This document shows positions 1 through 64,000 of a stretch of DNA of 64,000 nucleotides, piece after piece. The stretch's first letter is position 1, and every line of letters starts with the position of its first letter. The translations under genes and the position numbers were made by a program. The stretch covers positions 62,001 to 126,000 of the forward strand of contig JAQTLN010000004.1 in NCBI GenBank assembly GCA_028714875.1, in the 5' to 3' direction. The notes under the pieces are model-generated. The model had not been told where the DNA came from. It ran no database searches and was given only the letters and a program-made list of their open reading frames with translations. This DNA comes from Gallionellaceae bacterium (GTDB lineage: Bacteria; Pseudomonadota; Gammaproteobacteria; Burkholderiales; Thiobacillaceae).

Positions 1-960
1 ATCCACCGCCATCGGCTGGGCAAAATCCGGTACTCGCGGATACTGGTTTGAGCCGGCCAGCGGGAATATCCGCTCGAACCGTATCCAGGTGGTTCCGGTT
101 CGATAAGTGCCCGACTTTTCTACACTCGCCTGCTGCCAGAAGGGGGCATTGAATTGGCTCACATGGTGTTGCCGCCGGCTTGGAAACATGAAACCCCACT
201 CGTCCTCTCGCGTGGGGCCGATAAGCCAGTAGCCCTCGGCATTGAGCAGCCAGATGTCACCCACTGATCCAGCCAGCAAGCTCAGCTTGCTGAGCAAACG
301 CTGTCCCAGGTAATTGAGTACCACCATGCCGCGAATCTGGCCCTGGCTATCGGCCACCGGCACGGCAAAGCGTATGGTCGGCTTGACGGGGTGTTCGATG
401 GCGCCATGCTCGACATTCAAATCGAGGGGTGAAACGTAGATCTGCCCAGGTGACAGCCACAGGGTTTCCTGGAAATAGTAGCGATCATGCTTGTCCTGCA
501 GGTCTTGCTTCTTTTGGATCGTCGACTGTCCATCGGCAAAGTCGACGCGCACCTCCTCCATACCATCCAGGCCGATGAAACGGATCTTGTCGTAGATGCG
601 CTTCTGCTTGGCCAGCACGCGGTACTCGAGGGCAAGCTGGCGACGGTGCTCGGGGTTGTTGTTTTCCAGGTAGGTGGTGAGTTCGTTGTGCTGTGACAGA
701 TAGCGTAGGTCGGACAGGACGGTATCCATCTCCAGGTGGATGATTTGCGTGGCAAGCTTGACGGCCCGTTCCTGCTCCGCCTGGCGAAGATTCAGAAGAT
801 TGCGTGCTTCAGCCTGGTTATAAATGGCAACCGGGATGGTCAGCAATGCGGACAACGCCGCTCCGAACAAGAGGGTCTGGAGCGCGATGAGCCGGACATC
901 GACCTGCACTACCCGATGCAGGGTGTGTACCCGGGTCAACCAGTGTCCACGCAATTTCAT
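1..960 (-). CDS. Membrane sensor protein with dCache-like periplasmic domain (partial, runs off left edge)
   Basis: An open frame starts at an ATG complementary to 958-960 and stays open to base 1, so 320 residues are visible and the C-terminus is missing. A hydrophobic segment at about residues 22-45 is followed by a soluble region with the character of a double-Cache sensor (motifs RFIGLDGMEEVRVDF, SPLDLNVEHG, GMVVLNYLG, DIWLLNAEGYW). Such proteins sense small molecules outside the membrane and normally end in a kinase, GGDEF or MCP domain, which would lie beyond the edge. Its start overlaps the stop of the upstream hybrid kinase by ATGA, so the two are probably translationally coupled. The output domain is unknown. 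Confidence 0.75.
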   Translation of the reverse strand, partial: MKLRGHWLTRVHTLHRVVQVDVRLIALQTLLFGAALSALLTIPVAIYNQAEARNLLNLRQAEQERAVKLATQIIHLEMDTVLSDLRYLSQHNELTTYLENNNPEHRRQLALEYRVLAKQKRIYDKIRFIGLDGMEEVRVDFADGQSTIQKKQDLQDKHDRYYFQETLWLSPGQIYVSPLDLNVEHGAIEHPVKPTIRFAVPVADSQGQIRGMVVLNYLGQRLLSKLSLLAGSVGDIWLLNAEGYWLIGPTREDEWGFMFPSRRQHHVSQFNAPFWQQASVEKSGTYRTGTTWIRFERIFPLAGSNQYPRVPDFAQPMAVD

Positions 961-3392
961 GGCGGGGCGGGTGCGCCGCCGATTTCGGCCACCAGTGCGC
1001 AAATGGCCTCGGGCTGTACCGGTTTGACCAGATGTAGGTCGAAGCCAGCTTCCCGCGAACGCATCCTGGCCTCCTCGTGTCCGTAGCCGGTCACCGCCAC
1101 CAGATACAGCGCTTCGTCCGGAGCTTGCTGATCGCGCAAACGTCGGGCCACCTCGTAGCCATCCATGCCGTGGAGTCCGATATCGAGCAGGACAAGCTGG
1201 GGATGAAAGACGCGCGCGAGTTCCAGCGCCGCCGCGCCGTCGGTCGCCGTCCTGACAGTCTGGCCTTCGAGCGCCAGCAGTACTGACATGCTGTCCAACA
1301 CGACGGGGTTGTCATCCACCACCAGCACCCGGCAACCGACTGTGGCGGGAGACGCCTTCGCCATTTCCGTGCCTGCCGCCTTCGCGGTATCGACCAAGGC
1401 CGGCAGCCGGATCGTGAACTCCGAACCCAGCCCTGGGCCCGCGCTGGCCGTCTCGATTTGCCCACCGTGCATTTCCAGCAGCCGCTTCACCAGCGTCAAA
1501 CCGATTCCCAACCCGCCCTGAGCACGATCCAGCGTGCGTTCACCCTGGAGAAACAAGTCGAAAATGTGTGGCAACAGGTCGCCCGGTATGCCGATGCCGT
1601 TGTCGCGCACCTTGATGTCGATCATCGCCCCCTCCACGCTGGCCTCAAGCTCGATGAGTCCGCCTTCCGGGGTGTACTTGGCGGCGTTGTCCAGCAGGTT
1701 GAGCAGCACCTGCGCCAGACGCACCGGGTCGCCACGCAGCCAGACCGGCCTCTCGGGCAAACGCAACTCGAGCCGGTGCCCTTTGGCCTCGATCAGTGGC
1801 CGGGCCATGTTGAGCGCCTGATCCACTATGTCGGCAAACGAGAGCGTTTCCTGATGCAGCGCCACCTTGCCGCGCGCGATGCGTGAAACATCCAGCAGGT
1901 CGTCGACCAGCCGGGTCAGGTGGGTGACCTGACGCTCGATGGTCTCCCGCGCCCAGCGTATCTGCGGTTCCCGCGTCTCCAGGCGGCCAAGGACATGGGC
2001 AGCGTTGCGGATGGGTGTCAGTGGATTGCGCAGTTCGTGACCGAGCATGGCGAGGAACTCGTCCTTGCGTTTGTCCGCTTCCGTCAATGCCCGCTCGGCC
2101 GATTTGAGCTCGGTAATGTCCTGGGTGGTGCCGAAGCCGCTCAGCAGTGATCCAGTCGCGTCGAATTCCAGTTCGGCCTTTTCCCGCACCCACTTCACCT
2201 CACCGTTCACTACCAGGCGGTGTTCGATATCGTAAGGCGCGCCTCGCAGGGCGGCTCTCCACATCCGATCAACGTAGTCCCGGTCTTCCGGATGAACGAT
2301 CGTGAGAAATGATTCATAGGTGAGCGGTGTGCCCTTGGGAATGCCGAAGATGCGATGGTTTTCGTCCGACCAGCGCAATTCGTTGCGCTCGAGGTCGAGC
2401 CGCCAACTACCGATCTGGCCAACCGCCTGGGCGCGATTCAGATCGGCCTGGCTGTCCCGCAATGCCAGTTCGATTTTTCTGCGCTCTGTGGTCTCGCGCA
2501 GGATGACGGTGAACCGCCTGTGGCCCTGCATCTCGATCTGGGAAATGGAGGCTTCGATGGGAAACAGATCGCCATTAGCCCGCCGCCCCTGAAGCGCGCG
2601 TGAACCGTTTATGTTGCGGCTGGTCAGGCCGGATCGCGCGAAAGTCCGGAGGTGTTCGGCATGGACAAGACGCGACTCCACGGGTAGCAGCGCATCCAGT
2701 GGCTGGCCCAGTACCTCGGCGGCCGGCGAACCGAACATCCGCTCGGCTGCCGGGTTGAACAACACGATGAGTTGATCTTCGTCAACGCTGACGATCGCAT
2801 CCGTGGCTGACTCGACCAGCCCGGCCAGGTGTTGCTGCGCCAGCCGGCGCTCGGTGATGTCGGTGAGCGCGATGCGGGTCAACAGCGACGCGTCGTCCTG
2901 CTTCATGCACAGGCAATCCAGTCGGGCATGGAACAGAGCGCCGTCGGCGCGCCTGAGCGTCAGTTCGCAACCTTGTTTTTTGCCCGGGTTCATCGAATCC
3001 ATGAACTGACGGTTCCAGTGCTCTCTGTTCTCGGGGCTGACAAAATTCGCGAAGCGCTGCTTCAGCAGTTCCTTGCGCGTCACCCCGAACAGTTCGGAGA
3101 CGGTGAGGTTGGCCTCGACTATCACGGCCGAGCGGTCGAGGGAGAGGTAGCCGATGGGGGCGAAATCATAGAGATCCAGGTAACGATCCCGTGACTCCTC
3201 GATGGTTTGCTGTGCGCGGCGCAGCTCGTCGTTTTGCATCTCCAGTTCAATCTGGTGAACCTGGAGTTCGTGCAGAAGCTCGTCCGCGGGACGTGCGCGC
3301 ATCGCCGTGTCCGCTTCGGAAGCCTCGGTGAGGCGCGATTCCGCGTCTGTCCGAAGTTGTGGTTGATCCTCCCCAAGCGGCTTCGTCGCCAT
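957..3392 (-). CDS. Hybrid sensor histidine kinase: three PAS, HisKA, HATPase_c, C-terminal REC
   Basis: This is a soluble hybrid kinase of about 811 residues. After a coiled N-terminal region come three PAS-like modules (roughly residues 60-180, 190-305 and 310-430). Next are the HisKA box GHELRNPLTPIRN with the phospho-His near residue 452, an HATPase_c domain with DNGIGIP and GLGIGLTLVKRL, and a receiver domain (VLVVDDN, phosphoacceptor in LVLLDIGLHGMDG, conserved KPV). The frame extends up to 3542, but the ATG at 3392 is preceded by AAAGGA at good spacing and gives a usual N-terminus. No transmembrane segment is seen. The stop overlaps the start of the membrane sensor gene by four bases, so the kinase may act with that sensor. 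The divergent REC-GGDEF protein is a possible phosphorelay partner. Confidence 0.88.
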   Translation of the reverse strand: MATKPLGEDQPQLRTDAESRLTEASEADTAMRARPADELLHELQVHQIELEMQNDELRRAQQTIEESRDRYLDLYDFAPIGYLSLDRSAVIVEANLTVSELFGVTRKELLKQRFANFVSPENREHWNRQFMDSMNPGKKQGCELTLRRADGALFHARLDCLCMKQDDASLLTRIALTDITERRLAQQHLAGLVESATDAIVSVDEDQLIVLFNPAAERMFGSPAAEVLGQPLDALLPVESRLVHAEHLRTFARSGLTSRNINGSRALQGRRANGDLFPIEASISQIEMQGHRRFTVILRETTERRKIELALRDSQADLNRAQAVGQIGSWRLDLERNELRWSDENHRIFGIPKGTPLTYESFLTIVHPEDRDYVDRMWRAALRGAPYDIEHRLVVNGEVKWVREKAELEFDATGSLLSGFGTTQDITELKSAERALTEADKRKDEFLAMLGHELRNPLTPIRNAAHVLGRLETREPQIRWARETIERQVTHLTRLVDDLLDVSRIARGKVALHQETLSFADIVDQALNMARPLIEAKGHRLELRLPERPVWLRGDPVRLAQVLLNLLDNAAKYTPEGGLIELEASVEGAMIDIKVRDNGIGIPGDLLPHIFDLFLQGERTLDRAQGGLGIGLTLVKRLLEMHGGQIETASAGPGLGSEFTIRLPALVDTAKAAGTEMAKASPATVGCRVLVVDDNPVVLDSMSVLLALEGQTVRTATDGAAALELARVFHPQLVLLDIGLHGMDGYEVARRLRDQQAPDEALYLVAVTGYGHEEARMRSREAGFDLHLVKPVQPEAICALVAEIGGAPAPP

Positions 3393-3784
3393 GTGCATCC
3401 TTTCGCTTGGTACAGCGGGTGCGGTCTTGGTGGGGGTGTTGCTTCTAGGGATATTGCCTAGAAAGGGGGGATTATTCATTGCGTATCGGATTGTGGCAAA
3501 TCGGCAGGTCCAGCAGTCAAGGTGGAATGAATCGCCCGACATTCCGGTTGCCGCGTAGCCAGATCACGCTGGGGCCGTGCCATGGCAAGTCGTATAGGTA
3601 GCTAAAGATACCTCCAATATCTTCTCTTCCCACTCCCGGTTGATGATGCAACCCATGGCTGGGTGGCGTGGCGCCGGGTTTTTCAGTGTTTTTGGCGATG
3701 CGCACGGTGTGCTCACACTGGCTTTCCCGCCCCTGAACGCAACAATGCCCGACGGTTTCGAGTAGCAGTCGGACGGAGATCATC

Positions 3785-4705
3785 ATGGTGTCCAACAAAC
3801 CCCACATTCTTATCCTCGACAACGAGCCGATCTCCTCTCACGTACTCGCCAGGGTGCTGGCCGCCGAGTACAGGGTTCAGCGTGTCCCGGATGCGAACCA
3901 TATCCTCGATGCCGTCAGGCGCCCCGGTCGGCGGCCGGACCTGATTCTGCTGGACGTCAGCCCACCCAAATGGGAGGGTTTCGATATCTGCCGGCAGATC
4001 AAGGAAGACGAGATGACCCAATCCGTGCCGGTTATGCTGATCACCCAGGGTGACCACGCGGATGACGAGGTGCGCGGCTTCAAGCTGGGAGCCGCCGATT
4101 GCATCACCCGGCCTTTCCGCCTGGATCTGGTCAAGGCCCGCATCCGCAGGCAGATCCGGCTCAAGATCAATAATGACTTGCTTGAGCGCTATGCCAACCA
4201 GGACTGTCTCACCGACATCGCCAACCGACGTCGCTTCGATCTGGCGCTGGATGCCGAGTGGCGACGCGCAATGCGGGATGTAAATCCTCTGTCGCTGCTG
4301 ATGGTGGATGTGGATTGCTTCAAACAATACAACGATCTTTATGGCCACCTCGAAGGTGACCAGTGCCTGCGCCAGATAGCCGGCGCCATGGCGCAGGTAT
4401 TGACCCGCCCGGGCGATCTGCTGGCCCGTTACGGTGGTGAGGAGTTTGCCGTCATCCTGCCTGGTACCGACCTGGAGGGCGCCTGTCTGATAGGGGGGCG
4501 GCTGCGAGAGGCCATCGCGGAGATGAACATCCCCCACTTGCGCGAGGATGGTGTCGGGCGGGTCACCATCAGTGTCGGCTGTGCCAGTGAGCGTCCCACT
4601 CAAGCCCAGTCCTGCCACCAACTCATACTGACCGCCGACAACCAACTCTATGCCGCGAAAAATGCGGGCCGCGACTGCGTAAGGGCTGGGAAAAAGACTG
4701 TTTGA
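3785..4705 (+). CDS. Response regulator with GGDEF output (diguanylate cyclase, PleD/WspR-like)
   Basis: The 306-residue protein has an N-terminal receiver domain (about 1-125) and a GGDEF domain (about 135-300) that makes c-di-GMP from two GTP. The catalytic loop is GGEEF, and an RxxD inhibitory site (RPGD) lies five residues before it, so product inhibition is expected. The receiver has the phosphoacceptor in LILLDVSPP, but the usual acidic pair reads LDNE and the conserved lysine position reads TRPF, that is Arg for Lys; phosphorylation behaviour may be altered. A GGAG stretch precedes the ATG. It is divergent from the hybrid kinase across about 240 bases (392 from the preferred kinase start). 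Confidence 0.9.
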   Translation: MVSNKPHILILDNEPISSHVLARVLAAEYRVQRVPDANHILDAVRRPGRRPDLILLDVSPPKWEGFDICRQIKEDEMTQSVPVMLITQGDHADDEVRGFKLGAADCITRPFRLDLVKARIRRQIRLKINNDLLERYANQDCLTDIANRRRFDLALDAEWRRAMRDVNPLSLLMVDVDCFKQYNDLYGHLEGDQCLRQIAGAMAQVLTRPGDLLARYGGEEFAVILPGTDLEGACLIGGRLREAIAEMNIPHLREDGVGRVTISVGCASERPTQAQSCHQLILTADNQLYAAKNAGRDCVRAGKKTV

Positions 4706-4804
4706 TTCGTGGGGGAGCGGACAAGCGCGCGTGATGCTCGCGTTCCTTCGCTTCCGTGTGTCAGTGCCGCCAGCGCAGACCCGGCCTGCGGTTGGATAGG
4801 GGCC

Positions 4805-5323
4805 TCACCCGAACAAATTATCCACCTCGTCCTGCGATACGGCCGCCGCCGGTGTCACCACCGGGCCGGCCAGCAGGCCGGGGTCGGGTTCGTCGTCGAC
4901 CAGCAGGTGCACCAGGCTGTCTTCCATTTTTTGCACCAGCACCATGAGCTTGTTGATCACCTGGCCGACCAGATCCTGAAATGCCTGCGCCTGGATGATC
5001 TCGCTGGTGTCCGCGCCGCTTAGCGTATGTTCCACCCGCAAGCTCGCCAGAAAGGCGCGTATTTCCGGGGAACGGGTTTTGCCTTCCAGTTCCGCCGCGC
5101 GCGCCTTCTGGGCGCGCAATCGGTCGGCTATCGCTTCCGCCGCGTTCAGGGTCTGGCCGGCGGATTGTTCGGTCAGCGCCGCGATATAGCGCAGACGGTC
5201 GCGCGCGTTGCTCACCACATTGGCTTGCGGCATGCCCTGATCGCCGATGTCGAGCAGCGTGGCGCGCAGTTCTTCCACCATGCCGACGAGGTCGTGGCGC
5301 AGGTTTTCCAGGTTGTTCATCAA
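4805..5323 (-). CDS. cheZ: CheZ-type chemotaxis protein phosphatase
   Basis: The 172-residue mostly helical protein ends in QDEVDNLFG, which matches the C-terminal CheY-binding tail of CheZ. The segment QAFQDLVGQVINK (residues 113-125) matches the CheZ catalytic helix. Asp117 and Gln121 correspond to the residues that position water for dephosphorylation of CheY-P. It is shorter than E. coli CheZ (214 aa), mainly in the hairpin. No other che gene is adjacent; the window has an Aer-like receptor at 51-53 kb. Start could be the first or second Met. The frame sits immediately downstream of comEC with about 60 bases between. Confidence 0.85.
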   Translation of the reverse strand: MMNNLENLRHDLVGMVEELRATLLDIGDQGMPQANVVSNARDRLRYIAALTEQSAGQTLNAAEAIADRLRAQKARAAELEGKTRSPEIRAFLASLRVEHTLSGADTSEIIQAQAFQDLVGQVINKLMVLVQKMEDSLVHLLVDDEPDPGLLAGPVVTPAAAVSQDEVDNLFG

Positions 5324-5383
5324 GGCTCTCCTCCGGGGATGGGGGGTTATCGGCAGGTCGGGCGAATTCTTTTGCTTCGCGCC

Positions 5384-7723
5384 TCAATCACGCCAATAAC
5401 GTTTTTCCCGCGCGCGCGCGCTTTCAACTTCCACCCCTGTTCTATCCAGGCGCAGCGTCACCGCGCCATCGCGGTCGGTGCGCCAGACAGGCACCGCCAG
5501 ACTTCGATAACGCGCCAGCACTTCCGGATGTGGATGCCCGTAGCGGTTGCGATGGCCGACCGGGATGACGATGCTTTTCGCCGCCACGGCGTGCAGGAAT
5601 TCGGGGCTGGAGGAAGTCAGGCTGCCGTGGTGCGGCGCGACCAGGACATCGGCGGCCAGAGGTTGCCGGCGTTCGCGCAGGTTGATTTCCGACAGGCGTT
5701 CGATATCCGCCGTCAGCAAGGCGCCGTGGCCCGCCGCGTCCACCCGCAGCACACAGCCACGTTCGTTGTCGGAATAGCCGGGCTGGGCGTAGTGGTGCGC
5801 GGGCGGATGCAGCAGGGTGAATACGACGCCGTCCCAGGCCCAGGTCTGCCCGGCGACGCACGGGCGCGCGTCGGGCCGCGCCGCCAGGATGGCCTGGCCG
5901 GCTTCGCCCAGGCTGGCGCGCGGCACCCCGGCCAGCGAAGTCAGAAACCAGTCGGGCCGATGGCTTGCCAGCACGGCCGCGACGCCGCCGCTATGGTCGA
6001 GGTCGTCGTGGGTCAGAATCAGGCCATCGAGGTGATTGATGCCCTGGCTCCACAGGTAAGGCGCGACGATGCGGCTGCCGGCCTCCTCGCCGGAAAAAAA
6101 GCGCGGGCCGGCGTCCACCAGCAGGCTGTGCCGGGCGGTGCGCAGCAGTAGCGCCTCACCCTGGCCGACATCCAGTACCGTCAACCAGGCCTCGCCCGGC
6201 GCCGGCGCGGGCAGGCGGGGAAACAGCAAGGGCAGGAACAGGAACACGCCCAGCCAGCGCGCCGGCACGCCGCGCGGCAAGAGCAGAATGGCCGCGCCCA
6301 ACAAGGCCAAAAGCAAGGCCGGGAGACTGGGCGTGGCGGCGTGGAACACCGGCTGCGGCAGGCGCGCCAGCCACTCCAGCCCGATCATCACCACCTGAAC
6401 GACCGTATGCGCGATCACGGCAAATACCTCCCACGGCAGCACCGCCGCCAGCAGGCTGGCCGGCACCGCGACCAGGCTGATCAAGGGAATGGCAAAGGCG
6501 TTGGCCAGCGGCGAGACCAGCGAAACCTCATGGAACAAGGCCAGCAGGAGTGGTGTGAGCGCCAGGGTCACCGCCCATTGCGCGGCGAGCCAGGTGCGCC
6601 AGGCCGGCAACGGGCGCAAACGCCCGCTGCCGGCCCAGAGCAGCGCCGCCACCGCGCCGAAAGAGAGCCAGAAACCGGGCGCGAACGCCGCCCACGGGTC
6701 GAACAACACCACCACGGCCAGCGCCGCCGCCAACAATCGCGAGGGGCTGCCGTTGCGGTCCAGCAGCGCCACCAGGGCGGCGCCGGCCAGCATGTAGAGC
6801 GTGCGTTGCGCGGGGATGCCGAAACCGGCCAGCGCGGTGTAAGCGGCGGCGGCGGCGAAGCCCAGCAAGGCGCCCGCCTTGCGCGCCGGCAGGCGCAAGG
6901 CCAGCCCCGGCAGCCGCCGCCACAACGCTTGCGCCAAGGCGTAGATCAGCGCGGAGAACAGGGTGATGTGCAGACCGGAAATGCTCATGAGGTGAGTTAC
7001 GCCGGTCTGCCGGAACAACGTCCATTGCGCGGCGGGAATGGCATCCTGCTCGCCCACCGCGAGGGCGCGCACCACCCCGGAATAGGGGCGTTCGCCCAGC
7101 GCCGCGCGCAGATGGCCGCGTATGGCTTCGCGGGTGTGGTCGAGACGCGCGCGCCAGTCGCCGCCGCAAGCCGAGGCGCTGGTGGGCAGGCCGACCACGC
7201 CGCCAGTGGCGCGGATGTCGCGTTGCAGCAGCCAGGCTTCGTAGTCGAAACCGCCGGGATTGATGTTGCCATGCGGTCGATACAGCCGCGCCAGCACCTG
7301 GACGCAGTCGCCGCCGCGCACCCTGGGCACTGCTTCGCCCGGCCGGCCATGCCAGCCGAGTTGCACGCGCGCCGGCAAGGTGGCGCCGGGTGTGCTTACC
7401 GTCTCGACCGCCAGCACGAAGCGGATGCCGCTCGCCGTGGTTTCCGGCAGATCGAGCACGCGCCCGCTCAGGCTGACATCGCGCCCCTCCCAGAGCGCGG
7501 GCAGTTGTTCGGAGAGACGGAGATCGGCGCGCCAGGCGGCGTAGAAGAAACCGGCGGCCAACGCGACCAGCAACAGGGCGGCCTGGCGCACCCGCCGGGG
7601 CGCTCGGATGGCCAGCAGAAAAGCCAGCGGCAACACCCAGGCCCAGAGCAGCGGCGGCAACGCCGGCCGGGTTTGCAGCGCGGCGGCGCCGAGGACGAAG
7701 GCGAGGATGAGGAAGCGGATCAT
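5384..7723 (-). CDS. comEC: ComEC/Rec2 family DNA internalisation protein
   Basis: At 779 residues this has the full ComEC layout. It begins with N-terminal membrane segments and a DUF4131-like domain. The Competence domain follows, with the motif TGVTHLMSISGLHITLFSALIY and many hydrophobic helices to about residue 490. The C-terminus is a metallo-beta-lactamase-like domain (TVLDVGQGEALLLRT, ILTHDDLDHSGG, LVAPHHGS). ComEC forms the inner-membrane channel for single-stranded DNA during natural transformation; the C-terminal domain is a proposed nuclease. A palindromic repeat lies directly upstream. No other com genes are in the window. Confidence 0.93.
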   Translation of the reverse strand: MIRFLILAFVLGAAALQTRPALPPLLWAWVLPLAFLLAIRAPRRVRQAALLLVALAAGFFYAAWRADLRLSEQLPALWEGRDVSLSGRVLDLPETTASGIRFVLAVETVSTPGATLPARVQLGWHGRPGEAVPRVRGGDCVQVLARLYRPHGNINPGGFDYEAWLLQRDIRATGGVVGLPTSASACGGDWRARLDHTREAIRGHLRAALGERPYSGVVRALAVGEQDAIPAAQWTLFRQTGVTHLMSISGLHITLFSALIYALAQALWRRLPGLALRLPARKAGALLGFAAAAAYTALAGFGIPAQRTLYMLAGAALVALLDRNGSPSRLLAAALAVVVLFDPWAAFAPGFWLSFGAVAALLWAGSGRLRPLPAWRTWLAAQWAVTLALTPLLLALFHEVSLVSPLANAFAIPLISLVAVPASLLAAVLPWEVFAVIAHTVVQVVMIGLEWLARLPQPVFHAATPSLPALLLALLGAAILLLPRGVPARWLGVFLFLPLLFPRLPAPAPGEAWLTVLDVGQGEALLLRTARHSLLVDAGPRFFSGEEAGSRIVAPYLWSQGINHLDGLILTHDDLDHSGGVAAVLASHRPDWFLTSLAGVPRASLGEAGQAILAARPDARPCVAGQTWAWDGVVFTLLHPPAHHYAQPGYSDNERGCVLRVDAAGHGALLTADIERLSEINLRERRQPLAADVLVAPHHGSLTSSSPEFLHAVAAKSIVIPVGHRNRYGHPHPEVLARYRSLAVPVWRTDRDGAVTLRLDRTGVEVESARAREKRYWRD

Positions 7724-7737
7724 GGGTGGGAAGCCTG

Positions 7738-7834
7738 TCTCCCCCCTTTTTCAAAGGGGGGCCGGGGGGGATTTTTGATGCAAAGGCAGGCGTGATACAA
7801 ATCCCCCCTAACCCCCCTTTGAAAAAGGGGGGGA
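7738..7834. repeat. Palindromic repeat, family A (CCCCCTTT/AAAGGGGG), full inverted pair
   Basis: Left arm contains CCCCCCTTTTTCAAAGGGGG followed by a G-run and ATTT. The right arm is its inverted counterpart, AAATCCCCCC followed by CCCCCCTTTGAAAAAGGGGG. Each arm is itself a hairpin, so the whole can form a cruciform. The same core recurs at about 12158, 22349, 25868, 34585 and 60236. It sits between divergent comEC and the DUF2062 gene. Confidence 0.85.
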
Positions 7835-7913
7835 TAGCTTTTGCCAGACTCACACCGCACCGGAATCACCCCGCGCACTGAGGTTTCTTCATGCTTCCCC
7901 ATAGAATCTCCCC

Positions 7914-8459
7914 ATGCCACGCAAATACTTTCGCAAATATCTCCCGGATCACGCCACAGTGCGCGAGCACCGCTTTCTGCGCCCGTTCCAGGCGCTGCTC
8001 AAACATCCCAATCTTTGGCATCTGAACCGCCATTCCGTGGCGGGCGGGCTGGCGGCGGGGTTGTTCGGCGGGCTGGCGCCGGGGCCGGTGCAGATGGGCA
8101 TCGCGGCGATTCTGGCTATCGTGTTCCGGGTGAATCTACCGGTGGCGGTCATCACCACGCTCTATACCAACCCGTTCACCTGGCCGCCCTTGATTCTGGT
8201 GGCTTACAAAATCGGCAGTTGGGTGACCGGCGGTAACGGCGTCGGTTACCAGGAGTTCGTGTTCGACTGGCACAAGCAGCCCTGGAGCGAGTTTCCGCCG
8301 GTCTTCGGCCATTGGCTGCTGGGGTTGGGTGAAACTTTCCTGATCGGCGATCTGATTTTGGCCTGCGTGCTTGCGGTGTTGGGCTATGTCGCCGTGCAAC
8401 TCGCCTGGCGGCTGCACATCCTGGCCTATCTGCGCCGCCGGCGGCGGCGCCCACGCTGA
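7914..8459 (+). CDS. DUF2062 family membrane protein
   Basis: A 181-residue protein with a basic N-terminus (RKYFRKYLPDHATVREHRFLRPF) and about three hydrophobic segments (GGLAAGLFGGLAPGPVQMGIAAILAIVF, VITTLYTNPFTWPPLILVAY and a C-terminal helix). These features, including the TNPFTWPP motif, match the DUF2062 family of small inner-membrane proteins of unknown function. The stop codon abuts the stop codon of soxA on the other strand with no spacing, so the two convergent transcripts must read into each other or end within the coding regions. Confidence 0.8.
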   Translation: MPRKYFRKYLPDHATVREHRFLRPFQALLKHPNLWHLNRHSVAGGLAAGLFGGLAPGPVQMGIAAILAIVFRVNLPVAVITTLYTNPFTWPPLILVAYKIGSWVTGGNGVGYQEFVFDWHKQPWSEFPPVFGHWLLGLGETFLIGDLILACVLAVLGYVAVQLAWRLHILAYLRRRRRRPR

Positions 8460-9335
8460 TTACCAGTCCCGCTCGGCCGGCACGCTGATCGGGTAGCCAT
8501 TGGTCAGCGCGGTCACGAATACTTCCAGATCGGTATACGGCTGGCTGCCCGGCCGCAGCGGCTGGGTGCGGGTATCCAGGTTGCACTCGGCGAAACGCAG
8601 TTGCAGCGATTGCAGCATGTATTGCGTGCGGTAGACCGGATAGTGGGCGGCGTCGCCGTAGATGGTGGTGATGACGTTGCCGCGCAGGCGCTTGCCGATG
8701 TTGTGGGTGTGGCAGGAGGCGCAGGCGAAGTTGAAGGCACCCGCCTTGGTGTGGAACAGGCGGCGGCCGCGATCGTAGGCTTCCTTCATCGGTCCAGCGG
8801 ACACGTCGATATTGATGGGTTGGCCGTTGCCGAGGCTGGCGAGGTAGAGGGAAATCGCGCTGTTGTCGTAACTGCCGTTCTGCAACACGCGCCCCTGCTT
8901 GGCGCCGCAATGTTCGATCACTTCCTCCAGCCCGGCCACGTGGCCCAGATCTGCGCGCCAGCGCGGATAGCCGGCGCGCAGATTCTGCTGTGAGCCAGTC
9001 CGTTCACTCAGGCAACTGGCGAAGTTGCCGTACACGTCGAGTTGCTTGAACAGGCGCTCGCCGCGATCCACCGCGAAATGGCCGCCATGCACCGCCTGGT
9101 TGAAGGGCGGGTCCATGAACTTCCAGTTGAGTTTCCAGTTTTCGTCCGGATTGCCGGCCAGGCGGTAATCCAGGTTGGCCGGGTCTTTCCAGTATTGATA
9201 AGTGCCGGAGAGCGTGAGATCGCCGGATACGAGGGGTTCGTAACGTTCGAACGGCTCGTATTCACGATAGGGAATGTCCTGCGCCAGGGTCGCGGAGGCA
9301 AGCAAAGCGGCGAGAAGAAAGGACAGGGTTTTCAT
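8460..9335 (-). CDS. soxA: SoxA, c-type cytochrome subunit of the SoxAX thiosulfate-oxidising complex
   Basis: A signal peptide covers about residues 1-19. The single heme motif CASCH is at residues 205-209, and the cysteine that carries the persulfide ligand and active site in SoxA is seen as C251 in AECNLDTR. SoxAX couples thiosulfate oxidatively to the SoxY carrier in the periplasm. The N-terminal domain has no CxxCH; C108 and C143 remain at positions where a disulfide replaces heme 1 in monoheme SoxA proteins. It follows soxX by 9 bases, so the two form an operon. No soxYZB genes are in the window and they must lie elsewhere. Confidence 0.92.
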   Translation of the reverse strand: MKTLSFLLAALLASATLAQDIPYREYEPFERYEPLVSGDLTLSGTYQYWKDPANLDYRLAGNPDENWKLNWKFMDPPFNQAVHGGHFAVDRGERLFKQLDVYGNFASCLSERTGSQQNLRAGYPRWRADLGHVAGLEEVIEHCGAKQGRVLQNGSYDNSAISLYLASLGNGQPINIDVSAGPMKEAYDRGRRLFHTKAGAFNFACASCHTHNIGKRLRGNVITTIYGDAAHYPVYRTQYMLQSLQLRFAECNLDTRTQPLRPGSQPYTDLEVFVTALTNGYPISVPAERDW

Positions 9336-9344
9336 GGCGCCACC

Positions 9345-9848
9345 TCACTCGATGCTTTGCAGGTAGGCCACGAGATCGCGGATGTCCTGTTCGGCCAGTA
9401 GTCCGAAAGTGCCGAAGGCCGGCATCACGGTATTGGGGTTGAAGATGCGGGGATCGAATATCTGCTGGAATATCAGGGGGTCGGCATGCTTGTACTGCTT
9501 GTAATGCACCATCGGGCTGCCCACGTTGCCCGGCCATTCGTCGCCCGGCAGGGTGTGGCAGGTGATGCACCACTCCCAGGCCAGCGCCTTGCCGCGCGCC
9601 TTGTCGCCAGCCAGCGGCAGCTTCATCGCGAAGCGGGTCGGTTCCGGCGTGGCGCGCCGATCCTGGTAGCTGAGGGTCAGCCAGCGCGTGAAATCGCGCT
9701 TGTACGGCGCCCATTCCAGGCGGCCGCTATTGACGATGATTTGCGGCGCCATGGTCTTGCCGTCGCTCACGCCGGCGTCACTCGGTATCTCGGCACACCA
9801 CACTGGGGTTGCGAGCAACAAGGCCAACCCGGCTAGTAACAAACGCAT
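9345..9848 (-). CDS. soxX: SoxX, monoheme cytochrome c subunit of SoxAX
   Basis: From the ATG at 9848, which has GGAG seven bases upstream, the product has 167 residues. It has a signal peptide ending near residue 19, the heme motif CITCH at 94-98, and a likely axial Met at 142 in NTVMPAFGTFG. These match SoxX, the electron-accepting partner of SoxA. The frame stays open upstream to 9980, but that extension is only the translation of a palindromic repeat and should not be called as protein. soxX-soxA is a two-gene operon. Confidence 0.92.
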   Translation of the reverse strand: MRLLLAGLALLLATPVWCAEIPSDAGVSDGKTMAPQIIVNSGRLEWAPYKRDFTRWLTLSYQDRRATPEPTRFAMKLPLAGDKARGKALAWEWCITCHTLPGDEWPGNVGSPMVHYKQYKHADPLIFQQIFDPRIFNPNTVMPAFGTFGLLAEQDIRDLVAYLQSIE

Positions 9849-9913
9849 GGCACTCTCCAAATTTGCGGCGGCGGCGGCCACCCTTCGCGGTCGTACTTTT
9901 GTACCAATCAGGC

Positions 9914-9989
9914 CGTAGGGTGTGGTGAGCGTAGCGAACCGCACCACGCAATTCTTGATGCGGTTCGCTACGCTCACCACATCCTACGA
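9914..9989. repeat. Palindromic repeat, family B (GTAGGATGTGGTGAGC/GAACCGCA)
   Basis: The left arm CGTAGGGTGTGGTGAGCGTA pairs with the right arm ending CTCACCACATCCTACG. Copies occur at 23847, 29329 and 30565. This copy is flanked by imperfect 22-base direct repeats at 9891-9912 and 10031-10052 (both beginning TCGTACTTT). The stretch from 9849 to 10069 holds no gene. Confidence 0.85.
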
Positions 9990-10069
9990 GCCATCCATTC
10001 GTTTCATGATGGCTGACTACCAGCAGCTCATCGTACTTTCGTACTAATCGGCTTTCAGGATACCAGCCA

Positions 10070-10816
10070 TCAAGCGGGTGCCAAAACCCCATCGGTCAAG
10101 CGCAGCACACGTCCCAGACGCGCGGCCAGATCGGGGTCGTGGGTGACGACCAGAAAGGCGGTGCCATGTTGTTTCGAGATGTCCATGAGCAGGTCCTGGA
10201 TGCGTCCGGCGCTGTGCCGGTCCAGGTTGCCGGTGGGCTCGTCCATCAGCACGCAGGCCGGCTGCGTGACCAGGGCGCGGGCGATGGCGGCACGCTGGCG
10301 TTCGCCGCCGGAGAGTTCGCCGGGTCGATGCGTCATGCGGTGGCCCAGGCCCACTTCCTCCAGCCATTTCGCCGCTTCGGCCAGCGCGCTTTCACGTTCC
10401 TGGCGACGGATCAACAGCGGCATGGCGACGTTTTCCTGGGCGGTGAATTCCTGCAGCAGATGATGAAACTGGTAGACGAAGCCCAGCGCCCGATTGCGCA
10501 GGCGCCCGCGCGCCAGTTCCGAGAGCGACCAGATCGCCTCGCCCGCCACCCGCACTTCCCCCGCATCGGGTTTGTCCAGCCCGCCCAGCACATGCAGCAA
10601 AGTGCTCTTGCCGGCCCCGGACGCGCCCATCACCGCGATGTGCTCGTTCGCCATTACCGCCAGGTCGATGTCGGCCAGTACCTGCACTTCCAGCGGGCCC
10701 TGCCAGTAACTCTTGCGCAGGCCGGTACAGGCCAGCACAGGCTCCTGTAGCGCAGGCTTCCAGCCTGCGTCGGAAACTTGCAGGCTGGAAGCCTGCGCTA
10801 CAACGGCCTCACTCAT
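10070..10816 (-). CDS. lolD: LolD, ATP-binding protein of the lipoprotein-releasing complex
   Basis: This 248-residue ABC ATPase has Walker [10 protein letters not shown], signature motif LSGGERQR and Walker [14 protein letters not shown], and its family-typical segment [14 protein letters not shown] identifies LolD. With LolC/E it extracts outer-membrane lipoproteins from the inner membrane and passes them to LolA. Residues 5-24 (ASSLQ...AGWKPALQ) are encoded by a family C palindromic repeat and are not part of the normal family N-terminus. The start overlaps the lolC stop by eight bases. Confidence 0.93.
10745..10803. repeat. Palindromic repeat, family C, in frame inside lolD
   Basis: The arms CTGTAGCGCAGGCTTCCAGC and GCTGGAAGCCTGCGCTACA are inverted around a short loop. 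The repeat lies entirely within the 5' end of lolD and is read through as about 20 extra residues. Related copies lie at 14198, 32679 and 49658. Confidence 0.9.
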
Positions 10817-12053
10817 AGCGCAATGCCTCCGCCGGCTGCACCCGGGCCGCGCGCCAACTCGGATACAGCGTCGCCAGGAACGCCAGCACCAGCGCGACCA
10901 GGCCGATGGTCGTCACGTCGCCCCAGATCAGCTTGGAGGGCAGCTTCGAGATGTAATAGACGTCGGCCGGAAACAGATCCATGCCCACCAAACGTTCGAT
11001 CCAGGGCACCACGGTTTCCACGTTGAGCGCGAGCAAAATGCCGGATGCCATGCCGAGCAGGGTGCCGATGACGCCGATCAGGCTGCCCTGCACCATGAAG
11101 ATGGCCATGATGCTGGAGGGGCTGGCGCCCAGCGTGCGCAGGATGGCGATGTCGGCCTGCTTGTCGGTGACCGCCATGACCAGGGTGGAGACGATGTTGA
11201 ACGCGGCCACCGCGACGATCAGCGTGAGAATGATGAACATCATGCGTTTCTCGATTTGCACCGCCTGGAAAAAGCTGGTGTGGCTCATGGTCCAGTCGGA
11301 CAAGGTGTAGTCGCCGCGCAGGGTCTTCGCGAGTTCGCGCAGCACCCAGGGCGCGCGATCCATGTCCGCCAGCTTCACGCGTAGGCCGCTGACGTTGTCG
11401 CCCAGGCGGTAGAGTTTTTGCGCATCTTGCAGGTGGATCAGCGCGAGGCCCGAGTCGTACTCGAACATGCCCATGCGGAAAATGCCCACCACGGTGAACT
11501 GCTTGATGCGCGGCAACATGCCGGCTGGCGTCACCACGCCCTGCGGCGCGATGAGCGCGACCTTGTCGCCCTTGAAAGCGCCCAGGGAGCGCGCCAGATC
11601 GGCGCCCAGGACGATGCCGAATTCACCCGGCTTGAGATCGGCAAGCGAGCCGCTGACCATTTTCTTGGCGAACTCCGCCACCTTGCTTTCTTCCGCAGGC
11701 AGCAGACCACGCACCAGCGCCCCCTTGGTTTCGCCGCCCAGCGCCAGCAATGCCTGGCCGCTGATATAGGGCGCCATGCCGCGCACTTCCGGGTGTTTTT
11801 CCACCTGCCGCGCGAGCGTCGGCCAGTCCGCCAGTTGCCCGCTCGGGCCGCTGATTTCCATGTGCGCGGCAACCCCGAGGATGCGGTCGCGCAATTCCTC
11901 CTGGAAACCATTCATGACGGAAAGCACCACGATCAGCGCCATCACCCCAAGGGCGATGCCCGCCATCGAGGTCATGGAAATGAAGGAGATGAAGTGGTTG
12001 CGGCGCTTGGCGCGGGTATAGCGCAGGCCGATGGTGAGTTCGTAGGGCAGCAT
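10809..12053 (-). CDS. lolC: LolC/LolE family lipoprotein-releasing permease
   Basis: From the start [24 protein letters not shown] the protein has 414 residues. It shows the MacB/FtsX-type layout of one N-terminal helix (about 24-48), a large periplasmic domain and three C-terminal helices ([21 protein letters not shown] onward). The family motif ILRTLGASP is present. It is the membrane part of the Lol exporter, paired with the overlapping lolD. Only one permease gene is present here, as in species that use a single LolC/E-type (LolF) protein. The frame extends upstream to 12173, but this N-terminus is the conserved one. Confidence 0.9.
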
Positions 12054-12157
12054 GGGGGGCGGAGTCTGCCACAGGCGGAAGGCGGGAGGTAGAGCGACCG
12101 GCAGCGATGGCGCGCGCTGATGAGAACCAAGACGGATCAATCCGCTGGATAAGCACA

Positions 12158-12182
12158 CGCCCCCCTTTACCAAAGGGGGGTA
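12158..12182. repeat. Palindromic repeat fragment, family A
   Basis: CCCCCCTTTACCAAAGGGGGG forms a perfect-armed hairpin directly after minE in its transcription direction. It could serve as a simple hairpin at the end of the min operon transcript, although no U-run follows. Confidence 0.65.
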
Positions 12183-12186
12183 AGAC

Positions 12187-12468
12187 TTACAGCACGCGCT
12201 GGTTTTCCGGCAGGGTGATGTTCAGTTCCAGCACGTCGTACTCGCCATGTTTGTCCAGTTGCACCTTGATCATCTGGCGGTCGATGTGGATGTACTTGGC
12301 GATGACTTCGAGCAGTTCTTCCTGCAGCGCGGGCAGATAGTCGGGGGTGGCGGCGCCGCGCCCGGCGCGTTCGTGGGCGAGGATGATCTGCAGGCGTTCC
12401 TTGGCGACGACGGCGGTTCTTTTCTCAGGGCCGCGCAGGTAGTCGAGCAGGTTATCGATCAGGGACAT
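12187..12468 (-). CDS. minE: MinE, cell division topological specificity factor
   Basis: The 93-residue protein has the MinE layout: an N-terminal membrane-targeting and MinD-binding segment (AVVAKERLQIILAHERAG) and a C-terminal dimerisation domain (LQEELLEVIAKYIHID...VLELNITLPE). It drives MinCD oscillation so that the Z ring forms at mid-cell. It follows minD with one base between stop and start region, completing the minCDE operon. Confidence 0.95.
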   Translation of the reverse strand: MSLIDNLLDYLRGPEKRTAVVAKERLQIILAHERAGRGAATPDYLPALQEELLEVIAKYIHIDRQMIKVQLDKHGEYDVLELNITLPENQRVL

Positions 12469-12469
12469 A

Positions 12470-13282
12470 TCAGCGGCCTCCGAATAGTCGTTTCAACAAG
12501 CCCACCTTTTCGGCGGTGACGAAGCGCATCGGGATGTCTTCGCCCATGAAGCGGGCCACCACGTCCTTGTAGGCATCGGCGACATCGCTTTTTTCCAGAT
12601 GGATGGCCGGCGTGCCCGAGTTGGAGGCTTGCAGCACGGATTCCGATTCCGGGATGACGCCGAGCAGGGGAATGCGCAGGATTTCCTGGATGTCGTCCAC
12701 CGACAGCATTTCGCCCGCCGCCACCCGGCCGGGGTTGTAGCGCGTCACCAGCAGGTGTTCCTTGACCGGGTCGAGCTTGTCCACCGCGCGCTTCGACTTG
12801 GCGGCGAGGATGCCCAGAATGCGGTCGGAGTCGCGCACCGAGGACACTTCCGGGTTGGTTACCACCAGCGCCTCATCGGCGTAGTACATGGCGGAGAAGG
12901 CGCCGTGCTCGATGCCGGCGGGCGAGTCGCAGACGATGTAGTCGAAGGTTTCCTTCAATTCGTCGATGATCTTGCCCACACCTTCCAGGGAGAGCGCGTC
13001 CTTGTCGCGGGTCTGCGAGGCGGGCAGGACGAACAGGTTGTCGCAGTGCTTGTCCTTGATCAGGGCGCGGTTCAGGTTGGCGTCGCCATTGATGACATTG
13101 ATGATGTCGAACACCACGCGCCGCTCGCAGCCCATGATCAGGTCGAGGTTGCGCAGGCCGACGTCGAAGTCGATCACCACGGTTTTGTTGCCGCGCAGCG
13201 CGAGGCCGCTGGAGAAGCTGGCGCTGGTGGTGGTCTTGCCCACCCCGCCCTTGCCGGAGGTCACTACGATGACTTTTGCCAC
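12470..13282 (-). CDS. minD: MinD, septum-site-determining ATPase
   Basis: The 270-residue ParA/MinD-type ATPase has the deviant Walker A KGGVGKTTTSA at residues 10-20, with the signature lysine, and the conserved VVIDFDVGLRNLDLIMG. A C-terminal amphipathic tail (VGLLKRLFGG) is the membrane-targeting helix. MinD recruits MinC to the membrane and is stimulated by MinE. Middle gene of minC-minD-minE on the minus strand. Confidence 0.97.
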   Translation of the reverse strand: MAKVIVVTSGKGGVGKTTTSASFSSGLALRGNKTVVIDFDVGLRNLDLIMGCERRVVFDIINVINGDANLNRALIKDKHCDNLFVLPASQTRDKDALSLEGVGKIIDELKETFDYIVCDSPAGIEHGAFSAMYYADEALVVTNPEVSSVRDSDRILGILAAKSKRAVDKLDPVKEHLLVTRYNPGRVAAGEMLSVDDIQEILRIPLLGVIPESESVLQASNSGTPAIHLEKSDVADAYKDVVARFMGEDIPMRFVTAEKVGLLKRLFGGR

Positions 13283-13340
13283 TTTTGCCTATCCCTCACC
13301 TAACAGAAAAATGTTGCGCATTATCGCCGGCTTCGCCGTT

Positions 13341-14126
13341 TCAGCGAACCGACGTGAGAGCGGCCAGCGTGACCTGCTCGCCATCGAGAAAGACTTGTAC
13401 CGATTTGCTCCGTAGCGGCGCCGGGATGCCGTCTTCGAAAACCTGAAAATAGCCGGCGATGGAAACCAGTTCCGCCTCCATACATTGCGCGAAGATGCGC
13501 GCGCCGGTATCGCCGCGCGCTCCGGCCAGGGCGCGGCCACGCAGGGGGGCATAGACGTGGATGTCGCCATCGGCGATCAATTCCGCGCCGGCATTGACGA
13601 TGGCCAACACCACCAGATCGCCGCCCTCGGCGTGGATGCGCTGGCCGGCGCGCACCGGTTTGTCGATCACCAGGGTAGGGCGGCGCGGTGGGGCGGCGGC
13701 GGGCGGCGCTTCCACAACGGTCGCGGGCGCTTCGGGAACCGATTCCGGCGCGGGCTGTGGTTCCGGGGTCGGTTCGGGCGGGGGCGCCACAACCGGCTTT
13801 TTTTCCGCCCTGCCTTCCGGGAACAGGCCAAGGCCGGCCGCGCGGGCGGCCGCGCGCTGCGCCTCGGAGCCGCCGATCACCCCGGCGATGGCCATGCCGC
13901 AACTGCGCATGAAGGCGGCGAGGTGCGCGAAATCCGGGGTGGTGTCGCTGTCGGCGATGGCGGCCAGGCCCAGCGCCACCGGCGCGCCGGCGAAGAAGTC
14001 GGGCATCTGGGCCAGGTGAGCTTCCAACTGCGCCTTGAACAGCGCCATGTCGGGCGTCATCGCGTGCAGCACGAATAGCGGCAGGCTGGCGTTCTTGATC
14101 TTGAGGGCCGGGGTGTCTTTGGGCAT
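13341..14126 (-). CDS. minC: MinC, septum formation inhibitor
   Basis: The 261-residue protein has an N-terminal FtsZ-inhibiting domain (about 5-110). A proline/alanine-rich linker (APPPEPTPEPQPAPE onward, about 125-155) leads to a C-terminal beta-helix domain (PVRAGQRIHAEGGDLVVLAIVNAGAELIADGDIHVYAPLRGRALAGA) that binds MinD. It is first in the minCDE operon, with 58 bases before minD. Confidence 0.94.
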   Translation of the reverse strand: MPKDTPALKIKNASLPLFVLHAMTPDMALFKAQLEAHLAQMPDFFAGAPVALGLAAIADSDTTPDFAHLAAFMRSCGMAIAGVIGGSEAQRAAARAAGLGLFPEGRAEKKPVVAPPPEPTPEPQPAPESVPEAPATVVEAPPAAAPPRRPTLVIDKPVRAGQRIHAEGGDLVVLAIVNAGAELIADGDIHVYAPLRGRALAGARGDTGARIFAQCMEAELVSIAGYFQVFEDGIPAPLRSKSVQVFLDGEQVTLAALTSVR

Positions 14127-14197
14127 GAGCAGTGGTGGTAGGCCGGCGGAAGGGTGCGCATTATCCCGGATTGTTTGCGAGGCGTGGTAGGCACACT

Positions 14198-14269
14198 TGT
14201 AGCGCCGGCTTCCAGCCGGCTTCGTATTTCTGATCAGGCCAACGAGCCGGCTGGAAGCCGGCGCTACAG
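14198..14269. repeat. Palindromic repeat, family C, overlapping the aminotransferase stop codon
   Basis: TGTAGCGCCGGCTTCCAGCC on the left pairs with GGCTGGAAGCCGGCGCTACA on the right. The TAG stop of the aminotransferase (14264-14266, minus strand) is the TAG inside TGTAGCGCC, so the repeat sets the end of that protein. Confidence 0.85.
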
Positions 14270-15484
14270 CGCCGCCTCTATCCGCGCCAGTGCCTCGCGG
14301 ATACGTTCGGCGGACGTGGTGTAGGCGAAGCGCACATGGCGGTCGGCCTGGTGCGTACCGAAGTCGGTGCCTGGCGTGATGGCGATGCCGGCTTCCAGCA
14401 ACAGCTTTTCCGCGAAGGCTTCGGAGGTCATGCCGAAGCGGTCGATACCGGCATAAATGTAAAAAGCGCCCGCCGGTTCCACCGGAACATCGAAGCCCAG
14501 GCGGCGCAATTCCGGCAGCAACAGGTCGCGGCGCGCGCGCAACTCCGCCTTGCGCGCTTCCAGCAACAGCCGCGTTTCCGGCCGCAAGGCGGCGAGGGCG
14601 GCGTGCTGGGCGACGGTGGGCGCGGAGAGAAACAGGTTCTGCGCCAGCTTGTCGATGGCTGGCATCAACGATGGCGGTGCCAGCAGCCAGCCCAGGCGCC
14701 AGCCGGTCATCAGGAAATACTTTGAAAAACTGTTGATGACGATCACGTCGTCGCCGAGAGCGGCGGCGGAACGTTCCTTCGAGTAACCGCCGCGTATGTG
14801 GCGCTCGAAGTTCCCCTCTCCCTGTGGGAGAGGGGCTAGGGGTGAGGGGCCGTAGATCAGCTCGTGATAAATCTCATCAACGATCAGCCAGCCACCACGC
14901 GCCTTCACCACTTCATGAATGGCGCGCAATTCGGCGGCGGCGATCACCGTGCCGGTGGGGTTGCCGGGATTCGCCACCAGCACGCCCCGGGTGCGTGGCC
15001 CCCAGTGTTGCTCAACGAGTTGCGCCGTCAACTGGAACGCCGTCTCCGCCCCCACCGGCACGCCGACCCCGCGCGCTTCCACAACGCGCGCGAAATGCCG
15101 ATTGCAGGGATAGCCAGGGTCGGCCAGCAATACTTCATCGCCCGGATCGAACAGCGCCGCCATCACCAGCAGCAGCGCGCCGGAAGCGCCTGGGGTGACG
15201 CAGACGCGGGCGGGATCGACCGCGACGCCGTGATGCTCACCGTAATAACCGGCGATGGCCTCGCGTAATGGCGGCAGGCCCAGTGCCGGGGTGTAGTGGG
15301 TGTGGCCCGCGCGTAGCGCCGCGATGCCGGCCTCGACGATGGGCGCCGGGGTGGCGAAGTCCGGCTCGCCCACCTCCATGTGGACGATGTCCTGGCCCGC
15401 TGCCTCCAGCGCCCGCGCCCGCGCCAGGATGGCCATGACGCGGAAGGGTTCGATGTCCTGAGTGCGATGAGCCGGTTTGGTCAT
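14264..15484 (-). CDS. Pyridoxal-phosphate-dependent class I/II aminotransferase
   Basis: The 406-residue protein belongs to fold type I, aspartate-aminotransferase-like. It has HMEVGEPDF near the N-terminus, the substrate/PLP motif NPGNPTGTVI, the VDEIYHELIYG segment, and the PLP-binding lysine in NSFSKYFLMTGWRLGW. It transfers amino groups between an amino acid and a 2-oxo acid; the substrate cannot be told from sequence. Between LIYG and DDVIVINSFSK lie about 32 extra residues that begin PSPLAPLPQGEG and come from a repeat element. The stop codon also lies in a repeat. Activity depends on this insertion being tolerated in a loop. Confidence 0.85.
   Translation of the reverse strand: MTKPAHRTQDIEPFRVMAILARARALEAAGQDIVHMEVGEPDFATPAPIVEAGIAALRAGHTHYTPALGLPPLREAIAGYYGEHHGVAVDPARVCVTPGASGALLLVMAALFDPGDEVLLADPGYPCNRHFARVVEARGVGVPVGAETAFQLTAQLVEQHWGPRTRGVLVANPGNPTGTVIAAAELRAIHEVVKARGGWLIVDEIYHELIYGPSPLAPLPQGEGNFERHIRGGYSKERSAAALGDDVIVINSFSKYFLMTGWRLGWLLAPPSLMPAIDKLAQNLFLSAPTVAQHAALAALRPETRLLLEARKAELRARRDLLLPELRRLGFDVPVEPAGAFYIYAGIDRFGMTSEAFAEKLLLEAGIAITPGTDFGTHQADRHVRFAYTTSAERIREALARIEAAL
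14814..14853. repeat. G/C-rich palindromic repeat in frame inside the aminotransferase gene
   Basis: CCCTCTCCCTGTGGGAGAGG followed by GGCTAGGGGTGAGGGGC forms a compact hairpin and is translated on the minus strand as SPLAPLPQGEG. A similar element is read in a different frame in the acyl ligase at 35500-35545. Confidence 0.8.
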
Positions 15485-15526
15485 GCGATTGGGTACCGTT
15501 GCCGTTGAAATCCGGTGGGCACCCGG

Positions 15527-15630
15527 CGTAGGTCAGGTTGCGGTTTCTTCGCTACCTGACGATCCACCCTCAAACTTCGAGATTGATGGAACGATCGTCA
15601 GGTAGTCGCTACGCGCCAACCTGACCTACT
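15527..15630. repeat. Long inverted repeat, family D (GTAGGTCAGGTTGC/CAACCTGACCTAC)
   Basis: The left arm CGTAGGTCAGGTTGCGGTTT is followed by CGCTACCTGACGAT, and the right side carries ATCGTCAGGTAG and CCAACCTGACCTAC in inverted order. A second copy lies at 58580-58671. It fills the gap between the aminotransferase and the thioredoxin gene. Confidence 0.85.
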
Positions 15631-15657
15631 CCGGAATGGCGAAGCGTGGGGTATTGA

Positions 15658-16041
15658 TCAACCCAGATGCGCCTCGATGAATTCGCGCACGAAGTGTTCC
15701 GGCTTGGCGGAGTGGAAGCGATCGACTTCCTCGCCGTTCTTGAACAGCAGCACGGTGGGAAAGCCGCGGGCGCCGTAGCGGCCGGCGATTTTCATGTTGT
15801 CGCCTTCATCCACTTCGATCTTGGCCAAGCGTACTTTGCCGGCATAGGTGGGGATCACCTTGAGCAGCACCGGGGTGAGGAAATGGCAGGGGCCGCACCA
15901 GTCGGCCCACATGTCGACCATGACCAGATGGTCTTTCGAGGCCTCGATCACGTCGGCCTCGAAGTGGTGCAGGTCGGTGTCGAAAATGCATTTGTCGCAA
16001 GCCGCGTGCGCGTGCTGGTGGTCATGGTGTTGCAGAGTCAT
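15658..16041 (-). CDS. Thioredoxin-fold protein with His-rich N-terminus and extra CxxC
   Basis: The 127-residue cytosolic protein has the thioredoxin active site WCGPC at 48-52 and a cis-proline in RGFPTVLLF. Before the fold lies a histidine-rich stretch (residues 5-12 with five His) and a second CxxC, CDKC at 15-18; this could bind a metal ion, which is inference. The ATG at 16041 overlaps the end of mtfA by 20 bases, so translation is coupled to that zinc peptidase. No signal peptide is seen. Confidence 0.85.
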   Translation of the reverse strand: MTLQHHDHQHAHAACDKCIFDTDLHHFEADVIEASKDHLVMVDMWADWCGPCHFLTPVLLKVIPTYAGKVRLAKIEVDEGDNMKIAGRYGARGFPTVLLFKNGEEVDRFHSAKPEHFVREFIEAHLG

Positions 16042-16801
16042 AGAAGCGCTCCATCGGGTCTTGCCGGTAGAACCGGCGCATCTGTTCATACACCGCCGGG
16101 TAGGCTTCGATCAACGCCTCCGGCAAATCGAAAAAATATTCCGTGAGCACGGCGAAGAACTCGGCCGGACTTTCCGCCGCGTAGGGGTCGATTTCCGTTT
16201 CTTCGCCGGCATCGGCGCGGCGGCGGAAATCCTCATAAGCGGGGTTGAAGGCCGCGGCCCAGTCTTCCACCCGCATGTCACCGTGCAGCGGCGGCAGGCC
16301 GTTGACGCCGCCACCGCCCATATCCAGCTTGTGCGCGAATTCGTGAATCACCACGTCATAACCCTCGCCCCGGCCGGACCCTTTCAGGTCGTCCAGCGAC
16401 AGGATCAGCGGGCCACCGGCCCAGGCTTCGCCGCTGCGCAAATGGTGCATGGCGTGGACGATGCCGTGCTCATCCATTTCTTCCGCGTCGTGAATGAACT
16501 GCGCCGGGTAGAGCACCACTTCGTGCCAGCCCTGATACCAGGACACGCCCAGTTTCAGGATGGGTAGCGCGGCGCGCGCGGCGATGCCGGCAATGTCCGC
16601 GCCCGTGGGCCGCGCGTCGGCCACCGGAGTAAAGGTCTTGTCGGCCAGGAGTTGCAGGGCCAGGGTTTGCAGGTGGCTGTAGTCTTCGTCGCTGAACCCG
16701 GCGAACAGCGGCAGATTCAGCGCCCTGTCCCAATCCGCCGCGGACGGCGCGGGCACCGGCCGCGGTTTGGCGAAGAGGGTGTCGAGGAATCCCTTAGCCA
16801 T
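16022..16801 (-). CDS. mtfA: MtfA-family zinc-dependent peptidase
   Basis: The 259-residue protein has the zinc motif HEFAHKLD (H153, E154, H157) and a downstream glutamate, E214 in SPAEFFAVLTEYFF, as expected for MtfA/YeeI. In E. coli MtfA is a cytosolic aminopeptidase that binds the Mlc repressor of glucose uptake genes. The length matches the family. The gene overlaps the His-rich thioredoxin downstream. Whether Mlc exists in this organism is not visible here. Confidence 0.88.
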   Translation of the reverse strand: MAKGFLDTLFAKPRPVPAPSAADWDRALNLPLFAGFSDEDYSHLQTLALQLLADKTFTPVADARPTGADIAGIAARAALPILKLGVSWYQGWHEVVLYPAQFIHDAEEMDEHGIVHAMHHLRSGEAWAGGPLILSLDDLKGSGRGEGYDVVIHEFAHKLDMGGGGVNGLPPLHGDMRVEDWAAAFNPAYEDFRRRADAGEETEIDPYAAESPAEFFAVLTEYFFDLPEALIEAYPAVYEQMRRFYRQDPMERFYDSATP

Positions 16802-16807
16802 ACCGCG

Positions 16808-17233
16808 TCACGGCAGGAAGTCCGCGAGCCGGGTTCCCACGCGCAGGCTGTCGATCTGGCCGAAATGGGCATCGAAACTCATGAGTGCCACCCCGTGTTC
16901 CAGGGCGCTGGCGGCGATCCACAAATCGTTGGTGGGAATGGGCGTGCCCCTGCGGCGCAGGGCGGCATAGACCAGGGCATAGAGGTCGGCAGTGGCAGTG
17001 GTCGTCGGTGCCTGTTCAACTCGCGGCGAGGCAAGAAAACGCGACAGCTCCTCGCGGTTCTCGGCTTCGCGGTTGCCGGCCGCGAAACCCGCCAGCAATT
17101 CGCCCAGCACCGTCACGCTGATCAGGAGGCGATCCGCCTGGCGTAGCACCGCCAGAACCTCGGCATCGCCCCGCTTGAATGCGGTGTAGGCGTTGGTATC
17201 CAGCGCCAGCGGTCTCACCGGTTCGAGCTCCAC
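16808..17233 (-). CDS. PIN-domain toxin, VapC/FitB family
   Basis: The 141-residue protein has the four acidic positions of PIN nucleases: D12 in ALDTNAY, E45 in TVLGELLAGF, the aspartate of TNDLWIAA, and the final one in SFDAHFG. PIN toxins cleave tRNA or other RNA in a metal-dependent way and are held in check by the cognate antitoxin. Its start lies inside the antitoxin gene (19-base overlap), so the two are co-translated. It is followed six bases later by mtfA. Confidence 0.88.
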   Translation of the reverse strand: MELEPVRPLALDTNAYTAFKRGDAEVLAVLRQADRLLISVTVLGELLAGFAAGNREAENREELSRFLASPRVEQAPTTTATADLYALVYAALRRRGTPIPTNDLWIAASALEHGVALMSFDAHFGQIDSLRVGTRLADFLP

Positions 17234-17478
17234 AAGTCCGGATCGACCTCGGCAAAGGCTTGCGTGGCCTGCTGAAAGTCGCGCTCGTCCTGGGCGCTCC
17301 AGGTGCCGGCGAGGTCGTCCAGATCATGGTGTTCGACCTTGGTGGGCAGACTGGCTCCCACCGCCTCGCCCAGCAGGCGCACCACCAGACCGTTCACGCT
17401 CGCGGAATCGCGCAGCGCCCTGGCCTTCAAGGCATTGAGTACCGTAGGGTCCAGGCCGCGTAAGCTCAGATTTGCCAT
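17215..17478 (-). CDS. FitA-like ribbon-helix-helix antitoxin
   Basis: From MANLSLRGLDPTVLNALKARA the product has 87 residues, with an N-terminal ribbon-helix-helix DNA-binding domain typical of FitA/VapB and an acidic C-terminal tail that would wrap the PIN toxin. An earlier in-frame start at 17499 is unlikely because it lies inside the operator; AGGTGA precedes the chosen ATG. It overlaps the toxin gene. Confidence 0.85.
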   Translation of the reverse strand: MANLSLRGLDPTVLNALKARALRDSASVNGLVVRLLGEAVGASLPTKVEHHDLDDLAGTWSAQDERDFQQATQAFAEVDPDLWSSNR

Positions 17479-17490
17479 GCCATCACCTAT

Positions 17491-17509
17491 TGCCATCAAA
17501 TTGATGGCA
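17491..17509. promoter_or_regulatory. Perfect palindromic operator before the FitA/VapC-type pair
   Basis: TGCCATCAAATTGATGGCA is a perfect 9+1+9 inverted repeat that ends 13 bases before the antitoxin start codon. Autorepression through such palindromes is the normal mode for ribbon-helix-helix antitoxins. Confidence 0.75.
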
Positions 17510-17565
17510 CGGATTGTAGCATTTCGTCGGGCTCCGGTTTTGAGCCCCAGTGAACGAATCCTGAC

Positions 17566-19404
<1,839 letters not shown>

Positions 19405-19540
19405 GGGGGGCAACCGTTAGAAAAAAGCCGCGCATTCTAGCATGGCGATCTTCCCGATTTTGTTACCGAGACGTTGCGCCGCCGGTTTTTGCTGACTCGT
19501 GGCATAGCCGCCGCAATCCGGAATGAGCTAGTCTCGCCCC

Positions 19541-20020
19541 ATGAACGACGACGAACAGGCGCCGGAGGTCGAGGTGGTCATCGAGATTCCGCGCGGGAGT
19601 TTTCTCAAGCGCGGGTCGAGTGGCCAGATCGATTTCGTTTCTCCCCTGCCGTGCCCTTACAACTACGGCTCCGTGCCGAACTATCTGGGGCAGGAAGGCG
19701 ATCTGCTTGATGCCCTGGTGCTGGGTCCGCGCCTGCCGCTCGGCAGTCGTATCCGCGTCAAGGCCTGGGGTGCCGTGATTCTGGCCGACCGGGGCATGAC
19801 CGACGACAAACTGGTCTGTAGCGTCCACCCGCCCACGGCCGCCGAACGGCGCGGTGTGCTGCGCTTTTTCCGTCTCTACGCCAGGTGCAAGGGCTTGCTC
19901 AATATCTGGCGCCGCCAACCGGGACGCAACGCCTGCGATGGCTGGTGCGAAGCCGCGCAGGCCATCGCGCGCGCCGCGCCCTTGCCTGACGACTGGCGGG
20001 GGCCACGCATCGGATTCTGA
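19541..20020 (+). CDS. ppa: Inorganic pyrophosphatase (family I)
   Basis: The 159-residue protein has the family I layout: EIPRGSFLKR near the N-terminus, PYNYGSVPNYLGQEGDLLDALVLG containing the metal-binding signature, and VKAWGAVILADRGMTDDKLV with the conserved Asp and Lys. It hydrolyses pyrophosphate to phosphate. The signature reads EGDLLD where DxDP[LIV]D is usual, so it belongs to a divergent subgroup. It is divergent from typA. Confidence 0.85.
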   Translation: MNDDEQAPEVEVVIEIPRGSFLKRGSSGQIDFVSPLPCPYNYGSVPNYLGQEGDLLDALVLGPRLPLGSRIRVKAWGAVILADRGMTDDKLVCSVHPPTAAERRGVLRFFRLYARCKGLLNIWRRQPGRNACDGWCEAAQAIARAAPLPDDWRGPRIGF

Positions 20021-20025
20021 TTTCT

Positions 20026-20075
20026 CGTTAACAGGTGATGCGACCGAAGGGTAGGGGTTTCATCAGCCGGCGCTA
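20026..20075. repeat. Degenerate repeat fragment
   Basis: GTTAACAGGTGATGCGAC matches the terminal arm of the 25818-25931 element, and GCCGGCGCTACA matches a family C end. It looks like the remains of two elements between ppa and the Rrf2 gene. Confidence 0.5.
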
Positions 20076-20086
20076 CAGGGAGCCAA

Positions 20087-20533
20087 TTACGCCTGGTCGT
20101 GGTCTTCACCGCGCGTCAGCCAGTGGGGCAGCGCGCTATTGGCCAGGGCGGCGAGGCTGTAGCCGCCGAGTCCATCGGTCAGTTCCTGTTTGATCGGTTT
20201 CCATTGGCAGTGCAGCACGCAGGCGGTTTCGTCTTCGCATTCCTTGAATCCGAGCAGGCATTCCGTGGTGACGCGATGGCCGTCGGTGAGGTGCAGGATG
20301 TCGAGCAGGGTGATGGTTTCGGCGCCGTTGCTGAGCCGCACGCCGCCGCCGCGCCCGCGCGCGGTGGTCAGCCAGCCGGCACGGGCGGGGGGCTGGATGA
20401 GTTTGGCCAGGTAGAACACGGGCAGGCCGAGTTCATCAGCCATGTCTTTGACCATGACCATGTGGTCCGGCGGCTGCCGGGCCAGGTAGATCAGCGCTTG
20501 CAGGGTGTACTGGCTGGCGCGGCTGAGCAGCAT
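20087..20533 (-). CDS. Rrf2/IscR-family transcriptional regulator next to nif genes
   Basis: From MLLSRASQYTLQALIYLARQ the product has 148 residues: a winged helix at the N-terminus and three or four cysteines in TECLLGFKECEDETACVLHC, at the spacing of iron-sulfur cluster ligands in IscR-like proteins. Position at the end of the nifV-cysE-nifWZM run suggests Fe-S- or redox-responsive control linked to nitrogen fixation, which is inference. The frame also allows a TTG start at 20548. It lies 18 bases after nifM. Confidence 0.85.
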   Translation of the reverse strand: MLLSRASQYTLQALIYLARQPPDHMVMVKDMADELGLPVFYLAKLIQPPARAGWLTTARGRGGGVRLSNGAETITLLDILHLTDGHRVTTECLLGFKECEDETACVLHCQWKPIKQELTDGLGGYSLAALANSALPHWLTRGEDHDQA

Positions 20534-20551
20534 GGCCGATTCATCCAATCC

Positions 20552-21385
20552 TTACTTTTGTTGCTTCAGCCAGGCGCGCTGGCAGGTGCGCTTGCGCTGT
20601 TGTTCCAGCATCTCGCGGATGGGCGCGCGCGCTTGGTTGAGGCTGAGCACGCGCTCTTCCACGATGGCTTCGCAGAGCAGGACGTGATAGCCGAGCGGGG
20701 ATTCCAGCACGCCGCTGATCTGGCCGGCGCGCATGCTGAACAAAGCGGTGTCGAGTTCCGGGTAGAGCTGGCCGCGCGGCACTTCGCCCATGCGTCCGCC
20801 TTGCAGGGCGGTGGGGCATTCCGAGTGCTTGAGCGCTTGTTCCTCGAACAGTTTCGGGCTCTTGGCCAGGCGCGTGGCGATGCTTTCCATGCGAATTCGG
20901 GCGGCTTCGGCGGTGTTTTCGGGCAGCGTCGGGTTGATCGTGATCAGGATGTGGCGGACGTGCCGGGTCTCCGGTCGGCGGAACTGGTCGGGGTGGTAGT
21001 GGTAATAGAGTTCGACGTCGATTTCGGAAACCTGGGGCGCGCGCGTGGCGACTTTTTCCAGGATGGCTTCGACTTTCAGTTCGCGCTCCAGCGCCTGGAG
21101 ATAGCTGTCCTGGTCGAGGCCGTTGCGGGCCAGGTCGGCATTCAGTTCTTCTTCTTCCGGATAGCGTTTGCGGATTTCTTCCAGCGCGGCTTCCAGGCTG
21201 GTTTGCGGCACCATCACGTCGCGCGCATCCGGGGAGTGCAGCACGCGCGCTTCCAGGCTGTATTGCTGGTCGGCCAGGCCGCGTACCTTGTCGCGCTGCT
21301 CCTCGGCGAGTTCGATCGGCGCTTTGCCGAACAGGTTTTGCGCGGTCTTCAGTTCCAGATAGGCGATAGCGGATGGTTCAGGCAT
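20552..21385 (-). CDS. nifM: NifM, parvulin-type peptidyl-prolyl isomerase for nitrogenase iron protein maturation
   Basis: From the ATG at 21385 the protein has 277 residues. A helical N-terminal half precedes a parvulin domain (RHVRHILITINPT, GGRMGEVPRGQLYPELDTALFSMRAGQISGVLESPLGYHVLLCEA). NifM folds and activates the nitrogenase Fe protein NifH. The start overlaps nifZ by eight bases. Its presence next to nifZ and nifW follows the Azotobacter-type order nifV-cysE-nifW-nifZ-nifM. Confidence 0.9.
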   Translation of the reverse strand: MPEPSAIAYLELKTAQNLFGKAPIELAEEQRDKVRGLADQQYSLEARVLHSPDARDVMVPQTSLEAALEEIRKRYPEEEELNADLARNGLDQDSYLQALERELKVEAILEKVATRAPQVSEIDVELYYHYHPDQFRRPETRHVRHILITINPTLPENTAEAARIRMESIATRLAKSPKLFEEQALKHSECPTALQGGRMGEVPRGQLYPELDTALFSMRAGQISGVLESPLGYHVLLCEAIVEERVLSLNQARAPIREMLEQQRKRTCQRAWLKQQK

Positions 21386-21836
21386 GCGGCGCCTCCTCCT
21401 GAGGGCTGTCGAGCAGGTTTTCCGGTACTTGCAGCATGTGGCCGCCGGGAAAATGCACGTGGTATTGCACGCCCGTCGGCAGGTCGCGCAGCACCTTGAA
21501 TACTTCGCCCACGCTGCCGGGCTGGACCACGACTTCGCCACGGATCGAAAGCGCGAGTCGGGCGGTGACTTTCTCGCGGGTTTCGAAACGGCTGTCCACC
21601 CAGGGTTCGTCGGCACCGATCAGTTCCTCGTCACGGCAGCCGACGACGCGGCCCTGATCGAGAAAGTTGACGGTGTAGATGATCTGGTCCTGCAGGAAGG
21701 TGCCGACGTTCATCACATAGCCGACGCTGCCGCGCTTGATCAGCAGGTTGCCGACTTCCAGGCCGGGGAAAGTGCCGTCGTTGCGCACGTTGCGCGTCAG
21801 CCGCACGGCGACACCGAAGTCGAAGCGTTGTTCCAT
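21378..21836 (-). CDS. nifZ: NifZ, nitrogenase MoFe-protein P-cluster maturation factor
   Basis: The 152-residue protein carries the NifZ hallmark segment RNVRNDGTFPG, then RGSVGYVMNVGTFLQDQIIY and GRVVGCRDEELI. A second, similar beta-rich half follows (VVQPGSVGEVFKVL...VHFPGG), so the protein has two NifZ-like repeats. NifZ acts in maturation of the second P-cluster of NifDK. It lies between nifW (six bases) and nifM (overlap). Confidence 0.92.
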   Translation of the reverse strand: MEQRFDFGVAVRLTRNVRNDGTFPGLEVGNLLIKRGSVGYVMNVGTFLQDQIIYTVNFLDQGRVVGCRDEELIGADEPWVDSRFETREKVTARLALSIRGEVVVQPGSVGEVFKVLRDLPTGVQYHVHFPGGHMLQVPENLLDSPQEEAPHA

Positions 21837-21842
21837 GTTGGT

Positions 21843-22247
21843 TCAGCTTCGCAAAGCCGCCTCGGAACTGTGGCAGGAGCCGGTGTTGCCGCAGCCGCAA
21901 CCGCCCGCCGACGGCGCCGGGGCGCTAGCGAGGGTGATCGACGACAAGGGCACGAAAGCGGTCTGCGGCTCGTGCATGTGGAACACCTTGAACACTTTTT
22001 CGGTGAGCGCGTCGGATTCCACGAAGTCCTGATAGGCGCGGGTGAGTAGGGCGGTGTAGACCGCGCGCCGCGCCTCTTCTGCGGCGGGGAGATCGCCGGC
22101 CTGGGTCAGGTAGTTGTGATAGCGCTGCAAGATGTGCAGGCGGTTGACGTGCACCACGGCGGGGTCGAAGACGACGCCGAAGTAGTTGAGGAAGTCTTCG
22201 GCGGATTCCAGGTCTTCCAGGGCTTCGTTCAGGTTGAGGTCGTCCAT
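21843..22247 (-). CDS. nifW: NifW, nitrogenase-stabilising/protective protein
   Basis: The 134-residue protein begins MDDLNLNEALEDLESAEDFLNYFGV and carries VHVNRLHILQRYHNYL, both characteristic of NifW, which binds MoFe protein and protects it from oxygen. AAGGA precedes the ATG. The C-terminus has an unusual Gly/Cys tail, GGCGCGNTGSCHSS, with three cysteines that could bind a metal or cluster (inference). Confidence 0.92.
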   Translation of the reverse strand: MDDLNLNEALEDLESAEDFLNYFGVVFDPAVVHVNRLHILQRYHNYLTQAGDLPAAEEARRAVYTALLTRAYQDFVESDALTEKVFKVFHMHEPQTAFVPLSSITLASAPAPSAGGCGCGNTGSCHSSEAALRS

Positions 22248-22329
22248 GATGGTTCCTTTGTGAAGGTTGGGTTTATGGCCCAACTTTGTTTAAGGCTCTT
22301 TTCGCGTTGGCTGGTGACACGCGATGAAA

Positions 22330-22450
22330 GCCGGTGGGAAGGTGGCTTCCCCCTTTTGCAAAGGGGGATTGAGGGGGATTTCTCCAATGGTTGAGCCAGT
22401 TCAAGCATCCGCAATTCCCCCCTAGCCTTCCTTTGGGAAAGGGGGGTGAT
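22330..22450. repeat. Palindromic repeat, family A, between nifW and the TPR-like gene
   Basis: CCCCCTTTTGCAAAGGGGG followed by GGGGGATTT, then a spacer and the inverted half ATTCCCCCC with CCTTTGGGAAAGGGGGG. It occupies most of the 225-base gap inside the nif run, so it is probably transcribed within the operon. Confidence 0.8.
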
Positions 22451-22472
22451 TGCGCCAGCTTTGGCCTGGTGT

Positions 22473-22982
22473 TCATGCTTCCACTTCCTGCTCTTCCCGC
22501 ACCACATTCAGCAGGGCCTGGCCGCCGAGGCGATCGTGGCTGTCGAGTTCGGCGAGTTTTTCCAGCATGGCTTCGCCGACGCCGTGGTTGCCCTGGCGCA
22601 AGTGGATGTAAGCGGTGGCTTTCAGGACCATCAGATAGAAGCGCAGCAGGCCCATGGAGCGCAGCACCGCGTGGCCGAGGTGGTCCGGGTGCATGTGTTC
22701 CCACTTGGCCGGGAGGTCGAGGCGGCGGCTGGCCACGTCCAGCGTGCGGTCGGCCACCAGCAGGGCGTCGTCCAGACGGTGCTGGTAGAAGTAGTAGCGA
22801 TACATCGCCACCAGCACCATGAGTTGTTCCGGCGCCAAAAAATAGGCGCGCAGGAGCAGGGCTTCGGCTTCGCCGTCGCTTTGGCCATAACTCGCGCCGG
22901 CATCGCGTAGCAGACACTCGATCTCCAGCGGCAAGGGCTCGTCGAAGTAGAGCGTGGTCTGGTCGAATTCCATCAAGTCCAT
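22473..22982 (-). CDS. nif-cluster conserved hypothetical protein, TPR-like helical repeats
   Basis: The 169-residue protein is almost wholly helical, with helix pairs resembling tetratricopeptide repeats (EAEALLLRAYFLAPEQLMVLVAMYRYYFYQHRLDDALLVADRTLD). Ser/Thr content is low and there is no signal peptide. Position between cysE and nifW matches a small unnamed ORF in other nif operons. GAGGA precedes the ATG. A scaffold or assembly role is plausible but not shown. Confidence 0.7.
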   Translation of the reverse strand: MDLMEFDQTTLYFDEPLPLEIECLLRDAGASYGQSDGEAEALLLRAYFLAPEQLMVLVAMYRYYFYQHRLDDALLVADRTLDVASRRLDLPAKWEHMHPDHLGHAVLRSMGLLRFYLMVLKATAYIHLRQGNHGVGEAMLEKLAELDSHDRLGGQALLNVVREEQEVEA

Positions 22983-22997
22983 GGTGTCCTCACTTTT

Positions 22998-23834
22998 TTA
23001 TGGTTGGCGTTTCATGACGTGAATAACCTGTGTTCCGCAAAGATCATCGGCCTCGCAATTGCTGCATTGCCCATCCACTGGTTCGCCCTTTGCCCGCAGG
23101 GCTTTTTCCAGCACCTCGATGCGCTCCATCAGGCAGGCGATGGCGCGCCCGACCGGGTCGGGGATGAGGTGGTGATCGAGATTGATACCGAGCGCACCTG
23201 GTCTGTTTTCGTCGGAACGCAGCACCACCTTGCCGGGGATGCCGACCACAGTGCGATGCGCCGGAACGTCTTTGACCACCACTGAATTGGCGCCCACCCG
23301 CACGCTATCTCCCAGGGTGATGGCGCCCAGTATCTTGGCGCCGGCGCCGATCACCACGCCATTGCCCAGGGTGGGATGGCGCTTGCCCTTGTTCCAAGTG
23401 GTGCCGCCCAGGGTGACGCCGTGATAGAGGGTGACGTCGTCGCCGATCTCGGCGGTTTCGCCGATGACCACGCCGGCGCCGTGGTCGATGAAGAAACGCC
23501 GCCCCAGTGTGGCGCCGGGGTGGATGTCGATATTGGTGAACAGGCGGGCGATCCAGGACAGCAGGCGAGCCAGATAGCGCAGTTCGGCTTTCCACAGACG
23601 ATGCGCGATGCGTTGCAGCAGGATGGCGTGGACGCCGGGATAGGTGGTGAGGACTTCAAACCGGGAGCGCGCGGCGGGGTCGCGCTGGAACACGCAATCG
23701 ACGTCTTCACGCAGCAGGGTGAAGAGGCCGACGCGTAGCCCGGATGCGGCGATAGCGGAATCCGGGGTGGCGGCGTCCCGGATTCCGCCGCGCTGCATCC
23801 GGGCTACGGGGGTGATGGCCTTGTTCATGTCCAT
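22998..23834 (-). CDS. cysE: Serine O-acetyltransferase, nif-linked (NifP/CysE type)
   Basis: The 278-residue protein makes O-acetylserine for cysteine, which feeds Fe-S cluster synthesis during nitrogen fixation. It has [17 protein letters not shown] at the N-terminal domain and a left-handed beta-helix with hexapeptide repeats ([35 protein letters not shown]). The C-terminus is longer than usual with four cysteines (C-x2-C and DDLCGTQ). Residues about 10-34 ([19 protein letters not shown]) come from an inserted palindromic repeat; the real domain begins near RVGLF. Confidence 0.9.
23733..23808. repeat. Palindromic repeat, family E (CGTAGCCCGGATG), in frame inside cysE
   Basis: CGTAGCCCGGATGCGGCGAT and its inverted partner CGCTGCATCCGGGCTACG enclose GGAATCCG/CGGATTCC. 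The element is read through as about 25 residues of the CysE N-terminus. Confidence 0.85.
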
Positions 23835-23846
23835 CGCCCCTGTCGC

Positions 23847-23930
23847 CGTAGGATGTGGTGAGGAACGAACCGCATCATCCCCTTGCGCCCGAGTTGCATG
23901 ATGCGGTTCACGGGCTCACCACATCCTACG
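23847..23930. repeat. Palindromic repeat, family B
   Basis: CGTAGGATGTGGTGAGGAAC and the right arm GGGCTCACCACATCCTACG are inverted. It lies between nifV and cysE, only 12 bases from the cysE start and directly next to the family E element inside that gene. Confidence 0.85.
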
Positions 23931-23966
23931 GATGCTGCGGAGCGAGTTGGCTTCATGCCCATCTCC

Positions 23967-25136
23967 TCAGTGCACCGCGCCAGCGGCGTAGCGTCCGATC
24001 AGGCGTTGATAGAGGAACAGCAGTTCGTGGTCCGCCGGCGAACGCTTGGCGCGTTCCGAGAAGGCGCGGATGTCGGGCAGCAGTTCGCGCGCTTCCGCCG
24101 GGCTGAGGGTGAGGCCCATGCGCGCGTAGGCATTCATGATGCCGTGCGAGCCGGAGTGCTTGCCCACCACCAGGGTGTGGCTGCGGCCCACTTCGCTTGG
24201 GTCGAAGGACTGGTAGGTGTCGGGATCTTTCAGCAGGCCATCGACATGGATGCCGGCTTCGTGGGTGAACACGCCTTCGCCGACCACGCTCTTCTGCCAG
24301 GCCACCGGACGTCCGGAGGCATCGGCCACGGCGTCGGAGAGCGCTGGAAATAGCGAGAGATCGACGCCGGTCGTCATGCCGTAAAGCTTGCTCAGGCCAA
24401 GCGCGACCTCTTCCAGCGGCGCGTTGCCGGCGCGCTCGCCCAAACCGTTGACCGTGGTGTTCACATGCGTCGCCCCGGCGCGACAGGCGGCCAGGGTATT
24501 GGCGGTGGCCAGGCCGAGATCGTCGTGCGCGTGCATCTCGATTTCCAGGTCGCAGACGGCGCGCAGGCTGGCGATAGCTTCATGCACGCCGAACGGCTCC
24601 ATCACTCCCAGGGTGTCGGCATAGCGCAAGCGGCGCGCGCCGGCGTGTTCAGCGGTTTCCGCCACGCGCATGAGGAAATCCAGTTCGGCGCGGGAGGCAT
24701 CCTCGCAGCCGACAATGACTTCGAGGCCGAGATCCAGCGCGCGCGGCACCATTTCGCGAATGTTGTTCAGCACCCAGGCGCGGTCTTTCTTCAGCTTCTT
24801 GGCGATATGGATGTCCGACACCGAAATCGAAATGTCGATCAGATCGACTTTAAGGTTGCGGCAGGCTTCGATGTCGGCGCCGCGCATCCGGCTCCACACC
24901 ACCAGTTTCGATTTCAGGCCGAGGCCCGCGATAAGGCTGGAAACCGCCTGGATGCCCTCGCATTCCCGCGAGCCCATCGCCGGGATGCCGACTTCCAGTT
25001 CCGGCACACCCATGGTTCCCAGGCGGCGGGCGATGTCCAACTTCTCGTCCAGGGTGAACGACACGCCGGCGGACTGTTCGCCATCGCGGAGCGTGGTGTC
25101 GTCGATGATGATGTGGCGGTTGGAGGCGGACGGCAT
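23967..25136 (-). CDS. nifV: NifV, homocitrate synthase
   Basis: The 389-residue enzyme starts MPSASNRHIIIDDTTLRDGE. The TLRDGEQSAGVSF motif and the metal-binding EMHAHDDLGLATANTLA with HVNTTVNGLGERAGNAPLEE define the LeuA/NifV family. It condenses acetyl-CoA with 2-oxoglutarate; homocitrate is the organic ligand of FeMo-co. First gene of the nif run, 36 bases after a sigma-54-like promoter. Isopropylmalate synthase is excluded by length and context. Confidence 0.93.
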   Translation of the reverse strand: MPSASNRHIIIDDTTLRDGEQSAGVSFTLDEKLDIARRLGTMGVPELEVGIPAMGSRECEGIQAVSSLIAGLGLKSKLVVWSRMRGADIEACRNLKVDLIDISISVSDIHIAKKLKKDRAWVLNNIREMVPRALDLGLEVIVGCEDASRAELDFLMRVAETAEHAGARRLRYADTLGVMEPFGVHEAIASLRAVCDLEIEMHAHDDLGLATANTLAACRAGATHVNTTVNGLGERAGNAPLEEVALGLSKLYGMTTGVDLSLFPALSDAVADASGRPVAWQKSVVGEGVFTHEAGIHVDGLLKDPDTYQSFDPSEVGRSHTLVVGKHSGSHGIMNAYARMGLTLSPAEARELLPDIRAFSERAKRSPADHELLFLYQRLIGRYAAGAVH

Positions 25137-25171
25137 GGTCGTTGGCTGTGACGTGTGATGGTTGCACCATC

Positions 25172-25186
25172 GCAAGTGCCATGCCA
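25172..25186 (-). promoter_or_regulatory. Sigma-54-type -24/-12 promoter for nifV
   Basis: On the minus strand TGGCAT-GGCAC-TTGC fits the consensus TGGCAY-N5-TTGC exactly, with GG and GC at the right separation. Start of transcription would be about 25160, leaving a short leader before the nifV ATG with its start at 25136. No TGT-N10-ACA NifA site was found in 25190-25370, so the activator is uncertain. Confidence 0.7.
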
Positions 25187-25370
25187 CGCCCGGAGTGGTC
25201 GTATCTATCTGAATAAAAACGACAAACCAGTCCGCTTATGGGTCCAACTCGCGTCGATAAAAGGACTTCCGCGCCGCCTTGGTGGGGTTTGCGACAAAAT
25301 GGCCTGGCGACCGGGTAGGCCCGTCGCGCGAACGGCCGGCTATGATGAAATCGGCAAACGGAGGTGGATC

Positions 25371-25817
25371 ATGTTCAAGACCATACTGGTACCCGTCGAT
25401 GGCGGTGAGTTGTCCAACGCGGCAGTGGCTCGCGCCTGTTCTTTCGCCAAGGAAAGCGGCGCGCGGCTGGTGTTTTTTTTCGCGAAACCCGTCTATTTTC
25501 CGTCCGCCATCGCGGGCGAGGCCTTGTTTGACGATATGGCGTCCTACGATGCGTTCCGCGCGGCGATGGACAAACAGGCGGAAACGCTCTTGAGTCGCGC
25601 GGCACAGATGGCGGCTGAAGCGGGGGTCGCGGCCCATACCTTGAGCGACGAATGCGGCACTCCCTATGAAGGGATCATCGCCGCCGCCGAGAGCCAGGCT
25701 TGCGATCTCATCTTCATGGCCTCCCATGGCCGTCGCGGCGCGAGCGCGCTCCTGCTCGGGTCGGAAACCACGAAGGTTCTGACCCACTGCAAGATCCCGG
25801 TGCTGGTCTATCGGTAG
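25371..25817 (+). CDS. Universal stress protein, UspA family
   Basis: The 148-residue protein has the Usp fold: FKTILVPVDGGELSNAAVARA at the N-terminus and the ATP-binding motif ASHGRRGASALLLGSETTKVL near the C-terminus (G-2x-G-9x-G-S/T). GGAGG precedes the ATG at 25371; the frame extends upstream without support. It is divergent from nifV. The role (stress, energy status) is not set by context. Confidence 0.9.
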   Translation: MFKTILVPVDGGELSNAAVARACSFAKESGARLVFFFAKPVYFPSAIAGEALFDDMASYDAFRAAMDKQAETLLSRAAQMAAEAGVAAHTLSDECGTPYEGIIAAAESQACDLIFMASHGRRGASALLLGSETTKVLTHCKIPVLVYR

Positions 25818-25931
25818 GCGCTTTTCGCGTTAACTGGTGATGCGACAGACAGCGCCCGATGGAGTGGCCTCCCCCTCTACCAAAGGGGGATCGCTGTGCC
25901 AACCGCATCTCCAGTTAACGCGCAAGGCGCC
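25818..25931. repeat. MITE-like element with about 28-bp terminal inverted repeats and family A core
   Basis: The left end reads CGCTTTTCGCGTTAACTGG then TGATGCGAC and the right end is the inverse CGCATCTCCAGTTAACGCG. In the middle sits CCCCCTCTACCAAAGGGGG. The stretch 25932-26129 that follows shows no gene and nothing else recognisable. Confidence 0.85.
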
Positions 25932-26129
25932 CATCGTCAGCCGTTCACGGCGGGACCGCTGGTCGTTCGCGGCGCGCGGCTCGCCCGTTAGCCTTCCGGT
26001 GCTACAACAGCCCCTGCAAACGACGTAGAATCGCCGCGCCCGCGTTGAATTTTTCGTGCCTCCGCGTGAAACCCCAAACAGGTTTTTCCCGGCGATGACT
26101 CGCAATCCCTCCTCTTGATAAGCGCTTGA

Positions 26130-26876
26130 ATGCGGATTCTCCTCAGTAATGACGACGGCTATTTCGCTCCCGGATTAGCCATCCTCGCCGCCACCCTTAC
26201 CCGTCATGGCCATGAAATCACGGTGGTCGCCCCGGAACGCGATCGCAGCGGCGCGAGCAATTCATTGACGCTGGATCGGCCGTTGATGGTGCGCAAGACG
26301 CCGGGCGGCTTTCATTACGTCAACGGCACTCCCACGGATTGCGTGCATCTGGCGGTAACCGGCCTGTTGCCGCATCTGCCCGACATGGTGATTTCCGGCA
26401 TCAACCACGGCGCCAATATGGGCGACGACACGGTCTATTCCGGCACCGTGGCGGCGGCCACCGAAGGCTTCCTGCTGGGCATTCCCTCCGTGGCGGTCTC
26501 GTTGGCCAATACCCAGGATGAAAACTTCCAGACGGCGGCGGACTACATCGCCGGACTGGTGACGCGCTTTGCCGAGCAACCCTTTCCCGAACACGTGCTG
26601 CTCAACGTCAATGTGCCCGACGTGCCCGCCGACCGGATCGCCGGTGTCGAAGTCACCCGCCTGGGGCGCCGCCACAAGGCACAGGACACGGTCAAGACCA
26701 TCAATCCGCGCAACCAGACCATGTATTGGGTGGGTGCGGCGGGCGCCGCGCAGGATGCCGGGCCGGGCACGGATTTCCACGCCCTGGCGCAGGGCCGCAT
26801 TTCCCTGACGCCGCTGCAACTGGATTTGACCCGCTACACCCAGTTGGGCCTGGTCGAGGACTGGTTGTCAAAATGA
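26130..26876 (+). CDS. surE: SurE, 5'/3'-nucleotidase
   Basis: The 248-residue protein begins [19 protein letters not shown], with the metal-binding ND-D motif, and has [18 protein letters not shown] and [22 protein letters not shown]. It dephosphorylates nucleoside monophosphates and polyphosphate. First gene of surE-pcm-nlpD-rpoS; its stop overlaps the pcm start by ATGA. Confidence 0.97.
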
Positions 26877-27526
26877 CCGTCGGCATCGGCATGACCTCGC
26901 AGCGCACCCGTGTGCGCATGTTGGAGCGGCTCAAGGAACAGGGCATCAAGGACGCGATGGTGCTGGCCGCCATGAATGCGATGCCGCGCCACGCTTTCGT
27001 GGAAGAAGCCCTGCATTCGCGCGCTTACGAAGACACACCCCTGCCGATCGGCCAGGGCCAGACCATATCCAGCCCTTACACCGTCGCGCGTTCCTGCGAG
27101 TTGGCCTGCCAGGGGCGGATACTGGAGCGGGTGCTGGAAATTGGTGGCGGTTGTGGCTACCAGGCCGCGGTGCTGTCACGGCTGGCGAAAGAGGTGCTCA
27201 GCATCGAGCGCATCGCCAAACTGGTCGGGCGCGCGCGTCTGAACCTGCGCGGCCTGCGTATCAACAACGTGCTGATGAAGAACGCCGACGGTAGCCACGG
27301 CTTCAAGGAGGCCGCGCCGTTCGACGCCATCATCGTCGCCGCCGCCATGCCCTATATCCCGGACGAACTGAAGCACCAGCTCAAGCCCGGTGGCCGTCTG
27401 GTCGCTCCGGTGGGCGCCGGGGAGTCGCAGCATCTGGTGGTGGTGGACGCCAATATGGAAGGAGGTTTCACCGAACGCATTCTGGAGGCGGTCAAGTTCG
27501 TGCCCTTGCTGGAGGGTGTGAGCTGA
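26873..27526 (+). CDS. pcm: Protein-L-isoaspartate O-methyltransferase
   Basis: From the ATG at 26873 the protein has 217 residues with the PCMT motifs [31 protein letters not shown] (SAM binding) and [17 protein letters not shown]. It repairs isoaspartyl residues in aged proteins. The usual GTGSGYQ reads [11 protein letters not shown] overlap with surE upstream and a CTGA overlap with nlpD downstream show tight coupling. Confidence 0.95.
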
Positions 27527-28311
27527 CTCGGCTGCCCGCCCGCCTGTTTGCCTGCCTCCTGGCGGCAGTGCTCGCGGGCTGCGCCAGCACCCACAATTCC
27601 GCGCCGATTCGTGAGCGCGCGCATACCGCGTCGGATAAGGTAGCCGCCGGGTATTACCGCATCGTCCCCGGTGACACGCTCTACAAGATCGCCTTTGAAC
27701 AGGGGCAGGACACCCTCGATCTGGCGGCCTGGAACAATATCGCCGATCCTGACCGTATCCGTAGTGGTGATGTCCTGCGGGTGCAGCCGCAGCCCAAGCC
27801 GGTGGTCGCCACGACGCGCGCGTTGCCGGCCACGGCGACGGTGGAGACGAGGCCACTGGCGAAATCGGCGACCGCCACGCCGCCCGCCAGCAAGCCTGAG
27901 CCGACCGTGCCGACTCCCCCAGCCGTGGTGGAGGACGCCCCCCCCGATACCTGGTCCTGGCCCCTGCGTGGTCCGCTTCTGGCGCGCTTCGGCGATGGCT
28001 TGAGCAAGGGCATCGACATCGCCGGGCCGCGCGGCATGCCGGTACAGGCCGCGGCCGCCGGCCGCGTCGTCTATGCCGGCTCCGGCTTGCGGGGCTACGG
28101 AAAACTCATCATTATCCGCCACGGAAAAACCCTGCTTTCCGCCTATGCGCACAATGCGCGCATACTCGTTTCGGAAGGCCAGAATGTCGCGCGTGGCCAA
28201 GCGGTGGGCGAGATCGGCGATAGCGACACTGACCGGGTCAAGTTGCATTTCGAAATTCGCGAGCGGGGCAAACCCGTGGATCCGTTGATTTATCTTCCTA
28301 ATGCCGGTTAG
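27523..28311 (+). CDS. nlpD: NlpD-type lipoprotein: LysM plus degenerate M23/LytM domain
   Basis: The signal and lipobox LAAVLAGC can only be reached from a CTG codon at 27523, preceded by GGAGG at seven bases and overlapping the pcm stop as CTGA; the first standard start (GTG 27568) would cut off the signal peptide. The product would be 262 residues with a LysM domain ([29 protein letters not shown]), a Pro/Ala linker and a LytM domain. The first metal-binding His of LytM is missing (KGIDIAG), as in NlpD/EnvC activators of amidases, so it probably activates AmiC at the septum rather than cutting peptidoglycan. Confidence 0.88.
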
Positions 28312-28364
28312 CAGCCTGTCGGGTGCGCCGGCCAATACAAACCGACAGGTAAGCAGGAGCAACG

Positions 28365-29297
28365 ATGCAGGATGAACGCGATCCCGACGCGGAACCGGAA
28401 ATGCAGGAAATCCTGGACGAAAGCATCGTCCCTCCGCCTCCGGCCGAGGCTCATTACGAGTACGACGATCTCCCTGATGTCACCCAGATCTACCTCAACG
28501 AAATCGGCCGCGAGGGCCTGCTGACACCGGATCAGGAACGCGCCTTGTCGACCCGCGCGCGCGAAGGCGATTTTGCGGCGCGGCAGAAGATGATCGAGCA
28601 CAACCTGCGTCTGGTTGTGAACATCGCCAAGCACTACCTCAAACGCGGACTTTCCCTGCTGGACCTGATCGAGGAGGGCAATCTGGGGCTGATGCACGCG
28701 CTGGAGAAATTCGAGCCGGAACGCGGTTTTCGCTTCTCCACCTATGCCACCTGGTGGATACGCCAGAACATCGAGCGGGCGATCATGAACCAGTCGCGCA
28801 CCATCCGCTTGCCGGTGCATGTCATCAAGGAACTCAACATCTACCTGCGCGCGCAGCGGCATCTGGAAATGCATGGCGTGCCGGACGCCGGCCCGGAAGA
28901 AATCGCCGGCCTGACCGGTAAGCCGGTGGAAGAAGTGCGCCGGGTGCTCGCGCTGAACGACCGGGTCGCTTCACTGGATGCGCCGCTGGACATCGACCCC
29001 ACGCTGTCGATAGGTGAATCGATTGCCGACGAGCATTCGGAAAAGCCGGAAGACATGCTGCAAATGGCGGAAATCGAGCACTACGTGCGCGAATGGATGG
29101 CGGAACTCAGTGAAAAGCAGCGCTGGGTGATCGAATGCCGTTTCGGCCTCAATAACCAGGATGTCTGCACCCTGGAGCAATTGGCCGCGCAACTCGGCGT
29201 CACCCGCGAGCGGGTGCGCCAGATCCAGGTCGAGGCCCTGCAAGCCCTACGCCGCATCCTGCGGCGGCGTGGCGTCTCGAAGGATGGTTTGTTGTAG
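28365..29297 (+). CDS. rpoS: RNA polymerase sigma factor RpoS (sigma-38)
   Basis: The 310-residue protein has all sigma-70 regions: 1.2 ([17 protein letters not shown]), 2 ([55 protein letters not shown]), 3, and 4 ([28 protein letters not shown]). Length and position after nlpD identify RpoS, the general stress and stationary-phase sigma factor. In other species the main rpoS promoter lies inside nlpD. Confidence 0.95.
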
Positions 29298-29328
29298 GCG
29301 CGCCGCCACGCACTCCCTGGCACGGTTC

Positions 29329-29410
29329 GCAGGATGTGGTGAGCGTAGCGAACCGCATCAAGTGCGTTCGCATCGCATGGTGCGGTTCGCTACGCTCACC
29401 ACACCCTACG
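29329..29410. repeat. Palindromic repeat, family B, after rpoS
   Basis: AGGATGTGGTGAGCGTAGCG and its inverse CGCTACGCTCACCACACCCT form a long hairpin between the convergent rpoS and pyrD genes, where it may help end both transcripts. Confidence 0.85.
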
Positions 29411-29453
29411 TCAACTGGGGCACGTTTCCACGGCGGGTTTACACCGGCGCGCG

Positions 29454-30470
29454 TCAGCGCAGGGCTTCCACGCACTCCCTGATCAGTTCCGGCCCGCGAT
29501 AGATGAGGCCGGTATAAATCTGTAGCAACTCGGCGCCGGCGGCGATTTTTTCGCGGGCGTCAGCGCCGCTGAGGATGCCGCCGGCACCGATGATCGGCAC
29601 CTCACCGGCCAGAGCGGTGTGGAAGGCCTTGATGATCCGGGTGGATTTCTCCCGCACCGGGGCGCCGGAGAGGCCGCCGGTTTCCTCGCCATGAGGCAGG
29701 TGTTCGACGCCGACGCGGGCCAGCGTGGTGTTGGTGGCGATCAGCGCGTCGATGCGGTGTTTGCGGAACAGCGCGGCCATATCGGCGATCTGCTGGTCTT
29801 CCAGGTCGGGGGCGATCTTCACGGCGACCGGCATGGTTTTGCCATGTACATCGGCCAGACGGTTCTGCTCCGCCTTGATTCTGCCCAACAGCGCATCCAG
29901 TTCGTCACCGCCTTGCAGGGCGCGCAGGTTCTTGGTGTTGGGCGAGGAGATGTTGATGGTGACGAAAGCGACCTTGCCGTAGAGCTTGTTCAACAGAATC
30001 AGGTAATCGTCGGCCGCGCGTTCGATCGGCGTGTCGAAGTTCTTGCCCAGGTTGACACCGATGATGCCCCGGAAACGGCTCGCCTCCAGATTGCGCAGCA
30101 GATGGTCCACGCCCAGGTTGTTGAATCCCATGCGGTTGATGATGGCCGAGGCGGCGGGCAGGCGGAACAGGCGCGGCTTCGGGTTGCCCGGTTGTGGCCG
30201 CGGCGTCACCGCGCCCAGTTCGAGAAAGCCGAAGCCGAGCGCGGCCAGCGCGTCGATGGCCTCGCCGTTCTTGTCGAGGCCGGCGGCCATGCCGATCGGA
30301 TTGGGGAAATCCAGACCCATGACCCGGCGCGGCGCGTCAGACACAGCCGGCAAAAAGGGTTTGAGCAGCCCGAGCGCATGCAGATTGCGCAGCCCGGTGA
30401 GGGTGAGGTTATGCGCGGTTTCCGGGTCGAGCTGGAATAGCAGGGGGCGAAGCAGGGGGTAGAGGTTCAC
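29454..30470 (-). CDS. pyrD: Dihydroorotate dehydrogenase (quinone), class 2
   Basis: The 338-residue enzyme oxidises dihydroorotate to orotate in pyrimidine synthesis and passes electrons to quinone. The N-terminal amphipathic helix ([22 protein letters not shown]) marks the membrane-associated class 2. The catalytic serine lies in [11 protein letters not shown], and FMN contacts lie in [21 protein letters not shown] and [17 protein letters not shown]. Full length. Flanked on both sides by family B repeats. Confidence 0.96.
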
Positions 30471-30564
30471 GGGGCGGCGGGTAGCGTCAGTCGAGCCGCG
30501 AGTTTAGCCGGGGTGGGCGGTCCCGTGGCCGCGCCAGGCATTACCGTTCAGGCTCCTTGCGGTT

Positions 30565-30648
30565 TGTAGGGTGTGGTGAGCGCAGCGAACCGCACCATGC
30601 AATGCGACCGTATTTGAAGCGGTTCGCTGTGCTCACCACATCCTACGA
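30565..30648. repeat. Palindromic repeat, family B, upstream of pyrD
   Basis: TGTAGGGTGTGGTGAGCGCA pairs with TGTGCTCACCACATCCTACG. It lies between pyrD and the diguanylate cyclase gene, both on the minus strand. Confidence 0.85.
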
Positions 30649-30668
30649 ACCTCTGTCCGACTGGTCTG

Positions 30669-31553
30669 CTAGGCCCAGATTTCCACGCGATTGCGCCCTT
30701 GTTCCTTGGCGCGGATCAGGGCCATGTCGGCGGTGGCGATGCTTTCCTCCACCGGCAGGCGCGAATTCATTTCGGCGACACCGAATGAGGCGGTGGCGAA
30801 GAAGGTTTCGCCGCTGGGTAGACGAATGGGCAGGCGCTCCAGGCCGGCGCGGATGCGTTCCACCACGATGACGGCTTCCTTCAGCGGCGTTCCCGGCAGG
30901 CAGACGAGGAATTCCTCGCCGCCATAGCGATAGATGGAATCGTATTTGCGTAGCACCCCGGTGACGAACTTCATGCCCTGCCTCAGCACGGCATCGCCCG
31001 CCGGGTGGCCGAGGTCGTCGTTGACGCGCTTGAAACGGTCGAAATCGAGCAGGCACAGGCAGCACGGACGCTGGATGCGCAAGGCGCGCTCCTGCTCCTC
31101 GCGCAGGCGCAGCATCATGCCGCGCCGGGTGGCGCAGCCGGTCAGGCTGTCGGTGGTGAGTAGTTCGCCGATGATCTCCAGTTGCAGGCGGCGCAGGATG
31201 GTGTTGAGGCGCAGCGCCAGGTCGATGCACTGGTCGTAAAGCTCGGGCGCCGGGCGCCGTTGATCGACGATGCTCAACAACGCCAGGCGGGCGCTTGCGT
31301 GCATGGCCTGCTGGGTGATGCCGAGATTCTGAAAATCCGGCGTGCTTTCCAGCACATAGGGTTCCTGGCTGTAATACCACTGGCCGAACGGGGAGCGCAG
31401 GTGCGCGTCGCTTTCCAGATCGCTGTGATTGACTTGCCCGCCGCACACCAGCGTGCGGTTCATCTGTTTGAACCAGGCCAGATGCGCGGCAATGATGACT
31501 TCCAGTTCTTCGGTGATGCGCTGGATTTCTTCGCGTTCCAGGGGCAGGGACAT
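30669..31553 (-). CDS. Diguanylate cyclase with CZB-like zinc-sensing N-terminus (DgcZ/YdeH-like)
   Basis: The 294-residue protein has a four-helix N-terminal domain resembling the CZB domain of E. coli DgcZ (HLAWFKQM, SPFGQWYYS, MHASARLAL) and a C-terminal GGDEF domain with GGEEF and an RxxD inhibitory site (RKYD). It should make c-di-GMP. In DgcZ zinc is held by three His and one Cys; here His24 and the MH histidine are kept, but the Cys and one His appear substituted, so zinc control may be lost or changed. It has no membrane segment. Confidence 0.87.
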   Translation of the reverse strand: MSLPLEREEIQRITEELEVIIAAHLAWFKQMNRTLVCGGQVNHSDLESDAHLRSPFGQWYYSQEPYVLESTPDFQNLGITQQAMHASARLALLSIVDQRRPAPELYDQCIDLALRLNTILRRLQLEIIGELLTTDSLTGCATRRGMMLRLREEQERALRIQRPCCLCLLDFDRFKRVNDDLGHPAGDAVLRQGMKFVTGVLRKYDSIYRYGGEEFLVCLPGTPLKEAVIVVERIRAGLERLPIRLPSGETFFATASFGVAEMNSRLPVEESIATADMALIRAKEQGRNRVEIWA

Positions 31554-31652
31554 GGTGGCCGGTCAGTGTTGTTGTAGTCCGTAATATCGGCCGCGATGGG
31601 GAAGTCTTGAGTAGGGTTTTAGGCACTGGAAAAAACTAAAACCACAATCTGG

Positions 31653-31669
31653 TTAAGGTTCAGTTAAGG
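31653..31669 (+). promoter_or_regulatory. QseB/PmrA-type direct-repeat box upstream of the SHP operon
   Basis: TTAAGG-TTCAG-TTAAGG is a direct repeat with 11-bp period; read on the other strand it is CTTAA-N6-CTTAA, the box recognised by PmrA/QseB-type OmpR-family regulators. It ends 46 bases before the SHP start codon. A nearly identical arrangement occurs at 33888-33904. Confidence 0.7.
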
Positions 31670-31715
31670 CTCGTGGCAAGAATGGCCGCCATACCTTCTC
31701 AAACAGGAAGTGGCC

Positions 31716-32132
31716 ATGTACCGAATCTCATCGCTCCTCGTCCTCACCGCCGTCCTCGCCACGTCCTCGCTGCCCGCTCTGGCGCAACCCGGCATCAGCG
31801 CCGCTTTGCTCGACAGCTACCGCGTCACGGCCAGGCAGGAGGAACCCGGTTTCCGTGATTTCTCCGCACAGCGCGGCGAGACCTTCTTCCACGCGAAAAA
31901 CGGCGACGTGAGTTGCGCCTCCTGCCACACCGATAGTCCTAATAATCGCGGCAAGCATGCCAGGACCGGCAAGGTCATCGAAGCGCTGGCCCCGGCCGCC
32001 AATGCGCAACGCCTGACTGACCCGGCCAAGGTGGAAAAGTGGTTCAAGCGCAATTGCAACGATGTGCTGCAACGCGCCTGCACCGCCAGGGAAAAAGGTG
32101 ATTTCGTCACCTGGCTGCTTTCCGTTAAATAA
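31716..32132 (+). CDS. shp: SHP-like monoheme cytochrome c (DUF1924)
   Basis: The 138-residue protein has a signal peptide to about residue 22, heme motif CASCH, and the conserved block GKHARTGKVIEALAPAANAQRLTDPAKVEKWFKRNCNDV plus the C-terminal CTAREKGDF, which define the DUF1924 or sphaeroides-heme-protein family. SHPs have an unusual Asn axial ligand that leaves to let oxygen or NO bind; an Asn in RNCND is the likely ligand. AGGA precedes the ATG. It leads a run of shp, dhc and cytochrome b561-dhc. Confidence 0.85.
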   Translation: MYRISSLLVLTAVLATSSLPALAQPGISAALLDSYRVTARQEEPGFRDFSAQRGETFFHAKNGDVSCASCHTDSPNNRGKHARTGKVIEALAPAANAQRLTDPAKVEKWFKRNCNDVLQRACTAREKGDFVTWLLSVK

Positions 32133-32143
32133 CGAGCAACGCC

Positions 32144-32602
32144 ATGAAAACCCTGTTCAGTCTGATTCTGGCCTTTGCCGGTTTGACCACTTTTTCAGCC
32201 CTGGCCGACGAACGCCGCCTGTTGCCCGTCAAGCCGAGCGCGGAATGGAAACAGGAATGCGGCGCCTGCCACCTGGCTTTCCCGCCTCGCCTGCTGCCGG
32301 CCGAATCCTGGCGCAAGATGATGGGCAGCCTGGATCAGCACTTCGGTACCGATGCCTCGCTCTCTCCTCGGGAAAACCGCGAGATCACCGATTTCCTGGT
32401 CAAGAATGCCGCCAGCCGCTGGCGATCACCCACCGCGCCGTCGCGCATCACGGAAACCGCGCATTTTCTGCATGAGCACGACGAGATTGCCGCCGCTGTC
32501 TGGAAGCGCGCCGTGATCAAGAGCCCATCCAATTGCGCCGCCTGCCACCCGGCGGCCGACCACGGCGATTTCAACGAACACCGCGTGCGCATTCCGCGCT
32601 GA
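32144..32602 (+). CDS. dhc: DHC-type diheme cytochrome c
   Basis: The 152-residue protein has a signal peptide (cleavage near residue 21) and two heme motifs, CGACH and CAACH. The spacing and the motif SRITETAHFLHEHDEIAAAVW match diheme cytochrome c DHC, the electron donor of SHP. It follows the SHP gene by 11 bases. The C-terminal half of the next gene is homologous to it. Confidence 0.88.
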   Translation: MKTLFSLILAFAGLTTFSALADERRLLPVKPSAEWKQECGACHLAFPPRLLPAESWRKMMGSLDQHFGTDASLSPRENREITDFLVKNAASRWRSPTAPSRITETAHFLHEHDEIAAAVWKRAVIKSPSNCAACHPAADHGDFNEHRVRIPR

Positions 32603-32678
32603 GGCTGGCCGCTGATGGGCCGCGTCTCGATTCATTCCTCCCACGGCGGCACCGGCATGGGTGGTACCGGCTGCCTCC

Positions 32679-32709
32679 TGTAGCGCCGGCATCCTTGCCG
32701 GCGTTACAG
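32679..32709. repeat. Short palindromic repeat, family C
   Basis: TGTAGCGCCGGCATCCTTGC followed by CGGCGTTACA forms a hairpin in the 168-base gap between dhc and the cytochrome b561 gene. Confidence 0.75.
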
Positions 32710-32770
32710 GTGCCGGCTGTTATGGCCGCGCGCCGATGACTCACTGAATTCGCCGATCAAAGGAAATCGT

Positions 32771-33865
32771 ATGAATACCATCTTGATCTGGGACTTACCT
32801 CTGCGACTGTTCCACTGGCTGTTCGCGGCCAGCTTTGCTGGCGCCTGGCTGACGGCGGAATCTGACGAATGGCTATCGCTGCACACCTTCCTCGGCTATC
32901 TCATGCTGGGCTTGATTGCGTTTCGCCTGATATGGGGACTGATCGGTAGCCGCTACGCGCGTTTTTCTTCTTTTTCTTACGGCCCGCGAGCGGGTCTGGC
33001 GTACCTACGCCAGGTACTGAGCGGTACGGCCACGCGCCACCTTGGCCACAACCCGGCGGGCAGCCAGGCGGTGTTCCTTCTCCTCGGACTGGGCTTGCTG
33101 GTGGGCTTGAGCGGTTTGTTTGTGCAGGGCGGCGAGGAGCAGCACGGCGCGGCGGCGGGAGTGCTCGGCTACGCGCTCGGCAAGGCGATCAAGGAGGGCC
33201 ACGAGTTCCTCGCTGAACTGATGCTGCTGCTGGTGTTCGCACACCTCGCCGGTGTGGCGCTGGAAAGCTGGTTGCATCGTGAAAATCTGCCGCGCGCCAT
33301 GGTGAACGGCAGGAAAGCGGCTGCGGCTGATGCGCCGGCCGTGCGCCCCCATACCCTGGTTGCCGCGCTGTTGCTGCTGGCCGTGGCGGCATTCTCCGCC
33401 TGGTGGTTCCAGTATCGCGGCAGTGAAACCGGCCTCGCCTTCATCGGCAAGAAACTCCCCGAGAGCGCGCTCTGGCGGGAAGAGTGCGGTAGTTGCCACC
33501 AGGCTTTCCACCCCAGCCTGCTGCCGGCGCGTTCCTGGAAAAGTCTGCTGGCGCAACAGGGCCGTCACTTTGGCGACGACCTCGGGCTGGACGACGCCAC
33601 CCTTGCCCAACTACTTGCCTTCGCCGTGCCCAATGCCGCGGAACAGGGCGCGACCGAAGCCGCCTGGAAGATCAATCGTTCCGTGCCGGCGAACAGCACA
33701 CCGACGCGCATCACGGAAACCCCGTACTGGGTCAAGAAACACCATGAGATCGCCACCGCCGACTGGAACAAACCCAAGGTGAAGAGCAAGGCCAACTGCG
33801 CCGCCTGCCACCTGGATGCAGAAGCAGGCAGCTATGAGGACGCGGCGATGCGGATACCGGGGTGA
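32771..33865 (+). CDS. Cytochrome b561 fused to a DHC-type diheme cytochrome c
   Basis: The 364-residue protein starts with a four-helix cytochrome b561 domain (IWDLPLRLFHWLFAASFAGAWL, LHTFLGYLMLGLIAFRLIWG, and the EFLAELMLLLVFAHLAGVALESW helix with His ligands), then a further membrane helix near residue 195 and a periplasmic C-terminal DHC domain with CGSCH and CAACH. It would take electrons from quinol in the membrane and pass them through its own DHC domain to free DHC and SHP, giving a complete small electron chain to a ligand-binding cytochrome. Confidence 0.88.
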   Translation: MNTILIWDLPLRLFHWLFAASFAGAWLTAESDEWLSLHTFLGYLMLGLIAFRLIWGLIGSRYARFSSFSYGPRAGLAYLRQVLSGTATRHLGHNPAGSQAVFLLLGLGLLVGLSGLFVQGGEEQHGAAAGVLGYALGKAIKEGHEFLAELMLLLVFAHLAGVALESWLHRENLPRAMVNGRKAAAADAPAVRPHTLVAALLLLAVAAFSAWWFQYRGSETGLAFIGKKLPESALWREECGSCHQAFHPSLLPARSWKSLLAQQGRHFGDDLGLDDATLAQLLAFAVPNAAEQGATEAAWKINRSVPANSTPTRITETPYWVKKHHEIATADWNKPKVKSKANCAACHLDAEAGSYEDAAMRIPG

Positions 33866-33887
33866 GGCTGAATCCGGGGCGCCGGTT

Positions 33888-33904
33888 TTAAGGTTCGATT
33901 AATC
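33888..33904 (+). promoter_or_regulatory. Second QseB/PmrA-type direct-repeat box
   Basis: TTAAGG-TTCGA-TTAATC has the same 11-bp period and nearly the same spacer as the box at 31653 and lies 45 bases before the ATG at 33950. It implies common control of the two transcripts by the OmpR-family regulator encoded at 38407. Confidence 0.65.
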
Positions 33905-33949
33905 CTCGCCTCGCACACTGCGCCACATCACTTGGAACCGGATCGCACC

Positions 33950-34738
33950 ATGCAAGCGCTGGCCCGCATTTCTCCCGTTTTTTCGTCAACATCCCCGACT
34001 TCGGCCGCCAGCCTCATCGCGGCCGACTCACCGCGCCGCGCCGAAGCGGAGACGTTCATCCAGGATGTTTTTGCCGCGCATTACGGCGCGCGCGTGGCGT
34101 CTTTTGCCCCCGACATCATGCTGCTGGAGCGGAACGGAAAACCCGGCGCGGCCGCCGGTTGGCGTGGCGCGGCGAGCGGACGGCTGTTTCTGGAAAGCTA
34201 TCTGGAACAACCCGCCGAAGCTTTGATTTCGCGTCTGGCCGGGCATACGGTGGCGCGCGAGCATGTGGTGGAAGTCGGTCATCTGGCCGCGCTCCAGGCC
34301 GGCGGTGGGGTGCGCATGATTCTTACCCTGGCGGGCCATCTCGACCGTCTCGGTTACGAGTGGGTGATCTTTACCGCCACCCGGGAACTCATCGGCATTT
34401 TTACAAAAATGGGCCTGCCGCCGCTGGCGCTGGCGGTAGCCGATCCCGACCGCCTGGGTGAGGCGGCGCGGGATTGGGGGCGCTATTACGACACCCGGCC
34501 GATCGTGGTTGCCGGCCGCATCCGCCTGGCTTTGGAAAAGGAGCCTTTCACATTGACGGGTGATGCGGTTGGCGCGGCGCTTCCCCCCTTTGTCAAAGGG
34601 GGGGCAGGGGGGATTTCTGAGGCGGCCACTCAGGCAAATGTTGCTAAATCCCCCTCAATCCCCCTTTGGGAAAGGGGGAGGCCACTCCCTCAGGCGCTTG
34701 CTGTCGCATCACCCGTTAATGAGATGTCTCAGGGATGA
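33950..34738 (+). CDS. Thermostable-hemolysin family protein (GNAT/autoinducer-synthase-like fold)
   Basis: The core (about residues 15-200) matches the T_hemolysin family, whose fold is related to acyltransferases: ADSPRRAEAETFIQDVFAAHYGARVASFAPDIMLLERNG, then LESYLEQP and REHVVEVGHLA, and IFTATRELIGIFTKMGLPPLALA. Despite the family name, no haemolytic activity can be inferred. The last about 60 residues are the translation of an inserted repeat element and not a protein domain. The stop overlaps the ligase start as ATGA, so it is the first gene of a tightly coupled operon. An ATG with box at 33888 is preferred over an upstream TTG. Confidence 0.75.
   Translation: MQALARISPVFSSTSPTSAASLIAADSPRRAEAETFIQDVFAAHYGARVASFAPDIMLLERNGKPGAAAGWRGAASGRLFLESYLEQPAEALISRLAGHTVAREHVVEVGHLAALQAGGGVRMILTLAGHLDRLGYEWVIFTATRELIGIFTKMGLPPLALAVADPDRLGEAARDWGRYYDTRPIVVAGRIRLALEKEPFTLTGDAVGAALPPFVKGGAGGISEAATQANVAKSPSIPLWERGRPLPQALAVASPVNEMSQG
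34553..34735. repeat. MITE-like element forming the 3' end of the hemolysin-like gene
   Basis: It begins TTGACGGGTGATGCG and ends CGCATCACCCGTTAA, with inner inverted units CCCCCCTTTGTCAAAGGGGGG and CCCCCTTTGGGAAAGGGGG. The reading frame of the hemolysin-like gene passes through all of it and stops just past its right end, where the ligase gene begins. Confidence 0.85.
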
Positions 34739-36273
34739 ACGGGGCGCCGTTGTTCGCGGCCCTGGCCGCGCGCGAGGACGCCGCGGTGGTGTTGCGCGGC
34801 GACTCGGCAAGCTGGAGCGCGGCGGCTTTGCTGGACGAAGTGGCGGCACTTTCCACGCGGCTGGCGGACTGCCGCGTGCTCGCGGTGCTGGCCGATAACT
34901 CGCCGGAATGGGTCATCGCCGATCTGGCGGCCTTGCGCGCCGGTCGCGTGCATCTGCCGTTGCCGGCTTTCTTTACGCAGGCGCAACTGGCCCATGCCCT
35001 CGATCAGACCGGCGCCGATATGCTGCTGACCGATCAGCCCGGCCGCGTCGAAAACCTCAATCTCGGCTTTGCCACCGTTTCCACCTGGCGCGGCCTGGCC
35101 TGGATGCGGCGTGTATGCGCCCGCGTGGATTTGCCGGCGGGCACCGCCAAGGTGTCGTTCACCTCCGGCAGCACCGGCAGCCCCAAGGGCGTGTGCCTGA
35201 GCGAAGCGGGGCTGCTGCAAACCGCCACCGCGCTGGTGGAAACCCTGGCCGATCTGCCTCTTGCGCGCCATCTCGCGGTGTTGCCGTTGGCCCTGTTGCT
35301 GGAGAACGTGGCGGGGGTTTATGCGCCGCTGCTGCGCGGCGCAAAAATCGTGTTGCCGGGCCTGGCGCAAATGGGTTGGCGCGGCATGGCCGGATTCGAT
35401 GCCGTCGCCTTGCGCGGCGTGATCGAGCGGGTGCGGCCGCACAGCCTGATTCTGGTGCCGGAATTGCTCAAGGCGCTGCTGGCTCTCGGCCAGGGGGATT
35501 CCCTCACCCCCAACCCCTCCCCCGGTGGGGGAGGGGAGCATCGAGAGCCGCTCCGCGACTTTCACGACAATGGCCTCTGTTTTGTCGCCGTCGGCGGCGC
35601 CCGTTGCGATGCCGCGCTGATCACCCGTGCGCGGCAACTCGGGTTGCCGGTTTACGAAGGTTACGGCCTCACCGAATGCGGCTCCGTGGTCAGCCTCAAT
35701 CATCCCGGCGCGGATAAGGTCGGCACGGTCGGCCAGGCGTTGCCGCATGTGCGCGTGAAGGTCGACGCCACGCGGGAGGTTCGCATCAATATCCCGGCCT
35801 TTCTCGGCTATCTGGGCGATGACGGCAAGTCGAATGCGAGCGGTTTCTCCACCGGCGACCTGGGGCATCTCGATCACGCCGGTTTCCTGCACTTGTCCGG
35901 ACGCCGGAAAAACCTCCTGGTCACCGCCTTCGGCCGCAATGTCGCGCCGGAATGGGTCGAGGCCGCCCTCACCGCGCAACCGGAAATCGCCCAGGCCGTG
36001 GTGTTCGGCGACGCGCGCCCCTGGCTGGTCGCCGTGCTGGTGGCGATGCCCGGCGTCGACGCCACGGCACTGGCCCATGCCGTGGCGCGCGCCAATGCCG
36101 GCCTGCCGGATTACGCCCGTGTCGGCGATTGGATCGACGCTGCCCCCTTTACCCCCGGCAACGCACAGGCGACCGGTAACGGCCGCCCCGTGCGGGCGGC
36201 CATCGCCACCTGTCATGGCGATGCCATCGCCGCCCTTTACCGCAACAAGGAGCTTTCCCATGTCGTTCTATGA
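34735..36273 (+). CDS. AMP-binding acyl-CoA synthetase/ligase
   Basis: The 512-residue protein is an adenylate-forming enzyme with the P-loop-like SFTSGSTGSPKGV (about 141-153), YGLTECGSVVSLNHPG, the motif STGDLGHLD and the hinge GRRKNLLVTAFGRNVAPEWVE. It would activate a carboxylic acid, probably a fatty acid, as acyl-AMP and then thioester. About 20 residues around 256-275 (SLTPNPSPGGGG) are encoded by an inserted repeat. It overlaps both neighbours: four bases with the hemolysin-like gene and 14 with the diiron gene. Confidence 0.88.
   Translation: MNGAPLFAALAAREDAAVVLRGDSASWSAAALLDEVAALSTRLADCRVLAVLADNSPEWVIADLAALRAGRVHLPLPAFFTQAQLAHALDQTGADMLLTDQPGRVENLNLGFATVSTWRGLAWMRRVCARVDLPAGTAKVSFTSGSTGSPKGVCLSEAGLLQTATALVETLADLPLARHLAVLPLALLLENVAGVYAPLLRGAKIVLPGLAQMGWRGMAGFDAVALRGVIERVRPHSLILVPELLKALLALGQGDSLTPNPSPGGGGEHREPLRDFHDNGLCFVAVGGARCDAALITRARQLGLPVYEGYGLTECGSVVSLNHPGADKVGTVGQALPHVRVKVDATREVRINIPAFLGYLGDDGKSNASGFSTGDLGHLDHAGFLHLSGRRKNLLVTAFGRNVAPEWVEAALTAQPEIAQAVVFGDARPWLVAVLVAMPGVDATALAHAVARANAGLPDYARVGDWIDAAPFTPGNAQATGNGRPVRAAIATCHGDAIAALYRNKELSHVVL
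35500..35545. repeat. G/C-rich palindromic repeat in frame inside the ligase gene
   Basis: CCCTCACCCCCAACCCCTCC followed by CCGGTGGGGGAGGGG forms a hairpin translated as LTPNPSPGGGG. It is the same type as the element in the aminotransferase at 14814. Confidence 0.8.
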
Positions 36274-36943
36274 ACACCTGAGCCAGGCCACCGCCCATGA
36301 GCGGGCGCAACTGCTCGCCGCGCCGGCCATCGCCGACTGCCTGCGCGGCCAGGTCAGCCGCGAGGCCTATCTGGCTTTCCTGGGCCAGGCTTATCACCAC
36401 GTGCGCCACACCACGCCCCTGTTGATGGCGATCGGCAGCCGCCTACCGGCGCGTCTGGCGTGGCTGCTGCGCCCGGTGGCGGAATATATCGAAGAGGAAA
36501 TCGGCCACGAGGAATGGATCCTCAGCGACATCGTCGCCGCCGGTGGCGATGCGGCGGCGGTAAGGCGCGGGCAGCCGGATCTGCCCGCCGAGGTGATGGT
36601 GGCGTATGCCTACGATTTGGCGAATCGGGGCAACCCGGCCGGCTTCTTCGGCATGGTGTTCGTGCTGGAAGGCACCAGCGTGGCCCTGGCCCTGCATGCC
36701 GCCGATCAGATTCAGGATGCCCTGGACCTGCCCGACAACGCTTTCACCTATCTGCGCTCGCACGGCACGCTGGACCAGGAACATACCCGCCATCTGGCGG
36801 AGTTGCTGGAGCGCATGGAGGAGAAAGATCAGGACGAGGTACTGCGCCGCGCGCGGGTGTTCTACAAGCTATATGGCGACCTGTTTCGCGCTCTGCCGGT
36901 GTCGCTGCCGGAGGTGGCTTCGGGGGCCAAATCATGCAACTGA
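36260..36943 (+). CDS. Heme-oxygenase-like diiron protein (TenA/HDO superfamily)
   Basis: The 227-residue all-helical protein has the ligand pattern of heme-oxygenase-like diiron oxidases: ExxH in EEIGHEEW (E80, H83), a Glu in VLEGTS (E137) and DxxH in LDQEHTRH (D172, H175), with H168 nearby. Enzymes of this group include UndA, which makes alkenes from fatty acids, and N-oxygenases. AAGGAG precedes the ATG. It overlaps the ligase and SDR genes, so its substrate may be the product of that ligase. Substrate and reaction are inference. Confidence 0.78.
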   Translation: MSFYEHLSQATAHERAQLLAAPAIADCLRGQVSREAYLAFLGQAYHHVRHTTPLLMAIGSRLPARLAWLLRPVAEYIEEEIGHEEWILSDIVAAGGDAAAVRRGQPDLPAEVMVAYAYDLANRGNPAGFFGMVFVLEGTSVALALHAADQIQDALDLPDNAFTYLRSHGTLDQEHTRHLAELLERMEEKDQDEVLRRARVFYKLYGDLFRALPVSLPEVASGAKSCN

Positions 36944-37731
36944 ACGGCGCGCGTATTCTGCTGACCGGCGCCAGCGGCGGTCTGGGTCAGGCGCTGGCGA
37001 AAACCCTGGCGCAAGAAGGTGCCTCCCTGCTGTTGGTGGGGCGCGATCAGAAAAAACTCGCGGCGCTCGCCGTTGGTCTGGCGGGAGGCGGGCGGGCGAT
37101 CACCACGCTGGCTATTGATCTCAATCAACCGGCCGATGTCGCCCGCCTGGCTGAAGAAGCGGGCCGCTTCCAGGTGGATGTCCTGATCAACAACGCCGGC
37201 ATCAACGCCTTCGGCCTGTTCGAGCAACAGGATTGGGCGCGTGTCGCCGATGTGCTGGAAACCAATCTCGCCGCGCCGATGCGTCTGACCCATGCCTTGC
37301 TGCCACTGTTGCAGTCACGCGAGCGGGCCGCCATCGTCAATATCGGCTCCACCTTCGGCAGCCTGCCGTTCCCCGGTTTTGCCGCCTATTCCGCCGCCAA
37401 GGCCGGCATGAAGGGGTTCTCCCAGGCGCTGCGTCGGGAGTTGGCGGATAGCCGCGTCGCGGTGATCTACGTCGCGCCGCGCGCCATCGACACGCCGCTC
37501 AACACCCCGGCGGTGAACGCGCTCAACGAGGAACTGGGTAGCCAAAGTGATTCCCCGGATGTCGCCGCGCGCCAGATCGTCGCCGCCCTGGCGGCGGGGC
37601 GCGGTGAAAGCTATCTCGGCTTTCCCGAGCGCCTGTTCGCCTGGCTCAACGGCTGCGCGCCCACGCTCATCGACCGGGCGCTCATGCCCAAGTTGGCCAT
37701 CGTCAAACGCCATGCCAAGCCATCTCTCTAA
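36934..37731 (+). CDS. Short-chain dehydrogenase/reductase
   Basis: The 265-residue protein has the NAD(P) motif TGASGGLGQ at 11-19, NNAGIN and the catalytic YSAAK, with the Ser in NIGSTFG: a complete classical SDR. It would reduce a carbonyl or oxidise an alcohol. The start overlaps the diiron gene by ten bases. The C-terminus (RLFAWLNGCAPTLIDRALMPKLA) is hydrophobic, as in SDRs that act on lipid substrates. Confidence 0.9.
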   Translation: MQLNGARILLTGASGGLGQALAKTLAQEGASLLLVGRDQKKLAALAVGLAGGGRAITTLAIDLNQPADVARLAEEAGRFQVDVLINNAGINAFGLFEQQDWARVADVLETNLAAPMRLTHALLPLLQSRERAAIVNIGSTFGSLPFPGFAAYSAAKAGMKGFSQALRRELADSRVAVIYVAPRAIDTPLNTPAVNALNEELGSQSDSPDVAARQIVAALAAGRGESYLGFPERLFAWLNGCAPTLIDRALMPKLAIVKRHAKPSL

Positions 37732-37750
37732 CACAGCCAAAGGAACACTC

Positions 37751-38407
37751 ATGAAAATCCATGTTCTCGCCAAACTATTCCTGATCGTCGGCCTCGCCGG
37801 CACTGCCGGACTGGCCGCCGCCGACCCGGTCGAAGAGGCCCTGCGCCCGATACTGGACGATTGGGCCGTCATCAAATACCGCACTCCGGAAAAGCAGCAG
37901 GAGGCGCGTTATCAGGTGCTGGCGCAACAAGCGCACAAGCTGGCCGAGGCCCATCCCGGCCGTGCCGAGCCGCTGATCTGGGAAGGCATTGCCCTGTCCA
38001 GTGAAGCCGGCGCCAAAGGGGGGCTGGGCGCGCTGTCCCTGGCCAAGGCGGCCAGGGACAAGCTGGAACAGGCGCTGAAGCGGGACGATCACGCGCTCAA
38101 GGGTTCCGCCTGGACCAGCCTGGGCACGCTCTATTACAAGGTGCCGGGCTGGCCCATCGGCTTCGGCGATAAGGCGAAAGCCGAGGAAATGTTGAACAAG
38201 TCTTTGGCTATCAATCCCGACGGCATTGACCCCAACTTCTTCCGTGGCGAATATCTGTTCGAGCGCGAACGCTACGGCGAAGCGCTGAAATCCCTGGAAA
38301 CCGCCCTCAAGGCGCCCGCCCGTCCCGGCCGTGAACTGGCCGACAGCGGTCGCCGCCAGGAAATACTGGCCTTGATCGCCAAGGTCCGGAAAGAAATGGA
38401 GAACTGA
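37751..38407 (+). CDS. Secreted TPR-repeat protein of unknown function
   Basis: The 218-residue protein has a signal peptide to about residue 25 and then helical repeats (AHPGRAEPLIWEGIALSSEAG, AEEMLNKSLAINPDGIDPNFFRGEYLFERERYGEALKSLETAL) of tetratricopeptide type. It should be periplasmic. Good Shine-Dalgarno AAAGGA precedes the ATG. The stop overlaps the start of the response regulator by one base (ATGATG context), so it may be a periplasmic input to the sensor kinase; this is inference. Confidence 0.8.
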   Translation: MKIHVLAKLFLIVGLAGTAGLAAADPVEEALRPILDDWAVIKYRTPEKQQEARYQVLAQQAHKLAEAHPGRAEPLIWEGIALSSEAGAKGGLGALSLAKAARDKLEQALKRDDHALKGSAWTSLGTLYYKVPGWPIGFGDKAKAEEMLNKSLAINPDGIDPNFFRGEYLFERERYGEALKSLETALKAPARPGRELADSGRRQEILALIAKVRKEMEN

Positions 38408-39069
38408 TGCGCATCCTGCTGGTGGAAGACGACGCGCTGCTCGGTGACGGCCTGCGCGCCGGGCTGACGCTGGAAGGCTATGGTGTGGACTGGGCGCGCG
38501 ATGGCGAGGCGGCGCGCCTGGCGTGGCTGGCGGAGGAATACGATGCCTGCGTGCTGGATCTTGGCCTGCCGCGCCGCGATGGTCTTTCCGTGCTCAAGGA
38601 GTTGCGCGCGCGGGGCAAGCATACCCCGGTACTCATACTCACCGCGCGCGATACCACCGCCGACAAGGTGGCCGGACTCGATGCCGGCGCCGACGATTAC
38701 TTGCTGAAACCGTTCGAACTGGAAGAACTGCAAGCCCGCCTGCGCGCGCTGTTGCGCCGCGCCTCGGGCGCGTCAGCTCCCTTGTTGCGCCATGGCGACC
38801 TGGCCCTGGACCCGGCGGCGCGGCGCGTCACCCTGGCCGATGTACAGATCGCCCTGTCGGCGCGGGAATATGCGCTGCTTCACGACTTCATCACCCACCA
38901 AGGCCATATCCGCTCGCGCCAGGAGCTGGAAGGCGGCCTGTATGCCTGGGGCGAGGAAGTGGAAAGTAACACCGTCGAGGTCTACATCCACCATCTGCGC
39001 AAGAAGATCGGCCCGGACAAAATCCGCACCGTGCGCGGCCTCGGCTATGTGCTGGGAGATACGCCATGA
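38407..39069 (+). CDS. OmpR-family response regulator, QseB/PmrA-like
   Basis: The 220-residue regulator has an N-terminal receiver (ILLVEDDALLGDGL, phosphoacceptor in CVLDLGLPRRDG, conserved Lys in LLKPFELEEL) and a C-terminal winged helix (LSAREYALLHDFITHQGHIRSRQELEGGLYAWGEEVESNTVEVYIHHLRKKIG) typical of QseB/PmrA. Proteins of this group bind direct repeats like those at 31653 and 33888. Its stop overlaps the kinase start by ATGA. It closes the putative autoregulated operon. Confidence 0.92.
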   Translation: MRILLVEDDALLGDGLRAGLTLEGYGVDWARDGEAARLAWLAEEYDACVLDLGLPRRDGLSVLKELRARGKHTPVLILTARDTTADKVAGLDAGADDYLLKPFELEELQARLRALLRRASGASAPLLRHGDLALDPAARRVTLADVQIALSAREYALLHDFITHQGHIRSRQELEGGLYAWGEEVESNTVEVYIHHLRKKIGPDKIRTVRGLGYVLGDTP

Positions 39070-40421
39070 ACCGCGCGGCGGCGCCCGCTTCCCTGCGTGC
39101 CCGCCTGCTGACGCCGCTTCTGCTCGCGACGCTGCTGGTCTGGGGCATGGCGGGCGTGGTCAGCTACCTGAAAGCCCGGCACGAAGCCGGCGAACTGCTC
39201 GACGGCCAGTTGGCGCAGTCGTCCAAGTTGCTGATGGCGCAGGCCGAGCATGAAATGGAAGATCTCGCGGAGGTGACGGCACTGGTCGAGGAGGTGGTGG
39301 ACCGCGTCGATCATCCGTATGAACAACCGCTGGAATTCCAGATATGGGGCGCTGACGGCCGCTTGCTTTTGAAATCGAACGATGCGCCGTCGGTGCCGCT
39401 CTCCCGCGCCGATGGCTATAGCGATATCCGTCACGCGGGCAAGCCCTGGCGGATGTTTTCCATCTGGTCGCCCGACCATCGATTCCAGGTGCAGGTCGCG
39501 GAACCGCTTGCCGGCCGTGAGCAGGTCGCGCTGGATGTGGCGATGCAGGTCGGTCTGCCCATCATCCTGGTGCTGCCGCTGATCGCGCTGGTGATCTTTT
39601 GGGCCGTGCGCCATGCCCTGCGGCCAATGGAGGAGTTGGCCGGCACCGTGGCTACGCGCACCGTGACCAATCTGACACCGCTGCAAACCGAGGGCCTGCC
39701 GCGTGAAGTCCTGTCCCTGGCGACGGCTCTGAACCGCCTGCTGGAGCGCCTCTATCATGCCCTCGACAGCGAACGCCGCTTCACCGCCGATGCCGCGCAC
39801 GAACTGCGCACCCCGCTCGCCGCCATCCAGATTCAGGCTCAGGTCGCGCTCGCCAGTCAGAAGGAAGAGGGCCGCGCGCACGCTCTGGAACAAGTGCTGG
39901 CCGGCACCCGGCGCGCCACTCGCCTGGTGGAACAACTGCTGCGCCTGGCGCGACTCGACCCGTTGGCCGGTCTGCCCGCGACGCAGCCCATCGAACTCGC
40001 GGCACTCGCCCGTCTGGTGGTGGAAGATCTGCATCTGGGCAGCCAGGCGGAACGCTTGCAGGTGGAGGTCATGGACAACGCCAGCGTGGCGGGTGACCCT
40101 GATTTGTTGCGCGTGGCCCTACGCAACCTGCTCGACAACGCCTTGCGCTACAGCCCGCCGGGTAGTCGCATTACCCTGGGCGCCAGCCTGGAGAATGGCG
40201 CGCCGCGCCTATGGGTGGATGACAACGGACCCGGTGTGGCGAAAGAAGAACTGCCGCGCCTCACCGAGCGCTTCTATCGCGGCAGCGAAGTCACCCAGGG
40301 CGGCAGCGGCCTGGGCCTCGCCATCGCCGCCCGTATCGCCCAATTGCATGGCGCCAGGCTGATCCTGGAAAACCGTGTAGAAGGGGGATTGCGCGCAATG
40401 CTGACTTGGCGAGTTGCTTAG
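39066..40421 (+). CDS. Sensor histidine kinase, QseC-like
   Basis: The 451-residue kinase has two membrane segments (about 15-37 and 160-182) enclosing a periplasmic domain. A HAMP-like linker leads to the HisKA box AADAAHELRTPLAAIQ and an HATPase_c domain (LLDNALRYSPPGS, VDDNGPGV, GSGLGLAIAARIA). The layout fits QseC/PmrB. In QseC the periplasmic domain senses small molecules; here the ligand is unknown. Paired with the overlapping regulator gene. Confidence 0.92.
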   Translation: MNRAAAPASLRARLLTPLLLATLLVWGMAGVVSYLKARHEAGELLDGQLAQSSKLLMAQAEHEMEDLAEVTALVEEVVDRVDHPYEQPLEFQIWGADGRLLLKSNDAPSVPLSRADGYSDIRHAGKPWRMFSIWSPDHRFQVQVAEPLAGREQVALDVAMQVGLPIILVLPLIALVIFWAVRHALRPMEELAGTVATRTVTNLTPLQTEGLPREVLSLATALNRLLERLYHALDSERRFTADAAHELRTPLAAIQIQAQVALASQKEEGRAHALEQVLAGTRRATRLVEQLLRLARLDPLAGLPATQPIELAALARLVVEDLHLGSQAERLQVEVMDNASVAGDPDLLRVALRNLLDNALRYSPPGSRITLGASLENGAPRLWVDDNGPGVAKEELPRLTERFYRGSEVTQGGSGLGLAIAARIAQLHGARLILENRVEGGLRAMLTWRVA

Positions 40422-40440
40422 GCAATCCGCAAGCGCGGGT

Positions 40441-40734
40441 TCAGTTCGGAATCCCCCAGTCCGAATGGCAAGTGCAATTCGGGCTGGCGCTGTTGTCGCA
40501 GCAGACGATCTTGCCGGCGCGGCAACCACAGACACCCTTGTGGCCTTTGCAGCAATCGCTCTGGCTGACCTGGGCGGTGTGTTGGCCAGACTGCGTCGGG
40601 CAGTCTTGCGGTAGCGTGGGGAAGTCGGTGGGTACCAGTGACAAGGCGCCGGTTGTCGGACCATCGCTATCGGCCAGCAATGCACCGGAATACATCAGCA
40701 AGGCCAGTAACATCAGCTTGATCAGCATTTTCAT
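40441..40734 (-). CDS. Small secreted cysteine-rich protein
   Basis: The 97-residue product has a signal peptide (MKMLIKLMLLALLMYSGALLA) and a mature part with nine cysteines in a dense pattern (DC, CC, CGC, CC, CTC). No family is recognised. The pairing suggests disulfides or metal binding in the periplasm. It ends 19 bases after the convergent QseC-like gene and is separated from the next minus-strand gene by a terminator. Confidence 0.65.
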   Translation of the reverse strand: MKMLIKLMLLALLMYSGALLADSDGPTTGALSLVPTDFPTLPQDCPTQSGQHTAQVSQSDCCKGHKGVCGCRAGKIVCCDNSASPNCTCHSDWGIPN

Positions 40735-40855
40735 GATGGGTTCTCCAGGAAAGCCACCATACCAATATATGCGATGCGGCCATCGCCTTGGCGATTCCGT
40801 GCCGGTAATCAAACCTGTTCTGTATGGAACTGGCCTGTATGAGGTTTTTTAAACG

Positions 40856-40887
40856 AAAAAAAACGGCTGCCGAAGCAGCCGTTTTTC
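40856..40887 (-). terminator. Rho-independent terminator after the repeat-protein gene
   Basis: The 10-base stem AAACGGCTGC/GCAGCCGTTT encloses the tetraloop CGAA (TTCG on the minus strand) and is followed on the minus strand by a run of eight T. A T-run on the other side means it can also stop plus-strand transcripts. It ends the gene at 40904-41698. Confidence 0.92.
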
Positions 40888-40903
40888 TTGATGCAAGCCC
40901 GTA

Positions 40904-41698
40904 TTACTTGGCGGGGGCGGCAGCGGGAGCAGCCGGCGCGGTCGGGAACGGGAAAGCGAAGGGCTGACCGGCCGGAACCTGGAACAACTGGTTCAAGGTG
41001 CTCAGGTCGAACGGAACGGGAGCGCCGGCAGCCGGAGCTGTAAAGGTGGGGAAGGCCGGCAGGGTCGGCAGCGCGGTGGTGGCGCCGGGGGTCATGAAGC
41101 CTTTCCACATGTCGCCGTAAGAACCCGGGTTCAGTGTGGCGCCAGCCCAGCCCATGTACAGGTTGGGGTTGACCGGAGCCATCATGAGCTGAAGGGCGCG
41201 GGGGTCCAGGGGGGACATCATCCACTTCAGGTATACGTTGGGGTTGACGCTATTCATGACCATTTGCAGGACTTTGGGGTCCAGCGGGGACATGGCCCAG
41301 CGCATCAGCTTGCCCGGGTCGGACAATTGGGTCAGCGCGGCGGTGTAGAAGTTGGGGTCCATGGAAGCGGCCAACCACTTCATGTAGACGTTCGGGTCAG
41401 CAAAAGCGGCCACGTTGGTGTAGGCGCCGGGCTGGGTCATGGTGTTCATCATGTTCAGCCAGTTGCCCGGCTCCATCATGTTGTTGCCCATGGTGGTGTA
41501 GAAGCCGGGTTCGGTCACGGCGTTCAACCAGGGGATAAAGACCTTCGGGTCTTTGTAGGCGGACATGTTCTGGGTCATGTCGGTCATGCGGGCCAGCCAC
41601 TGTTCCGGGGTCTGCGGGACTTGTTTGGCGGGGGCGTCAGCGAAGGCGGCGGGGGCGGCGCAGACCAGCAGGGCGGCGACGAGGGATTTCATTTTCAT
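40904..41698 (-). CDS. Secreted Met/Pro/Tyr/Trp-rich tandem-repeat protein, unknown function
   Basis: The 264-residue protein has a signal peptide to about residue 20 and then repeated units of the pattern [DN]P-x-hydrophobic-Y-x-x-W ... (DPKVFIPWLNAV, DPNVYMKWLAASM, NPNVYLKWMMSPL, NPNLYMGWAGATL) between about 45 and 190. An Ala/Pro-rich C-terminus follows. Met, Pro, Asn, Tyr and Trp are unusually common and Cys is nearly absent from the mature part. No family is recognised. The good Shine-Dalgarno (AAGGAG) and strong terminator suggest high expression. A structural or coat-like periplasmic role is one guess. Confidence 0.75.
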   Translation of the reverse strand: MKMKSLVAALLVCAAPAAFADAPAKQVPQTPEQWLARMTDMTQNMSAYKDPKVFIPWLNAVTEPGFYTTMGNNMMEPGNWLNMMNTMTQPGAYTNVAAFADPNVYMKWLAASMDPNFYTAALTQLSDPGKLMRWAMSPLDPKVLQMVMNSVNPNVYLKWMMSPLDPRALQLMMAPVNPNLYMGWAGATLNPGSYGDMWKGFMTPGATTALPTLPAFPTFTAPAAGAPVPFDLSTLNQLFQVPAGQPFAFPFPTAPAAPAAAPAK

Positions 41699-41763
41699 TG
41701 CAATCTCCTTGAGGTAATTGGGAAAAACTGGACAGTTGGTGGGGTGAACAACTCGGTGAAAGC

Positions 41764-41793
41764 AGAATATCAACATATCCTGATGTACTCCAA
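41764..41793 (-). promoter_or_regulatory. Candidate sigma-70 promoter for the repeat-protein gene
   Basis: On the minus strand TTGGAG, an 18-base spacer and TATTCT lie about 65 bases before the ATG at 41698. The -35 matches 4 of 6 and the -10 matches 4 of 6 positions of the consensus, so this is only a candidate. Confidence 0.4.
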
Positions 41794-41872
41794 GCTCTCA
41801 TAACTTTGCTTTATCGACAGCATTCATCTGTTGTGTTTCCGCGACATCGGGGTGCTCCCTATAATCCGCCGC

Positions 41873-42316
41873 ATGAAAAAACATGCTTTCCTCGGGGCCG
41901 CCGGCTGGGGTAGGCCGGAATGGTCCGACGCGTTCTATCCCTCGGACATGCCGGAAGAATGGCGTCTGACCTACTACAACACGCAGTTCGATTGTGTATT
42001 CCTGGCCGCGTCAGCCTGGCGCCAGAGCGACGCGGCAACCTATGAGTCATGGGCCGGAGATACACACGAACATTTCCTGTTTTTGCTGGAAGACGCGCGC
42101 CCGGAGGATTTGCCGGCGGAGCTGGCCGGACGCGCGCGCGGGATAGCGCGGGATGATCCTCGGCTGCTCTGGTTCGATGGCCGGACTTCACTGAAGGTGC
42201 TGGCCGCGCGACTGGCGCCGCCAGACAGCGAAGCGCCGCTTTATCTGATCAGCCAGGACGGCGAAATGGGGCAGATCGAACGGGTGCGTACCCTGCTGGA
42301 ATTGATGGGGCTTTGA
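41873..42316 (+). CDS. DUF72-like protein, short form
   Basis: The 147-residue protein begins MKKHAFLGAAGWGRPEWSDA and continues with WRLTYYNTQFDCVFLAAS, resembling the N-terminal strand and helix of DUF72 TIM-barrel proteins, but it is about 100 residues shorter than the family and the usual barrel residues are not evident. It is either a diverged short homologue or a reduced gene. It precedes mlaF by 72 bases. Confidence 0.6.
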   Translation: MKKHAFLGAAGWGRPEWSDAFYPSDMPEEWRLTYYNTQFDCVFLAASAWRQSDAATYESWAGDTHEHFLFLLEDARPEDLPAELAGRARGIARDDPRLLWFDGRTSLKVLAARLAPPDSEAPLYLISQDGEMGQIERVRTLLELMGL

Positions 42317-42388
42317 GACGCGCCTTTCAGGACATAGAATGCCGCGCGTTTGCACCTGTTTTATTTCCAATAAGAAAAGCGTTTTCCC

Positions 42389-43189
42389 GTGTCAGACAAC
42401 CTCATCGAAATCCACGATCTCTCCTTCGCCTACGGCAAGCGGCTGGTGCTCAAGGGCATCGACCTGACCGCCCGGCGTGGGCAGGTCATCGCCATCATGG
42501 GTATCTCCGGAGGGGGCAAGACCACGCTATTGCGTCTGATCGGTGGTTCGCTCAAGCCGACCAGTGGCGTGCTCAAGGTGGATGGTGTCGACATGAGCGG
42601 CCTGGATCGGGACGCCTTGTATCAACTGCGTCGGCGCATGGGTATGTTGTTCCAGTTCGGCGCGCTGTTCACCGATATGTCGGTATTCGACAACGTGGCG
42701 TTCCCGCTGCGCGAACACACTGACCTTCCGGAAGAAATGGTGCGCGACCTGGTGCTGATGAAGCTGAATGCGGTGGGCCTGCGCGGAGCTCATGATTTGA
42801 TGCCCTCGGAACTTTCCGGCGGCATGGCGCGCCGCGTGGCGCTGGCGCGCGCGATTGCCCTGGAGCCGAGTTTGATTCTTTATGACGAACCGTTCGCGGG
42901 CCTCGACCCGATTTCCCTAGGTGTCACCGGCAATCTGATCCGGCGTCTCACCGATACCCTGGGGGTAACCTCCATCGTCGTGACCCATGACATCCAGGAG
43001 TCCTTGCGCATGGTGGATTACGTCTATTTCGTTTCCGAGGGCGTGATCGCCGCGCAAGGCACGCCCGATGAACTGCGTGCCTCGACCGAGCCCTTCGTGC
43101 ACCAGTTCGTGCATGGCGAGGAAAACGGGCCGGTTCCCTTCCATTACCCGGCGCCCCCTTATGCCGATGAACTGGAGCTCGCCGCATGA
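42389..43189 (+). CDS. mlaF: MlaF, ATPase of the phospholipid-transport Mla system
   Basis: This 266-residue ABC ATPase starts at GTG. Walker A is GISGGGKTT, the signature is ELSGGMARRVALAR, and Walker B is SLILYDEPFAGLDP. It drives MlaFEDB, which moves phospholipids between inner membrane and the periplasmic carrier MlaC to keep outer-membrane asymmetry. First gene of mlaFEDCB; overlaps mlaE by ATGA. Confidence 0.95.
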   Translation: MSDNLIEIHDLSFAYGKRLVLKGIDLTARRGQVIAIMGISGGGKTTLLRLIGGSLKPTSGVLKVDGVDMSGLDRDALYQLRRRMGMLFQFGALFTDMSVFDNVAFPLREHTDLPEEMVRDLVLMKLNAVGLRGAHDLMPSELSGGMARRVALARAIALEPSLILYDEPFAGLDPISLGVTGNLIRRLTDTLGVTSIVVTHDIQESLRMVDYVYFVSEGVIAAQGTPDELRASTEPFVHQFVHGEENGPVPFHYPAPPYADELELAA

Positions 43190-43977
43190 ATAGCCTGCTC
43201 GACAGCCTGCGCGGCATCGGCGCCCGTGTGATCGACAGCATCTGGCGCATGGGTGTGGCGACACGTTTCTTTCTGATGACCCTGCTGCAATCCGGGCAGA
43301 GTTTCCGCCGCTTCCATCTGGTCATTCGCGAAATCTACAGCGCGGGGGTGCTTTCGCTGATCATCATCCTGGTCTCCGGCCTGTTCGTTGGTATGGTGCT
43401 GGGTCTGCAAGGCTATGAAACCTTGCAGACCTACGGTTCCGAGGAAGCCCTGGGTGTCCTGGTTTCGCTCTCGCTGGTGCGCGAGTTGGGGCCGGTGGTC
43501 GCCGCGCTGTTGTTCGCAAGCCGCGCCGGCTCGGCCATCACGGCCGAAATTGGCCTGATGAAGGCTACCGAGCAGTTGGCGGCGATGGAAATGATGGCGG
43601 TGGACCCGGTCGCTCGCGTGGTGGCGCCACGTTTCTGGGGCGCGGTGATTTCCATGCCGATACTGGCGGCCCTGTTTTCGGCGATGGGCATCCTGGGCGG
43701 CTATCTGGTCGGCGTGGTGCTGATCGGTGTCGACGAAGGCGCTTTCTGGTCGCAGATGCAGGCCGCCGTCGATTTCCGCGAAGACATTCTCAATGGCGTC
43801 CTCAAGAGCGTGGTGTTCGGCGTGGCGGTGACCGCCATTGCGCTGTTCGAAGGCTACGACGCGCCACCGACGGCGGAGGGCGTCTCCCGCGCCACCACCC
43901 GCACCGTGGTGACTTCTTCCCTGGCCATTCTCGGCCTGGATTTCATCCTGACCGCTTTCATGTTCCGTGGAGTCTGA
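43186..43977 (+). CDS. mlaE: MlaE, permease of the Mla system
   Basis: The 263-residue membrane protein has the MlaE/DUF140 family motifs (VSLSLVRELGPVVAALLFASRAGSAITAEIGLMKATEQLAAMEMM) and about five helices. It is the membrane core that pairs with MlaF. ATGA overlap with mlaF, three bases to mlaD. Confidence 0.96.
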   Translation: MNSLLDSLRGIGARVIDSIWRMGVATRFFLMTLLQSGQSFRRFHLVIREIYSAGVLSLIIILVSGLFVGMVLGLQGYETLQTYGSEEALGVLVSLSLVRELGPVVAALLFASRAGSAITAEIGLMKATEQLAAMEMMAVDPVARVVAPRFWGAVISMPILAALFSAMGILGGYLVGVVLIGVDEGAFWSQMQAAVDFREDILNGVLKSVVFGVAVTAIALFEGYDAPPTAEGVSRATTRTVVTSSLAILGLDFILTAFMFRGV

Positions 43978-43980
43978 TCC

Positions 43981-44460
43981 ATGCAGCGCGCAACTCTAGA
44001 CCTCTGGGTAGGCATCTTTGTGGTGGCCGGTATCGCCGCCATCCTGTTTCTCGCATTGAGAGTGGGCAATATGGGCAGCTTCGACAGTGCCTCGACTTAC
44101 ACGGTAAAGGCCGAGTTCGACAACATCGGCGGTCTCAAGGCGCGGGCGCCGATCAAGAGCGCCGGTGTGGTGGTGGGGCGCGTCGCGGAGATCGGTTTCG
44201 ATTCCGCCATGTATGAAGCGACGGTGACGATGAAACTGGATACCCGCTACAAGTTTCCCAAGGACAGCAGCGCTTCCATCATGACCTCCGGCCTGTTGGG
44301 CGAGCAGTACGTCGCACTGGAAGCGGGTGGAGAAGAGAAGATGCTGAGCGAGGGCGATACCCTGAAAATCACCCAGGGTGCCGTGGTTCTGGAGAACCTG
44401 ATCGGCCAGTTCCTCTACAACAAATCAGAAGAAGCGCCGAAAGCCGCCGAGCCGAAGTAA
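43981..44460 (+). CDS. mlaD: MlaD, MCE-domain substrate-binding subunit
   Basis: The 159-residue protein has one N-terminal membrane helix (LWVGIFVVAGIAAILFLALRVG) and a single MCE domain (TVKAEFDNIGGLKARAPIKSAGVVVGRVAEIGF ... SSASIMTSGLLGEQYVALEAGG). It forms the hexameric periplasmic ring that receives phospholipid from MlaC. Confidence 0.95.
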   Translation: MQRATLDLWVGIFVVAGIAAILFLALRVGNMGSFDSASTYTVKAEFDNIGGLKARAPIKSAGVVVGRVAEIGFDSAMYEATVTMKLDTRYKFPKDSSASIMTSGLLGEQYVALEAGGEEKMLSEGDTLKITQGAVVLENLIGQFLYNKSEEAPKAAEPK

Positions 44461-44599
44461 GCCCGCGAATTTATGTAGCGCATTTTGTCTCCAGAATGGC
44501 CTATCACGAATGCCTAGTCTTGCCGGTAGGAACATATGCTTGACCAATCGGCATCCGAACCCGCACAGTAAAAACTGTTTCGATTCACCAGGACTCACC

Positions 44600-45211
44600 A
44601 TGTATCGCTTGTTGAAACTCTTTTTGTTCATGCTCATCACCGGCTCGCTTTCCGTCTCCGCGCAAGCGGCCGAAATCGGACCCGATGTATTGGCCCGGAA
44701 CGTCACCAACGATGTCTTGCGTATTGTCCGCCAGGACAAGGACATCGCCAGTGGCAATACCGCCAAGGTCAACGCGCTGGTTGAGCAGAAAATCCTTCCC
44801 CTGTTCGATTTCAAGCACATGACTCAATTGGCCGTCGCCAAGCACTGGCCCAGGGCAACGGCGGAACAGCAGGAAAGCCTGACCAACCAGTTCCGCGCGA
44901 TGCTGGTTCGTACCTACGCCTCGTCTCTGACCAGCGTGGCGGATTACAAGATCGAGTTCAAACCGTTCCGTTCCTCACCCGGTGATAGCGACGTCACCGT
45001 CAGTACCGAAGTGAGCAAGCCCGGCGCGCCACCCATCCCCATCGATTACCGTCTCGAAAAAACTGACAACAACGGTTGGAAGGTGTTCGATGTTGTCGTC
45101 GACAACGTCAGTCTGGTGACGGTCTATCGAAACTCGTTCAATTCCGAAGTGCGCAGGGGCGGTGTCGATGGTCTCATCGCCGCGCTCGAACGCCGCAACA
45201 ATCGGCCCTGA
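44600..45211 (+). CDS. mlaC: MlaC, periplasmic phospholipid-binding protein
   Basis: From MYRLLKLFLFMLITGSLSVS the protein has 203 residues: signal peptide cleaved near ...AQA-A, then the MlaC/Ttg2D domain (LPLFDFKHMTQLAVAKHWPRATAEQQESLTNQFRAMLVRTYASSLT). It shuttles phospholipids across the periplasm. It is separated from mlaD by 139 bases and followed directly by mlaB. Confidence 0.94.
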   Translation: MYRLLKLFLFMLITGSLSVSAQAAEIGPDVLARNVTNDVLRIVRQDKDIASGNTAKVNALVEQKILPLFDFKHMTQLAVAKHWPRATAEQQESLTNQFRAMLVRTYASSLTSVADYKIEFKPFRSSPGDSDVTVSTEVSKPGAPPIPIDYRLEKTDNNGWKVFDVVVDNVSLVTVYRNSFNSEVRRGGVDGLIAALERRNNRP

Positions 45212-45218
45212 GATTCTC

Positions 45219-45491
45219 ATGATGCGCGTGGATGCCGGCGTGGCCGTGCTTGATGGCGACCTCACCCTGGCCAACGCGAGCCAGTGCCTGGTTGAGGGGG
45301 AGGCCGCCCTGAAACAAGGAGTGACGGCGTTCGACATGGCCGGTGTTGGGCATCTTGATTCTTCCGCCCTCAGCCTGATGCTGTCCTTGCGTCGCCGCGC
45401 CGAAGCGGCTGGTAGCACCATCGAGTTCCGCAATATTCCGGATAGCCTTGCCAGCCTCGCCAAGTTGTACGGCGTCGACGAGCAGATATAA
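45219..45491 (+). CDS. mlaB: MlaB, STAS-domain subunit of the Mla ATPase
   Basis: The 90-residue protein is a single STAS domain (VAVLDGDLTLANASQCLVEG ... AFDMAGVGHLDSSALSLMLSLRRRAEAAG) that binds MlaF and is needed for its activity. It starts eight bases after mlaC. The start could be either of two adjacent ATG codons. Confidence 0.88.
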   Translation: MMRVDAGVAVLDGDLTLANASQCLVEGEAALKQGVTAFDMAGVGHLDSSALSLMLSLRRRAEAAGSTIEFRNIPDSLASLAKLYGVDEQI

Positions 45492-45607
45492 CCTGGAAAC
45501 AGCGGTTGACCGCTCATCAGCCTTCGTGAGGCCGCCATGGTGCAGAGGTTGGTGCCTTCGTTGACGTTCGTCCGTTGGGTGAGCACGCTACGCGCCCGAT
45601 TGCGGGC

Positions 45608-45689
45608 CTGCCGGGTCCTCTGGCTGCGTTACTCCTCCTTGCGGGCCCCGGCCCGCAGCGTCGTCGTGCCTTGCCAGACGACCCGGCAG
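45608..45689 (+). other. Nested hairpin between mlaB and the ABC exporter
   Basis: An outer stem of 17 bases with one mismatch (45608-45624 with 45673-45689, CTGCCGGGTC and TCTGGC paired to their inverses) encloses an inner perfect 8-base stem TGCGGGCC/GGCCCGCA (640-647 with 650-657). The loop side holds CTCCTCCTT. The whole gap 45492-45741 has no supported gene. It could be a structured leader, an attenuator or another repeat. Confidence 0.5.
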
Positions 45690-45741
45690 ACCCACACTCG
45701 GGCGCGTTCGACTGCTGTTTCCAGGTTTAACCCCTGATTCG

Positions 45742-46643
45742 ATGACGACCGCCGTCCGCCTGCGCGGCGTGGAAAAGCGCTTTCCGCGTGTGCATGCCCT
45801 GCGTGGCATCGACCTCGACATCGAACCCGGCGAGTTCTTCGCCCTGCTGGGCCCCAACGGCGCCGGCAAGACCACCCTGATCAGTATCCTCGCCGGCCTC
45901 ACCCGCGCCAGTGCCGGGTCGGTGGAAATCATGGGCTTCGATGTGACCCGCGATTATCGTCAGGCGCGCCGCGCGCTCGGCGTGGTGCCGCAGGAACTGG
46001 TATACGACCCCTTCTTCACCGTGCGCGAAACCTTGCGTCTGCAATCCGGCTATTTCGGGCTGCGTCACAACGACGACTGGATCGACGAGTTGCTGGCCAA
46101 TCTGGGGCTGGCCGACAAGGCGGATGACTACACGCGCCGCCTCTCCGGCGGCATGAAACGGCGAGTGCTGGTGGCGCAGGCGCTGGTACACAAACCGCCG
46201 GTGATCGTCCTCGACGAGCCCACCGCCGGCGTCGATGTGGAATTGCGGCAATCGCTCTGGGCCTTTATCCGCCGCCTCAATCGAGAGGGGCACACCATCG
46301 TCCTGACCACGCACTATCTGGAAGAGGCCGAGGCGCTGTGCCAGCGGGTGGCGATGCTCAAGGAAGGCCGTGTCGTCGCGCTGGATCGTACCGAGAACCT
46401 GCTGCGCGCCGGGGCCGAGCGGCGTTTGCTGCTGGAACTCGATCCCCATGAACTGCCCGCTTTCCTGCAACCCCGCCTGAAGGGGCGGGATGGGCAGCGC
46501 TTCATCCTTGACCTGCCCGACTATGGCGATCTCGAAGTCATCCTCGCCAACCTGCGCGCGGCGGGCATCAACATCCGCAACATGAGCCTGGGCGAGGCCG
46601 ATCTGGAAGAAGTGTTCTTAAAGATCATGCATGGGGGTACGCC

Positions 46644-46647
<4 letters not shown>
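45742..46647 (+). CDS. ABC-2 exporter ATP-binding protein (YadG-like)
   Basis: The 301-residue ATPase has Walker A LLGPNGAGKTT, signature RLSGGMKRRVLVAQAL and Walker B PVIVLDEPTAGVD. It works with the overlapping permease. This pair sits between mla genes and ibaG-murA in many betaproteobacteria; the exported substrate is unknown. Confidence 0.9.
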
Positions 46648-48928
<2,281 letters not shown>

Positions 48929-48949
48929 ACTTGTCATGATCGTGGGCTT

Positions 48950-48965
48950 GTATTACCGTTAATAC
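48950..48965. promoter_or_regulatory. Palindrome before the second RHH/PIN pair
   Basis: GTATTA-CCGT-TAATAC is a perfect 6+4+6 inverted repeat 23 bases before the antitoxin ATG. It is the likely operator for autoregulation by the ribbon-helix-helix protein. Confidence 0.6.
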
Positions 48966-48988
48966 GAATCCACAGACAAGGAGCCGTC

Positions 48989-49255
48989 ATGACCACCAGC
49001 GTTCGTTTACCCAATCGCGTCGAACAGGCGTTGGCGGCTTATTGCGTGGAAACCCAGCGCAGCAAGTCGGAAGTCATCATCGAACTGCTGGAGCAGCGGT
49101 TCAGCCTGGTCGAATCCGAGGCCACACCCTACGAGCGTGCCGAAGCAGCGGGGTTTATCGGCTGCGTCGATGGGGGCGAGGCGGCGGGTAGTTACAAGGA
49201 ACGCGCGCGCGCGGCGATGGTTGCCAAACATGCGGCCAAGCACGGCGGCGCATGA
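48989..49255 (+). CDS. Ribbon-helix-helix antitoxin
   Basis: The 88-residue protein has an N-terminal RHH domain (TTSVRLPNRVEQALAAYCVETQRSKSEVIIELLEQ) and a C-terminal tail that would bind the toxin. AAGGAG precedes the ATG. It overlaps the PIN toxin by ATGA. Confidence 0.85.
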   Translation: MTTSVRLPNRVEQALAAYCVETQRSKSEVIIELLEQRFSLVESEATPYERAEAAGFIGCVDGGEAAGSYKERARAAMVAKHAAKHGGA

Positions 49256-49662
49256 CCACCATCCTGGTGGATACCGGGCCGCTGGTGGCCTTGTCCGACA
49301 AGCGCGACAAGTTTCACGAAGCCAGCAAGACTTTCCTGAAAAACTATCGCGGCCGTCTGCTCACCACCTGGGCGGTGCTGACCGAGTTTTCCCACCTGGC
49401 GCCCTCGGTCGAGGCCACGTTGCCGCTGTATCGCTGGATCGACAACGGCGGGCTGGAGCTATTTCCACTGGGTCGCGATGAACTCGTGCGCGCGGTGGAC
49501 TGGATCGAGCGCTATGCCGATCAGCCGATGGATCTGGCCGATGCCTCGCTGGTGGTTGCCGCGCTTGCCACCGGTTACACCCAGGTCTGGACGCTCGACC
49601 GCCGCGATTTCGAGACTTGGCGGCTACCCAGCCGCAAGCGCTTCAAGCTGGTCGGCATGTAG
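49252..49662 (+). CDS. PIN-domain toxin
   Basis: The 136-residue protein has PIN acidic residues: D7 in ILVDTGPLVAL, E in VLTEFSHL, D in MDLADASLVVAA and D in WTLDRRDFETW. This makes it a VapC-type ribonuclease of a different subgroup from the one at 16808. Its TAG stop lies in a family C repeat shared with the end of glgA. Confidence 0.87.
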   Translation: MTTILVDTGPLVALSDKRDKFHEASKTFLKNYRGRLLTTWAVLTEFSHLAPSVEATLPLYRWIDNGGLELFPLGRDELVRAVDWIERYADQPMDLADASLVVAALATGYTQVWTLDRRDFETWRLPSRKRFKLVGM

Positions 49663-49686
49663 CGCCGGCGTCCTTGCCGGCGCTAC
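49658..49686. repeat. Short family C palindrome giving stop codons to both flanking genes
   Basis: TGTAGCGCCGGCGTCCTTGC with CGGCGCTACG is a hairpin. TAG at 49660-49662 ends the toxin gene and the reverse-strand TAG (CTA at 49683-49685) ends glgA, so both convergent genes stop inside the repeat. Confidence 0.85.
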
Positions 49687-51107
49687 GCTTGTCCCAGCAA
49701 CCCTTGATACAGCACCTCATATTCCCGCGCGCTCTTCTCCCAACTGAAATCGCGTTTCATGCCGGCGCGCATCATGCGTTGCCAGGCCTTCGTGTCGGCG
49801 TAGGCATGCAAAGCGCGGTCGACGGCCAGCCAGAGGGCGTGCGGTGTGGGTTCGTGGAAGACGAAGCCGGTGACGCCATCTTCCACGGTGTCTTGCAGGC
49901 CGCCGGTGGCGTGGACGATGGGCACCGTGCCGTAGCGCAGGCTGTAGAGCTGGTTGAGGCCGCAGGGCTCGAAGCGGGAGGGCATCAGGAAGAAGTCGGA
50001 GCCGGCCTCGATGCGGTGCGACAGCCCTTCGTCATAGCCGATCACCGCCGCGACCCGACCTGGATGCTGCGCGCCGAGATCGCGGAATGCCGCTTCCAGC
50101 GCTTTCTCGCCGGTACCCAGCAGGGCGATCTGGCCACCCCGGTGCAGGATGCCATCGGCCACCGCGAGGATCAGGTCGAGGCCTTTCTGCTGCGCCAGGC
50201 GGGCGATGATCCCGAATAGAGGGGTGTCCTTACCGGGTTCCAGGTTGAGGTCCTGCTGAAGTTTGAGCTTGCAGTCCTTCTTCCCGACGAGCGCGCGCGA
50301 GGAAAACTTGCACGGCAGGTAGTGATCGGCTGTGGGATTCCATTCACCGGTGTCGATGCCGTTGAGGATGCCGATGAGGTCATCACCACGCGAGGTCAGC
50401 AGCCCCTGCATGCCCATGCCCAGCGCGGGCTGGCGGATTTCCTCGGCATAGGTCGGCGAGACCGTGGTGAGACGGTCGGCGTAATAGAGGCCGGCCTTGA
50501 GGAAGGAAAGATTGCCGTAATACTCGACGCCTTCGACCGCGAAACTTTCCGCCGGCAATCCCACCGTGACCAGCTCGGCGGGCGGGAAGATGCCCTGATA
50601 GGCCAGGTTGTGCACGGTCATGATGCTGGGCGTCTTTTCCCCGGCAAGGCGCAAATAAGCCGGGGCCAGGCCGGTTTGCCAGTCATTGCAATGGAGCACG
50701 TCCGGGCGCCAGGCTAACGGAGAGTCGCTGGAGGCGAGGAGGGCGGCGGCCTTGGAAAACACGGCAAAACGCAGGACGTTATCAACGTGGTCATGGCCCG
50801 CCACGTCCTGATAGGGGCCACCAGGACGCTGGAATAATTCCGGAATGTCGAGAATGTAGAGGGGCACCCCGTTGTCGGGCATGTTGGCTTCCAACAGGGT
50901 GGCCACGGTGTCTTCCGGCAGTCCAGCCAGCACGCACACGGGTTTGGCATCCTTCACGCCGGCCAGCACGGCGGGGTAACCGGGGAGTAACAGGCGGCAG
51001 TCGAGGCCGATCGCGCGCAAGGCGACGGGGAGCGCGCCGGATACATCGGCCAGCCCGCCGGTCTTGATCAAGGGTCTGGCTTCAGAGGTGGCGAACAGGA
51101 TGCGCAT
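49683..51107 (-). CDS. glgA: Glycogen synthase (ADP-glucose), GlgA
   Basis: The 474-residue GT5 enzyme has KTGGLADVSGALP near the N-terminus (ADP-glucose binding) and, in the C-terminal half, RLAQQKGLDLI, the EAGSDFFLMPSRFEPCGLNQLYSLRYGTVPIV block with the catalytic Glu, and HATGGLQDTV. It extends alpha-1,4-glucan chains from ADP-glucose. Full length; no other glg gene is next to it. The stop lies in a repeat. Confidence 0.95.
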   Translation of the reverse strand: MRILFATSEARPLIKTGGLADVSGALPVALRAIGLDCRLLLPGYPAVLAGVKDAKPVCVLAGLPEDTVATLLEANMPDNGVPLYILDIPELFQRPGGPYQDVAGHDHVDNVLRFAVFSKAAALLASSDSPLAWRPDVLHCNDWQTGLAPAYLRLAGEKTPSIMTVHNLAYQGIFPPAELVTVGLPAESFAVEGVEYYGNLSFLKAGLYYADRLTTVSPTYAEEIRQPALGMGMQGLLTSRGDDLIGILNGIDTGEWNPTADHYLPCKFSSRALVGKKDCKLKLQQDLNLEPGKDTPLFGIIARLAQQKGLDLILAVADGILHRGGQIALLGTGEKALEAAFRDLGAQHPGRVAAVIGYDEGLSHRIEAGSDFFLMPSRFEPCGLNQLYSLRYGTVPIVHATGGLQDTVEDGVTGFVFHEPTPHALWLAVDRALHAYADTKAWQRMMRAGMKRDFSWEKSAREYEVLYQGLLGQA

Positions 51108-51220
51108 GGAATGTCCTTGAGTAGTACTAAAGAAATAATTCGCTATCCCGATAACCCTACCGTAAAGCGGTGCCCGCTTGAAGCCACCGCGGCGCTAGAC
51201 CGTAATCAAAAAGGAAATAT

Positions 51221-52912
51221 ATGCGTAACAACCAGCCCGTCACCCAGCGCGAGTACCCGTTGCGGGCGGATGCGGTCATCATCAGTTGGACCGATGCCAA
51301 GGGCAGCATCACCTTCGTCAACGACGATTTCGTGGAGACATCCGGGTTTACCCGCGAGGAGTTGATCGGGCAGCCGCAGAACATCGTGCGCCACCCCGAC
51401 ATGCCGGCGGAGGCCTTCCGCGATCTCTGGGCCACCATCAAGGCCGGTGATCCCTGGGTAGGCCTGGTCAAGAACCGGCGCCGTGATGGCGATCACTACT
51501 GGGTCAAAGCGACGGCGACGCCGACCCCGGATGGCGGCTATATGTCGGTGCGGACCCAGCCGTCGCGCGAGGAAGTACAGGCGGCCGAGACGCTGTACAA
51601 GCACTTGCGTGACAACCCCGGTCTGCATTTGGAAGGCGGCAAGCCGGCACTGGGCCTGGGGGGGCGTCTGCTGCGCCGCTTCATGGACCTCAACCTGTCG
51701 AGCAAACTGTGGCTGTCCACCTTGTCGTCGATTTTGGCCATCCTGCTTTGCGCGGGCCTGGGCTGGAGCGCGATCGAGGAGGCGCGTGGCTTGTTGAAAT
51801 GTGTCGATCCCGGCAAGGCTCAACAATTGCAGGCCTCCCTGGATAACTTGGGCCTGGTTCTCGGCCTCGTGGCGGCCGCGGCACTCGTGCTCTGGCCCGC
51901 GATCGCTTTCGTGGTGGTGCGTTCCTTCACCGGGCCGTTGCGCAACGCGGTGCGCGCGGCGCGCGGCATCGCCGCCTTCGATCTGTCGAAACCGGCGCCG
52001 TTGGCCGGTCATGACGAGGTGGGCGAACTGCTCGCGCAGTTCGCCATCATGCGCAACAACCTGCTTGGCAATGCCGCGTTGATCAAGCAGAGCACTCGCA
52101 AACTGGACAGCGCCGCGCACGACCTGACCGCGTCCAGCGGCCTCAGCGCGCGGGCGGCGATGAGCCAGTCCGAGGCCGCTTCCGGCATGGCGTCGGCGGT
52201 GGAACAGTTGTCGGTGTCGATCGATCAGGTGGGCGACCACGCGCGCGAAGCCAGCGACGTTTCCCGTGAATCGGGCGACTTGTCGCGCGAAGGTGGCAGC
52301 GTCATCCATTCCGCCGCCAACGAGATCGGCCACATCGCCGAAGCGGTGCAGGGCTCGGCGAAGACCATCCGCGAGCTGGAAGGCTATTCGGCCGAGATTT
52401 CCGCCATCGTCGGCGTCATCAAGGAAATCGCCGACCAGACCAACCTGCTGGCGCTCAACGCGGCTATCGAGGCCGCGCGCGCGGGCGAGCAGGGACGCGG
52501 CTTCGCCGTGGTGGCGGACGAGGTGCGCAAACTGGCCGAGCGCACCGCCAATTCCACGCAGCAGATCACCGGCATGATCGACAAGGTACAAATCGGCGCT
52601 CGCCGCGCGGTGGACGAGATGGAGGCCAGCGTGAAGCGGGTTTCCGACGGCGTCGAGCTGGCGCACCAGGCCGGTAATTCGATTTCCAGCATCCAGTCCG
52701 CCTCCGCGCGGGTCATGCAGGCGGTGTCGGATATTGACTTCGCGCTCAAGGAACAGGGCATCGCGGCGCGCGAAATCGCCCAGAACGTCGAGCGGGTGGC
52801 GCAGATGACCGAACATGGCAGCCACGCCAGTCGCCAGGCCTCCGGTGTGGCGGAGGATGTGGTGCGGCTATCCGGGGAACTGAAACGCCTGGCCGATCTG
52901 TTCAAGATTTGA
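51221..52912 (+). CDS. Aer-like methyl-accepting chemotaxis receptor with N-terminal PAS
   Basis: The 563-residue receptor starts with a cytosolic PAS domain (about 10-115: [46 protein letters not shown]) of Aer type. Two adjacent membrane segments follow (about 165-185 and 208-232) with almost no periplasmic loop, then HAMP and the MCP signalling hairpin [41 protein letters not shown]. Aer senses redox state through FAD. It would control motility through CheA/CheY, with CheZ at 4805 removing phosphate. Confidence 0.92.
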
Positions 52913-52943
52913 GCGGGAGGTGGATACAACCTCCCCGGCCGGC

Positions 52944-53417
52944 TCAGAGTTCGTCGAGGATGTGTTTGCGCAGGGCTTTGTATTCCTTGTCGCTGATCAG
53001 GCCCTTTTTGCGTAGGGTCTCGATGCGCTCCAGGCGTTCCGTGTATTTGTCGTCGGCGGCTGCGGCCAGGCTAGGCGGGTGGTAGCCCGGGTCGCATTTC
53101 AGCTTTGCGTGTACATCCCTGGCCAGTACCGCGTCGTTGACTTCGACGGCGTAGGGCTCGCAGCCCGGCCTCTTGAACGACAACTTGCCGTAATAGCGAT
53201 AGGACATCCCGATGAAACCGGAGCGAAAGTGCGCTCCCGGGGAAATTTCCAGCGGCGTCGCGCCGAGTTCGTTGCCATCTGCGTAGGCCGTGGCGCCGGC
53301 GGGGTCGGACGCGAGCTTGATGCGATCGGTTTTTTCGCTGACGCTCATGCCGCCGCAACCGCCCAGCAGGATTGCCAGCAGCCCGGCCGAGGCCGCCGCT
53401 ATAAGTCGTGTTTTCAT
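52944..53417 (-). CDS. PEGA-domain lipoprotein with C-terminal SHOCT-like motif
   Basis: From MKTRLIAAASAGLLAILLGGC the product has 157 residues. The lipobox LLGGC marks a lipoprotein, followed by a PEGA domain (IKLASDPAGATAYADGNELGATPLEISPG) and a C-terminal helix hairpin (YTERLERIETLRKKGLISDKEYKALRKHILDEL) like SHOCT domains. Function is unknown; PEGA domains are surface or periplasmic. It lies just downstream of the porin terminator. Confidence 0.82.
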   Translation of the reverse strand: MKTRLIAAASAGLLAILLGGCGGMSVSEKTDRIKLASDPAGATAYADGNELGATPLEISPGAHFRSGFIGMSYRYYGKLSFKRPGCEPYAVEVNDAVLARDVHAKLKCDPGYHPPSLAAAADDKYTERLERIETLRKKGLISDKEYKALRKHILDEL

Positions 53418-53459
53418 GTATTTCCTTCTTGGTTTGCTGCGACAGGCTGCCAGGGCGCG

Positions 53460-53491
53460 AAAAAAAGCCCCGCCGCGAGAACGGGCGGGGC
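53460..53491 (-). terminator. Rho-independent terminator after the porin gene
   Basis: The 8-base stem GCCCCGCC/GGCGGGGC with a nine-base loop is followed on the minus strand by seven T. It ends the porin transcript before the PEGA lipoprotein gene. Confidence 0.92.
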
Positions 53492-53518
53492 CAAGCACCC
53501 TGATAGGAGTGTTGTTGC

Positions 53519-54937
53519 TCAGAAAATCGCGGTCAGTTGCACGCCGACCTTGTCACCCACGCCATCCAGGTTGTAGTTCGGGGTGGCCGCGCCCGCCGAG
53601 GTGCAAGGCGCCCGGCCGGAGTCGCACTTGAAGTCGCGCATCTCGTAGTTGACGGTCAGCCGGGTCTTGGGATTGAAGTGGTACTGCACCCCCAGCGTCC
53701 ATTTGTCGAAGGTGTGCTGGTTCGCGCGATCCGTATTGCGGGTCATGGTGTCGAAGCGGGCATCCAGCTCCCACTTGGTGTTGGGGATGTACCAACCGCC
53801 TTCCACATACCAGCCATGGGCCTTGGCATCGGCGCCGTTGCCGTCGACCACGCGGGTGAAGTAGTAGTTGGGCTTGTCCGGGCCCTCGAAGATCATGCCA
53901 TCGGCCGTGATGTACTCGGCGGTGACCCGGAACGGCTTGTCCATGTATTTCACTCCCAGGCCGGCGCGATCCCGCTTGTACGTTTTCAGGTTGGCGGTGA
54001 GGTCATCCGTGATGTCGAGCAGGCGCTCACCCCACTGGCCCCAGGCAAAGAACTTCAGGCCTTCCGCCTTGGCGCCTTTGCCGCCGAGTTTCTTCTCGCC
54101 AGACACATAGAGGTACTTGTCGAATTTGCCGTCGCTATTCTTGAACTCGACGCCACTGCCGTTGCCGATCATCGCGGCATAGGACACTTCCCAGTCCTTG
54201 CCCACGTCGAAGGCGTCGAACACCTGGATACCCACATCGCGGAAGGCGCCGACCGGCGTTGAGAATGCATCCAGGCCGCTGTAGCCGCTGGTGCCGGTGA
54301 CATTGCCTTGCAGTTGGGCTTGCGTCATGGCGGCCACGTTGCCTGTATTCGTAATGTTTGAAACGCCGGTCGAATTGGTGAACGATCGGTTCGGGAAGCG
54401 CTCGTTGAGCAGCGCGTTGCTCGCTTCGGTGAAATTGATGTAGTCGAACACATGGATGGCCTGGAGGCCTTCCTCGGCGCCGGGAGTTTTGAACAGGCCG
54501 GCGCGAATGCGCGCGCCGGGAATGGTGTTCAGGGTAATGCTGGCGTCGGTCATCTTGGCGAAGGTGTTGGTGCCTTTGGTGATGCCGTTGTTGCCCATCT
54601 CCAGCAACGCAAAATAGTTGATTCTGCCGTCGAGCGGAAAGCCGGTGCCGCGCGCGCCGATCCGCGCCCGGTTGATGTTGAAGCCGGCTTGCGAGTCCAG
54701 ATCCGGACCCAGCAGTTTGGGCGGAACGTAGGCGCCTGCGGCATTGGCGTCGCTGAAGTCCTTCGCGTACTGGGCCTGGATAAAGCCCCAGACTTCCGCG
54801 CGGGCCGAAGCACCTTCCGGTTCGGTCCCTTGCAACATCAGCCAGTTGGCGGCCATCGCCGAACCGGCGGTGCCCATCAGGGCAAAGGCGCAGGCGGCGC
54901 CGAGAACAGTACGTTTGAACAGTTGCTTGCCTTGCAT
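53519..54937 (-). CDS. Outer-membrane porin
   Basis: The 472-residue protein has a signal peptide (about 1-30, ...GSAMA-ANW), many alternating beta-strands and a C-terminal strand ending in Phe (KVGVQLTAIF), the outer-membrane barrel signature. It resembles OprO/OprP-type or related porins (FNINRARIGARGTGF, EGLKFFAWGQWGERL). AAGGAGG lies eight bases before the second of two close ATG codons, so the start at 54937 is preferred. It may be co-transcribed with the DsrE gene upstream. Confidence 0.88.
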   Translation of the reverse strand: MQGKQLFKRTVLGAACAFALMGTAGSAMAANWLMLQGTEPEGASARAEVWGFIQAQYAKDFSDANAAGAYVPPKLLGPDLDSQAGFNINRARIGARGTGFPLDGRINYFALLEMGNNGITKGTNTFAKMTDASITLNTIPGARIRAGLFKTPGAEEGLQAIHVFDYINFTEASNALLNERFPNRSFTNSTGVSNITNTGNVAAMTQAQLQGNVTGTSGYSGLDAFSTPVGAFRDVGIQVFDAFDVGKDWEVSYAAMIGNGSGVEFKNSDGKFDKYLYVSGEKKLGGKGAKAEGLKFFAWGQWGERLLDITDDLTANLKTYKRDRAGLGVKYMDKPFRVTAEYITADGMIFEGPDKPNYYFTRVVDGNGADAKAHGWYVEGGWYIPNTKWELDARFDTMTRNTDRANQHTFDKWTLGVQYHFNPKTRLTVNYEMRDFKCDSGRAPCTSAGAATPNYNLDGVGDKVGVQLTAIF

Positions 54938-55021
54938 TTCCATTCCTCCTTGAGCGGAATCCAACAGGATCAATTCAGGGTCGATCGCCCTGAAAATCGT
55001 TAAAGCCGTGTGCTGTGTTGA

Positions 55022-55468
55022 TCAGGGTTTGACGTAGATGTAGCCGCGCTTGACCAGCTCGCCGATGCGCACGATGCCGCCGGGCACGACCTTGGCGACG
55101 GGGTTCAGCTTGGGTTCTTCACCGAGCTGCTTGGTCATGCCCTTCAGGGTGTTGCCGCAGGCGGTGAAGCGCACCCCGCTCTGGGACAGGGCGTCCAGGC
55201 GTTGGGCATTGACGTTGTTGGCGAACATCAGGCGCAGGCCGGGGCCATAGGCCACGATCTCGACCTCCACCGCGCCCGGCGGATACGCCTCCAGGAGGTT
55301 CGCGGCGTTGTTCAGGATCAGTTCCTGCTTGGAAGGGTCCATGTCGCTGATGTGCAGGACGTACTTGTAGTCCGCCATGCTTAGATCAGCCGCGAGAACG
55401 GCGGCGGGGCTGGTGATGAACAGCAGGGAGGCGAAGGCCAGGGCCAGGGTGCGAAGCGAGCGAAACAT
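55022..55468 (-). CDS. Secreted DsrE-family protein
   Basis: The 148-residue protein has a signal peptide to about residue 27, then a DsrE/DsrF-like fold (YKYVLHISDMDPSKQELILNNAANLLEAYP, VEVEIVAYGPGLRLM, GVRFTACGNTLKGM with C104, GIVRIGELVKRGYIYVKP). The single Cys is at the position used for sulfur binding in DsrE-like proteins. It is between the porin and the second dsrE gene; the C-terminal YVKP end is shared with that protein and with the anti-sigma factor at 56867. Confidence 0.85.
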   Translation of the reverse strand: MFRSLRTLALAFASLLFITSPAAVLAADLSMADYKYVLHISDMDPSKQELILNNAANLLEAYPPGAVEVEIVAYGPGLRLMFANNVNAQRLDALSQSGVRFTACGNTLKGMTKQLGEEPKLNPVAKVVPGGIVRIGELVKRGYIYVKP

Positions 55469-55620
55469 CGGGAATCTCCAGCGGGTTGTAAATCGTGAAA
55501 TTGCGTTGTTTCCCGGTGCTCAGGGCGTGCGGCGGGCAAGCCGATGCCCTGACGGCTATCGTCAAAAAAATGAACATCGGGGGAGGCGGGCGACGAGGGG
55601 AAGGACTTCCCTATCGTCTT

Positions 55621-55652
55621 GATCAACCTCCGGTCAGGGCCGGAGGTTGATC
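55621..55652 (-). other. Perfect 13-bp hairpin after the second dsrE gene
   Basis: GATCAACCTCCGG and CCGGAGGTTGATC are perfect inverse arms around the six-base loop TCAGGG. No U-run follows on either strand, so it is more likely an mRNA 3'-end stabiliser or Rho-linked stop than an intrinsic terminator. It lies 34 bases past the stop of the 55686 gene. Confidence 0.7.
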
Positions 55653-55685
55653 GGAGGCGGAACTGTCTGAGGCTTGTGAGCTAGC

Positions 55686-56165
55686 TCAGGGTTTCAGGTA
55701 GACGTAGCCTTCTCTGGCCTGGAGCTTGCCGATTTCGGCGACGCCGGAGGGCACCACCTGGGCTTCCAGGATGACCGCGCTGTCGTCCAGCTTGCGGCCC
55801 TTGAGCGTGTTGCGGCAGACGTCGAAAGTAACGCCGCGGTTCTTTAGGCCCGCCACCTGGGGTTCATACAAGCCCTTGTCGTCCTTGGCCTCGTTGAGCA
55901 GGAAGTCGATGCCCTTGCCGTGGGTAACCACCACGATCTGCACGCCGGGACTGGCATCCAGATGGTTTTCGATATTGCGCAGGGCGACACGGGCGACGCT
56001 GGCATCGTTGATGTGGTAGACCACTTTTTCCTGGACTGGGGCTTCTTCCACGACCGGCATGGCCGGCATCTTGTGTGAGGCGGCGGTGGCCGGGACGCAG
56101 AATCCGGCGCTTGCGGCGGCCAGGGCGAGGCTGAATAACGTGGCGCGTATCGATGAGTGCTGCAT
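55686..56165 (-). CDS. Secreted DsrE-family protein, divergent from the ECF sigma gene
   Basis: The 159-residue protein has a signal peptide to about residue 29, a short linker and a DsrE-like domain (EKVVYHINDASVARVALRNIENHLDASPGVQIVVVTHGKGIDFLL, GVTFDVCRNTLKG with C117, GVAEIGKLQAREGYVYLKP). It is divergent from the sigma factor and preceded by a promoter with the same sequence elements, so it is the likely main target of that sigma. Function in periplasmic sulfur handling is inference. Confidence 0.83.
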   Translation of the reverse strand: MQHSSIRATLFSLALAAASAGFCVPATAASHKMPAMPVVEEAPVQEKVVYHINDASVARVALRNIENHLDASPGVQIVVVTHGKGIDFLLNEAKDDKGLYEPQVAGLKNRGVTFDVCRNTLKGRKLDDSAVILEAQVVPSGVAEIGKLQAREGYVYLKP

Positions 56166-56217
56166 GGTCTTCTCCAGAGTGGGTTATGTGCGGGGTGTTG
56201 CCAAACACCTTGCGAAT

Positions 56218-56245
56218 AAGACGGGGCGATTTGCCAACTTATTCC
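56218..56245 (-). promoter_or_regulatory. ECF-type promoter for the dsrE gene
   Basis: On the minus strand GGAATAA, a 15-base spacer and CGTCTT. It lies about 52 bases before the dsrE start at 56165. The same -35, spacer length and -10 occur on the plus strand at 56269-56296. Confidence 0.7.
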
Positions 56246-56268
56246 ACGATTTCTTTTTTTCTTTGCAT

Positions 56269-56296
56269 GGAATAAACCGGGCGCCGGCCCCGTCTT
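56269..56296 (+). promoter_or_regulatory. ECF-type promoter for the sigma/anti-sigma operon
   Basis: GGAATAA, a 15-base spacer and CGTCTT, identical in elements and spacing to the divergent promoter at 56218-56245. It lies 28 bases before the sigma start, implying autoregulation. Confidence 0.7.
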
Positions 56297-56324
56297 CATA
56301 TCAAAGGCTCAACCGGAGTAGCCC

Positions 56325-56870
56325 TTGTTGCCATTCGTGTTCGATTTCGCCGCACGCCGCCGCCTGGAAGGCATGCGGCCACGCCTGTACCGGCTGGCCT
56401 ATGCCTGGTGTCACGACGCGCACCTGGCCGACGACCTGGCGCAGGACGCGCTGGCCAAGGCGCTCACCCGCATGGCGCAGTTGCGCGAGGCTCAGGCCAT
56501 GGAAGGCTGGCTGTTTTCCATACTCAATAACTGTTGGCGCGATCATCTGCGTGGGAGCCGCGAGTTCGAGGACATCGCCGAGATGGACGAGCTGATTTTC
56601 TCCAGCGAGCCCGGCCCCGAGCAGTTGCTGTCCCGGCGCCAGACGCGCGATCGGGTGCGTCGCGCCATCGCCTGCCTGCCGCTGGGGCAGCGCCAGGTGC
56701 TGTCGCTGGTGGACATCGAGGAATGCGCCTATGCGCAGGTGGCCGGCATTCTGGATATTCCGGTGGGCACGGTGATGAGCCGCCTCTCTCGAGCGCGTCT
56801 GGCATTGCGGGCAATACTGGAGAACGAGGACAAACGCGTCACAAAGACGCAACTCAGGAGGGTGAAATGA
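56325..56870 (+). CDS. ECF-type RNA polymerase sigma factor
   Basis: The 181-residue protein has sigma region 2 (RLYRLAYAWCHDAHLADDLAQDALAKALTRM, then WLFSILNNCWRDHLR) and region 4 (LPLGQRQVLSLVDIEECAYAQVAGILDIPVGTVMSRLSRARLALR), with no regions 1 or 3, as in extracytoplasmic-function sigma factors. It starts at TTG (56325 or the next codon) with CGGAG upstream. Its stop overlaps the anti-sigma start as ATGA. Confidence 0.9.
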   Translation: MLPFVFDFAARRRLEGMRPRLYRLAYAWCHDAHLADDLAQDALAKALTRMAQLREAQAMEGWLFSILNNCWRDHLRGSREFEDIAEMDELIFSSEPGPEQLLSRRQTRDRVRRAIACLPLGQRQVLSLVDIEECAYAQVAGILDIPVGTVMSRLSRARLALRAILENEDKRVTKTQLRRVK

Positions 56871-57598
56871 ACGAAGTTAAAAACGAACCGGTTTCGCGCG
56901 AGTTCATCAACGCTTATCTGGATGGCGAACTGACCCTTGAGGAGCGCGAACACCTGCTGGATCGAATGGCGGGCGATGACAGCCTGCGCGCCGAAGTCTG
57001 TGCCCAGCGCACGCTCAAGGAGCAGGTGCGCGCCGCCTATGACGACCTGCCCCACCCCAACGCCGGCGTCCGGCACCGCTACGTCAACACGGCCTGGCGC
57101 CAGGCGCTGGCGGCGGGGGTCTTGCTGGTTCTGGGCTTGAGCGGCGGCTGGCTGGCCCACGATCGCGTCGATCAGCCGCCGGTGGTCGATCGGCTGGCGG
57201 GGCTGCCCGCCGGTTATCAGCCGGTGACCCTGAGTGGTCGGGTGGATACGCAACGCGTGGTCCTGCATCTCGACAGCAGCGACCCGGATCACCTTTCCGC
57301 CTCACTGGATGTGGCGGAGCGCCTTGCGCAATCACGCGGCCAGGGGCAAGTGGAGCTGGTGGTCAACAGCATGGGCCTGGACCTGCTGCGCCAGGATCGC
57401 AGCCCCGAGCGGGCGCGCATCGAGCGCCTGGCGGCAAGTTATCCCAACCTCGTTTTCGTGGCCTGTGGCCAGACCGTCGCGCGCCTGCTGCGTGAAGGGC
57501 AGCATGTGGTGCTGCTGCCGGAGGCGCGCATGGCCTCGTCCGCCATCAACGAGATCATGTCGCGCATGCGTCAGGGTTGGGTGTACGTGAAGATGTAA
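56867..57598 (+). CDS. Membrane anti-sigma factor with C-terminal DsrE-like periplasmic domain
   Basis: The 243-residue protein has an N-terminal anti-sigma segment (about 1-60: SREFINAYLDGELTLEEREHLLDRMAGDDSLRAEV), a single membrane helix (about 79-97) and a periplasmic domain (about 120-243) with the DsrE pattern: VVLHLDSSDPDHLSASLDVAERL, VELVVNSMGLDLL, LVFVACGQTVARLL with C200, and INEIMSRMRQGWVYVKM. These elements line up with the two secreted DsrE proteins nearby. I know of no described anti-sigma factor with this sensor. It would hold the sigma factor at the membrane until the DsrE-like domain meets a sulfur or redox signal, which is inference. Confidence 0.82.
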   Translation: MNEVKNEPVSREFINAYLDGELTLEEREHLLDRMAGDDSLRAEVCAQRTLKEQVRAAYDDLPHPNAGVRHRYVNTAWRQALAAGVLLVLGLSGGWLAHDRVDQPPVVDRLAGLPAGYQPVTLSGRVDTQRVVLHLDSSDPDHLSASLDVAERLAQSRGQGQVELVVNSMGLDLLRQDRSPERARIERLAASYPNLVFVACGQTVARLLREGQHVVLLPEARMASSAINEIMSRMRQGWVYVKM

Positions 57599-57653
57599 GC
57601 GTTTTGTGCGCTAATGCCGCTACCCGAGCACGTATTCACGAGAGGAAAACGGC

Positions 57654-58571
57654 ATGTATGAGATAGGGCTTTACGGACTGGGCCGCATGGGCGGCAACAT
57701 GGCGCGGCGTTTGAGCCGAGGCGGCGTGCGGGTATTGGCCCACAACCGCAACTTCGCGGTAGCCGAAACGCTGGCGGCGGAAGAAGGCAATGTGCAAGCC
57801 TGTCGCGGCCTGGAAGACATGGTGGCCGGCCTGGCCGCGCCGCGTATCGTCTGGTTGATGCTGCCGGCGGGCGAAGCCACCGAGGCGGCGATACACGAAC
57901 TCGCGCCGTTGCTGGAGCCGGGCGATCTGCTGGTGGATGGCGCCAACGGCTACTATCACGACGCGCAAGGTCGCGCCGAACACCTGCATGGGCTGGGCCT
58001 GCGCTTCGTCGATGTCGGCGTTTCCGGCGGTGTCTGGGGCCTCGCCAACGGCTATTGCCTGATGGCGGGCGGCGGTGACGACGACCTCGCGCGCCTGACT
58101 CCCTTCCTGCAAGCACTGGCGCCGACCCCGGACAGCGGCTGGCTGCACGCCGGGCCGGTGGGGGCCGGCCACTTCACCAAGATGGTCCACAACGGCATCG
58201 AATACGGAATGATGCAGGCGCTGGCCGAAGGCTTCGCGCTGATGCGGGCGAAAAGCGAATTCGACCTCGACATCGCCGCCGTCGCCGAACTCTGGCGCCA
58301 CAGCTCCGTGGTGCGCTCCTGGCTGCTTGATCTGTCCGCCGATTTCCTGAAAACCGATCAGACGCTCGATGGCATCGCCCCCCTGGTCGCCGACTCCGGC
58401 GAAGGCCGCTGGACCGCGCTGGAATCCATCAACCTGGGCGTGCCTACACCGGTCATGACCCTGGCCCTGATGAGCCGCTTCGCCAGCCAGGGCAAGGGCG
58501 ACTTCGCCAACCAGATGCTGGCGATGATGCGCAAGGGCTTCGGCGGTCATGCGGTGAAGAGCGACGCCTGA
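57654..58571 (+). CDS. gnd: 6-phosphogluconate dehydrogenase, decarboxylating (short form)
   Basis: The 305-residue protein has the NAD(P) motif GLYGLGRMGGNMARRL, the DGANGYYHD and GVSGGVWGL blocks, and the catalytic lysine region GAGHFTKMVHNGIEYGMMQ. At about 300 residues it belongs to the short GndA/YqeC type, often NAD-dependent. It oxidises 6-phosphogluconate to ribulose 5-phosphate and CO2 and precedes zwf. Confidence 0.92.
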   Translation: MYEIGLYGLGRMGGNMARRLSRGGVRVLAHNRNFAVAETLAAEEGNVQACRGLEDMVAGLAAPRIVWLMLPAGEATEAAIHELAPLLEPGDLLVDGANGYYHDAQGRAEHLHGLGLRFVDVGVSGGVWGLANGYCLMAGGGDDDLARLTPFLQALAPTPDSGWLHAGPVGAGHFTKMVHNGIEYGMMQALAEGFALMRAKSEFDLDIAAVAELWRHSSVVRSWLLDLSADFLKTDQTLDGIAPLVADSGEGRWTALESINLGVPTPVMTLALMSRFASQGKGDFANQMLAMMRKGFGGHAVKSDA

Positions 58572-58579
58572 TTCAGTTG

Positions 58580-58671
58580 CGTAGGTCAGGTTGCCGAAGG
58601 CTACCTGACGTTCGTTCCCCCATTTTGGGTGTGGCCCGCCAGGTAGCGATAAAGCCGCAACCTGGCCTACG
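58580..58671. repeat. Long inverted repeat, family D, between gnd and zwf
   Basis: CGTAGGTCAGGTTGC and GCTACCTGACG on the left have inverted counterparts CCAGGTAGC and GCAACCTGGCCTAC on the right. It matches the copy at 15527-15630. Confidence 0.85.
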
Positions 58672-58703
58672 ATTTTCCCTCCGCCGTCTTCCGAAGGATT
58701 CCC

Positions 58704-60181
<1,478 letters not shown>

Positions 60182-60185
<4 letters not shown>

Positions 60186-61042
60186 GCGGCCACCAGCAGA
60201 AGGCGGGTGATCGTGATGCGGGCATGTGCCGTGCCTCCCCCCTTTCCCAAAGGGGGGCCGGGGGAGATTTCTCCAACGCGCGCAGCCCAGTGACTCTCGA
60301 AAATACGCCCCTCCCCATCCTCTACCGTGACGACTGCCTGATCGCCGTCCACAAGCCCACCGGCTTGCTGGTGCATCGCAGCAACCTGGACCGCCACGAA
60401 ACCCGCTTCGCCCTGCAAATCCTGCGCGACCAGATCGGCCGCATGGTGTGGCCGGTGCATCGGCTCGACAAGGGCACGTCCGGGGTGTTGCTGTTCGCCC
60501 TGGAGCGCGACGTCGGGCGGGTCTTGAGCGGCCAGTTCGAGCGGGGAGAGGTCGAGAAAACCTACCTCGCCGTGGTGCGTGGCCATCCACCGGAAGCGGG
60601 CGAGATCGACCACCCCCTGGCGCGCATGGCCGATGAGCACGCCGGCATCAGCGCCGGCCAGCCGGCACAGGCCGCCGTGACCCGTTACCGGCGCCTCGCC
60701 ACGGTGGAATTGCCCTATCAGGTGGATCGCTACCCTAGCAGCCGTTATGCCTTGCTGGAGCTGAAACCCCTCACGGGCCGCTGGCACCAACTACGGCGCC
60801 ACCTGAAACACCTTTCCCACCCCATCATCGGCGACGCCACCCACGGCAAGGGGCGCCACAACCGGCTGTTCCAGGAGTTGTTCGACAGCCGGCGACTGTT
60901 ACTGGCCGCGACCGAAATGCGCCTGAATCATCCGATCAGCGGCGAGCCGCTGCACCTGGCGGCACCGCCGGCCGACGATTTCATGGCCGTGTTGGAACGG
61001 CTAGGTTGGGGTGCCGGGTGTCTTGGCGGCGGGTTCATATAG
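60182..61042 (+). CDS. truC: tRNA pseudouridine(65) synthase, TruC-like (RluA family)
   Basis: The core ILYRDDCLIAVHKPTGLLVHRSNLD ... VWPVHRLDKGTSGVLLFAL, with the catalytic Asp in HRLDKGTSG, and LKPLTGRWHQLRRHLKHLSHPIIGD match TruC. A GTG at 60182 overlaps the zwf stop (GTGA) and gives 286 residues, but residues about 18-32 (SPLSQRGAGGDFS) come from an inserted family A repeat. A start at GTG 60291 just before LENTPLPILYRDD would skip it, though no good Shine-Dalgarno is seen there. The true start is open. Confidence 0.85.
60234..60277. repeat. Family A palindrome at the 5' end of truC
   Basis: CCCCCCTTTCCCAAAGGGGGG followed by CCGGGGGAGATTT is the half-element seen elsewhere. It lies in the first part of the truC frame and could change which start codon is used. 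Confidence 0.8.
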
Positions 61043-61378
61043 CGCCGGTTTTTTCAACGGCGCGCATATACGAGAAATCACCGGAATCCGGTGGTGAGTC
61101 GGGTTCGATGATCGGCCGGGTCTTTCCTGTGCGTAGAGGCGAACGGCAATGAGTGGGGGGCGACTTACGACCCTCATGAGACGCTCAGGCTGAGCCCATC
61201 ATGCGACTTATTTCTGACCATGGCAGTTACTGACAAGGCCCCTGCCCTAGTCGAGAGGATCAGATTTGCGTGCAGTGCTCTGGGTCCGAGGTTCTGGCGG
61301 GACGAAGTCGACGAAAGGGGGAACAACTCACTGGATATACTGACTTTCCCGCACGGAGGGGGCGAGGCAACTGGTGTG
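61043..61378. other. 336-base gap without recognisable gene
   Basis: The first 25 bases hold a degenerate family C hairpin (GCGCCG ... CGGCGC). The rest shows no conserved coding sequence, promoter pair or RNA. A plus-strand frame from 61220 runs into the antisense of the TlpA gene and has no recognisable protein motif, so it was not called. Confidence 0.6.
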
Positions 61379-61912
61379 TCAGTTCCTCGGAGTCTGTGCC
61401 AGCAATGCTGCGATCATGGCTGGGTTATCAAACTCGCGCCCGCCTATGGCACGGAAAATCACGCGGCCTTGCTGATCGATGACGAAGGTAGTGGGCAGGC
61501 CCTTGACCTTCCAGCGCTGCATGGCCCGCGAGTCGCGATCCAGCAGTAACGGAAACGTGGGCGCTGGTTCCAGTTGGCCGGTGAAGGCGAATACGGTGTC
61601 GGCGTCTTCGCCCACGTCCACCGCCAGCATTGCCAGGCCGCGCGACTGGAGCTGCTGCTTGAGGCGTTCCAGCGAGGGCATCTCGCGGCGGCAGGGCGGA
61701 CACCAGGTCGCCCAGAAATTGACCACCACGACCTTGCCCTTGAGATCGGCCAGGTCGTGCATCTTGCCGTCCATGTCAGCCAGGATCAGCGCCGGCGCGG
61801 GCTGGGGTTCGGCGATGGGGGTCAGGCCATGAGTCAATGGCGGCAAGTCGGCGGCCACGCTGGAGAAGCCTGCCATGCAGTAAAGCAGCAGTGCGGACAG
61901 GCCGTGTTTCAT
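61379..61912 (-). CDS. TlpA-like thiol-disulfide oxidoreductase, periplasmic
   Basis: From MKHGLSALLLYCMAGFSSVAA the product has 177 residues, with a signal peptide and a TlpA/ResA-type thioredoxin fold: VVVNFWATWCPPCRREMPSLERL with active site WCPPC and cis-Pro in VKGLPTTFVID. It reduces disulfides or heme-binding cysteines outside the membrane, for example in cytochrome c maturation. An alternative start at 61939 would overlap the upstream gene. Confidence 0.88.
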   Translation of the reverse strand: MKHGLSALLLYCMAGFSSVAADLPPLTHGLTPIAEPQPAPALILADMDGKMHDLADLKGKVVVVNFWATWCPPCRREMPSLERLKQQLQSRGLAMLAVDVGEDADTVFAFTGQLEPAPTFPLLLDRDSRAMQRWKVKGLPTTFVIDQQGRVIFRAIGGREFDNPAMIAALLAQTPRN

Positions 61913-61919
61913 TCCGGTT

Positions 61920-62489
61920 TCAACGCGCGCAAACGACATTTTCCAGCTTTCCTTCAAAGGTTTTTCCCGCCACCGTCCAGCGGGCGGTCAGGTCGAAACG
62001 GCTGCCGGGCGCCAGGCCGGTGGCCAGCATGCCCTGGTTCCACTCACCGACGGCGTACTCCTGTTCAGGCGGAAACTGCGCCCAGCGGAAGGCGATCTGT
62101 GCCGCTTCCGCCAGGCCCAGCGCCCGCCATCGCATCATCCAGTCCTCGACGGCGTTGGGCGGCCGTTCCTGGCCCGCGTTTTGCACGCTCCAGTTGGTCA
62201 GGCGAAAGCTCAGTTCACCGGGCGCGGCATCGTTGCGCAACACGGTCATGTACACGCAGGCGGTGGCATAGGGTTCCACCGCCTCCGCCGGGAAACCGCG
62301 ATTGAGATAAAACGCCCGCGCCTGGTTCGGCAGGATCTGGGTGAGCGAGAGGGTGACGCCGTGGGCACGGGTTTCCCAGGTGACCGCGCCGGTATCGGGA
62401 TCGCGCTTCTCGGTCTGTGCGGCGGTGGCCTGGAGGCCGGACAAGGTGGCGAGTGCCGCCACGCAGAGGGTAAACAATCTAGAAGTCAT
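61920..62489 (-). CDS. Secreted hypothetical protein upstream of the TlpA-like gene
   Basis: From MTSRLFTLCVAALATLSGLQ the product has 189 residues, with a signal peptide to about residue 24. The rest is a beta-rich domain with few cysteines (HGVTLSLTQILPNQARAFYLNRGFPAEAV, ACVYMTVLRNDAAPGELSFRLTNWSV, ARWTVAGKTFEGKLENVVCAR). No family is recognised. It is seven bases before the TlpA-like gene in the same operon, so the two probably act together in the periplasm, perhaps with the Cys pair as substrate. Confidence 0.75.
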   Translation of the reverse strand: MTSRLFTLCVAALATLSGLQATAAQTEKRDPDTGAVTWETRAHGVTLSLTQILPNQARAFYLNRGFPAEAVEPYATACVYMTVLRNDAAPGELSFRLTNWSVQNAGQERPPNAVEDWMMRWRALGLAEAAQIAFRWAQFPPEQEYAVGEWNQGMLATGLAPGSRFDLTARWTVAGKTFEGKLENVVCAR

Positions 62490-62682
62490 GAGCTGGCCTG
62501 AAAATGTTTCGGAATTATTGCCGTTTATCCGCCGCCGCGACGAGAAAACCACCCCAGCACAGGCTATTCGGTAGACAACGCTCGTAAGCGCGGAGGATGG
62601 GCGAGGCGCTGGGTAGGAGCAGCACGCCCACTTCCTACAGGCCGCAAAAATTGCGCCCACGTTCACAAAACACAAGCTACAC

Positions 62683-62698
62683 TCCAATACACGTTGGA
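62683..62698. promoter_or_regulatory. Inverted-repeat operator before the ArsR-rhodanese gene
   Basis: TCCAATACACGTTGGA is an inverted repeat with arms TCCAA/TTGGA 19 bases before the ATG at 62718. ArsR-family proteins bind such sites and repress their own operons. Confidence 0.55.
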
Positions 62699-62717
62699 AT
62701 GTTGGATTGAGTAAAAA

Positions 62718-63389
62718 ATGAGCCACACCGGTAGGCAAGTCAAAGACGTGCTCTATGCCCAGGTCGCCCGCATCGGCAAAGCCGTGTGCAGCCCCAAGCG
62801 CCTGGAGCTGATCGAGTTGTTGTGCCAGGGTGAGAAGCCGGTGGAGCGGCTGGCGGCGGAAGCGGAAATCTCGCTCAAGCTGGCTTCCGCACATTTGAAG
62901 GAGTTGCGCCTTGCGCATCTGGTGCAAGCGCGCAAGGAAGGCAAGAACGTCTATTACCGGCTGACCAGCGAGGCAGTGGCGGATTTCTGGGTGGCGATTC
63001 GTTCGCTGGCGGAAGACCGCTTGCTGGAACTGCGCGCGGCACTGGCCAAGCTGGCCGAACACGTTCATGAACTGACGCCCTTGAGCCGGGAGGAGTTGCT
63101 GGCCCAGGCCAAAAGCGGTGAGGTGATGGTGCTTGATGTGCGCCCAGCGGCCGAGTTCCAGGCCGGCCACCTGCCCTATGCGCAATCCATGCCATTGGAG
63201 GAATTGCGCAAACGGCTCGCCGACCTACCTCACGACAAGCCGGTGGTGGCCTATTGCCGGGGGCCGTTCTGCCTGATGGCGGCGGAAGCGGTGGCGTTGC
63301 TGCGGAAGGAAGGCTTCAGCGCCATTCGCTTGGAAGATGGCGTGGCCGAGTGGCGGGCCTATGGGTTACCGGTTGAGGTTGCCGATTGA
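62718..63389 (+). CDS. ArsR-family regulator fused to a rhodanese domain
   Basis: The 223-residue protein has an N-terminal winged helix (GKAVCSPKRLELIELLCQGEKPVERLAAEAEISLKLASAHLKELRLAHLVQARKEGKNVYYRL) and a C-terminal rhodanese domain with active-site loop CRGPFC in VVAYCRGPFCLMAAE. C24 and C36 in the DNA-binding half are candidates for persulfide sensing as in BigR/SqrR-type ArsR proteins. The downstream DsrE and metallo-beta-lactamase genes fit a reactive-sulfur response operon. Confidence 0.9.
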   Translation: MSHTGRQVKDVLYAQVARIGKAVCSPKRLELIELLCQGEKPVERLAAEAEISLKLASAHLKELRLAHLVQARKEGKNVYYRLTSEAVADFWVAIRSLAEDRLLELRAALAKLAEHVHELTPLSREELLAQAKSGEVMVLDVRPAAEFQAGHLPYAQSMPLEELRKRLADLPHDKPVVAYCRGPFCLMAAEAVALLRKEGFSAIRLEDGVAEWRAYGLPVEVAD

Positions 63390-63414
63390 AAACGTCGTTT
63401 CTTGGGAGAAATTC

Positions 63415-63768
63415 ATGAAAGCCCTGTTCATTCTCAATGGCGCGCCCTATGGCGAGGAGCGCACCTATAACGGTCTGCGCCTGGCCGGCGCGCTGGCGCG
63501 CAAGCCGGAAAACGAGGTGCGCGTGTTTTTGCTGGGCGATGCCGCGATTGCCGCCAAGAACGGCCAGCAGGTGCCGACCGGCTTCTACAACTTGCAGATC
63601 ATGATCAACAAGATTGTGCGTGCCGGCCCAGGAAGGTTGAGCGTGTGTGGCACCTGCATGGACGCGCGTGGCATGGCCGAGGCGGAACTGTTGCCGGGCA
63701 CCCATCGCGGCACCCTGGAAGAACTGGCCGACTGGACCGAGTGGGCCGAAAAGATTCTGGTTTTTTGA
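63415..63768 (+). CDS. Cytosolic DsrE-family protein
   Basis: The 117-residue protein has the DsrE fold (MKALFILNGAPYGEERTYNGLRLAGALARKPENEVRVFLLGDAAIAA) and a Cys pair CGTCMDARG near residue 80. It has no signal peptide, unlike the two DsrE proteins at 55-56 kb. Such proteins carry sulfur or persulfide. Between the ArsR-rhodanese regulator and the MBL-fold enzyme. Confidence 0.85.
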   Translation: MKALFILNGAPYGEERTYNGLRLAGALARKPENEVRVFLLGDAAIAAKNGQQVPTGFYNLQIMINKIVRAGPGRLSVCGTCMDARGMAEAELLPGTHRGTLEELADWTEWAEKILVF

Positions 63769-63781
63769 CGAGGAGACTCCC

Positions 63782-64000
63782 ATGTTTTTCCGACAACTGG
63801 CCGCCCGCGAGGCCACGCTTTCCTACCTGTTCGGCTGCGGCTCCTGCCATGTCGCGGTCGCCGTCGACCCGGTGCAAGGCGACGAGGACTGGTTCCTGGC
63901 CGAGGCCGCGAAGCAGGATGTGAAGATCACCCATGTCATCGATACCCATGTGCATGCCGACCATTACTCGGGCGGCCGCGCTCTGGCGGAGAAGTGCGGC
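63782..64000 (+). CDS. Metallo-beta-lactamase-fold protein, persulfide dioxygenase-like (partial, runs off right edge)
   Basis: The 73 visible residues begin MFFRQLAAREATLSYLFGCG and include DTHVHADHYSGG, the first metal-binding motif (HxHxDH) of MBL-fold enzymes. Position after ArsR-rhodanese and DsrE genes and the start YLFGCGSCHVAVAVDP fit ETHE1/Blh-type persulfide dioxygenases, which oxidise glutathione persulfide to sulfite. A hydrolase of the same fold cannot be excluded because the rest lies beyond the edge. It starts 13 bases after the DsrE gene. Confidence 0.78.
   Translation, partial: MFFRQLAAREATLSYLFGCGSCHVAVAVDPVQGDEDWFLAEAAKQDVKITHVIDTHVHADHYSGGRALAEKCG

Follow-up and report, generated by a model that had tools for sequence, protein, structure and literature searches.

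ECF26 sigma factors and their anti-sigma partners, namely the pairs RpoE1-EcfR1, RpoE4-EcfR4 and RpoE6-EcfR6 of Sinorhizobium meliloti and the SigE system of Starkeya novella, are the closest described counterparts of the locus analyzed here. In the parts of the published accounts at hand, these systems share a promoter consensus of GGAAT and CGTC elements (PMC6527743, PMC6180224), and they act on sulfur-oxidation targets and are in several cases autoregulated, with SigE linked to a sulfite response and to sorT/sorAB (PMC3511301, PMC6527743, PMC6180224). The same excerpts give sulfite oxidases as the described targets, report some similarity between the periplasmic domain of the anti-sigmas and that of RsiW (PMC6180224), and call the mechanism by which the anti-sigma releases its sigma factor in sulfite and thiosulfate ECF systems unknown (PMC6527743). 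Control of sox genes by an ECF sigma factor has been reported from transcriptome and mutants for sigma-2 (AB1044) of Arcobacter butzleri, which also activates nap and other genes; the available part of that paper mentions no DsrE domain (PMC3445524).

The locus described here lies in the window, by which we mean the whole 64-kb stretch of DNA that was analyzed. As in the ECF26 pairs, the gene after the sigma gene encodes an anti-sigma that has a single membrane helix and an N-terminal domain homologous to theirs, and the ECF26 promoter elements (−35 GGAAT(A), −10 CGTC) are found both here and in related loci. However, EcfR1/3/4/6 are described as carrying an RsiW-like periplasmic domain, in place of which the window protein has a DsrE domain, and we therefore call the system ECF26-like only. 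The predicted targets also differ, being soxYZ/soxB or secreted DsrE. The sensor has the fold common to the DsrE/DsrF family (MTH1491, YchN, DsrEFH, TusBCD), but whereas these named structures are separate proteins, the domain here is part of an anti-sigma factor, at its periplasmic end. The window protein likewise differs from the zinc anti-sigmas of the RsiW (ZAS) type, whose zinc motif it lacks, and its receptor domain is DsrE. ECF26 systems for sulfite are known already, and the link to sox genes is the chief addition made here. The statement in the preliminary description that no anti-sigma of this build had been described held among the matches listed in one open literature library, where the papers pairing DsrE with anti-sigma factors used the terms for unrelated things.

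Table 1. Features of the sigma/anti-sigma/dsrE locus, in positions of the 64-kb window.
Feature	Position	Strand	Evidence
Outer-membrane porin, Porin_O_P family (P0004)	53519..54943	-	PF07396, 47.7 bits
Secreted DsrE protein 1, DsrE1 (P0001)	55022..55468	-	Pfam DsrE, 26.3 bits
Secreted DsrE protein 2, DsrE2 (P0002)	55686..56165	-	Pfam DsrE, 42.7 bits
Predicted ECF promoter of dsrE2, GGAATAA-N15-CGTCTT motif	56218..56245	-	Strict match
Predicted ECF promoter of sigma/anti-sigma operon, GGAATAA-N15-CGTCTT	56269..56296	+	Strict match
ECF sigma factor (P0003), overlapping the anti-sigma start	about 56325..56870	+	Sigma70_r2, Sigma70_r4_2, TIGR02937
Anti-sigma factor with periplasmic DsrE domain (P0005, 243 aa)	56867..57598	+	
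Cytosolic anti-sigma domain, residues 1-74, without HxxxCxxC zinc motif	56867..57088	+	
Single membrane helix, about residues 76-100	57092..57166	+	Model helix 73-100; hydrophobic run in sequence
Periplasmic DsrE sensor domain, residues 128-243	57248..57595	+	
Codon of Cys200 (anti-sigma P0005)	57464..57466	+	

The earlier gene content and coordinates for the sigma factor, the anti-sigma and the two secreted DsrE proteins were right (Table 1). The sigma open reading frame begins with a TTG codon, its start being approximate, and its product lies above the cut-offs of both Pfam sigma domains and of the sigma70-ECF family. Both secreted proteins exceed the Pfam DsrE cut-off of 22.7 bits and have N termini that, judged by eye, resemble signal peptides; dsrE1 lies 217 bp downstream of dsrE2 and might be co-transcribed with it. 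Of the 84 type-1 loci counted as distinct, 36 have a porin homologue; type 1 denotes the architecture of the window protein, and distinct means an anti-sigma set at under 95% identity. None of three proteins tried in connection with a defence role had a PADLOC match.

In the window protein, an N-terminal anti-sigma domain is joined through a single membrane helix to a DsrE domain; the first domain, the helix and the adjoining ECF sigma gene are those of a membrane anti-sigma, and its inhibitory role is a predicted one. Searched against the Pfam DsrE models, P0005 gave no match at E ≤ 1, and zf-HC2 appeared only below threshold. The homology of its periplasmic part to the neighboring secreted proteins, proposed earlier from shared motifs, was nevertheless borne out by pairwise matches, a profile and a structural model. 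Residues 130-242 matched DsrE1 at 28% identity (E 3e-10) and residues 129-242 matched DsrE2 at 26% (E 5e-6), both E values being for a single pair. A profile built from an alignment of 35 anti-sigmas (A1) matched MTH1491, a structure of the DsrE family, at E 9.5e-20 and gave weak matches to the N-terminal regions of MucA (E 0.01) and RseA (E 0.028), while the predicted model of P0005 (mean pLDDT 87) gave a DsrE fold at residues 128-243, so that the profile search and structure prediction suggested at the outset did not yield an unrelated fold. Among relatives, three type-1 proteins (L068, L070, L071) pass the Pfam DsrE cut-off, as do four of four type-2 anti-sigmas, whereas the window protein, L040 and L047 remain unmatched. 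As for the motifs themselves, the anti-sigma has 'DP' and 'FxACGxT' in common with DsrE1; in DsrE2 the DP is absent at that place and the second motif reads FDVCRNT.

One conserved cysteine in the periplasmic part, as the preliminary description had it, is present throughout: Cys200 is invariant in 84/84 type-1 and 4/4 type-2 anti-sigmas, and it is the sole cysteine of the aligned periplasmic part in all 84 type-1 sequences. It aligns with the cysteine of both secreted DsrE proteins, at what we take to be the sulfur-carrying place of DsrE proteins, and we infer that sulfur is sensed through this residue of the DsrE domain.

The promoters connect the sensor with its likely targets. The sigma gene lies upstream of the anti-sigma gene in all 84 distinct type-1 loci, and in 77 of them an ECF26-type promoter (GGAAT-N15-18-CGTC) precedes it, against a background of 0.008 sites per 390-bp strand; in four of the remaining seven, the sigma open reading frame sits at a contig edge. 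A divergent copy of the promoter was found in 49 loci. The genes facing these sites were first labelled DsrE (39), SoxY (6), porin (1) or none (3), and became on follow-up secreted dsrE in 40 and a sox operon in 9, with the porin (L083) turning out to be DsrE and the unlabelled operons reading soxC-cytochrome-soxYZ (L115, L118) or a Sulf_transp gene followed by soxYZAXB (L050). Among the 35 loci without a divergent site, by comparison, 2 had a divergent gene of these labelled kinds (Fisher p 1.5e-17 on the first-labelling counts). One locus (L039) has a divergent dsrE yet no divergent site, and one with a porin (L112) has neither promoter site. In the 4.08-Mb genome of the window, the strict motif occurs only twice, both times between sigma and dsrE, and the reversed pattern gave 0 matches. 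These shared divergent promoters make dsrE a predicted target of the sigma factor, as had been proposed, and the predicted regulon of the window organism comprises only the sigma/anti-sigma and dsrE genes, perhaps with the porin.

In many relatives, the predicted regulon includes a sox operon, a class of target that the preliminary description had missed. At least two sox genes are present in 26 of the 84 type-1 loci, and SoxY was found in 42/42 genomes with a DsrE anti-sigma versus 148/258 others in our sample of the order (Fisher p 1e-9, a value that ignores kinship). A sox operon as the predicted target in many relatives suggests that the signal is thiosulfate or sulfane sulfur. The sox genes found in the window genome itself (C3, C6) matched neither the strict nor a looser promoter motif; sigma control of sox in this genome is thus unsupported by the motif search, and the link there is by kinship only. 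Within the flanking stretch examined, 17 of the 84 loci had neither secreted dsrE nor sox genes, some of these being short contigs (L084, L091) and nine having one common promoter sequence, two Acidiferrobacter records included.

The survey of genomes for the same neighborhood found type 1 in 37 or more of the 300 genomes sampled from the order, so the architecture is not a chance occurrence. A scan of named genomes with P0005 as single query gave no match; with a subset of 11 sequences (A2), the matches included Sulfuricella, Gallionella and Sideroxydans. A second architecture (type 2) joins a zf-HC2 zinc-finger anti-sigma, with the HxxxCxxC motif that P0005 lacks, to a DsrE domain, with a secreted dsrE adjoining in 5/5 loci and sox genes in two. 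Further candidates proved otherwise: ten inspected strong A1 matches outside the order (L153-L162; positions 55-240) were secreted DsrE proteins, and plasmid matches to P0005 (8 records) and P0006 (9 records) covered the DsrE half only, the inspected one from Azospirillum being a lone DsrE. In a tree of 85 chosen sequences, the anti-sigma DsrE domains fell into three groups, requiring three changes. In an 83-sequence follow-up, a tree that kept types 1 and 1b together outscored the free tree by 8.1 log units (p 0.655), and one that kept types 1 and 2 together fell only 11.6 log units short of it (p 0.315). Separation of type 1b is thus not supported; the type-2 domain may have a separate origin, which the trees favor without demonstrating it, and the same holds for repeated recruitment of DsrE domains.

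Taken together, we consider it probable that the locus encodes an ECF sigma/membrane anti-sigma pair whose periplasmic DsrE domain is the receptor and which controls its own operon together with dsrE or sox. Sulfite might instead be the signal for this architecture, on the model of the S. meliloti and St. novella ECF26 systems, with Cys200 reacting with sulfite or holding a persulfide that sulfite strips off, which we regard as unlikely. The promoter fits the published consensus (−35 GGAAT, −10 CGTC, PMC6527743; GGAATA/GT, PMC6180224), RpoE1/RpoE4 react, in the portion of the study at hand, to sulfite-generating compounds (PMC3511301), and two of the divergent operons start with soxC, a sulfite dehydrogenase in NCBIfam. 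As for the group of the sigma itself, among five S. meliloti plasmid ECF genes matched by a sigma profile of these loci the presumed RpoE6 scored best (E 1.5e-44; next 2.2e-31), but a type-2 sigma scored 3.7e-38, RpoE6 being identified by its place and a divergent protease-like open reading frame according to the published excerpt (PMC6180224); in the tree, long branches prevented an assignment of the sigma to ECF26. The anti-sigma beside RpoE6 has a homologous N-terminal domain, but its profile match stops at the membrane helix, without a DsrE match, which argues for a different receptor, and the genes linked here are soxYZAXB and dsrE.

Less likely still, the DsrE domain may be a docking module without sulfur chemistry that binds soluble DsrE or Sox, sigma being freed when the partner leaves or arrives. 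DsrE-family proteins form oligomers, and the sensor is homologous to its targets; however, a strictly invariant single cysteine exceeds what docking needs, and 13 of the 26 loci that carry two or more sox genes yielded no secreted DsrE at the threshold used in the flanking stretch examined. Blast clustering placed remoter DsrE-like genes in some of these, e.g., L051 and L059. Because the sensor is still DsrE in these 13 loci, competition with soluble DsrE, which the preliminary description had proposed for sigma release and which we infer as one possible route, is unsupported as a general rule; of the overall interpretation offered there, the DsrE homology, the cysteine and dsrE as predicted target stand. 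A sensor of redox, metal or oxyanion stress, with Cys200 oxidised or metallated and the porin and DsrE as detoxification parts, seems improbable. It would accord with a single reactive cysteine and with the low score of the porin against ExtI, known from operons for selenite/tellurite reduction (19.9 bits against a cut-off of 150), but the sox operons as predicted targets and the 42/42 co-occurrence with SoxY speak against it, and no metal-resistance gene was seen by eye among 20 neighbor-cluster representatives, few of which were run against the family library.

For the DsrE domain as sulfur receptor, we envisage that, with no signal, the cytosolic domain would keep sigma at the membrane. Thiosulfate oxidation or another sulfur input would then load sulfur onto Cys200, as a persulfide, a thiosulfonate, or by exchange with a DsrE or Sox protein that carries sulfur, and the loaded domain might alter its shape or open to proteolysis, so that the freed sigma would raise the expression of its own operon and of sulfur-handling genes. 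More tentatively, and with some doubt, DsrE domains may have been recruited more than once onto ECF anti-sigmas as sulfane-sulfur receptors, their single cysteine being loaded by the same flow of sulfur through the periplasm on which Sox and secreted DsrE act; the regulator would then gauge how much sulfur a protein carries instead of sensing a free ligand, and DsrE or Sox proteins, once induced, would unload the sensor in a negative feedback. The system offers a possible account of how some bacteria that oxidise sulfur detect sulfur compounds. A sensor that combines a sulfur-carrier fold with a single invariant cysteine offers a concrete residue to test, and in sulfur and iron oxidisers it would link the regulation of thiosulfate oxidation with periplasmic DsrE proteins.

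The preliminary description called for a genome survey of the neighbourhood seen in the window, and the survey bore it out: a sigma factor paired with a DsrE-domain anti-sigma factor recurs across the host's order, Burkholderiales. Some match to the anti-sigma search was obtained in 64 of 300 order genomes, of which at least 37, all inspected, carry this architecture; their matches reach E ≤ 1.7e-30 in 33 cases and are weaker in 4. The remaining 27 matches were inspected in part. A phylum-wide sample (n = 398) gave three full-length proteins among the matches listed, all from the same order, and a class-wide sample of 369 genomes, searched with the type-2 profile only, added three type-1 members from genomes beyond that order (G756, G814, G963). 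Because the searches score only the best 7 to 9 candidates per genome, these counts are lower bounds. Scanning named genomes with two peptide patterns returned 65 loci (63 full-length; some on the same contigs as loci from the genome samples) in taxa including Sulfuricella, Sulfurimicrobium, Gallionella, Sideroxydans, Parasulfuritortus, Acidiferrobacter, Ectothiorhodospiraceae, Cupriavidus sp. BIS7 and Pandoraea terrae.

Features of the window (contig JAQTLN010000004.1) and sox loci elsewhere in its genome (G000, contigs C3 and C6)
Feature	Position	Strand	Remark
Porin	53519-54943	-	Pfam above cut-off
DsrE1	55022-55468	-	Pfam DsrE above cut-off
DsrE2	55686-56165	-	Pfam DsrE above cut-off
ECF sigma	about 56325-56870	+	Pfam above cut-off; divergent from dsrE2; overlaps anti-sigma gene
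Anti-sigma P0005	56867-57598	+	sub-threshold Pfam zf-HC2 match only
ArsR-type regulator with rhodanese domain	62718-63389	+	second sulfur locus
Further DsrE protein	within 63337-63768	+	Pfam DsrE, 75 bits; directly after ArsR-type regulator
soxX-soxA-soxB (L151)	G000 C3:363-3670		near contig end
soxY (L189)	G000 C6:172200-172499		separate gene
soxY (L190)	G000 C3:35845-36135		separate gene

The ArsR/rhodanese and DsrE pair (62718-63768) forms a second sulfur locus ~5 kb from the anti-sigma gene; by eye, no signal peptide was seen in its DsrE protein.

Among 106 loci examined, 104 had a full-length anti-sigma factor, and 88 were distinct at <95% identity: 84 of type 1 (P0005-like) and 4 of type 2 (zf-HC2 plus DsrE). 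The sigma gene lies directly upstream in all 84 type-1 loci, of which 54 have a secreted DsrE within the stretch examined, 36 a porin gene and 26 two or more sox (thiosulfate-oxidation) genes; counted over all 84, sox genes lie downstream on the same strand in 17. DsrE or sox was found in 67; neither was recognised within the stretch examined in the other 17. Names of SoxY, SoxA, SoxB, SoxX and SoxC (two proteins) rest on one representative each over the Pfam or NCBIfam cut-off; SoxZ is a putative name given from position. Genome-wide, SoxY accompanies the DsrE anti-sigma factor in all 42 order genomes that encode one (37 type 1, 5 type 2), is present in 148 of the 258 others (300 order genomes; p = 1e-9, uncorrected for kinship), and is absent from all 14 control genomes. 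One locus holds two sigma/anti-sigma pairs in tandem (L116, L119), flanked by secreted DsrE genes at both ends, with a porin gene beside one of them.

Predicted promoters link the sigma factor to the sox genes. The motif GGAAT-N15-18-CGTC precedes sigma in 77 of 84 type-1 loci (background 0.008 per 390-bp strand); seven lack it, namely L038, L112 and L141, together with L069, L099, L091 and L084, in which the sigma ORF sits at the edge of a contig. A divergent copy is present in 49 loci, where the gene faced was labelled at first pass as DsrE (39), SoxY (6), porin (1) or none (3). On closer look the porin (L083) is a DsrE, two SoxY cases (L063, L065) have a distant DsrE-like gene ahead of soxY, and the divergent operons comprise soxC, a cytochrome gene and then soxYZ in L115 and L118, and a Sulf_transp gene, then soxYZAXB, in L050; Sulf_transp proteins serve thiosulfate uptake. 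All 49 divergent sites thus face either dsrE or a sox operon. In 33 of the 35 loci without such a site, no dsrE-, sox- or porin-type gene was recognised within 900 bp, the exceptions being L039 (DsrE) and L112 (porin). In nine loci (L123, L125-L127, L131, L133, L137, L138, L140; two Acidiferrobacter), neither dsrE nor sox was recognised next to the sigma and DsrE anti-sigma genes, and the promoter preceding sigma is almost the same in all of them: GGAATAAATAACGATAGGGCAYCGTCCC or a close variant.

Within the window's own 4.08-Mb genome, the strict motif GGAATAA-N14-18-CGTCTT matches twice, facing both ways, in the sigma/dsrE2 intergenic stretch only, and read backwards as a control it matches nowhere. 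A looser motif matches six times versus once for its control, with no match on the contigs of the genome's sox genes; the ECF motif is absent at these sox loci (L151, L189, L190).

Type-2 anti-sigma factors occur in L072-L075 and a fifth locus, L186 (full-length matches in 5 of 300 order genomes). All four scanned pass both the zf-HC2 and DsrE cut-offs, and their DsrE domain resembles the window's DsrE2 (55% identity over 119 residues in L074). The sigma factors of the five loci form a separate branch, and a secreted DsrE gene is divergent in each locus; a SoxB gene lies nearby in L075, and the divergent genes of L186 have the order dsrE-soxY-soxZ-soxA/X. The type-1 motif is absent from L072-L075; between their divergent genes an apparent GGGAATAA pair, one copy in each orientation, was noted by eye. 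In the tree, the anti-sigma DsrE domains fall in separate groups, but a common origin is compatible with the constrained-tree tests: joining type 1 with the group labelled 1b outscored the free tree (p = 0.655), and joining types 1 and 2 fell 11.6 log units below it (p = 0.315).

The type-1 motif is identical to the published ECF26 promoter consensus, as given in PMC6527743 and PMC6180224, and sox genes are already known to be under ECF control in Arcobacter butzleri (PMC3445524). For the ECF26 systems, which respond to sulfite, PMC6527743 describes the release mechanism as unknown. A literature search, mostly at listing level, found no description of a DsrE-domain anti-sigma factor, including in passages of PMC3511301, PMC6527743, PMC6180224, PMC10880074, PMC8999054, PMC3445524, PMC12563154 and PMC10512742, and none of five terms sought in PMC7406223 occurs there; this does not prove absence from print.

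Cys200, in the DsrE domain of P0005, is present in all 84 type-1 and all 4 type-2 proteins, and C..T was found in 41 of 44 secreted DsrE domains (a chosen tree set). None of the 84 type-1 rows shows a further Cys in the aligned part of the periplasmic region, which makes an internal disulfide there unlikely. Cytosolic Cys45 (window 56999-57001), in the anti-sigma domain, is kept in 76 of 84. As background, DsrE-family proteins form oligomers, and members of the family carry sulfur on a Cys. The earlier suggestion that sigma is released by competition with soluble DsrE is possible, though not as a general rule: in 13 of the 26 sox-linked loci secreted DsrE went unrecognised, with more distant DsrE-like genes in some. 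We infer that sulfur loading of Cys200 would alter the DsrE domain and so free sigma, through a shape change or proteolysis; thiosulfate, sulfane sulfur and sulfite are the candidate signals.
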